DNA from: Candidatus Acidiferrales bacterium
Lineage (GTDB): Bacteria; Bacteroidota; Ignavibacteria; Kryptoniales; JAKASW01
Assembly (NCBI GenBank): GCA_035515795.1
Contig: DATJAY010000024.1
Coordinates: 1 to 33,059, forward strand
DNA: 33,059 nt
Direction: 5' to 3'
Positions 1 through 33,059 of the stretch are shown in pieces. The notes below the pieces were generated by a model. The model ran no database searches and was not told where the DNA came from. It was given only the letters and a program-made list of their open reading frames with translations. The position numbers and the translations under genes were made by a program. Numbering within the stretch: the stretch's first letter is position 1; each line of letters begins with the position of its first letter.

Positions 1-302
1 AGCTCGGAATATTAATAGAAGAAGAAAGCGTACCAATTCCTGATGATGTTCGCGGCGCGTGTGAAATCCTGGGACTCGATCCGTTGTATATTGCGAACGA
101 AGGAAAGCTCCTCGCATTCGTCTCGCCGAAGGAGTCTGCGAAGGTCTTATCGGCTATGCGAGAGCATCCACTCGGCAAGCATTCTGCAATAATCGGAGAA
201 GTCGTGGATGAACACCATGGCACGGTCGTCATGAAAAGCAGGATCGGCGGGACGCGCGTCGTCGATATGCTGACCGGGGAACAGCTGCCGAGAATCTGCT
301 GA
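1..302 (+). CDS. hypE: HypE, hydrogenase maturation protein (3' end only)
   Basis: This is the C-terminal ~99 residues of carbamoyl-dehydratase HypE; the 5' part lies outside the window and the reading frame begins at base 3. HypE takes a carbamoyl group from HypF onto its C-terminal Cys and dehydrates it to a thiocyanate, which supplies the CN ligands of the NiFe-hydrogenase active site in the cytoplasm. Seen here are the family's late segment with an 'ANEGKL' stretch, 'HPLGKHSAIIGEV', 'RIGGTRVVDMLTGEQLPRIC', and the protein ends exactly on the acceptor Cys of the PRIC tail, so this end is intact. No other hyp or hydrogenase gene follows; the rest of the cluster, if present, must lie upstream. 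The next gene starts 121 bp downstream and is unrelated. Confidence 0.93.
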   Translation, partial: LGILIEEESVPIPDDVRGACEILGLDPLYIANEGKLLAFVSPKESAKVLSAMREHPLGKHSAIIGEVVDEHHGTVVMKSRIGGTRVVDMLTGEQLPRIC

Positions 303-423
303 AGATAAGGTCCTGACCAAAATTCCTATTCATTTTTCTGCTTCCTTTCATTATCTTAATCATTGTTTTCTTATGACAGTTATTGCTGCAAACGATCGTG
401 ATTAACGAACAAGGTGGTAGAAG

Positions 424-2463
424 ATGAAAGGGATTAGATTTTTTTATAGCTCATTGTTTACCTTTTTTTTAATGACAGCTGTGGGATTTTCCCAGGGGAT
501 GGCGAATGGCGATTTCCTCACTCATGCCATCGACTCAAGCGTCAATCCGGCAGCCGATTTCTTCAAATTTGCGACAGGCACATGGATGAAAAACAATCCG
601 ATTCCGCCGACTGAACGCGCGTGGGGAATCGGTAACCTTGTCCAGGAAGAAACATACGCAAGGCTGAAGAGTATATTGCAGGACGCGCAGGCTTCCAATG
701 CCTCGAAGGGAAGCAACGAACAGAAGGTCGGCGATTTTTACTTCACAGGCATGGATTCCACAACGATTGACAGCCAGGGAATAGCCCCGCTTCGACCGGA
801 ATTGGATAGGATCGACTCCATAAAAAATAAGAAAGACTTATACGATGTCGTTGCACTTCTTCAGCGTGAAGGCGTGAATGTAATGTATGGTTTGTTTATC
901 GATCAGGATCAGATGAAGAGCGATGCTTATGCGATGTACCTGTGGCAGGGTGGACTTGGCCTGCCCAACAGGGAATATTATTTCAGAAACGATGAACGTA
1001 CCAAAAGAATTAGAGACGAATACAAGAAACACGTGGCGAAAATGCTTGAGCTGGTTGGCGAAGATTCGATTACTTCAACCGCCAACGCAAACGATATCTA
1101 TCAAATTGAAGTATTTCTCGCCGATTCGTCGAGGAAATTGGAGGATCTGAGAGATCCTTACGCAAATTATAATAAGATGTCGATGACAAATTTGAACCAT
1201 GAAAATTCTGATATCGACTGGACTGAAATCTTCGCGGATGAAGATGTGAAGGGTCAGGATTCGGTTATCGTAGGCCAGCCCGAATTTTTCCACGAGCTCG
1301 ATGTGGCAGTGAACAAATTCAGCATTGCTGAGTGGAAGGAATATCTGAGATGGCATCTCGTAAATACTTTCGCGGACAGGCTCAGCAGTCCGATTGAGGT
1401 TGAGAATTTTCATTTCAAAGGGACGATCATGGCCGGCGTTAAGGAGCAGAGGCCGAGATGGAAACGGGTCCAGGATGCGACGGAGAGTGCCATGGGCGAG
1501 CTGCTTGGACAGGTCTATGTCAAAAAGTATTACTCTGCTGAAACTAAGAAGCGTTACGAGAGTCTTGTCAACAATATGATCTCTGCCTTCGCAGAGCGAA
1601 TAAAGAACCTTGATTGGATGAGCGATTCAACAAAGCAAAAGGCGCTTTACAAGTTGAGCAAGTTGACAAAGAAAGTCGGTTACCCGGACAAGTGGAAAGA
1701 TTTTTCAAAGTTGTCTGTCGATAAAGGCTCTTATGTCAGGAACACCATAAATGCAAATATTTTCTGGTTCGACAGAGACGCGAACAAATTAGGGAAACCC
1801 GTCGACCGATCGGAATGGGACATGACGCCGCAAACGTATAACGCCTATTACAATCCTTCGAATAATGAGATCGTGCTTCCTGCCGCGATTTTCATAATAC
1901 CGGGCGTTCCGGATTCGCTCATCGATGATGCGGTCGTTTATTCGTATGCAGGCGCGTCCACTATTGGACATGAGATGACCCATGGCTTCGACGATGAGGG
2001 GAGACAGTATGATGCCCAGGGAAATCTGAGAGACTGGTGGACAAAGGGGGACGCAGAAAAATTCCAAGCGAAGACGAAGTTGATGGTTGATCAATTTGAC
2101 GATTACATTGTTCTTGACAGCATGCACATAAACGGGAAGGCGACGCTCGGTGAAAATATTGCCGATCTTGGCGGACTTGTAATAGGTTACGATGCGTTCA
2201 GGCAAACAGAAGAATATAAAGAAGGGAAGCCCGTTAATGGACTGACCCCTTCACAAAGGTTCTGGATGGGTTACGCATACTCGTGGCTTGGTCATGCAAG
2301 ACCGGAAGCGTTGGCGCAGCAAGTTTTGACGGACGTTCACTCTCCGAATTTCTTGCGTGTGAACGGACCACTGAGCGACATTCCAGAATTTTACAAAGCA
2401 TTTGGAGTCAAAGACGGCCAGCCGATGTGGAGAGCTCCGGACAGGAGGGTTAAGATCTGGTGA
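424..2463 (+). CDS. Secreted M13-family zinc metallopeptidase (neprilysin/PepO-like)
   Basis: A 679-residue peptidase of the M13 family, which cleaves short peptides outside the cytoplasm. An N-terminal hydrophobic signal sequence (about residues 4-24, ending near GFSQG) predicts export, without a lipobox. The N-terminal M13 lobe begins at about residue 30 (DSSVNPAADFFKFATGTWM). The catalytic lobe shows the substrate-binding NAYYNPSNN at about 473, the zinc site HEMTH at 516-520 with GFDDEGRQYD following, and the third zinc ligand Glu in ENIADLGG at 577. The tail SPNFLRVNGPLSD...RVKIW matches the family end, although the usual penultimate Cys region is altered to KIW. Length is normal for bacterial M13 enzymes. 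The start ATG follows a GGTGG-type site. It is likely co-transcribed with the next two genes, which follow with virtually no gap. Confidence 0.95.
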   Translation: MKGIRFFYSSLFTFFLMTAVGFSQGMANGDFLTHAIDSSVNPAADFFKFATGTWMKNNPIPPTERAWGIGNLVQEETYARLKSILQDAQASNASKGSNEQKVGDFYFTGMDSTTIDSQGIAPLRPELDRIDSIKNKKDLYDVVALLQREGVNVMYGLFIDQDQMKSDAYAMYLWQGGLGLPNREYYFRNDERTKRIRDEYKKHVAKMLELVGEDSITSTANANDIYQIEVFLADSSRKLEDLRDPYANYNKMSMTNLNHENSDIDWTEIFADEDVKGQDSVIVGQPEFFHELDVAVNKFSIAEWKEYLRWHLVNTFADRLSSPIEVENFHFKGTIMAGVKEQRPRWKRVQDATESAMGELLGQVYVKKYYSAETKKRYESLVNNMISAFAERIKNLDWMSDSTKQKALYKLSKLTKKVGYPDKWKDFSKLSVDKGSYVRNTINANIFWFDRDANKLGKPVDRSEWDMTPQTYNAYYNPSNNEIVLPAAIFIIPGVPDSLIDDAVVYSYAGASTIGHEMTHGFDDEGRQYDAQGNLRDWWTKGDAEKFQAKTKLMVDQFDDYIVLDSMHINGKATLGENIADLGGLVIGYDAFRQTEEYKEGKPVNGLTPSQRFWMGYAYSWLGHARPEALAQQVLTDVHSPNFLRVNGPLSDIPEFYKAFGVKDGQPMWRAPDRRVKIW

Positions 2464-2466
2464 GAG

Positions 2467-2847
2467 ATGGTCGAGAGCGAAAAAGATCCCAAACTTATTG
2501 CACTGCAATTTAATAATTGCATAAGTAATCGTGACGTCAAGGGGCTTGGTCTGCTCATGACTGAAGATCACGCTTTCATCGACCGCGATAATAATGTGTC
2601 CAGAAGCAGAGAAAAGATGCTGAATGCATGGTCAAAATTTTTCGACATGTTTCCAAAGTACAGAAATACTTTTGAGCGCATCGAATCCAGGCACAACTGC
2701 GCGATCATGCTGGGATTTGCCTGTTGGTCTGAAGAGAATCAACATGATCCGGCAATTTGGACCGCCACGATCGCAGACGGCCTCGTGGCGGAGTGGCGCA
2801 TCTATCATGACACGGAAGAAAACAGGAAGAAATTCGGACTTAGTTGA
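2467..2847 (+). CDS. NTF2-like / SnoaL-fold protein
   Basis: A 126-residue protein with the pattern of the NTF2-like superfamily. An N-terminal helix pair (ALQFNNCISNRDVKGLGLLMTEDHAFID) is followed by a helix with SREKMLNAWSKFFDMFP and then the strand-rich half ending in the typical 'DGLVAEWRIYHDT'. Such folds bind small hydrophobic ligands or act as isomerases and cyclases; no specific reaction can be assigned. There is no signal peptide, so it is cytoplasmic. The ATG comes 3 bp after the peptidase stop codon and the next gene begins on the base after this stop, so the three genes look like one translationally coupled unit. Confidence 0.8.
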   Translation: MVESEKDPKLIALQFNNCISNRDVKGLGLLMTEDHAFIDRDNNVSRSREKMLNAWSKFFDMFPKYRNTFERIESRHNCAIMLGFACWSEENQHDPAIWTATIADGLVAEWRIYHDTEENRKKFGLS

Positions 2848-3498
2848 ATGTATTCACGGAAGAGAGTGGAAGTCTACTTAAGCCTGACGAAAAAGGAGAT
2901 AAATTTCTTCGGCCAATTTAAGAAGCCATACGACATTCAAATATTTCTAAATGAAATCCCGTACGACGCTAAGCCTGGTACAAGTTCACCGAGCGGAGTC
3001 ATTCGCGAGAGGAAGGCAAATTGTTTTGAAGGGGCGTTATTCGGCGCGGCAGCCTTAAGAATGCTTGGACACAAACCGCTGATCGTCGACATGATAGCTG
3101 ACAACGATGACGATCACGTAGTTGCAGTCTTCAAGTACGACAACTTTTATGGTGCGATTGCTAAGTCTAATACTACGATCCTGCGATTTCGTGAACCTGT
3201 CTACCGTACTTTAAGAGAACTTGTGATGTCATATTTCGATTTCTACATAAATACCATCGGTGAGAAGACATTGCGGAGTTATTCTAATCCGGTCGACCTG
3301 TCGAGATTTGACAACCGAAATTGGATGACGACTGAAGAGAATCTTGATTTTATCGGTGATTATTTGAGCGGCATAAGGCATAACAAAATCTTAACTGCGA
3401 GACAAATTCGCAGCTTGAGCCGGGCAGATGCCGGTCTTGTTAAGCTTTGTTTCAGCAACGCTGTCGAAGAAGGAGTTTATAAACCTGAGGAGAAATAG
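2848..3498 (+). CDS. Transglutaminase-like Cys/His hypothetical protein
   Basis: A 216-residue cytoplasmic protein not assigned to a named family. Residues about 50-125 look like a papain/transglutaminase-like core. Cys59 sits at the start of a helix (ANCFEGALFGAAALRMLG), as nucleophilic cysteines of that fold do. His90 follows in DDDHVVAVFK, and the strand NFYGAIAKSN could supply the third polar residue. The last ~80 residues are mixed and unrecognised. The ATG abuts the stop of the NTF2-like gene, which decides the start and argues for co-translation. Function could be a peptidase, amidase or a substrate-binding relic of that fold. The Cys and His pattern is visible; the fold assignment is inference. 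Confidence 0.6.
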   Translation: MYSRKRVEVYLSLTKKEINFFGQFKKPYDIQIFLNEIPYDAKPGTSSPSGVIRERKANCFEGALFGAAALRMLGHKPLIVDMIADNDDDHVVAVFKYDNFYGAIAKSNTTILRFREPVYRTLRELVMSYFDFYINTIGEKTLRSYSNPVDLSRFDNRNWMTTEENLDFIGDYLSGIRHNKILTARQIRSLSRADAGLVKLCFSNAVEEGVYKPEEK

Positions 3499-3673
3499 CG
3501 AGATGGCATAGAAGCTTGATCAAAGAGATCGCAATGTTGGTTGATTATTTCGAGGGGCGCCATTAAATTTCTCCATATCGGTTCAGGGATTCTGGAAAAA
3601 CATCGAGTTGAGTGCAATGATATCTTTGGAAGAAATCATATAGAGCACTTAATATCTAACAAATGGAGGATGC

Positions 3674-4990
3674 ATGGGTAAGTTGAAAATTTCGATCTTG
3701 ATTCTTTCCGGGTTTGCGATAATGATGTTATCCGGGTGCAGCAAGAATAATACCGCAACGGGACCGCACGACCAGCAAACCGCGAAGCAGCGAGTCGACC
3801 AGGCTAACCAAATTTTCATACCAAAATTGGCCGAGATGGTTATATCGAACGGCCAGGACACGGCGAGCTTTAATATGTCTGCGGCAACATCATTGTACCA
3901 GGAAGCCTTGAACGCCGATCCGGACAACCTCGACGCCAACTTCGGTATGGCCGCCACGGAGTTCTTTACAATCTTTTCAAATCCGTCCATCAGGACCGTT
4001 ATCGGAGGGAATCCGGCATTGTCGCCTGCACCGTCGTCTGCGTTCAGCAAAAAGGGAGCAATTACCGGCCTGAGCAGTTCGATTCTCTCCCGCTCGAAAT
4101 CGATGATCGCGCTTCTTAGAGATCCTCTCTTTCCTCTTCGAATCTATAAGAGCCTCAGTGCCGGAGATACTACTGTCGCACTCAGCGATTATCAGGGAAT
4201 CATCGAGACGGTCGTTCTGCCGGCGCTCTCGGATGCGATCACTCATCTGAATGTAGTGGTTCAGCACTCGGACTATATTTTCTACATCCCGCCTCAACAA
4301 CTCGGTGAAAATTCTGGAGACTCAATACGAATTGGACTCACAGAGATATATGCTCTACTTGCGACGTGCCAGATTGTCGACGCGACAGGTTCGCTTCTCG
4401 TTTCATACAACGTCGATTACGATGCTACCGATTCGTCCGCCGTCGACCAGGCATGGCAAACCAATTCAGCCTTTCTTGCGTTACGCACAAACGGAGCGCA
4501 GAGGATGAAAGATGTGAAGACCAACATTATCGGCGCTGCCAACAGCATTCAGAACGGCATCACATTCCTCATTCAGCATCCAAGCAACGGGATAATAATA
4601 TATCGAACTGAAGATGGCCCGGAATTAACCGACATAAAGAACGCGATGGACTCCGTGAAGCAGTTCCTGTCCGGCCCTGTCACGGTCTCTGGAGATTTCA
4701 ATAATACCGGTGTGCAGACCACTCTGACGATAAACTTAGGGAAACTTTTTGATAACGCGATTCCAAACTTCAAACAGAAGCTTCCATCTTACACGGTAGG
4801 CGTTCAAAAAGATGGAGATGCCTATGATGCTATCCTTACTTGGCAGGCGGCATCTTTTTCGACATGGACATTCCCGGATCCTACATTCAATGGAATTTTC
4901 CCGGGAATTACAACCGATGCGCAGTTCAAGCAGGCATTCGGAATCACCGCCGCGTCCTGGATGCCATACGTGATTATTTCGGCCAACTAG
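3674..4990 (+). CDS. Lipoprotein with TPR-like start, unknown function
   Basis: A 438-residue predicted lipoprotein. The signal peptide ends in the lipobox LSGC with the lipidated Cys at residue 22 and no Asp at +2, which favours outer-membrane sorting if standard rules hold. Residues about 70-100 (SLYQEALNADPDNLDANFGMAATEF) match a tetratricopeptide helix pair; no further repeats are obvious. The rest alternates helical and strand segments without a known motif. A GGAGG site lies 4 bases upstream of the chosen ATG; an out-of-frame ATG overlaps it four bases earlier. The next gene, a probable outer-membrane barrel protein, begins about 30 bases downstream, so the two may form a surface pair. 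Confidence 0.8.
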   Translation: MGKLKISILILSGFAIMMLSGCSKNNTATGPHDQQTAKQRVDQANQIFIPKLAEMVISNGQDTASFNMSAATSLYQEALNADPDNLDANFGMAATEFFTIFSNPSIRTVIGGNPALSPAPSSAFSKKGAITGLSSSILSRSKSMIALLRDPLFPLRIYKSLSAGDTTVALSDYQGIIETVVLPALSDAITHLNVVVQHSDYIFYIPPQQLGENSGDSIRIGLTEIYALLATCQIVDATGSLLVSYNVDYDATDSSAVDQAWQTNSAFLALRTNGAQRMKDVKTNIIGAANSIQNGITFLIQHPSNGIIIYRTEDGPELTDIKNAMDSVKQFLSGPVTVSGDFNNTGVQTTLTINLGKLFDNAIPNFKQKLPSYTVGVQKDGDAYDAILTWQAASFSTWTFPDPTFNGIFPGITTDAQFKQAFGITAASWMPYVIISAN

Positions 4991-5021
4991 TCGTATTCGA
5001 CTTAGTCGCTGACCCAGCAAA

Positions 5022-6491
5022 GTGTGTAGAGTATCTATTGTTGTGGTGGCAATACTTTTCGGCTGCCGCGTTGCCACTGCCCAGGATATACTAAGTCTCC
5101 TGCTCTCGGGAGATGCGCGGTCCAGGTCAATCGGAGGAAATCCTTTTTCATCTCTGGATGAAGGGAATCTCTTATCATCAGAAAGCACGGGGTACGTGCA
5201 CTCCAGCCTGAGGTTTGATTTCAAAGATGATGACATCTACCGCGAAGCCTGCTCTGATGGCACTGAGACTTTGCTTCAGAACATCAACAGGCAGACCGAC
5301 TTGTCTCTCGCATTGTCAGATGAGCCAATGGGCCCGAGGTTGGGAATCAGCGTCAAATCCTCGGGCTCGTCGGCGATCATGGATCAGTCTCCATCTGAAC
5401 ATGCAAACTATGAGGCGGAGCACAGAACGGTCATGCTGAGTTACGAAACGCCACTCGGAAGTTTGATGCGCGTAGGGGTTGCAGTAGGACGTTCATATAG
5501 GAGTCCCCAAAAGTATGCGGCCTACGAAAGCAGGTTTTCGTTTCTTCTCCCGGCGGGGATTCTCCTAAATCTGAAGATGGGAAGCTGGGAACATTCCCAG
5601 GCTCTACAGCTTCAAATCTCCGGCACGGACGGCCTTTTGCCGCTGGACTATGCGCAAAGGGGGGCCGATTTCACGCTTCGAGTTCCCGTTGGCGCCCTGT
5701 CAGTCTTAGCTACCGGACATGAGGATTTCATTTCGTCGGCGGCAAATTCATCGAGAGCATTTGACACAAGGTTTACACCCGATGGAGTGGACTACGGCTA
5801 CGGGTTGCATTGTCTCGCTACCATCGGAAACGGCTGGAAGGGACTCTTGTCTCTGACCAGAGCAGTTGTTGAGGGAAACGGTATATTTTGTTCCAGCGAC
5901 CAGACCTACGGTAAGCTTGACGAGTTTGGTTTTGAAAACACTGTTGCTCAGGGAGCCGTTCAATCCGTCGGTTCATCGGGTGGACTCATCGAAGCTGATG
6001 TCAAATGGCAATCCATACGCGGCAACGTTGAGGGCTACGCCGAAGACTGGCCCTTCGTAAGCATATTTGATTCCCCCATTCCTGTTCGCGAGAATGTGCA
6101 GGCTTCAGGTGGAATAGACATAATGCAGATGCATGTCGGTGGGGAGACATCAGTGAGCAGGCTGCTCAGATGTGCTTTCGGGGCGAGTATCCTTAGAGCA
6201 AGGCCTGATTTTAAGCTGGAATCCTGGGAATCCAAGTACATCGTGTTCGGCGTGAGAGGCTACAAAGAGAGAGGCATCTCTGTAAACCTGATCGATGCTG
6301 CGATCTTGTCAGCGGGCGTGCAAATGAAGTTATGGCCCTTTATTGTCGGTTACTCATTCACACAATTTGTCCCCATATACATTGGTCGGTCAAGTTCAAC
6401 AGGCGAAGGTTCTGTTTCTTCCTCACTGTCAGGGCAAGGCCATGCCAGCGGCGGCCAATTCCATCGTCTCACCATCGAGTACGAGTTCTGA
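5022..6491 (+). CDS. Probable outer-membrane beta-barrel protein
   Basis: A 489-residue exported protein starting with GTG. The N-terminus VSIVVVAILFGCRVATAQD is a clean signal peptide with likely cleavage after ATA or ATAQ. The mature chain has many alternating amphipathic strands, Gly and Ser rich turns, no internal membrane helix, and ends in LTIEYEF; a C-terminal aromatic Phe is the BAM recognition signal of outer-membrane barrels. The GTG has no strong ribosome site, but any later start would delete the signal peptide. The gene follows the lipoprotein gene by 31 bases and probably shares its transcript. No transport substrate or enzyme function can be read from the sequence. Confidence 0.68.
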   Translation: MCRVSIVVVAILFGCRVATAQDILSLLLSGDARSRSIGGNPFSSLDEGNLLSSESTGYVHSSLRFDFKDDDIYREACSDGTETLLQNINRQTDLSLALSDEPMGPRLGISVKSSGSSAIMDQSPSEHANYEAEHRTVMLSYETPLGSLMRVGVAVGRSYRSPQKYAAYESRFSFLLPAGILLNLKMGSWEHSQALQLQISGTDGLLPLDYAQRGADFTLRVPVGALSVLATGHEDFISSAANSSRAFDTRFTPDGVDYGYGLHCLATIGNGWKGLLSLTRAVVEGNGIFCSSDQTYGKLDEFGFENTVAQGAVQSVGSSGGLIEADVKWQSIRGNVEGYAEDWPFVSIFDSPIPVRENVQASGGIDIMQMHVGGETSVSRLLRCAFGASILRARPDFKLESWESKYIVFGVRGYKERGISVNLIDAAILSAGVQMKLWPFIVGYSFTQFVPIYIGRSSSTGEGSVSSSLSGQGHASGGQFHRLTIEYEF

Positions 6492-6590
6492 CCGGCAATC
6501 CGTTTCGCTGCGACTTGCAGAAAGCAATCACGTGTGTAAGAATCTATGGTGAACTATTCGGGGGAAATGATTATATTAATTTAATAAATA

Positions 6591-6631
6591 AACACCTTCC
6601 CGTCGTAAAAAGACAAACGACCGGGGGTGTT
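6591..6631. other. Long imperfect stem-loop between barrel and helicase genes
   Basis: The outer arm AACACC pairs perfectly with GGTGTT. The stem continues inward through CCCG/CGGG and TCGT/ACGA with small bulges, closing on an A-rich loop. On the + strand no T-run follows; on the - strand the downstream flank is AT-rich. It may be the transcription end of the lipoprotein/barrel pair, a leader structure of the helicase mRNA, or a degenerate repeat. Confidence 0.45.
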
Positions 6632-6733
6632 CAGAGGCCGGGATTTGGTCTTCTAATCGAATGTCCCCATCCAGTTCATCCTTGACGGAGTTCATCTTCC
6701 CCGCAATTTTATCATAACATAAGAAAGGTTTAA

Positions 6734-7972
6734 ATGAAATCAGCATCTTTTGTGCTGGGCAGACAAATAACGGATTTGCTCGAGGCACAAGGAATAACAG
6801 TGGCAACGCCGGTCCAGGAAGAAATTATTCCGGCGATTGCAAACGGACAGGATGTGCTCGCACAATCTGAAACGGGATCGGGAAAGACACTGAGCTTTGC
6901 AATCCCAATTATCGAAAATCTTCAGAGGAGCGATGGACTGCGGGCGCTTGTCCTTGTACCGACGCGGGAGCTTTGCATGCAAGTCACGGGAGAATTCTTC
7001 AAGTATTCGTCAGGCAAACATCTCGGCATCGTTTCGGTGTACGGCGGAGTCTCAATCAGTATGCAGGCATCGAAACTGCGCAGCGCAAACATTATTGTAG
7101 CAACTCCAGGGAGGCTCATCGACCTGATGAACAGGAATGCCGTGAAGTTGTCTTCCATAAAATATTTTGTCTGCGATGAGGCTGACAGGATGTTGGATAT
7201 GGGATTTATCAGAGACGTCGAAAAAATCGCGCGCCAGCTTCCGCCCGAACATCAAACGATGTTGTTCAGCGCGACTGTATCGAAGGAGATCGAGAGACTT
7301 GCAGGGAAGTATCTGCGCAACCCAAAGAATGTGCGGTTGGCGTCCACGGTGAAGCCGATATTCCTGCGGCAGACATATTGCACTGTTGCGCCCGAACGGA
7401 AAATGGATTTGCTGGCTGGTCTTCTCAAGGAAGAGCGTCATCTGGCGATAATTTTCTGCAACAGGAAACACATCACCGTGAAGCTCGCAAAGAGATTGGG
7501 CGGAATGGGCATACATGCCCGCTGTCTCAACGGCAACATGTCGCAGCCGCAGCGCGAGCGCGTGACCAGCGAATTCCGGCAGAATAAATTCAACGTACTT
7601 GTCGCGACAGATGTGGCTGCACGCGGTCTTGACATAGACAACGTTTCGCATGTTTACAATTATGAGATTCCAAAAGATGTTGAATCTTATACGCATCGCG
7701 TCGGACGAACGGCACGTGCGGGGAAAAAAGGTGAGGCGATCTCACTCGTCGCGACGGAAGATGAGAAGAAATTTTTTCAACAGATACTCTTCAAATACCG
7801 CGGCGAAATATCACTGAGAGATACCGGCGAAATGATGAGGTACCCTGTCCCGAAGGGATCCATTCGGGCAAGTGTCAACATCCTGAAGCCTGAGCACAAC
7901 GAGAGAAAGTCAGGGACTGCGTGGAAGAAAAGATGGCATCGAATGATGGGCCACGAAGGTAAGGCGCGTTAG
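6734..7972 (+). CDS. DEAD-box ATP-dependent RNA helicase (RhlE-like)
   Basis: A 412-residue DEAD-box helicase that unwinds short RNA duplexes, typically in ribosome assembly, mRNA turnover or cold adaptation. Motifs in order: Q motif TPVQEEIIP (about 25-33), Walker A SETGSGKT with Lys51, Ia PTREL (76-80), TPGR (124-127), DEAD (148-151), SAT (179-181), then in the RecA-2 lobe ATDVAARGLD and HRVGRTARAG. A short basic C-terminal tail (KKRWHRMMGHEGKAR) is typical of RhlE-type proteins and binds RNA. The ATG is preceded by AGAAAGG. It appears monocistronic, with 240 bp upstream and 130 bp downstream free of genes. Confidence 0.96.
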   Translation: MKSASFVLGRQITDLLEAQGITVATPVQEEIIPAIANGQDVLAQSETGSGKTLSFAIPIIENLQRSDGLRALVLVPTRELCMQVTGEFFKYSSGKHLGIVSVYGGVSISMQASKLRSANIIVATPGRLIDLMNRNAVKLSSIKYFVCDEADRMLDMGFIRDVEKIARQLPPEHQTMLFSATVSKEIERLAGKYLRNPKNVRLASTVKPIFLRQTYCTVAPERKMDLLAGLLKEERHLAIIFCNRKHITVKLAKRLGGMGIHARCLNGNMSQPQRERVTSEFRQNKFNVLVATDVAARGLDIDNVSHVYNYEIPKDVESYTHRVGRTARAGKKGEAISLVATEDEKKFFQQILFKYRGEISLRDTGEMMRYPVPKGSIRASVNILKPEHNERKSGTAWKKRWHRMMGHEGKAR

Positions 7973-8102
7973 CCGAGCCTTCCTATTTCGTAGTCTTCTC
8001 TTCCAGGGAAATTGTTGCTCCGTGGCAATATGATCTCTGCTAATTTCGGCCTCAACGAAATTCACGAACGTTTGAATGTTATATTGTTCAATGAGGAGAC
8101 AC

Positions 8103-8483
8103 ATGAAAGAAAAAAGCGATGGTAAGCTCACGATCCAGGTTGCCACGGCAATTCCCAAGACGCTGCATTCGCGGGATTCTGCCGACAGGTTGGTCAGGAC
8201 CGCCGTAAGTTTTTGGAGAGCGAGGCCCGACAGAAGCAAGAAAGATCTAACTGCGTTGGTCCTCGATTTCAATGGCATCGCACAACTGTCCGAGTCTGCT
8301 GCAAGCGCACTCGTCGAGTTTCGCCTGGAATTCTCGGGGGATAACGACCCCGCGATAGAGTTTTCAAATATGACGAATTCCGTCAAAAAGACCTTTGCAG
8401 GGGCCGAAAAATCTTTGCGTCGATTTCAAAAGAGGATTAACGGGCGGGGAAAGAAGAAGAGCAGTTTTATTATAGAGGTTTAG
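8103..8483 (+). CDS. STAS-like (DUF4325-type) protein
   Basis: A 126-residue protein. The core VLDFNGIAQLSESAASALVEFR followed by IEFSNMTNSVKKTF resembles the STAS-like DUF4325 group: a beta-strand ending in Asp-Phe, a small-residue helix with Ser-Glu-Ser, then a strand with an Asn-hydrophobic-Thr turn. Members are often next to ATPase/kinase-like regulators, but none is adjacent here. The C-terminus is very basic (RRFQKRINGRGKKKS). The ATG chosen is the one with GAGGAG seven bases upstream; an in-frame start 27 bases earlier lacks a site. No transmembrane segment. Role unknown, presumably protein-protein signalling. Confidence 0.6.
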   Translation: MKEKSDGKLTIQVATAIPKTLHSRDSADRLVRTAVSFWRARPDRSKKDLTALVLDFNGIAQLSESAASALVEFRLEFSGDNDPAIEFSNMTNSVKKTFAGAEKSLRRFQKRINGRGKKKSSFIIEV

Positions 8484-8845
8484 GCTCTTAAGGAAAAAGT
8501 AAGCGGGGGTGAAATACATCCGGTTGCGTCCGTTACGCTGAGATAGAAACTCGATATCTTCTTGAGAAGTTTGTTTTTTCGAGAACCCGCGCAAATTATT
8601 TAGCAAGTCCAGTTAGTTGAGTCTTTTCCTCTCTTATGACCCTGCGTAAATAGCGCGACTATAGCCCCCTTCGAGGAACTAATCCCTTTGACTGATTTCA
8701 TAATGACATAGGATTCTGTATTTTGACTGTCAATGAAAAGTGTGTCCAGGTTATTTCCCGAGGGCTCATCTAGAATTTGTTATCGATACAGGAATACGTG
8801 AGATTGTTTTATTGAGCAGCGAACCTGAATCAAAAGGAAAAAATC
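8484..8845. other. Intergenic stretch containing the first copy of a direct repeat
   Basis: No convincing coding frame here on either strand. The notable content is a repeat copy near 8672 that recurs beyond the small Lys-rich gene. The ribosome site (AAGGA) of that small gene lies at the right end. Confidence 0.5.
8672..8740 (+). repeat. Direct repeat, copy 1 (left of small Lys-rich gene)
   Basis: The first 27 bases, beginning CGAGGAACTAATCCC, are identical to those at 9066-9092. Similarity continues more loosely through a TATTTTG block and ATGAAAAG/ACGAAAG. Same orientation, 394 bp apart. Confidence 0.85.
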
Positions 8846-8971
8846 ATGAGCAAAGGTCAAAACAGTAAAAAGAACACAAAGAAAGAGCCGGCGAAATCCA
8901 AGAAGGAAAAGAGAGCGGCTAAGAGAGAGAAGAAGAATGAAAAGTTGAATCGGGGGCTTGTCAACGAATAA
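8846..8971 (+). CDS. Small 41-residue Lys-rich protein
   Basis: A short frame starting MSKGQNSKKNTKKEPAKSKK with an AAGGA ribosome site 7-8 bases before the ATG. Of 41 residues, 13 are Lys, 3 Arg and 5 Glu, with no hydrophobic core. It is likely disordered and could contact nucleic acid or ribosomes. The opening 'GQNSKK..KKEP.K..KEK' resembles small proteins that I recall from other FCB genomes, but I cannot verify that here. It stands alone, framed by two copies of a ~68-bp direct repeat. Coding status rests on the ribosome site, composition and start; function is unknown. Confidence 0.62.
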   Translation: MSKGQNSKKNTKKEPAKSKKEKRAAKREKKNEKLNRGLVNE

Positions 8972-9065
8972 CACCGTTGAGGTGCTGATGAAGGCAGCTT
9001 CGTTCTGAAGCCAATGCATCCGGATTATTTAAGAAGACCCCCGATTAGCCGTCAACCCACCGCTC

Positions 9066-9133
9066 CGAGGAACTAATCCCTTTGACTGATTTTATGATGA
9101 TACTGGCTTCTTTATTTTGGACATTGACGAAAG
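9066..9133 (+). repeat. Direct repeat, copy 2 (right of small Lys-rich gene)
   Basis: Second copy of the element at 8672. The 27-base core is exact; the remainder has substitutions and a one-base length change. It lies 85 bases upstream of the radical SAM gene. Confidence 0.85.
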
Positions 9134-9217
9134 GCAACGGTAAGAGAGGACGAGCAGCACCAATCCATTCTTTCTTTCAACTGCACGGAAGTCAACTGAA
9201 CGTTAAAAACAGGAGCC

Positions 9218-10819
9218 ATTATCAAACGTAAACTTCATATAGGAATAATCGACCTCGTAACGAAGGGGCCGACGCGTGCTCTATGGGCGCGTGTAATGAA
9301 TGCAAACTTCGCGAGCATCATGCCGCAGATACTTGGAGTGTGGTGCGAGGAGCTGGGCCACGATGTTACGCTCGTATGCTACACAGGTTTTGAAAACTTA
9401 GTAGACGAGCTTCCGCAAAATGTCGACATAGTTTTTATCGGTGCGTTCAGCGAGGCAGGACAGACAGCGTACGCACTGAGCAATCTTTTCAGATCGCGCG
9501 GCGCCATCACCGTACTCGGCGGCCCGCATGCGCGCTGTTATCCGCAGGATGCGCAAAAATATTTCGACTACGTCGTTGGTCTGACGGATAAAAAGGTCAT
9601 CGAAGAGGTGCTCAACGATTGCTCGCAGCATCGGCCGGTCGGCTTGCACCTCACAGCGAAGCAGCAGCCCGCTTCGATTCCAGGAGTGCGTGAGCGATGG
9701 AAGTTTATCGAGGCGACGCTCAAGAAAGCGCCTATAGTAAAATTGGTCCCGATGATCGGGAGCTTGGGATGTCCTTATACATGCAGCTTCTGCATTGATT
9801 CTGTCATTCCTTACCAGCCGCTCGACTTCGGTGTGTTGAAGGAAGACCTGTCGTTTCTTCTCGAGAAGTTCAGACGTCCGGTTGTCGGCTGGCACGATCC
9901 GAATTTCGGAATAAGATTCGACGACTATATGAACGCTATCGAAGAAGCAGTACCTCCGGACAGCATAGACTTTATTGCCGAAAGCAGCTTGTCGTTGTTA
10001 TCGGAGGAACACGTAAAGAGGCTTAAGCGCAATGGCTTCAAAGCAATTCTGCCCGGGATTGAGTCATGGTACGAGCTTGGAGGGAAGTCCAAGACGAACG
10101 GAATCTCCGGCATGACAAAAGTCAAGCGCGTCTCTGAACACGTTAACATGATCATGCAGCATATCCCATACGTGCAAGCTAATTTTGTCTTAGGACTCGG
10201 CACCGATGGCGGTACAGAGCCTTTCGAGCTTACGAAAAGGTTTTTGGATTTGACGCCCGGAGCTTTTCCGGGTTACTCGCTTCTTTCCGCATTCGGCCAA
10301 GCGGCGCCTCTCAATCTGGAGTACCAACGAGCGGGCCAAGTCCTGCCGTTCCCGTTTCACTTCCTTGACAATAATCACGCGATGAACGTGAAGCCGAAGA
10401 ACTATTCGTGGCCGGAATTTTATGACAATGTCATCGACCTGACCAAGTACACTTTCACCTGGAAGGCTATCATGAAACGGTTCAGAGCAAATGGCGAGAT
10501 CAAACCGCGCTTAATGAATGTGGTAAGGGCCGTTTCGTCGGAAGGGTTCGGTAGAATTAAATACTTCACCGAAGTAAGGCGGCTGCTGGAAACCGATTCG
10601 CAATTCCGTGGATTCTTCGAACGGGAGACGACAGAAATCCCGAGATTCTATTCGGACCTGATAAGAAAGGACTTGGGCCCTCTGTGGGACTGGCTTCCGC
10701 CGGGAGCGATGTACCATGATCCGAACGCTTACCTCAAAGCTGAAAATAACAGGACAGAGAAAGTGTTGATCAGGCAGCCTGTTCTAGTGCCGCAATTAGT
10801 TGAGAAGGGAAAAGGCTAA
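9218..10819 (+). CDS. B12-binding-type radical SAM enzyme, non-AUG start
   Basis: A ~533-residue enzyme with an N-terminal cobalamin-binding-like Rossmann domain (about residues 5-125, including VDIVFIGAFSEAGQTAYAL and ITVLGGPHARC) and a radical SAM core. The 4Fe-4S motif is CPYTCSFC with Cys at 185, 189 and 192. No DxHxxG motif is visible, so any cobalamin would bind base-off without a His ligand. The first ATG is at 9296, but the frame is open upstream to 9200 and encodes KLHIGIIDLVTKGPTRALW, the expected first strand of the domain. No ATG, GTG or TTG exists in that extension. An AGGAG site at 9211-9215 points to ATT 9218 or ATC 9221 as the start. Substrate unknown; relatives do methylation or ring chemistry. 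It stands alone. Confidence 0.85.
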   Translation: MIKRKLHIGIIDLVTKGPTRALWARVMNANFASIMPQILGVWCEELGHDVTLVCYTGFENLVDELPQNVDIVFIGAFSEAGQTAYALSNLFRSRGAITVLGGPHARCYPQDAQKYFDYVVGLTDKKVIEEVLNDCSQHRPVGLHLTAKQQPASIPGVRERWKFIEATLKKAPIVKLVPMIGSLGCPYTCSFCIDSVIPYQPLDFGVLKEDLSFLLEKFRRPVVGWHDPNFGIRFDDYMNAIEEAVPPDSIDFIAESSLSLLSEEHVKRLKRNGFKAILPGIESWYELGGKSKTNGISGMTKVKRVSEHVNMIMQHIPYVQANFVLGLGTDGGTEPFELTKRFLDLTPGAFPGYSLLSAFGQAAPLNLEYQRAGQVLPFPFHFLDNNHAMNVKPKNYSWPEFYDNVIDLTKYTFTWKAIMKRFRANGEIKPRLMNVVRAVSSEGFGRIKYFTEVRRLLETDSQFRGFFERETTEIPRFYSDLIRKDLGPLWDWLPPGAMYHDPNAYLKAENNRTEKVLIRQPVLVPQLVEKGKG

Positions 10820-11098
10820 CCGAGTTTGTCGGTAATGCCCGATTTACCACGCTAAGCGAAGCAAGCCGCTTTCTCCATTGTCGATCATGCGACGATGAAT
10901 TATGTCAACGCGGTACATCTTCTTGAGCATGATTTTCTTCGAGAATTAGTCATAAGACCATCTCCATATCCTCTCCAGTTGCTCCTCGATTGCACAACTT
11001 TGGCAAATTCCTTAATTTATACAGCGTCGCAGCCGTCGGCATCCGTCCTTGCATCCTACCGGCGAAGCGTGAGACAGAAGTCAAAAAGGCAGGAATGT

Positions 11099-11794
11099 TT
11101 GGCCGAGAAGATTCGAGTACTTATTATTGAAGATAACCCTCTTTTGCGGGAGGGTATTTCGTCGATAATCAAGAGACAACCGGACATCAAGGTTGTTTCC
11201 GAAAAGGGGCGGGGTAAGACCCCTTTGCAGAAGATCCGCGGCTTGAAACCTAATGTACTACTTCTTGACCTTGGATTGAGAAGCCAGAGCAGCATTGAGA
11301 TCGTTAAGGTGGTAAAAAAGGATTTCCCCCAGACAAAGGTTATTGTGATGGACCTCGTTCCGACAGAAGTTGAGATATTGATGTTTGTTCGTGCCGGTGT
11401 GTCGGGATTTGTATTAAAAGATGCGACAACTGCGGACTTTCTAAAAACCATTCGGGCGGTTGCCCATGGGAAGAAAATTTTGCCTCCGTTAATGACCGGA
11501 TCGCTTTTCTCCCAGATCGTGGAGCAAGCGGTCAATGGGACAATTCCTCCGCGGGTAATGGAAGCCGTTCGAATGACAAAGCGCGAACGTCAGGTGATTC
11601 TGCTGATAGCGGACGGGTTGTCCAATAAGGAAATCGCCAACAAGCTTCATCTTTCGACCTACACTGTTAAGAGTCACGTCCACAACATACTTGAAAAGCT
11701 ATTGCTTCAATCCCGCGTTCAGATTGCCAAATATGCACTGACGAACACCGAGCTGATGAAAGCGGAAGAAAGCATTTCGCTCATAGAAGAATAA
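11099..11794 (+). CDS. NarL/LuxR-type response regulator 1
   Basis: A 231-residue two-domain regulator. Receiver residues 5-125 carry the acidic pair E11/D12, phospho-acceptor D57 in LLLDLGL, and K107 in GFVLKDA. The position of the conserved Thr/Ser switch (after VIVM) is Asp85. The LuxR-type HTH spans about 159-205 (MTKRERQVILLIADGLSNKEI...STYTVKSHV). The TTG start is chosen because it has an AGGA site four bases upstream and makes the receiver begin at the normal place. A longer in-frame ATG at 10895 would add 68 residues with no domain character. A paralogue follows 180 bp downstream. No kinase gene is adjacent. Confidence 0.88.
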   Translation: MAEKIRVLIIEDNPLLREGISSIIKRQPDIKVVSEKGRGKTPLQKIRGLKPNVLLLDLGLRSQSSIEIVKVVKKDFPQTKVIVMDLVPTEVEILMFVRAGVSGFVLKDATTADFLKTIRAVAHGKKILPPLMTGSLFSQIVEQAVNGTIPPRVMEAVRMTKRERQVILLIADGLSNKEIANKLHLSTYTVKSHVHNILEKLLLQSRVQIAKYALTNTELMKAEESISLIEE

Positions 11795-11974
11795 TCCCGC
11801 ACTAAGAAGAGTTAGTCCCTCTTTCATCCTATTGAGCTATATGTTCGAGCCCGGCCACTCGATAGCTTATAGACGTATCCAGATTATGAAATCGTTTCTG
11901 CCTCATAAAGTCGGGTCAGGAAACGTCTTTCAATTCTCCGAAAGATTTAAGGGACGAACACTTAGGAGCATTCG

Positions 11975-12664
11975 ATGAAGAAAACGAGATTGTTGATTAT
12001 CGAGGATAATCACCTGCTTCGAGAGGGGCTCGTGGCGGTCCTTAAGCGGCAAAAGGACATCGTACCATTTGCCGTGTCGAGTGATGGCGAGAGTACAATT
12101 CTAAAAATTCACAAGCTGAAACCGCACCTCATATTGTTGGACCTGGATATTCGCAGCCAAAATAGTTTGCATACGGTGGAAACTTTGAAAAGGGAATTTC
12201 CAGAGGCAAAAGTAGTCGTGATGGATCTTGCTCCGTTGCAGGGAGACATACATCGCTATGTGAAGGCGGGCGCATTGGGTTTTGTTCTCAAGGATACAAC
12301 GCTCGATGATTTCCTGATGACGATACGCACGGTCGCAGAAGGGGCAAGGGTTCTACCGCCCAAATTTTCAGATACCCTTTTTTCTAAGATTGTTGAACTC
12401 GCGATCAAAAGCAAAAGAATCACGTCAACAGAGCCGGTGCGCATGACGAAAGCCGAGAAGGAAGTTTTTGTTCTCATTGGCGACGGTCTAAGCAACAAGG
12501 AGATAGGGAGAAAACTTCGTATCCCCACACGCACCATCAAGGTTCACGTCGAAAACATCATGAAGAAACTAACGTGGCACAATCATTTGGAAGCGTCGAA
12601 CCACAATTACTCTGACGCGGCTCTCAAAACAATCGTCGGAAGCATTTCTGTCGTGCGCGGTTAG
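11975..12664 (+). CDS. NarL/LuxR-type response regulator 2 (paralogue)
   Basis: A 229-residue regulator clearly homologous to the preceding one along its whole length (LLIIEDNHLLREG; LDLDIRSQNS; VVVMDLAP; GALGFVLKDTT). Receiver residues: E10/D11, D56, K106; the switch Thr/Ser is again Asp (D84). The HTH is MTKAEKEVFVLIGDGLSNKEI...PTRTIKVHVENIMKKL. The tail after the HTH is longer and diverged (WHNHLEASNHNYSD). ATG with AGGAG 9 bases upstream. The pair arose by duplication. The 180-bp gap and separate ribosome site leave open whether they are co-transcribed. Confidence 0.9.
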   Translation: MKKTRLLIIEDNHLLREGLVAVLKRQKDIVPFAVSSDGESTILKIHKLKPHLILLDLDIRSQNSLHTVETLKREFPEAKVVVMDLAPLQGDIHRYVKAGALGFVLKDTTLDDFLMTIRTVAEGARVLPPKFSDTLFSKIVELAIKSKRITSTEPVRMTKAEKEVFVLIGDGLSNKEIGRKLRIPTRTIKVHVENIMKKLTWHNHLEASNHNYSDAALKTIVGSISVVRG

Positions 12665-12836
12665 CTTCACGCCGGAAATCCGGAATGGACCTTTGATGAG
12701 CACGCAGGACGCCGGGGATCGTTTCGTGAATGAAAGCAAGTTGGTCGTATGGATTCTGACTCAATTCACTCAAAAGACAACCTGAATCTGTAATCTGCGC
12801 CAGGCTTGGACGGGGTGAGAATATGCATGTATGTAG

Positions 12837-12852
12837 GTTTCGCTATCGAAAC
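12837..12852. other. Perfect inverted repeat GTTTCG-CTAT-CGAAAC
   Basis: A 6-bp perfect dyad around a 4-base loop, downstream of the paired response regulators and upstream of the DUF6266-like gene. It is a candidate operator or small hairpin; nothing in the sequence decides. Confidence 0.35.
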
Positions 12853-12884
12853 GCTTGATCAGTTTGTGTTGAATTTTATTTAGG

Positions 12885-12924
12885 CCGGGCAATAACAGTC
12901 ACCTCCCGGTGTGTTCGTTGCCGG
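12885..12924. other. Nested stem-loop, CCGGGCAA ... TTGCCGG
   Basis: The outer arms pair with a single bulged G. Inside lies a second hairpin, CACC-TCCC-GGTG. No T-run follows, so it is not a classic terminator. Confidence 0.35.
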
Positions 12925-12942
12925 TCTGAACCCAATTATTTA

Positions 12943-12972
12943 TTGACATAATTGTGATCCGATTACCTTTTG
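12943..12972 (+). promoter_or_regulatory. Candidate promoter upstream of DUF6266-like gene
   Basis: TTG(ACA) followed after 18 bases by TACCTTTTG resembles the Bacteroidota -33 TTG / -7 TAnnTTTG pattern. It lies about 225 bp upstream of the next gene. Only a pattern match, with spacing one base short of usual. Confidence 0.3.
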
Positions 12973-13195
12973 GCCTCGGTTCGTCGGGTCTTGTCCCTCG
13001 ATATTCCCTCTAATACCCCTCAATGTGATTCCGTGTATCTTCCGTATATCTTGCGTGTATCCTTCGTTTGTGCTATGATTAAACCGGTTGTATGGTTCGG
13101 ATTACTCGGGTCAAGATCCTATTTCCCTGTGGGAAAGGTTCATTCAATTCTTCAAATCTTGATTCTGTAGCTTATAGAAATAATGGTAAGTTGAA

Positions 13196-13900
13196 ATGGC
13201 ACGATTAGACAAATCGGTTATCGGGAAATTAAGAGGCGCGGTCGGCGATGTCGTATTCCGACAGAGAAATGGAAAGGTCTTCGTCTCCCGAAAGCCTCAA
13301 AGTTTCATACCCGGCACCGATAAAGATTCGGTGGACAGAAGATTAAAGTTCGCCTTCTCCTCAAAGCTTTCGAGCACGATTTACTCGCTTCCCGACTTAG
13401 CTTCTCTCTGGCGGCAGGCTGCGCCGCATGGGAGATCGGTTTACCACTTTATCGTGCAGGTTAATATCCCTCTGGTTAACCCTTATGCGGTCACCGAGCG
13501 TACCACCATAACTCCTCCGCAATCGGGTTCTTCGACAGGCAGCGGGTTCGTCATCGATTGCACAAGCGCCATGATTTCACCCGATGCCTTCAATGTCGAA
13601 TTCGCGCCTGTCGGCAATTCAGCGGGCATCGACTTAAGCAGGGAGCAGAATGCGAAGGTTGCCTGCGTTTTATGTCTGACTAATCCTACTGATAAATCGC
13701 TCCCCAAATACCAGTTCGTATCGTGTGTGTCGGAGTCGAAGCAGATCGTATTGGGCAGCCCGTTAGTATTCAGCATTCCCCTGGCAGGCACTGAAGCAGC
13801 GAAAGTCCGAACCTATGAAGATAAGAAGCTTCTCTGTACCATGATAACCCTCGATGCAGAACGCAAGCCGGTGAGATATTCAGGTACGGTGGTTAAATAA
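13196..13900 (+). CDS. DUF6266-like hypothetical protein
   Basis: A 234-residue protein whose first 40 residues (LDKSVIGKLRGAVGDVVFRQRNGKVFVSRKP) follow the G-x-L/F-x-G-x-V-G-x-V-V...W/R-x-G-x pattern of the DUF6266 group found in Bacteroidota. The central part has a Ser/Gly-rich linker near 106-115. The rest is strand-rich like a beta-sandwich, with FNVEFAPVG and later AAKVRTYEDKKLLCTMI. No signal peptide or membrane segment. Function unknown. The ATG lacks a strong ribosome site (GGTAAG). It stands alone between two long non-coding stretches. Family placement is by recall of pattern, not by search. Confidence 0.6.
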   Translation: MARLDKSVIGKLRGAVGDVVFRQRNGKVFVSRKPQSFIPGTDKDSVDRRLKFAFSSKLSSTIYSLPDLASLWRQAAPHGRSVYHFIVQVNIPLVNPYAVTERTTITPPQSGSSTGSGFVIDCTSAMISPDAFNVEFAPVGNSAGIDLSREQNAKVACVLCLTNPTDKSLPKYQFVSCVSESKQIVLGSPLVFSIPLAGTEAAKVRTYEDKKLLCTMITLDAERKPVRYSGTVVK

Positions 13901-13976
13901 TCGGGAGTTAGGTTTCCCGAGCGGGAGCTTAGCAAGAAGTTACAAATACATTCATCTCACGCGGTGAATATAGCCG

Positions 13977-14001
13977 CCCCTAATTGTGTTATCAATAGGG
14001 G
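13977..14001. other. Stem-loop CCCCT-A-ATTG / CAAT-AGGGG
   Basis: Nine paired bases with one bulged A and a 6-base loop. It lies about 75 bases after the stop of the DUF6266-like gene and could be its transcript end, although no T-run follows. Confidence 0.4.
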
Positions 14002-14035
14002 GCAGGATTCCCTATGATCCATCATCCGGACGGGT

Positions 14036-14162
14036 GGTGGTGACTCAGTTTGAATATTCGCCTAAGACGGCACTTGTCATGCCAGCGAAAGCTGGCATCC
14101 GGAGCCAAGGACTGGATTCCGGCATTCGCCGGAATGACGTTGGAATTGAAAGTGAGTCACTA
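14036..14162. mobile_element. MITE-like element with nested REP-type hairpins
   Basis: Outer inverted repeats at 14036-14055 and 14145-14164 match at 17 of 20 bases. Within them, two REP-like halves (14076-14100 and 14114-14138) are inverted relative to each other with 20 of 25 matching. Each half is itself a perfect 8-bp stem: ATGCCAGC/GCTGGCAT with loop GAAA, and ATTCCGGC/GCCGGAAT with loop ATTC. The 10-mer CCGGACGGGT directly flanks both ends (14026-14035 and 14163-14172), as a target-site duplication would. No transposase is encoded. Dispersed repeats of the GTCATTCCGGCGAAAGCCGG type are known in many bacteria and are often moved by RAYT-type transposases; assignment to them is inference. 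Confidence 0.72.
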
Positions 14163-14310
14163 CCGGACGGGTTTACAGAGGGATGTAGCTCCCTTTTCAT
14201 CCCTTGGAGGCATTCTTCGCTGACACAATCAGATGTATACTTCTACTACGACAATTGGGGCCAGATCCGGAAATCCGGGATGGGCTCACAAGAAGAGAGG
14301 AAACGATACA

Positions 14311-14565
14311 ATGGAATGGAAACGTATCAAAAGAGAATTGAAACGATTATGGGAAAGTATTTCAGGTTATTGGGGAAAATCATTGGAAGAATTGCTGGCA
14401 GGCATGTCGGCCAAGTATAAAGGACTCACCGGAATCTCCTGGCTGAATGCTCACCGTCTGTTTGATTTTCGGAGATGGCGGTTTGTCCGCTTCAGACTTT
14501 TCCTGTGGCGGAAGGACATGAACATATTTATTCACAAGAATTTATTTTTCTCTAAGTTAATATAG
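14311..14565 (+). CDS. Possible small basic protein (84 aa), uncertain
   Basis: A frame beginning MEWKRIKRELKRLWESISGY with GAGAGG about ten bases upstream. The first 40 residues form an amphipathic, basic, Trp-containing helix pattern (KRLWESISGYWGKSLEELLAGM). The rest is Arg and Phe rich and ends in an AT-rich stretch. It begins shortly after the MITE-like element, so the frame may be accidental. No family recognised. Confidence 0.35.
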   Translation: MEWKRIKRELKRLWESISGYWGKSLEELLAGMSAKYKGLTGISWLNAHRLFDFRRWRFVRFRLFLWRKDMNIFIHKNLFFSKLI

Positions 14566-14727
14566 CTGGGATCGTCCTCCGTATCTCAACGGGCAATCGA
14601 TTTAACAAAGCCGGACTTGTTTATTCTCTAGGTAGGAGAAATCCTCGGTCGCCGAATGGAAGGGAGATAGTAAGCCGTTTGGCGACACGAGGTATGATGT
14701 CAATCTTGTGAACTCAAAGGAAAACAG

Positions 14728-15192
14728 ATGGGACTAAAAATAAAGACCATCGACAGAAAATCGGAATATGTTGTTGCATTGCTAAAGACCTTATTGGCCG
14801 ATGAATACGTTCTCTCCATAAGAACACGGGAAGCATACCAGTACATACATGGAAGCAATTTCGTTGAGCTGCGTAAGCTATTCGAGGCTCAATATAAGTC
14901 CATGGATATCATTGTCGTTGAGGTTTCTCATCGCGTTCGTGATCTTGGCCAGAATGCTCTGGCTACGATCGAAAACTCCATTGAAGCCACCCGACTTGGT
15001 CAGCACAACGAGAAACTCAAAGGGCAGCATCCAATCATCGAGGCTTTGCTTGACGACCACGAATCCATGATCCGTGAGTTGACAAAGGTAAGCCTCGCTG
15101 ACGAAGAGATTGACATAAGTACCGCTGAATTTACGGCCGGGTTGCTGAGGCAGCACATTGAAATGTCAAGGGCACTAAGAAAATGGTTGTAA
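14728..15192 (+). CDS. Dps-like ferritin-superfamily protein lacking ferroxidase ligands
   Basis: A 154-residue protein that aligns along its length with Dps: LLKTLLADEYVLSIRTRE (helix A), NFVELRKLFEAQYKSMD (helix B), RVRDLGQNALATIENSIEATRL, and the late helix DDHESMIREL. Dps forms 12-subunit shells that oxidise and store iron and may bind DNA. Here all four canonical ferroxidase ligands appear replaced: the two His become Tyr37 and Arg49, the Asp becomes Val64 and the Glu becomes His68. The N-terminus is short, with few Lys. The ATG follows AAAGGAAAAC. It may act as a structural or DNA-protecting shell or an inactive partner of a normal Dps. The fold call is strong; the loss is read from manual alignment. 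Confidence 0.82.
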   Translation: MGLKIKTIDRKSEYVVALLKTLLADEYVLSIRTREAYQYIHGSNFVELRKLFEAQYKSMDIIVVEVSHRVRDLGQNALATIENSIEATRLGQHNEKLKGQHPIIEALLDDHESMIRELTKVSLADEEIDISTAEFTAGLLRQHIEMSRALRKWL

Positions 15193-15490
15193 TAGATCTG
15201 TCTTTGAAAACATGAAGTACGGACGCGCATAAATGAAGTTTGCGGCAAGGATGTTTCGAAGAAAAGTGGAAGCTGTTTCAATCCAGATAGCATTTTCTAA
15301 ACACGCGCCATCACGAGGTGATACTTTTCTTTGACACCATCCAATGAATGTAGAAATTGCATAGAGATAATCACGAGAACGTGCGACAAAGCTATGATCA
15401 CGACAGACAAGAAGCATTAGGAAGGTTTATCATTCGCTATCGGGAGAAACGGCAGAGGACATCACGGAACGTACATCATCTGTTACTGCA
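15193..15490. other. Gap upstream of the glycosyltransferase fusion
   Basis: No gene supported. The last ~90 bases stay open in the frame of the following glycosyltransferase (stop at 15395-15397) but contain no ATG, GTG or TTG. An AGGAAGG ribosome-like site lies at 15419-15425 with no suitable start after it, and a short frame ATGATCACG...TAG sits at 15394-15420 just before it. Confidence 0.45.
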
Positions 15491-17752
15491 ATAAATCGTA
15501 TCGCCTTCATTGGCAACTATCTGCCGCGTCAGTGCGGCATTGCCACTTTTACAACTGATCTGTGTGAGGCCATGGCAGCCGAATACAGTGGCAAGACTTT
15601 CATCGCCTTGCCTGTCAACGACAACGAGGAGGGTTACGAATACCCGGACCGAGTCCGGTTTGAGTTGACGGAGAAAGATATCGATTCATATCGCCGGGCC
15701 GCAGGCTTCCTTAACATCAACAACGTGGATCTCGCTTGTCTCCAATTCGAATACGGGATTTTCGGCGGACGGGCGGGCAGCCATATCCTGGCGCTACTGC
15801 GCGAATTGCGCATGCCGATCGTTACGACCCTGCACACAATTCTCCGTGAACCGGATCAGGATCAGCACAGAGTGCTGGAAGAAGTCGCAGCAGTATCCGA
15901 CCGCTTGGTCGTCATGAGCGACCGAGGTGCGGAATATCTTCAGGAGATCTATCATGTAATTCCCGAGAAGATAGATCGGATTCCGCATGGCATCCCCGAT
16001 GTGGCATTTGCCGACCCGAGTTTCAACAAGGATGTGTTCGGCGTCGAGGGCAAGATCGTCTTACTAAGTTTCGGATTACTATCGTCGAACAAGGGGATTG
16101 AGACAGTCATCAGTGCTCTTCCCAATATTTTGTCGCGTTATCCGAACGTCGTTTATATGATCGTCGGGGCGACCCACCCTCATGTTATCCAGCGCGAAGG
16201 CGAGACGTACCGGATGTCTTTGCAATGGCTGGCACAGGAGAAAGGTGTGGAAGGTAACGTGATCTTTTACAATCGGTTTATCAGTTTAGAGGAACTTGTT
16301 GAATTCATCAGTGCGGCAGATATTTACATTACACCTTATCTCAATAAAGCACAGATTACTTCGGGCACGCTAGCATACACACTCGGGGCAGGCAAAGCGG
16401 TCATTTCGACGCCTTACTGGTATGCGGAAGAAATGCTCGCCGAAGGACGAGGTGCGCTTGTTCCTTTTCATGACCCTGCAGCGATGGCCAGCCAGGTGAT
16501 CAGCCTGTTGGGCAATGAGTCGGAACGACAAGCCATGCGCAAGCGGGCATACCTGTTTGGACGCGCGATGGTCTGGCCGCAAGTGGCAAAGTGTTATATG
16601 GAGAGTTTCGAACGCGCCCGGGCTGAGCGGCGACATTCCACTCCGCCCGGATTCGCAGTGAAAGCGCTGGACAAGCATCCGGGCGAGTTGCCTCCTCTCA
16701 AGTTGGAACACTTGCGTCGCATGACGGACGAGACGGGTATGCTCCAGCATGCGCTTTTTACTGTGCCGAATTATCAGGAGGGTTACACCACCGACGATAA
16801 TGCGCGCGCACTAATGGTAAGCGCCCTGCTGGAAGAGCTCGGAAACAGTGAAGCGTTGGAATTAGCTTCGCGGTATCTTGCTTTCATCTGGTACGCCTTC
16901 AATCCTGGATCGGGCAGGTTCCGCAACTTCCTGGATTATGGACGGCAATGGCTCGAAGAAAAAGGTTCGGATGACAGTCATGGCAGGGCTTTGTGGGCAC
17001 TGGGCACGGTGTTGGGCCGTTCTAATACATCTGCACTTCAGAGCATGGCAGGCAGGTTGTTTGAGCAAACCCTGCCGGCTATTTCGGGTACGACTAGCCC
17101 ACGGGCCTGGGCATTCGCACTCATCGGCATTCGTGAATACGTACATCGGTTTGCCGGTGATCGCCGGGCGAGTCAGGTGCGAGGAGAATTGTCCGGGCGG
17201 CTTCTCAAACTCTATCAAGACCATCGCGTCGATGAATGGCGGTGGTACGAAGACGTGCTGACTTACTGCAATGCCGCGTTACCACATGCTCTGCTGCTAT
17301 GTGGTGAATCAATGTCAAATAAAGAGATGACCGATGCCGGATTGGAGTCGCTTACCTGGCTGATGGGATTGCAACTCACCAATGGCGATGGCGGACACTT
17401 TGTTCCAATAGGGTCAAATGGCTTTTATGAGCACGGCGGCAAACATGCACGATTCGATCAACAGCCGGTAGAAGCCCAAGCGACTGTATCGGCTTGCCTG
17501 GTCGCACACCGGATCACTGGAGACAAGCGCTGGCACAAGGAAGCCCGGCGTGCGTTCGAATGGTTCCTTGGGCGTAACGACCTAAACCTTCCCCTTTATG
17601 ACCCTACAACGGGTGGTTGCCGCGATGGCCTCCATCCGGATCGCCCGAACGAGAACCAAGGGGCGGAGTCTACACTCGCGTTTCTTCAAGCCCTATTAGA
17701 ACTTCGACTGGCCGACAATACTCTTTTATCAATGGAGATACAACATCAATGA
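15491..17752 (+). CDS. GT4-type glycosyltransferase fused to (alpha/alpha)-barrel domain
   Basis: A ~753-residue fusion. Residues 1-390 are a GT-B retaining glycosyltransferase. The first Rossmann strand and loop RIAFIGNYLPRQCGIATFTTDL binds the acceptor, and the nucleotide-sugar side shows LLSFGLLSSNKGIETVI, AADIYITPYL and SGTLAYTLGAGKAVISTPYWYAEE. Residues ~400-753 are a helical repeat domain (EGYTTDDNARALMV, DDSHGRALWALG, WRWYEDVLTYCNAALPHALL, ENQGAESTLAFLQAL) like the six-hairpin toroid of glycoside-processing enzymes. No membrane segment. The first ATG (15572) would delete the first strand. The extension has no standard start, so ATA 15491 is used here only because it fits the expected N-terminus. 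The stop overlaps the GH130 start (ATGA). Confidence 0.87.
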   Translation: MNRIAFIGNYLPRQCGIATFTTDLCEAMAAEYSGKTFIALPVNDNEEGYEYPDRVRFELTEKDIDSYRRAAGFLNINNVDLACLQFEYGIFGGRAGSHILALLRELRMPIVTTLHTILREPDQDQHRVLEEVAAVSDRLVVMSDRGAEYLQEIYHVIPEKIDRIPHGIPDVAFADPSFNKDVFGVEGKIVLLSFGLLSSNKGIETVISALPNILSRYPNVVYMIVGATHPHVIQREGETYRMSLQWLAQEKGVEGNVIFYNRFISLEELVEFISAADIYITPYLNKAQITSGTLAYTLGAGKAVISTPYWYAEEMLAEGRGALVPFHDPAAMASQVISLLGNESERQAMRKRAYLFGRAMVWPQVAKCYMESFERARAERRHSTPPGFAVKALDKHPGELPPLKLEHLRRMTDETGMLQHALFTVPNYQEGYTTDDNARALMVSALLEELGNSEALELASRYLAFIWYAFNPGSGRFRNFLDYGRQWLEEKGSDDSHGRALWALGTVLGRSNTSALQSMAGRLFEQTLPAISGTTSPRAWAFALIGIREYVHRFAGDRRASQVRGELSGRLLKLYQDHRVDEWRWYEDVLTYCNAALPHALLLCGESMSNKEMTDAGLESLTWLMGLQLTNGDGGHFVPIGSNGFYEHGGKHARFDQQPVEAQATVSACLVAHRITGDKRWHKEARRAFEWFLGRNDLNLPLYDPTTGGCRDGLHPDRPNENQGAESTLAFLQALLELRLADNTLLSMEIQHQ

Positions 17753-18714
17753 GTAATCATTTTCCGGAATTATTTCTTCGCAATAAATCGAACCCAATCC
17801 TGACCGCAGCCAATTGGCCTTATCCGGTCAACACCGTCTTTAACCCAGGTGCTACGTTGCTGCAAGACGGAACCACACTGCTTCTTTGCCGTGTTGAGGA
17901 TCGACGCGGACTTTCACACCTTTGCGCTGCCCGTTCCGCAAACGGCGTGGACAACTGGCAGATTGATGCCCAACCCACCTTGATGCCCGATCCGGAACAC
18001 TTTCCCGAAGAATTGTGGGGTATCGAAGACCCACGCATCACATTCGTACCTGAATTAAAAAAATATGCCGTCGTCTATACAGCTTACACTCGCGACGGCC
18101 CGGGCGTCGCTCTTGCGTTCACGGAAGACTTCTCGCGCTTTGAACGTTATGGCTTAATCATGCAGCCGGAGGACAAAGATGCTGCTCTCCTCCCTCATCG
18201 TATTGACGGCCATTGGGCGTTGATTCATCGTCCGGTCGGTGCGCCCGGCGCACACATGTGGATCTCCTACTCGACCAACCTGCGGCACTGGGGTGGTCAC
18301 AAACTTATGTTGGAAGCGCGCCTCGGAGGATGGTGGGACGCCAATAAAATCGGACTTTCACCTCCACCTATCGAGACTCCGCAAGGTTGGCTCGCGATTT
18401 ACCACGGAGTACGGGAAACCGCCGCCGGCTCTATTTACCGGCTTGGACTTGCGTTGTTTGATTTGCAATCGCCGGAACACTGCCTAATGCGCAGTGATGA
18501 ATGGATGTTTGGCCCTGAAGAATCGTACGAGCGGCTCGGGGACATCGACGATGTCGTTTTTCCATGCGGGTGCACCCTTGCCCCTGATGGTGATACAATT
18601 CGAATGTATTACGGTGCCGCTGATTCGTCTATTGCGCTGGCCACAGGCAGTGTTCACGCCATGCTCAAATGGCTCGACCAGCATAAAGGGAAACTACAAG
18701 AAAGAAATCATTGA
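17749..18714 (+). CDS. GH130-family glycoside phosphorylase/hydrolase-like protein
   Basis: A 321-residue five-bladed propeller of family GH130, whose members phosphorolyse or hydrolyse beta-mannosides. Visible signatures: FNPGATLL, LLCRVEDRRGLSHL (phosphate-side Arg region), the WGIEDPRIT motif with Asp94 as the likely general acid, YTAYTRDGP, HRPVG, WDANKIGLSPPPIET, WLAIYHGV and MYYGAADSSIALA. No signal peptide. The ATG overlaps the glycosyltransferase stop by 4 bases, so the two are translated together; an in-frame upstream start inside that gene is ignored. The pairing suggests synthesis and phosphorolytic turnover of one intracellular mannose-containing oligosaccharide. Whether it is a phosphorylase or a hydrolase is not decided by inspection. 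Confidence 0.9.
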   Translation: MSNHFPELFLRNKSNPILTAANWPYPVNTVFNPGATLLQDGTTLLLCRVEDRRGLSHLCAARSANGVDNWQIDAQPTLMPDPEHFPEELWGIEDPRITFVPELKKYAVVYTAYTRDGPGVALAFTEDFSRFERYGLIMQPEDKDAALLPHRIDGHWALIHRPVGAPGAHMWISYSTNLRHWGGHKLMLEARLGGWWDANKIGLSPPPIETPQGWLAIYHGVRETAAGSIYRLGLALFDLQSPEHCLMRSDEWMFGPEESYERLGDIDDVVFPCGCTLAPDGDTIRMYYGAADSSIALATGSVHAMLKWLDQHKGKLQERNH

Positions 18715-18752
18715 CATCGTGCGGGCGTACAACATAATAAAACAGGTGACAT

Positions 18753-19178
18753 ATGGTCGAAACTAAACAAAATTCTTCGGTAGAATCCACAATTGATATA
18801 CGGATTATTGGTCTCAACACAGACAAAACCCGCAGAATGATCGGGTCAGAGACAATTTATCAAGTGTATTTTGAACTGTCGGGAATTCCACCGTTGGCGT
18901 GGAGAACTGTGTTTGAGCAGGAGTGGAAGGCATTGAATGCAGGACAACCTCTGTCATTGCAAGAGACAAGTATCGATAGAGCATTTCTTGTGATGCACTG
19001 TCCCCTTCAAGAAGTTGCAATGCATATGTCGGTTTTGAAGAAAGCGGTTGCCGCAACCAATATTGCATATGAGCAGTATGTACGAAAGCAAGCGGCAGAA
19101 CTGAAGGACCGCGAAGATGTCTGGAAGAATGAGCGGAAGACCGTCGAAGATGTCGCGAAGTCGTTACACTTCGATTAG
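18753..19178 (+). CDS. Conserved-looking hypothetical protein (141 aa)
   Basis: A soluble protein not assigned to a family. The N-terminal half is strand-like (STIDIRIIGLNTDKTRRMIGSETIYQVYFELSGIPPLAWRTVFEQEW). The C-terminal 60 residues form one long charged helix (VLKKAVAATNIAYEQYVRKQAAELKDREDVWKNE), probably coiled coil. The ATG has AGGTGA upstream, 38 bases after the GH130 stop, so it may belong to the same transcript. Function unknown. Confidence 0.7.
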   Translation: MVETKQNSSVESTIDIRIIGLNTDKTRRMIGSETIYQVYFELSGIPPLAWRTVFEQEWKALNAGQPLSLQETSIDRAFLVMHCPLQEVAMHMSVLKKAVAATNIAYEQYVRKQAAELKDREDVWKNERKTVEDVAKSLHFD

Positions 19179-19223
19179 CACCTGGTCGACCACCATGCGT
19201 TCAGTGCGATATAGGAGAAAGCT

Positions 19224-19424
19224 TTGAAAAAAATAGTCTTGTCGAATGCTCGGGATTGTTTCGTCGAGCTTATTCACCGCGACGCTGACCCAACCTCATG
19301 GATTGTAAGGCGATGGACAAAATTCATGTGGTTCAAAAAAAGAGTCTCATCTGATTGGTTTATCGATGAGAGACAGGCTTTGGAGTTTGCAAACGAAATC
19401 AAACGTAAATATAAAGGACAGTAA
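19224..19424 (+). CDS. Small hypothetical protein (66 aa), Trp/Arg rich
   Basis: MKKIVLSNARDCFVELIHRDADPTSWIVRRWTKF followed by FKKRVSSDWFIDERQALEFANEI. It reads as a compact alpha/beta miniprotein with alternating strands, then a C-terminal helix. The pattern 'DCFVE..HR...P..W.VR...KF.WFKKR.SSDWFID..QAL.FA' looks conserved across FCB genomes by recall. AGGAGAAAGC precedes the ATG. Part of the small-protein cluster after GH130. Function unknown. Confidence 0.68.
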   Translation: MKKIVLSNARDCFVELIHRDADPTSWIVRRWTKFMWFKKRVSSDWFIDERQALEFANEIKRKYKGQ

Positions 19425-19455
19425 TGCCCTTAAAATATAAAGGAGACATATCGAT

Positions 19456-19704
19456 ATGCAGGATATGAATGATGGATCCAAAGGCGCGCGAGGGAGTTCT
19501 CCTCCGTTTCAGGAACCGGAGAGATGGATCGAAGATGGGGCAGGTGGATCTCATTGGGTGAAGATGGCCTTGGTCGATTCGGAGCAGCCGGTGGACAAGC
19601 CGGGAGAATCACACGGCGCTGAATCTGTAGCGGAGCCTGTGGGTCCTTCGGAAAATAACGGTGGGAATAGCATTCCGACGACGAAACAAACCGGTGGTAA
19701 ATAA
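19456..19704 (+). CDS. Small disordered hypothetical protein (82 aa)
   Basis: An 82-residue, Gly/Pro/Ser/Glu-rich chain without predicted hydrophobic core (SPPFQEPERWIEDGAGGSHW; VDKPGESHGAESVAEPVGPS), so probably disordered. AAGGAG lies ten bases upstream. It is the last gene of the + strand run and converges with the histidine kinase gene 21 bases downstream. Function unknown; could be a short linker-type stress protein. Confidence 0.55.
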   Translation: MQDMNDGSKGARGSSPPFQEPERWIEDGAGGSHWVKMALVDSEQPVDKPGESHGAESVAEPVGPSENNGGNSIPTTKQTGGK

Positions 19705-19725
19705 CCGCTGAAAAATGAAGAACCC

Positions 19726-21117
19726 TCAGAATCTCAGCGTGAACACCGTTTCTTTATCTTGAATTGAATGAACTGTAATCCCGCCCTTATGTGCCCGCAT
19801 TATCTGACGTGCAAGACTTAAGCCGATGCCGGAGCCTTCCTTGCGGGTTGTGAAGAAAGGAATGAAGATTTTTTCCTGCAGCTCTTCCGGAATGCCGTGG
19901 CCGTTATCTATTACCTGGATTATCGTTCCACCATGGCTATCAATCTTACCGAATAGTTTTATCATAGGTGACGCAGTCGAAGAGAGAGCGCTGATCGAAT
20001 TGAGTACCATGTTGATCAAAACCTGCTCGATCAAATCGGGGTCGGCGGTTAACTCCAAATCAGGCGGATCCGCCGAGCAGGTATACCATATTTTTCTCAG
20101 ATGAAACCGGTCTGCAAATAATCTGTCGATTCTGCCAAAAAGATCCATCAACTTAATCGTCTGGAAATTGGGGGTCGGAATGCGGGTCAGGTTTCTATAG
20201 TCGTCCACGAAGTGAAGCAAACCTTCGCTTCTTTTCGAAATCGTATCTAAAGCACCTTTCACGTCTCGCAGGTTTTCTCCGTCCAGCTGTCCCGGACCCT
20301 GCAATGCACCTCGGTCCGGTTCCCGGTCATTTTTGGTTTCCGGAGTTATGGCGGTATTCAGCAGCGCGCTGGCAGTCGACGAAAGCGAAACAATCGGCGT
20401 CACGGAATTCATAATTTCGTGTGTCAGCACACGAATAAGGTTCTGCCATGCTTCCATCTCCCTTTCTTCGAGCTCGCTCTGGATGTTGGTCAATGAAACC
20501 AAGGTGTAATGATTCTCTTTTAGTTTGAACTCCGTTGCATAGATGGATAACTGTGACAACTCGTTTTCCGCCGTAATTTTCACAAGTACCTTATCGCCTG
20601 ACTTTATTTCTCTCAATACAGCGACCAGCGACGGGCTGACGCGGGACAACTCAGAGATATTATCGACCCCGTTCACTTTCAGCAGCCTTTTTGCCGCGGT
20701 ATTCATTAGTTCCACGTTTCCATCTTGTGTGAAAGCCATGAGACCGATGCCGACGTGCTGAACGACAATTTGGAGATAGCGATAATGTTCCTCCTTTTCT
20801 GCCCGAGCTTTTCTGAATTCCTCGATGACTTCGGAGAATGCGTTGTCAAGCTCCTCAAACGATGATCCTTTAATAGTTGGTCGGAAGCTTTGAGAGAAGT
20901 CTGAATATTTAATCGAGTCGAAGAATCGTGCAATTTCACGATTGGTTTTTTGAGCATAGTGGATCAATGAATAGACTTGTGCGATAACAAGGAGAGCGAC
21001 TATGAACGGGGTCGCGATGAAGTTGGTCTTGGTGAGAATGTATACGAGAATGAAAGCTGAGAGGCAGATAAAAACGGTTCTGACAAATACGGCTACGCTG
21101 AATCTTCTAAAGATCAT
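19726..21117 (-). CDS. Sensor histidine kinase, partner of the NtrC-type regulator
   Basis: A 463-residue membrane histidine kinase. Two transmembrane helices (about 8-28 and 32-52) are joined by only a few residues, so there is no periplasmic sensor domain. A HAMP-like segment (~53-105) and a PAS-like domain (~112-212, HVGIGLMAFTQDGNVELMN) follow. The H-box is LTHEIMNSVTP with phospho-His233; the N-box is at Asn373 (INMVLNSISAL); G1 is DNGHGIP (404-410); G2 is GSGIGLSLARQIM (428-440). A Gly/Asp-rich insert lies at ~258-285 before the second dimer helix. It starts 39 bases after the regulator gene, on the same strand, and is probably co-transcribed with it. The likely signal is membrane or cytoplasmic stress. 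Confidence 0.94.
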   Translation of the reverse strand: MIFRRFSVAVFVRTVFICLSAFILVYILTKTNFIATPFIVALLVIAQVYSLIHYAQKTNREIARFFDSIKYSDFSQSFRPTIKGSSFEELDNAFSEVIEEFRKARAEKEEHYRYLQIVVQHVGIGLMAFTQDGNVELMNTAAKRLLKVNGVDNISELSRVSPSLVAVLREIKSGDKVLVKITAENELSQLSIYATEFKLKENHYTLVSLTNIQSELEEREMEAWQNLIRVLTHEIMNSVTPIVSLSSTASALLNTAITPETKNDREPDRGALQGPGQLDGENLRDVKGALDTISKRSEGLLHFVDDYRNLTRIPTPNFQTIKLMDLFGRIDRLFADRFHLRKIWYTCSADPPDLELTADPDLIEQVLINMVLNSISALSSTASPMIKLFGKIDSHGGTIIQVIDNGHGIPEELQEKIFIPFFTTRKEGSGIGLSLARQIMRAHKGGITVHSIQDKETVFTLRF

Positions 21118-21156
21118 AGCTGGATTGTCGTTCTCCGATTTATAATCGACGATCGA

Positions 21157-22533
21157 TTACAATCCATATTTTTCCAGTCTCCTGTACAACGCTGCACGCG
21201 TAATTCCTAATTCCTTGGCTGCCTTCGTGAGATTTCCGTCGTGTTTGCCCACAGCTTTTATGATGAGCATCTTTTCGGTTTCTTCAAGATGGAAATTGTT
21301 GATCGTGGTTCCTTCGGATTTTGCTTCTCCGCGCAGAAGGAGGAAATCTGTAGCTTGGAGCGTGTCGGATTCGTCCATTATTACGGCTCTTTCAAGTGTA
21401 TGCTGAAGCTCTCTGACATTTCCAGGCCAACCATAACTCCTTAATTTACTCAAAGCTCCATCACTCAGCAACTTTTGTTTCCTGTTGTATTTCCTGCAAT
21501 ACATTTTCAGAAAATGATCGGCCAGCAATGGGATGTCTTCGGTTCGTTTTCTCAGAGGAGGAATGTGAATCTCGACCGTATTGATGCGGTAAAGCAAATC
21601 CTGTCTGAAGCGGCTGTCAGATTTCAGCTCAGAAATCGGAAGGTTGGTTGCACACACCAGACGGATATCGATCGGTTTTGGAATATTTGCTCCAAGTCGT
21701 GTTACCTGCCTGTTTTGAAGTACCGCGAGGAGCTTCACCTGTAAATTCTGAGTGAGATTCCCGATTTCATCGAGGAAAAGAGTTCCACCGGTAGCAATCT
21801 CAAACCGACCCGGCTTATCTTCCTTTGCGTCAGTGAACGCGCCCTTCATGTATCCGAAAAGTTCACTTTCAAAAAGTGATTCGCTTATGGCGCCCATGTC
21901 CACGCTTAGAAATATTTGTTCATTCCTCTCCGATTGTCTGTGAATTGCCCGGGCCACCAACTCTTTGCCCGTGCCATTTTCTCCAAGGATCAACACATTT
22001 GCATCTGTCTTTGCTACCTTTTGAATGTCCTTGAATACTTTTCTCATTTCTTCGGAAGTCCCGATTATATCATGGAACTGGCTGTCGAGGTCGCAGGTAA
22101 GCTGCTTCTGTTTGGAAAGAAGATCTTCAATTTCTTTTTTCGATTCGCTGAGTCTCATTGCCGAGGAAATGGTCGCAAGAAGTTTCTCGTTCTGCCATGG
22201 CTTCAGCACAAAATCCGACGCCCCTTCTTTGATCGCTTTGACTGCCATCTCGATATTTCCATAGGCAGTGATAAGCACGACGACAGACGAACGATCAATA
22301 TCGAGGATTTTTTTCAGCCAGTTGAATCCCTCCGTCCCGCTTGTTGCGTCTCCTGAAAAATTCATGTCCAGGAGGATAACATCATATCGCTCATCTTTCA
22401 TTATGAGAGGGACTTGGTTTGGATCTTTCTCGATGCGCACTATGGAATAATGCTGCTTCAATAAAAGGCGAGCGGAGTATAAGATGTCCTCATCGTCGTC
22501 GATGATCAGGATTCTGCCGGATTTAGTGGTCAT
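21157..22533 (-). CDS. NtrC-family sigma-54-dependent response regulator
   Basis: A 458-residue activator. Numbering from the ATG at 22533: receiver with DDDED at 12-16, phospho-acceptor Asp56 (VILLDMNF), Thr89 (LITAYG) and Lys111. The AAA+ domain has Walker A GENGTGKE (184-191), the sigma-54 contact loop as GAFTDA (231-236) instead of GAFTGA, Walker B LFLDEI and arginine finger RFRQDLLYR. The Fis-type HTH is TKAAKELGITRAALYRRLEK at the C-terminus. Another in-frame start (TTG) lies nine bases earlier. It drives sigma-54 holoenzyme open-complex formation. The divergent ABC operon carries a sigma-54 promoter and tandem sites that fit as its target. Confidence 0.95.
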   Translation of the reverse strand: MTTKSGRILIIDDDEDILYSARLLLKQHYSIVRIEKDPNQVPLIMKDERYDVILLDMNFSGDATSGTEGFNWLKKILDIDRSSVVVLITAYGNIEMAVKAIKEGASDFVLKPWQNEKLLATISSAMRLSESKKEIEDLLSKQKQLTCDLDSQFHDIIGTSEEMRKVFKDIQKVAKTDANVLILGENGTGKELVARAIHRQSERNEQIFLSVDMGAISESLFESELFGYMKGAFTDAKEDKPGRFEIATGGTLFLDEIGNLTQNLQVKLLAVLQNRQVTRLGANIPKPIDIRLVCATNLPISELKSDSRFRQDLLYRINTVEIHIPPLRKRTEDIPLLADHFLKMYCRKYNRKQKLLSDGALSKLRSYGWPGNVRELQHTLERAVIMDESDTLQATDFLLLRGEAKSEGTTINNFHLEETEKMLIIKAVGKHDGNLTKAAKELGITRAALYRRLEKYGL

Positions 22534-22623
22534 GGTTTCCAATCTTCAATGCATTTACTCAAAAGTCATTCCTGAGAAATGAGTCAGTCACGTTTGATTT
22601 TGCCGTTCTTGCTGAGGTTCGTC

Positions 22624-22661
22624 GTTCATTTTCGAACAGTACCGTTCATTTTCGAACAGTC
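22624..22661. promoter_or_regulatory. Tandem upstream activator sites (two 18-bp repeats)
   Basis: CGTTCATTTTCGAACAGT occurs twice, identical, at 22624-22641 and 22644-22661, with a 20-bp period, so both lie on the same DNA face. Each contains the dyad GTTC-N6-GAAC, as Fis-type HTH dimers recognise. They end 79 bp before the sigma-54 promoter and lie between the regulator gene and the efflux operon, the classic enhancer layout. Confidence 0.72.
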
Positions 22662-22740
22662 AAACTTTGCAATAAAAATCGAAATAAGCAAATCTAGTTT
22701 GAAATGCGACAATATTAGCGAAGAATGTGATTGAACATAA

Positions 22741-22755
22741 GGGCACGACAATTGT
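22741..22755 (+). promoter_or_regulatory. Sigma-54 (-24/-12) promoter of the ABC export operon
   Basis: GGGCACGACAATTGT matches the consensus TGGCACG-N4-TTGC, with GG and G(T) correctly 10 bases apart; departures are the first T and the final C of the -12 element. Transcription would start near 22766, giving a ~52-base leader before the adaptor ATG at 22819. Confidence 0.7.
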
Positions 22756-22818
22756 GATTTCATTGACATGAACAAATTGGATCAATCCGAAATAGTCGAT
22801 TCGAATCAAAGGTTCACG

Positions 22819-24069
22819 ATGGATAGGAAAATAGAAAAGAAGCCGTTCTACAAACGGAGACTGTCCTGGATTTACGCCGGGGGCGGCGCGCTATTTCTGT
22901 TCCTGATCATCTTAATAATTTCTGATACCGGAGCAAAGCTGAATGTCGAAGCAGACAAGATCACCGTCTCGACTGTGGCGGAGGGCGATTTCCAGGAATT
23001 CATTCCGGTGACCGGGAATGTCCTTCCGCGTACGACTTTTTATCTCGATGCAATTTTAGGCGGCATAGTCGAGAAAAAATTTGTCGAAGAAGGTGTAATG
23101 CTGAAGGAGGGGGACAGGATCTTACAGCTGTCCAATACGAATGTTCAACTCAGTACGCTCCAGCAGGAGACGTTTGCATATCAGCAGATCAACGATGCGC
23201 GGAACACGAGATTGCAGATTGAACAGAATAGCAATGGACTACAGAATGCTCTCGTATCGGCAAATTATGCGGTGATAAATGCAAAGGAGATATTTGATCG
23301 TCAGTCTAAACTAAAAGAAAAGAATTTGATCTCACAGCAGGATTACGAGCTGGCGGAGAACAATTATCATCTTGCGGCGGAGCAGCAGAAATTGGCTTAT
23401 CAAAATTTCTTCGCGGATTCCATTCAGAGACAATCTCAATTGACGCAGATAGCCTCGTCAATCGAGAGGCTGCAAAAAAATCTCGAGCTGATAAGGGAGA
23501 ATATAGAGAACCTCACTGTCAGGGCCCCGATTAACGGACAACTAACCTCTTTAAATGCCGAGACAGGACAATCAAAAAATCCCGGGGACCAGATCGGGCA
23601 GATAGATGCCTTGGATGGCTTTAAGGTCAGAGCGGACATCGACGAGTTTTATATTGCGCGGGTGATGAAAGGGCTGCATGCTTCGGTGGATATTGATGAA
23701 AAGACGTTTACTCTTTCAGTGACAAAAGTCTATTCGGAAGTGACAGGGGGCAAATTTCAGGTCGACATGGAATTTGACGGCAAAGTGCCTGATGGAATTA
23801 GACGAGGCCAGACGCTTCAAATAAGACTGCAGCTGAGTGAGCGGACAAAAGCTCTTTTGTTGCCGCGTGGAGGATTTTACCAGAAGACTGGCGGACAATG
23901 GGTATTTGTGCTCAATAAGTCAGGCAACACCGCTGCAAAGAAAAGCATAAGCCTTGGTCGCCAGAACCCCGATTACTTCGAAGTGCTGAGCGGGCTGAAT
24001 CCGGGAGACAAAGTTGTAACTTCGTCTTACGACAACTTCGGGGACGTGCAAGAACTGATTCTGAGGTGA
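22819..24069 (+). CDS. HlyD/MacA-type membrane fusion (adaptor) protein
   Basis: A 416-residue periplasmic adaptor for an ABC exporter. A short basic cytoplasmic start and one transmembrane helix (about 17-36, GGGALFLFLIILIIS) anchor it. A lipoyl half follows (PVTGNVLPRTTFYLDAILGGIVEKKFVEEG...LKEGD), then a long helical hairpin (~95-215, Gln-rich coiled coil), the second lipoyl half (VRAPINGQLTSLNAETGQ), and a beta-barrel and membrane-proximal end (GGFYQKTGGQWVFVL, LSGLNPGDKVV). The ATG used has AAAGG six bases upstream; an earlier in-frame ATG at 22768 would sit at the predicted transcription start with no ribosome site. First gene of the sigma-54 operon; the permease follows after 7 bases. 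Confidence 0.92.
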   Translation: MDRKIEKKPFYKRRLSWIYAGGGALFLFLIILIISDTGAKLNVEADKITVSTVAEGDFQEFIPVTGNVLPRTTFYLDAILGGIVEKKFVEEGVMLKEGDRILQLSNTNVQLSTLQQETFAYQQINDARNTRLQIEQNSNGLQNALVSANYAVINAKEIFDRQSKLKEKNLISQQDYELAENNYHLAAEQQKLAYQNFFADSIQRQSQLTQIASSIERLQKNLELIRENIENLTVRAPINGQLTSLNAETGQSKNPGDQIGQIDALDGFKVRADIDEFYIARVMKGLHASVDIDEKTFTLSVTKVYSEVTGGKFQVDMEFDGKVPDGIRRGQTLQIRLQLSERTKALLLPRGGFYQKTGGQWVFVLNKSGNTAAKKSISLGRQNPDYFEVLSGLNPGDKVVTSSYDNFGDVQELILR

Positions 24070-24076
24070 GGAGAGA

Positions 24077-26455
24077 ATGTTCGGAAATTATTTGAAAATA
24101 TTCCTGAGAAACATGAGGAGGCACATAGGATATTCCATCGGCAATATTTCCGGATTGTCCGTAGGCATGACCGCATGTTTCTTCATCCTCATGTTTGTCC
24201 GCTACGAATTCAATTGGAACGATAGCAATGAGAATCTTTACCGCACTTATAGGGTTCAACAGAAAGTCTTCTTCAAAAACAGCACCGAGATTTATTGGCA
24301 AACTGGCTACAGGTTGGCTTCCGAGTTGAAAAGTCAAATTCCTGAAATAGAAAACGCGGCCACGGTAGGAGACGTCTGGGGAGAATACCTCTCCACTTCC
24401 GACAAGCTTACTTTTAACGAGAAGCACGGCTATTACGCCGACGATAATATCTTCAGGATTCTGACATTTGATTTTATTCACGGAGACCGTGATAAGCTAT
24501 TATCTACGCCATACTCGGTGGTCATTTCGAAAGAACTTGCCGACAAATACTTCCCCGGTGAAAATCCGCTCGGCAAAACTATCAAGGCGTCTAAGAATAA
24601 ATCGCTCAAAGTGACGGGCGTGTTCAGGAATTTGCCGTCCAATGACGATTTCCGCCCGGATTATCTTGTCTCCTTGTCCACATTCAGGGAGGTGACGGAT
24701 TGGAAAAAGTACGATGCACTCGTGAACATCGGCGCGGCCGATTTCTCGACTTACATCACGCTGAAATCGAATACATCGGCAGAGGTTGTTGACAAGAAAA
24801 TTTACAATTTCGCCGACAAGTTTGTCGTCAACAATTATAAGAAACTGTACCTCAAGCCGTTGTCGGAGCTTCATCTCAAGGCCGATGAAAGGAACGACAT
24901 CGAAATGGCCTTGTACTACATTAGTGGTTTTGCAGTTTTCGTTCTGGTGCTCGCATGCATCAACTTCATCAACATGGCAACCGCAAATTCCTATTTAAGG
25001 AAAAAAGAAATCGGCGTGCGCAAGGTTGTCGGTGCGTCACGGTCCACTCTCTTTGTTCAATTCATTGGCGAATCATTGATCTTCTCATTCATCTCGCTGT
25101 TGATAGCATCGATGCTGGTCGAGATTTTCCTGCCGTATTTCAATGCTGTCGTTCAAAGGCAAATAGAAATAAGTGTGAGCCGTGATATAGGTTTCATCCT
25201 TGTCATGATTTCTGCGTTCCTGATCACCGGCATTCTGTCAGGTATATACCCCGCGCTGTACGTTTCAAGTTTTCGTGCATCACAGGTGATAAAAGGAGAC
25301 CTTTCTTTATTCAAACAGGCGAGGCAAGGCTCTTCAAAAACCTTTTTGAGAAAGTCGCTCGTTACATTTCAGTTTTGCATTTCGATTGCGCTGCTTATAG
25401 GTACTGTTTACGTCGTCAGGCAGGTGCATTACATGAAGACCAAGGACCTGGGATTTGAAAGACAAAATCTCCTTGTCTGTCAGGTGTTTGGTCAAAGCAG
25501 CAGCGGCAATTTCGAGATCTTACGGAATGAGCTCTTGGGCAATCCCAATGTTGTCGATGCTGCGGTCTCGATAAACTCTCCGTTCCATGGAGATTGGGAA
25601 AAAGAAATCAATTGGGAAGGAGCCGCCCCGAATGATAGAATGAGCATAAACTACAACTCGGTCGACTACAATTTCATTGGCACTTATGAAATGAAGATGG
25701 TGCTCGGCAGGAATTTTTCAAGACAATTTCCATCGGACGACAAAGCATGCATTATCAATGAGACTGCATGGGAAATGCTCAAGTGGGAAAATCCACTAGG
25801 AAAGAGAATTGATGACAATAAATACACCGTGATCGGCGTCGTTAAAGATTTTAATCCTTATTCCGTCCACGAGAAGATCCCGCCATATTATATGACGTTA
25901 AAGGCGGATCGACTCGATGAAGCAGGCATCTTTGCTGTGCGAATCAAGCCCGCCGACAAGGAGAACACTGTCTCGTTTGTCAAAGCACAGTTCAGCCGTT
26001 TTTTCTCCGATGCGATCATTGACGTCGGAGATTTTGACAGCGGCATAGATTTAGGAACAAAAAGTGTTTGGGAGGTAGTCGAGAAGGTATTCATCGGCTT
26101 CGGAATCATCGCTGTACTAATTGCCGCAAACGGAATGTTCGGAATGATTTCTTTCGCATCCCAAAGAAGGATGAAGGAAGTCGGGATTCGCAAAGTTTTC
26201 GGCGCTAACATCCCGCAGCTTTATCTAATGATGTCGAAGGACTTTGCTTTTCTTCTTCTTTTCTCTTCACTGTTCGCTTTCCCTTCGGGATATTTGGTGT
26301 TGCGTACGACGCCGGGGGCGTATAAGTACCAGCTGCAGTCCGTGGATTATTTGATCTGCATCGGAGTAATGGTCCTGACTGCACTGGCGGCTTCGGTCTA
26401 CCACACGACGAAGGCCGTTTTTTCAGATCCCGTAAAAACACTTAGGTATGAGTAA
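24077..26455 (+). CDS. MacB/FtsX-type ABC permease 1
   Basis: A 792-residue permease without ATPase domain. An N-terminal membrane helix (about 20-40, after FGNYLKIFLRNMRRHIGYSIGN) is followed by a large periplasmic MacB-type domain. The first FtsX domain has helices near 280-300, 335-357 and 372-395 and the loop EIGVRKVVGAS (~311). After a link helix (430-450), a second periplasmic domain leads to the final FtsX domain with helices near 670-692, 723-743 and 757-775 and loop EVGIRKVFGAN (~700). These duplicated FtsX proteins are typical of FCB exporters and work with a LolD-type ATPase and an adaptor, moving substrates mechanically. AGGAGA precedes the ATG. Substrate unknown. Confidence 0.94.
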   Translation: MFGNYLKIFLRNMRRHIGYSIGNISGLSVGMTACFFILMFVRYEFNWNDSNENLYRTYRVQQKVFFKNSTEIYWQTGYRLASELKSQIPEIENAATVGDVWGEYLSTSDKLTFNEKHGYYADDNIFRILTFDFIHGDRDKLLSTPYSVVISKELADKYFPGENPLGKTIKASKNKSLKVTGVFRNLPSNDDFRPDYLVSLSTFREVTDWKKYDALVNIGAADFSTYITLKSNTSAEVVDKKIYNFADKFVVNNYKKLYLKPLSELHLKADERNDIEMALYYISGFAVFVLVLACINFINMATANSYLRKKEIGVRKVVGASRSTLFVQFIGESLIFSFISLLIASMLVEIFLPYFNAVVQRQIEISVSRDIGFILVMISAFLITGILSGIYPALYVSSFRASQVIKGDLSLFKQARQGSSKTFLRKSLVTFQFCISIALLIGTVYVVRQVHYMKTKDLGFERQNLLVCQVFGQSSSGNFEILRNELLGNPNVVDAAVSINSPFHGDWEKEINWEGAAPNDRMSINYNSVDYNFIGTYEMKMVLGRNFSRQFPSDDKACIINETAWEMLKWENPLGKRIDDNKYTVIGVVKDFNPYSVHEKIPPYYMTLKADRLDEAGIFAVRIKPADKENTVSFVKAQFSRFFSDAIIDVGDFDSGIDLGTKSVWEVVEKVFIGFGIIAVLIAANGMFGMISFASQRRMKEVGIRKVFGANIPQLYLMMSKDFAFLLLFSSLFAFPSGYLVLRTTPGAYKYQLQSVDYLICIGVMVLTALAASVYHTTKAVFSDPVKTLRYE

Positions 26456-26519
26456 TCCCTTGTCGGATTTTTATTTGAATCAAGAATACTATATAACTGC
26501 AATTAAGTTTAGGAAAACA

Positions 26520-27320
26520 ATGCAAGTAAAACGAAATATTCTTACTGTCATCTTATGTATTGCACTTATCACAATTTCTAGTTGCACCAGAAACTCATCA
26601 TCGCCGATCGGCGCTGTCCCGGAAAATTCGATCGGGATGGTTTACGTCACCGGCGGGACTTTTCAAATGGGCAGCAATTCCGGATACTCGGATCAAAGAC
26701 CCGTTCACTCTGTAACGCTGAGCAACTTCTATATTGGCAAGTACATCGTAACGCAAAAAGAATGGCGCGATGTCGTGCAGTGGAAACAGGGGTCTTCTAC
26801 ATCTCCACTCATGCCCGATCCAAGTTATTTCAAAGGAGACAATTTGCCGGTGGAGCAAGTGGATTGGAATGAAGTTCAAACATGGATCTCGTACCTCAAT
26901 GAAAAAGAAGGAACGACGAACTACCGTTTGCCTACCGAAGCAGAGTGGGAATATGCCGCGCGGGGAGGCAACCGAACCAAGGGTTATGTCTTTAGCGGGA
27001 GCGACAATGCAGACGATGTAGCATGGCATGACTCGAATGCAGGAGGACGAACACATGCCGTTGGAACGAAACTTCCCAATGAGCTCGGGATTTACGATAT
27101 GAGCGGCGATGTCTGGGAGTGGTGTTCCGATTTCTATGGCGGTCCATATTCTAATAAATCTCAGTATGATCCTACGGGAGCGACAAACGGTGAAAGCAGA
27201 ATCCTGCGAGGTGGGTCATGGAGCAACATCAATTCCGTCTGTGTCTGCACCTTCCGTTATCCTGATTATCCGATTAACAGATATGCAGTATATGGCTTCC
27301 GTATCGCAAAAGATAAGTGA
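26520..27320 (+). CDS. SUMF1/FGE-fold lipoprotein in the export operon
   Basis: A 266-residue lipoprotein: signal MQVKRNILTVILCIALITIS with lipobox Cys22, then a formylglycine-generating-enzyme (SUMF1) domain. Domain marks: MVYVTGGTFQMGSN (~38-51), RPVHSVTLSNFYIGKYIVTQKEW, NLPVEQVDWNEVQTWISYLN, YRLPTEAEWEYAARGG, NELGIYDMSGDVWEWCSDFYG and RILRGGSWSNINSVCVCTFR...YGFRIAKD. The first of the two FGE catalytic cysteines seems kept in SVC, but the second is not at its usual spacing, so oxidase activity is doubtful; many such proteins bind ligands or act in export. The start is set by AGGAAAA and the lipobox; a longer frame overlaps the permease end. It sits between permease 1 and the ATPases. Confidence 0.9.
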   Translation: MQVKRNILTVILCIALITISSCTRNSSSPIGAVPENSIGMVYVTGGTFQMGSNSGYSDQRPVHSVTLSNFYIGKYIVTQKEWRDVVQWKQGSSTSPLMPDPSYFKGDNLPVEQVDWNEVQTWISYLNEKEGTTNYRLPTEAEWEYAARGGNRTKGYVFSGSDNADDVAWHDSNAGGRTHAVGTKLPNELGIYDMSGDVWEWCSDFYGGPYSNKSQYDPTGATNGESRILRGGSWSNINSVCVCTFRYPDYPINRYAVYGFRIAKDK

Positions 27321-27367
27321 GTCATATGTTGAATCGTTATTTAACGAAACAATTTGCTGGAGGCAAA

Positions 27368-28057
27368 ATGATACGTACTAATGGTCTCAAGAAAATCTAC
27401 ACGACAGAAGAAGTGGAAACCACGGCATTAGATAATGTAAACGTCGAAATTAAGGAAAAGGAATTTGTCGCAATAATGGGCCCATCCGGATGTGGAAAAT
27501 CCACGCTCTTGAACTTGATCGGGATGCTCGATAATCCGTCCGACGGTCAGTACTACTTTCTTGGCGAAGAGGTTTCAAAATATACGGAGAGGCAACGCGC
27601 CAATTTACGTAAGAAGAATATCGGTTTTGTTTTTCAAAGCTTCAATCTGATAGATGAGCTGACCGTGTTCGAAAACGTCGAGCTGCCTCTGCTTTATCTC
27701 GGAGTCTCATCCTCCGAAAGGAAGAGAATGGTCGAAGAGGTTCTTGAAAGGATGCAGATAATGCATCGAAGGGACCACTTTCCGCAGCAATTATCGGGCG
27801 GCCAGCAGCAGCGCGTCGCTGTCAGCAGGGCCGTGGTCGCGAAGCCGGCGCTCATACTGGCAGATGAACCGACAGGGAACTTGGACTCCGCAAACGGTGA
27901 GGAGGTAATGAATAGCTTGACCCAATTGAACGAGGGAGGAACAACCATCGTGATGGTCACGCATTCGCCACACGATTCGGAGTTTGCACATCGCATCATT
28001 CATTTATTTGATGGGCATGTCGTTACCGAAAATTACAAAGAAAAATTCCAGGTATAG
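27368..28057 (+). CDS. LolD/MacB-type ABC ATPase 1
   Basis: A 229-residue ATPase that powers FtsX-type permeases from the cytoplasmic face. Walker A GPSGCGKST (38-46), Q-loop FVFQSFNL, signature LSGGQQQRVAVSRAV, Walker B LILADEPTGNLDS and H-loop VTHSP are all canonical. The ATG is set by a GGAGG site seven bases upstream; the frame also opens 51 bases earlier inside the preceding gene's end. ATPase 2 follows after 12 bases, counting from the chosen ATG. With two ATPases and at least three permeases, pairings are not fixed by the sequence. Confidence 0.95.
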   Translation: MIRTNGLKKIYTTEEVETTALDNVNVEIKEKEFVAIMGPSGCGKSTLLNLIGMLDNPSDGQYYFLGEEVSKYTERQRANLRKKNIGFVFQSFNLIDELTVFENVELPLLYLGVSSSERKRMVEEVLERMQIMHRRDHFPQQLSGGQQQRVAVSRAVVAKPALILADEPTGNLDSANGEEVMNSLTQLNEGGTTIVMVTHSPHDSEFAHRIIHLFDGHVVTENYKEKFQV

Positions 28058-28069
28058 GAGGTGGAAGAA

Positions 28070-28732
28070 ATGATACGACTCAGAGGTATCGAGAAATACT
28101 ACACTAACAAGGTCATCAAGACGTACGTGCTCCGGAAAATCGACCTGGAGGTCAGAGAAGGCGAGTTTGTCTCGGTGATGGGACCGTCGGGATCCGGGAA
28201 GACGACGCTGCTCAATATTATCGGAATGCTCGATACGCCGTCGAATGGCGAATACCATTTCCTCGGTGAGCCGGTTCACGAGATGAAAGAGAAAAAACTG
28301 ACGGAGCTTCACAAAACTCATATAGGTTTCGTCTTCCAGAGTTATCATCTCATCGACGAGTTGACTGTTTATGAAAATCTCGAGACTCCTCTCCTATATC
28401 AAAAGGTGAAGGCAAGCGACCGAAAAGGAAGGGTTGCAGAGGCATTGGACAGGTTCAATATCGTCGCAAAGAAGGACCTATTCCCGAATCAACTGTCGGG
28501 TGGACAGCAGCAGCTTGTCGCAATTGCCAGGGCGGTTATCGCTGAACCGAAACTCATTCTTGCTGATGAGCCGACGGGAAATCTCCACTCTGAGCAGGGT
28601 AAAGAAGTAATGGACCTTCTGAAGGGATTGAACGAACAGGGAACTACAATAATCCAGGTGACGCATTCGGAGACCAATGCTGCGTATGGAAATAGGGTGA
28701 TAAGGCTGAAAGATGGGTGGATCGAGAAATGA
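28070..28732 (+). CDS. LolD/MacB-type ABC ATPase 2, altered signature and D-loop
   Basis: A 220-residue homologue of the preceding ATPase (Walker A at 38-46, FVFQSYHL, Walker B LILADEPTGNL, VTHSE). Two differences stand out: the signature reads LSGGQQQL (142-149), with Leu for the usual Arg after the third Gln, and the D-loop is NLHS with His173 instead of Asp. Both lie at the ATPase dimer interface. AGGAGG eight bases before the ATG fixes the start. It could pair with ATPase 1 as a degenerate partner in a heterodimer, or serve permease 2 alone. Signature and Walker residues for ATP binding remain, so it is not obviously dead. Confidence 0.94.
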   Translation: MIRLRGIEKYYTNKVIKTYVLRKIDLEVREGEFVSVMGPSGSGKTTLLNIIGMLDTPSNGEYHFLGEPVHEMKEKKLTELHKTHIGFVFQSYHLIDELTVYENLETPLLYQKVKASDRKGRVAEALDRFNIVAKKDLFPNQLSGGQQQLVAIARAVIAEPKLILADEPTGNLHSEQGKEVMDLLKGLNEQGTTIIQVTHSETNAAYGNRVIRLKDGWIEK

Positions 28733-28766
28733 GGGCAACTAAGAAAATGGGTATGAGGGCCGAGAC

Positions 28767-31196
28767 ATGATCAAGAATTATCTGCGGGTCGCATTTAGAA
28801 ACCTATTGAACTATAAGGCTTATTCATTTATAAACATTGCGGGCCTTGCCGTCGGCATTGCTTGCTGCATAGCGATAATGCTTTTTGTCCGAGATGAGTT
28901 GAGTTATGACGAGTACAACAAATTTGCTGACCGGATATATAGACCACACCTTCTCCTCCGAGCGAACGGGCATGAAATGAATACGGCATTGTCTCCCGTT
29001 GCCATGGGTCCTGCAATCTATACAGATCTCCCGGATGTTGCTGCCTACACTCGGCTCATCAAGAGCGGTCCGACTGTGGTCCGATATGAGAACAAAACAT
29101 TCGTTGAAGAAAATCTTTTCGGGGCAGACTCGACAGTGTTCGATGTATTCACATTTCCTTTCGTGGTCGGAAATCCGAAGACTGCACTCATTCAGCCAAA
29201 CACGGTCGTAATCACTGAATCCATGGCACATAAGTATTTCGGTAATGACAATCCGATCGGCAAGATCCTCAATACGGGGAACCAAGACAAATTTGTCGTG
29301 ACCGGCGTTATCAAAGACATTCCCCAGAATTCACATTTACATCCAGATTTCATGGCTTCCCTCACTACATCGCAGGACAGCAGAAATCCTACATGGATAA
29401 GCAACAACTATTACACGTATCTTTTGCTCCGAAAGGGAGTAAGCCCAATTGAGTTTCAGAAGAAGTTGGATGACGAAGTCATGAAATATGCGAGTCCACA
29501 GCTGAAAGCCGTGGCTGGCTTTTCTCTCGAACAATTCAGGGCGGCTGGAAACAATTACGGATTAGTGCTGCAGCCTCTTACGTCGATTCATCTCAACTCG
29601 CACCTCGATTACGAGGTTGAGCCGAATGGTGACATTACGTACGTTTACATATTTTCTGCTATAGCTATAGCGATTCTGTTGATTGCATGCATAAACTTCG
29701 TAAACCTCGCCACGGCAAGATCTGAGAAGCGGGCGAAAGAGGTCGGCGTTAGGAAAACGTTGGGATCGGCCCGATCACATCTCGTCGGACAGTTCATGTC
29801 CGAGTCGATTGTGATAAGCTTTATCGCCGTGGTTTTGGCAATCGGTATAGTCGAACTCTTGCTTCCTTTCTTCAATCAGGTTGCTGATAAGAAAATGAGT
29901 CTCCACCTATTCAACGATCCATTATCATTACCAGTTCTTATTTGCTTCGCCATCGTGGTCGGAATCATTGCGGGAAGTTATCCAGCCTTCTACCTTTCGT
30001 CATTCCATCCTATCGACGTTCTGAGATCTGAAGTCAGGAAAGGAGGAAGGAAATCGTTACTTAGAAGCGGATTGGTGATTTGCCAATTTGCGATCTCGAT
30101 TGCCTTGTTCGCGGGAACCTTCATTGTCTTTGCGCAACTCAGATATGTCCAGACAAGAAACCTCGGGTTCGATAAAGAAGAGACTATCGTAATAGATAGA
30201 ACGAGCGATCTTTCCACCCAGCTCCAGTCCTTCGAAGATGAGCTGAGAACAAATAGAGGTATCGTAAATCTTACGAATTCAAATGCGATTCCAGGGAACC
30301 AGGGTGGGGACAATGGCTGCCGCTTAGAGGGTGCTCCAGAAAACCGGGTTGAAGACATCCAGCAAATGTTCTGCGATTATGATTTTGCAAAAACCTACAA
30401 GTTAGGGATCGCTGACGGGAGGTTCTTCTCAAAAGAACATCCTTCGGATAGCGCTGCTGTTGTGGTCAACGAAGAAGTTGAAAAGAGCTTCAACGCAAAA
30501 AACATCGTCGGGAGACATCTCGTTTTCCCCGGTAACGGCCCCGGAGGGACAGACCTAAAATGTGAGATAGTTGGAGTGGTAAAAGATTTCAACTACAGAT
30601 CCCTTCACGAGCCGATTCGTCCCCTGGCCATTCGATTATTTCCGAGACAAGCGTTCATCGGACGGTTCGTTACAGTTCGTCTGGCGCCGGGTGATCACTT
30701 GAGCACGATGTCCTTCATAGAAAACGTCTGGAAGAAGTATGCTGGAGATGAAGAATTCAGCTGCAACTTCCTCAACGATGACCTTCAAAAACTTTATGCA
30801 GCAGATCAGAGAACCAGTGAGATAGCCGGAGCGTTTTCGATCGTTGCAATTTTCATTGCGTGTCTCGGCCTTTTGGGTCTAGCTGCATTTGTCACCGAGC
30901 AGCGAACGAAGGAGATCGGGATACGAAAAGTTCTTGGTGCTTCGGTTGCAGAGATCGTCGCGCTTCTCTCGAAAGAATTTGTCAAATGGGTATTGATCGC
31001 AAACGTGGTCGCATGGCCCCTCGCTTACTATGTAATGAACAACTGGCTGAAAAACTTTGCTTACAGGACAGAGATCAGCCTCTGGATTTTTGTAGCGTCG
31101 GGTGTCGTGGCATTGGTGATCGCGTTATTGACGGTGAGTTCGCATGCTATGAGAGCGGCGACCGCAAATCCGGTGGAGGCATTACGATACGAGTGA
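28767..31196 (+). CDS. MacB/FtsX-type ABC permease 2
   Basis: An 809-residue permease of the same double-FtsX architecture as permease 1: N-terminal helix about 20-40 (SFINIAGLAVGIACCIAIML), SYDEYNKFADRIYRP, periplasmic domain, FtsX helices near 291-315, 348-368 and 386-408 with EVGVRKTLGSA (~325), link helix ~436-455, second periplasmic domain (NSNAIPGNQGGDNG region), and final helices near 690-708, 738-757 and 771-790 with EIGIRKVLGAS (~715), ending NPVEALRYE. Located 34 bases after ATPase 2. Likely a partner of one of the two ATPases and the single adaptor. Confidence 0.94.
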   Translation: MIKNYLRVAFRNLLNYKAYSFINIAGLAVGIACCIAIMLFVRDELSYDEYNKFADRIYRPHLLLRANGHEMNTALSPVAMGPAIYTDLPDVAAYTRLIKSGPTVVRYENKTFVEENLFGADSTVFDVFTFPFVVGNPKTALIQPNTVVITESMAHKYFGNDNPIGKILNTGNQDKFVVTGVIKDIPQNSHLHPDFMASLTTSQDSRNPTWISNNYYTYLLLRKGVSPIEFQKKLDDEVMKYASPQLKAVAGFSLEQFRAAGNNYGLVLQPLTSIHLNSHLDYEVEPNGDITYVYIFSAIAIAILLIACINFVNLATARSEKRAKEVGVRKTLGSARSHLVGQFMSESIVISFIAVVLAIGIVELLLPFFNQVADKKMSLHLFNDPLSLPVLICFAIVVGIIAGSYPAFYLSSFHPIDVLRSEVRKGGRKSLLRSGLVICQFAISIALFAGTFIVFAQLRYVQTRNLGFDKEETIVIDRTSDLSTQLQSFEDELRTNRGIVNLTNSNAIPGNQGGDNGCRLEGAPENRVEDIQQMFCDYDFAKTYKLGIADGRFFSKEHPSDSAAVVVNEEVEKSFNAKNIVGRHLVFPGNGPGGTDLKCEIVGVVKDFNYRSLHEPIRPLAIRLFPRQAFIGRFVTVRLAPGDHLSTMSFIENVWKKYAGDEEFSCNFLNDDLQKLYAADQRTSEIAGAFSIVAIFIACLGLLGLAAFVTEQRTKEIGIRKVLGASVAEIVALLSKEFVKWVLIANVVAWPLAYYVMNNWLKNFAYRTEISLWIFVASGVVALVIALLTVSSHAMRAATANPVEALRYE

Positions 31197-31284
31197 TACC
31201 GATATTGCGCGAAGCGGGGACAAATCCGCAATCAATCTCATATATGACATTAAACTTAAGAAAAAAGCCGAAAGGAGGAGTGTT

Positions 31285-32028
31285 ATGAGACTCAGAGTTA
31301 TTGCTTCGGTTTTGCTGACGGTATTCTTTTGTGCCAATGCGCTTTTTGCCCAGACTTCCACTAAGAAGAAGATTTATATGGATCTTGCGCATGGGCAAAA
31401 ATTCTGGAACGATCCGGCAGGCATGATAAATGGGGCAGGAAACGATCTCGGCCGTGTAAAATATATGACCGATCAGTTCGTCAAAACGTCATCTTCTCTT
31501 AATGCGGAGCTTTTTTATTTGAAGAGCGTGATAAAACCGGAAGATTTGTCCAACTGTGATCTGCTCTATATCCATATCCCCTCGTCAAAGTATACTGCCA
31601 GCGAAATTAAAGCCATAACGCAGTATCTGAGTAAAGGTGGCTCGCTGTTTCTTGTGATGGACGAAGACTATTGGTCGACTCTCGAAGATGCGAATGTAAA
31701 TGATCTCATCAGACCGTTTGGAATACAATTCGGCAAAGAAAGTCCGGACTCGGCGGTAGGTGGATATACTAAGGCGGGTCTCATTACCGATGAATCTTTG
31801 AAAATTACATATCAGGTAGGAAGAACCATAAAAGGAGGTACGCCTTTCTGCTTCAACAACCAAACTGAGGAATATCCCTTCGGAGTTTTCAAGACATTGA
31901 CGAATGGCGGAAAAATTATCGTTATGGGCGATGGGATGACTTCGTTGTACATGACAAGCTGGAATGGAGTCAATGACTATCAATGTGCTGAATTTATGCA
32001 TGATGTATTCAAATGGCTTTTGAATTGA
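31285..32028 (+). CDS. Secreted GATase1-like (DUF4350/IFT52-type) protein
   Basis: A 247-residue exported protein. The signal peptide (MRLRVIASVLLTVFFCANALFAQ) is cleaved probably after LFA. The mature part opens KKKIYMDLAHGQKFW and then alternates strand and helix: LSNCDLLYIHIPSSKYTASEIKAITQYLSKGGSLFLVMDEDYW, and late GGKIIVMGDGM. This is the layout of class-I amidotransferase-like folds of the DUF4350/IFT52 type, which lack the catalytic Cys triad and are thought to bind sugars or partners. AAAGGAGG precedes the ATG. It lies between permeases 2 and 3 of the export operon, so it probably assists export on the periplasmic side. Family call is from pattern recall. Confidence 0.72.
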   Translation: MRLRVIASVLLTVFFCANALFAQTSTKKKIYMDLAHGQKFWNDPAGMINGAGNDLGRVKYMTDQFVKTSSSLNAELFYLKSVIKPEDLSNCDLLYIHIPSSKYTASEIKAITQYLSKGGSLFLVMDEDYWSTLEDANVNDLIRPFGIQFGKESPDSAVGGYTKAGLITDESLKITYQVGRTIKGGTPFCFNNQTEEYPFGVFKTLTNGGKIIVMGDGMTSLYMTSWNGVNDYQCAEFMHDVFKWLLN

Positions 32029-32085
32029 CAATAACCAATTATCAATGAGCATTGACGACTGTTCGATGAAAATTGGAGGAATGGT

Positions 32086-33059
32086 ATGCTGAAAAATTAT
32101 CTCAAAATCGCCTTTAGAAATCTTTCCCGTCACAAAGCATTTTCATTTATCAACATTGTCGGCCTGGCGGCGGGGATGGCATGTACCATATTGATTCTTC
32201 TGTGGGCGCAGGATGAATTGAGCTATGATAAGTTCTTCAAGGACGCCGACCATATCTATCTTGTGCTTCGCGGTGATCGCAGCGGGATGACGGCGGTTTC
32301 GTCTAAAATGCTTGCACCCGCGTTGAAGGAAGAGCTACCTGAGATTAGCAAAACAACGAGTCTCATGCAGCTCCCGACGGGTTTTGAATTTCTGATTCAA
32401 AACGGCGACAATGGCTTTGAAGAAAATGTATCGTTTGCGAGTCCCAGTTTCTTCGACTTCTTTTCTTTGAAACTCAAGGAAGGAAATCCTTACACAGCGC
32501 TTTCAGATCCGAACTCGATTGTCCTCGACGAGGAAATGGCGAAAAAATATTTCGGGAATGAGGATGCCGTTGGTCAGTCGCTCTATGCCTCTGCTTTTGG
32601 GCACAAGACCATGATGAAGGTGACCGGGGTTCTTGCAAAAATCCCACTGCAATCGCAGATTCGGACTCAGATTATTCTGTCTGAAGGGTGGTTTAAGACT
32701 ATCGGGATCGACTTCGACACCTGGTACGACGAGTCTCATTACACGTACATTGAGACCAAAGGTGACGCTGATTTTCAGAACCTCTCATCAAAGATCAGAC
32801 AATGCGAGATAAGACACTTTCCAAACCAGAACACGGAAAACCTGAGCTACTCGCTCCTTCCGCTCACAAAAGTTCATTTGTTCGGCGGCAACGTCAAGTT
32901 TCTTCAGGGTACGGGAGACATTGAGTATGTCCGGATATTCGTCGCTATAGCAATCGTCATTCTCCTGATAGCAAGTATCAACTATATGAATTTGTCCACC
33001 GCACTCTCTTTGAAGAGAAGGAAGGAAATAGCCGTCAAGAAAACAATTGGAGCAAGCAG
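32086..33059 (+). CDS. MacB/FtsX-type ABC permease 3 (cut by window end)
   Basis: The first ~324 residues of a third permease: MLKNYLKIAFRNLSRHKAFS, N-terminal helix about 20-40 (NIVGLAAGMACTILILLW), ELSYDKFFKDADHIYL, the whole first periplasmic domain, helix ~282-302 (IEYVRIFVAIAIVILLIASI) and the start of the FtsX loop (KEIAVKKTIGAS), where the window ends. GGAGG lies upstream; an out-of-frame ATG sits five bases before the start. Sequence divergence from the other two permeases suggests old duplications rather than a recent copy. The operon continues beyond the window. Confidence 0.93.
   Translation, partial: MLKNYLKIAFRNLSRHKAFSFINIVGLAAGMACTILILLWAQDELSYDKFFKDADHIYLVLRGDRSGMTAVSSKMLAPALKEELPEISKTTSLMQLPTGFEFLIQNGDNGFEENVSFASPSFFDFFSLKLKEGNPYTALSDPNSIVLDEEMAKKYFGNEDAVGQSLYASAFGHKTMMKVTGVLAKIPLQSQIRTQIILSEGWFKTIGIDFDTWYDESHYTYIETKGDADFQNLSSKIRQCEIRHFPNQNTENLSYSLLPLTKVHLFGGNVKFLQGTGDIEYVRIFVAIAIVILLIASINYMNLSTALSLKRRKEIAVKKTIGAS

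Follow-up and report, generated by a model that had tools for sequence, protein, structure and literature searches.

In two-component systems of the NtrC, ZraR and AtoC type, such as NtrBC-glnA, a kinase acts with an activator of REC-AAA+-Fis HTH architecture, and paired dyads are located about 100 bp upstream of the -24/-12 promoter; the same sites may serve autoregulation. The sigma-54 promoter consensus is TGGCACG-N4-TTGC (GG-N10-GC), and the transcript starts about 12 bp downstream of the promoter and is lost without rpoN. For most sigma-54 activators outside the Proteobacteria we know of no site, promoter or target. A kinase, an activator and paired dyads of this kind are likewise present at the locus described here, which differs in the GAFTDA loop of its activator, in having identical dyads with a 20-bp period, in its ABC export and orphan-permease targets, and in a kinase nearly without a periplasmic loop. 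Equivalog models all stayed below their cut-offs here.

In 2011, sigma-54 was argued to be a controller of the cell exterior (PMC3162934), and a computational survey from 2025 reported that, in Bacteroidia as well as further classes, sigma-54 promoters are enriched before genes for ABC permeases of the COG0577/FtsX-like kind, which was called first evidence (PMC12316311). The accessible text of that survey names no activator, enhancer or orphan-permease regulon, and makes no mention of Ignavibacteria. Our search of the open-access literature found no experimental precedent for sigma-54 with MacB or other ABC exporters in Bacteroidetes or Ignavibacteria, and no paper naming this activator, enhancer or orphan-permease regulon, all three of which appear to be new detail beyond the known link between sigma-54 and COG0577.

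Gene content and relation to known exporters

The window, which is the whole stretch of 33,059 nt that was analysed, contains a kinase-regulator pair and a divergently oriented export operon (Table 1). The regulator has the REC, sigma-54 AAA+ and Fis-type HTH domains of an NtrC-type response regulator, and its start is most likely ATG 22533 rather than TTG 22542, since orthologs align from approximately residue 4, which sets the divergent gap at 22534-22818. The GAFTDA loop, in place of GAFTGA, is shared with close relatives, while some Chitinophagaceae orthologs have GAFTGA or GSFTGA, with the T retained in every loop that could be located. A tree of 55 regulators places this protein in a strongly supported clade of its own, apart from eight other activators of the same genome. 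The kinase has two transmembrane segments near its N-terminus, joined by a very short loop, and an H-box of the HExxN type, a layout common to most of the kinase orthologs examined, with the segment calls being weaker in a few. Kinase orthologs that are 63–75% identical adjoin the regulator in relatives. With its two membrane segments and hardly any periplasmic portion, the kinase is likely to be an intramembrane sensor.

Table 1. Features of the kinase-regulator pair, the divergent gap and the export operon (positions in the window)
Feature	Position	Strand	Evidence and remarks
Sensor histidine kinase, C-terminal HATPase	19726..21117	-	PF02518, E=1e-19; H-box RVLTHEIMNSV (H at about residue 233)
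NtrC-type response regulator, REC - sigma-54 AAA+ - Fis-type HTH (GITRAALYRRLEKYGL)	21157..22533	-	PF00072, PF00158, PF02954
Candidate enhancer dyad 1, CGTTCATTTTCGAACAGT	22623..22640	+	Exact 18-bp copy; conserved in relatives
Candidate enhancer dyad 2, identical to dyad 1	22643..22660	+	20-bp period; conserved in relatives
Second conserved element, AACTT-N20-(T/G)CAAAT (minus strand: ATTTG(A/C)-N20-AAGTT)	22663..22693	-	Between putative enhancer and promoter; pairwise identity, 19 loci
Predicted sigma-54 -24/-12 element GGGCACGACAATTGTG (GG-N10-GT)	22741..22756	+	Relatives have GGCAY-N5-TTG(C/T/A) at corresponding positions
Periplasmic adaptor, HlyD/DarC-like	22819..24069	+	AAAGG before start; TIGR01730 above cut-off; DarC model NF038010 below cut-off
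Duplicated ABC permease 1, 2 x MacB_PCD/FtsX, ADOP/DarB-like	24077..26455	+	Profile matches
FGE-sulfatase-domain protein, GldK-like, inside operon	26448..27320	+	Profile matches
ABC ATPase 1, DarD/MacB-NBD-like	27317..28057	+	Profiles; 87-93% identical in relatives
ABC ATPase 2, DarD-like	28061..28732	+	Profiles; 84-90% identical in relatives
Duplicated ABC permease 2, ADOP/DarB-like	28767..31196	+	Profile matches
Third duplicated permease, cut by contig end	32086..33059	+	PF12704 at C24:32143-32802; N-terminus at 32086

The initial annotation had moved the start of the adaptor from ATG 22768 to ATG 22819, and this correction is borne out, as the alignment of adaptor orthologs begins with the residue encoded at 22819 (MDRxIEKKPFYKR; relatives mostly start with TTG or GTG), and the frame upstream of it shows no homology and is interrupted by in-frame stops in several relatives. 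The operon had also been described as MacB-type. Exporter genes are indeed present, and a MacA-like adaptor and MacB-like periplasmic core/FtsX domains are shared with MacAB-TolC, but the label is a loose one: MacB is an ATPase fused to a single four-helix permease unit, whereas here the ATPases are encoded separately and the permeases are duplicated and ADOP/DarB-like (792 and 809 aa, with two MacB_PCD/FtsX units each), a domain layout that rules out true MacAB identity.

The darobactin exporter DarBCD likewise has a separate adaptor, an ATPase and a duplicated permease of approximately 780–800 aa, and differs from the operon described here, which has two ATPases, several permeases and predicted sigma-54 control. 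The best NCBIfam models were DarC for the adaptor (199.6 bits against a cut-off of 450) and DarD for the ATPases (280 and 268 against 375), with DarB ranking second for the permeases (101 and 158 against 700), all of these scores being below the cut-offs. The ADOP permeases (TIGR03434) are also of approximately 800 aa with two MacB_PCD/FtsX units, and occur in arrays without an adjacent ATPase, as does the array on contig C11 described below; the scores of 275, 301 and 283 bits are below the TIGR03434 cut-off of 622.3 bits. That the exported substrate is an antimicrobial or membrane-active compound is a guess. The FGE-sulfatase gene overlaps the end of the permease gene by 8 bp and the start of the ATPase gene by 4 bp, and searches of the relatives' loci revealed no counterpart of it. 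A GldG-like protein with ABC_transp_aux/GIFT-type domains is encoded between permeases 2 and 3 (31285-32028).

Control region in the divergent gap and its conservation

The divergent gap contains two identical copies of GTTCATTTTCGAAC, and these agree with the initial annotation of two identical 18-bp sites with a 20-bp period, each with a GTTC-N6-GAAC dyad, about 80 bp upstream of the promoter (84 bp from dyad 2 to the GG). The two dyads are the sole occurrences of GTTC-N6-GAAC within the window. Pattern searches, on which all genome-wide site counts are based, gave three perfect matches to GTNC-N6-GNAC-N6-GTNC-N6-GNAC in the 4.08-Mb genome (G000), and zero matches to a reversed control pattern of the tandem site. 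Tandem matches with one mismatch in this genome showed no homology to operon genes, and were taken as chance.

GGCACG-N4-TTGT is matched once in the window, by GGCACGACAATTGT at 22742-22755, but as 0.24 matches are expected there by chance, this one is not significant by itself. The -24/-12 box proposed earlier is present, with a -12 doublet that is GT rather than GC, and this C to T change is likewise found in 8/13 tabulated promoters. The genome also encodes RpoN (PF04552 at C25:42639, RpoN box ARRTVTKYRE), which answers a check suggested with the initial annotation.

A sliding-window identity profile of 19 related loci, anchored on dyad 1, showed that the four half-sites are 77–89% pairwise identical, versus 25–33% (random level) in most of the flanking DNA. 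Ten further genomes of the genus encode full-length adaptor orthologs (73–78% identity), and the tandem dyads with their 20-bp period are present at 11/11 full-length orthologous loci of the genus (window included), as well as at 16 loci of close relatives in the genome collection, these being from Ignavibacteria/Kryptoniota and unclassified Bacteroidetes MAGs, with some representing the same genomes. Conservation of both tandem site and -24/-12 element at orthologous adaptor genes, which the initial annotation had proposed as a check, was found within the genus as well as in close relatives. Every member of the genus with an identifiable adaptor carries the tandem site. In genome G007 a contig end cuts the adaptor and the tandem site adjoins the regulator, while G005 is without the adaptor, the site and this regulator (best regulator 38% identity), yet has rpoN. 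The distance from dyad 1 to the GG of the -24 box is 116–119 bp in most loci, 138–196 bp in a few relatives and 96 bp in one, and that from the -24/-12 element to the adaptor start ranges from 48 to 384 bp. Since the half-sites and their spacing to the GG are conserved, while the flanks are random and the distance from promoter to start varies, the block is under selection as a whole.

Between the dyads and the promoter, AACTT has a pairwise identity of 0.80 and the surroundings of TCAAAT one of 0.58–0.69, versus a background of 0.25–0.33 (19 loci), with the 20-bp gap constant in most. This element is missing from the tandem sites at orphan permeases, and is a candidate for either a divergent promoter of the regulator gene or the site of a bending protein. 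The dyads probably also regulate the regulator's own gene, the likely promoter of which would abut them.

Rearranged loci bear on which genes the site serves. In G009, the regulator is located approximately 11 kb from the adaptor and no site adjoins it; the site remains next to the exporter, which suggests that the exporter is what it serves. In G010, a permease-containing stretch lies between the regulator and the adaptor. A separate tandem site accompanies the adaptor there, flanked by divergent -24/-12 elements, one for the adaptor and one for the permease. G010 and G007 have a second tandem copy beside the regulator, in which AACTT-N20-TCAAAT is intact and the -24/-12 element has decayed, and the retention of these copies therefore suggests that the site also serves the regulator gene. 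A kept regulator-side tandem site next to a decayed -24/-12 element is seen at L024 4555-4588 and L128 6857-6890.

Further permease loci, the predicted circuit and its alternatives

The other two perfect tandem sites of the genome (C11:279-312 and C3:120647-120680) both lie 95 bp before GGTATGTTT(C/G)TTGT, and the next gene downstream of each encodes a duplicated permease. The C11 site heads an array of at least three duplicated permeases without an adjacent ATPase, and five such permeases are encoded on C11. At the C3 locus (L028 8226-8495), the permease is a truncated remnant of approximately 90 aa that shares 62% identity with permease 2 of the window and still has the site and a -24/-12 element upstream. 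The three perfect sites coincide with the only three loci of the genome that encode duplicated permeases of approximately 800 aa, and loci with MacB permeases of approximately 400–450 aa in the same genome had no perfect tandem site. One further permease locus with a tandem site was found in G004. The proposal that every duplicated-permease locus in the genus has the site is false outside G000: the site is not universal at such arrays, since those of G001, G006, G008 and G011 are without it. The earlier view of a two-component pair dedicated to one operon was too narrow, as copies of this tandem site also precede other permease loci, both in this genome and elsewhere.

We consider it highly probable that the tandem dyads are the enhancer of the adjoining NtrC-type regulator, which would drive the export operon via sigma-54; the predicted circuit is very likely to be real because Bacteroidota-type bacteria in general retain this control element at the corresponding pump genes. 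The membrane layout of the kinase suggests that what it senses within the membrane may be an export substrate or some perturbation, upon which it would phosphorylate the regulator. An oligomer of the regulator would then bind the tandem dyads on one face of the helix and loop to RNA polymerase-sigma-54 at the -24/-12 element, where the AAA+ motor would open the promoter. Transcription is predicted to start near 22767, giving a 5′ leader of approximately 50 nt before the adaptor and the ATPase and permease genes. The same regulator probably also drives the C11 permease array and the truncated C3 permease locus. Counting against this model are the GT doublet at -12, the GAFTDA loop, the longer dyad-to-promoter gaps of several relatives, the weak and closer -12 box of the Bacteroidia, the site-free permease arrays of G001, G006, G008 and G011, and the single evolutionary change to which the covariation of HTH and site amounts.

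Alternatively, the dyads may mainly function as an autoregulatory operator of the regulator gene, with the export operon on another (housekeeping) promoter and the -24/-12 element incidental. The dyads do abut the conserved AACTT-N20-TCAAAT element, which may be a minus-strand promoter of the regulator, and G007 and G010 keep the regulator-side copy despite the decay of its -24/-12 element. However, the exporter-side -24/-12 element is conserved in all close relatives examined, the tandem site and -24/-12 element are also found at orphan permease loci without a regulator gene, and the G009 exporter keeps both with the regulator 11 kb away, all of which makes a mainly autoregulatory function very improbable. 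The genome has 25 PF00158 matches, approximately 16 of them near full-length, and neighbourhood is no proof of pairing, so that the sites could be bound by one of the approximately 15 sigma-54 activators besides this regulator. We regard this as very improbable, because regulator, site and exporter co-occur, regulators of this clade adjoin this site family across phyla, and the HTH type matches the site type, with a paralogous regulator having its own matching variant site.

Finally, the repeats might have arisen by chance, or might be conserved only through recent common descent; a single GGCAC-N5-TTGY match in 33 kb carries no significance by itself. Flanking DNA at the random level beside conserved half-sites in the same loci, and the absence of control matches in the genome, leave this explanation with a negligible probability; chance repeats are ruled out by the sliding-window identity and the control patterns.

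An enhancer bound by the adjoining regulator would offer a single hypothesis for permease genes without a neighbouring ATPase, and link them to membrane sensing by a kinase nearly without a periplasmic part. The putative regulon makes the finding more than a single promoter. Site, promoter and targets are predicted to the base, and the consensus carries to cultivable Bacteroidota (Mucilaginibacter, Hymenobacter and Chitinophagaceae). It would turn the statistical link between sigma-54 and COG0577 permeases (PMC12316311) into a testable regulator-enhancer-promoter circuit.

Orthologous and paralogous systems in other Bacteroidota

Orthologous systems were found in Chitinophagaceae, Mucilaginibacter and Hymenobacter, with adaptor identities of approximately 41–50% and the divergent kinase-regulator pair mostly kept. 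Many of these loci have a second type of site, GTATC-N5-CGNAC with a 22-bp period, for which the search expression matches approximately 1.5% of shuffled upstream regions. Whole-genome searches of seven such genomes detected extra sites, in Chitinophagaceae and Mucilaginibacter, before permease genes (L172, L174, L175 and L176) and ATPase genes (L165 and L166). In 18 tabulated Bacteroidia sites, TGG(C/T)AY is located 89–92 bp below dyad 1 (100–101 bp in Hymenobacter), with the L176 entry also using a nearer TGG(C/T)AY match at 46 bp. The putative T-rich -12 box of these Bacteroidia loci, including those at all six of these extra sites, is one base closer than in Ignavibacteria and the canonical spacing, and its G is weak.

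Regulators with a TRA(A/S)LYRRL helix are associated with GTYCG-type sites, and those with TRTALYRR(L/I) with GTATC-type sites. This covariation cannot be counted as many independent events, as the RA type forms one main group on the tree and thus represents approximately one event; being essentially a single change, it is supportive but not decisive. We tentatively suggest, as a possibility that we hold to be rather doubtful, that one ancient two-component/sigma-54 module, common to Bacteroidota, Ignavibacteriota/Kryptoniota and Balneolota, co-expresses scattered duplicated permeases that lack an ATPase with shared ATPases and an adaptor, the Bacteroidia spacing being TGGCAY-N4-TT instead of N5.

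A paralogous kinase-regulator-ABC locus is present in the eight genus members examined for it (L189-L196), where the regulator has a TRTALY helix (55–57% identity) and the sites are a GTATC-type tandem with GGCACA-N3-TTTGA; this locus was not found in G000 at comparable identity. At L189-L196 the kinase-regulator pair is divergent from an ATPase-permease operon, and in most of them a further AAA+ activator-like protein then follows.
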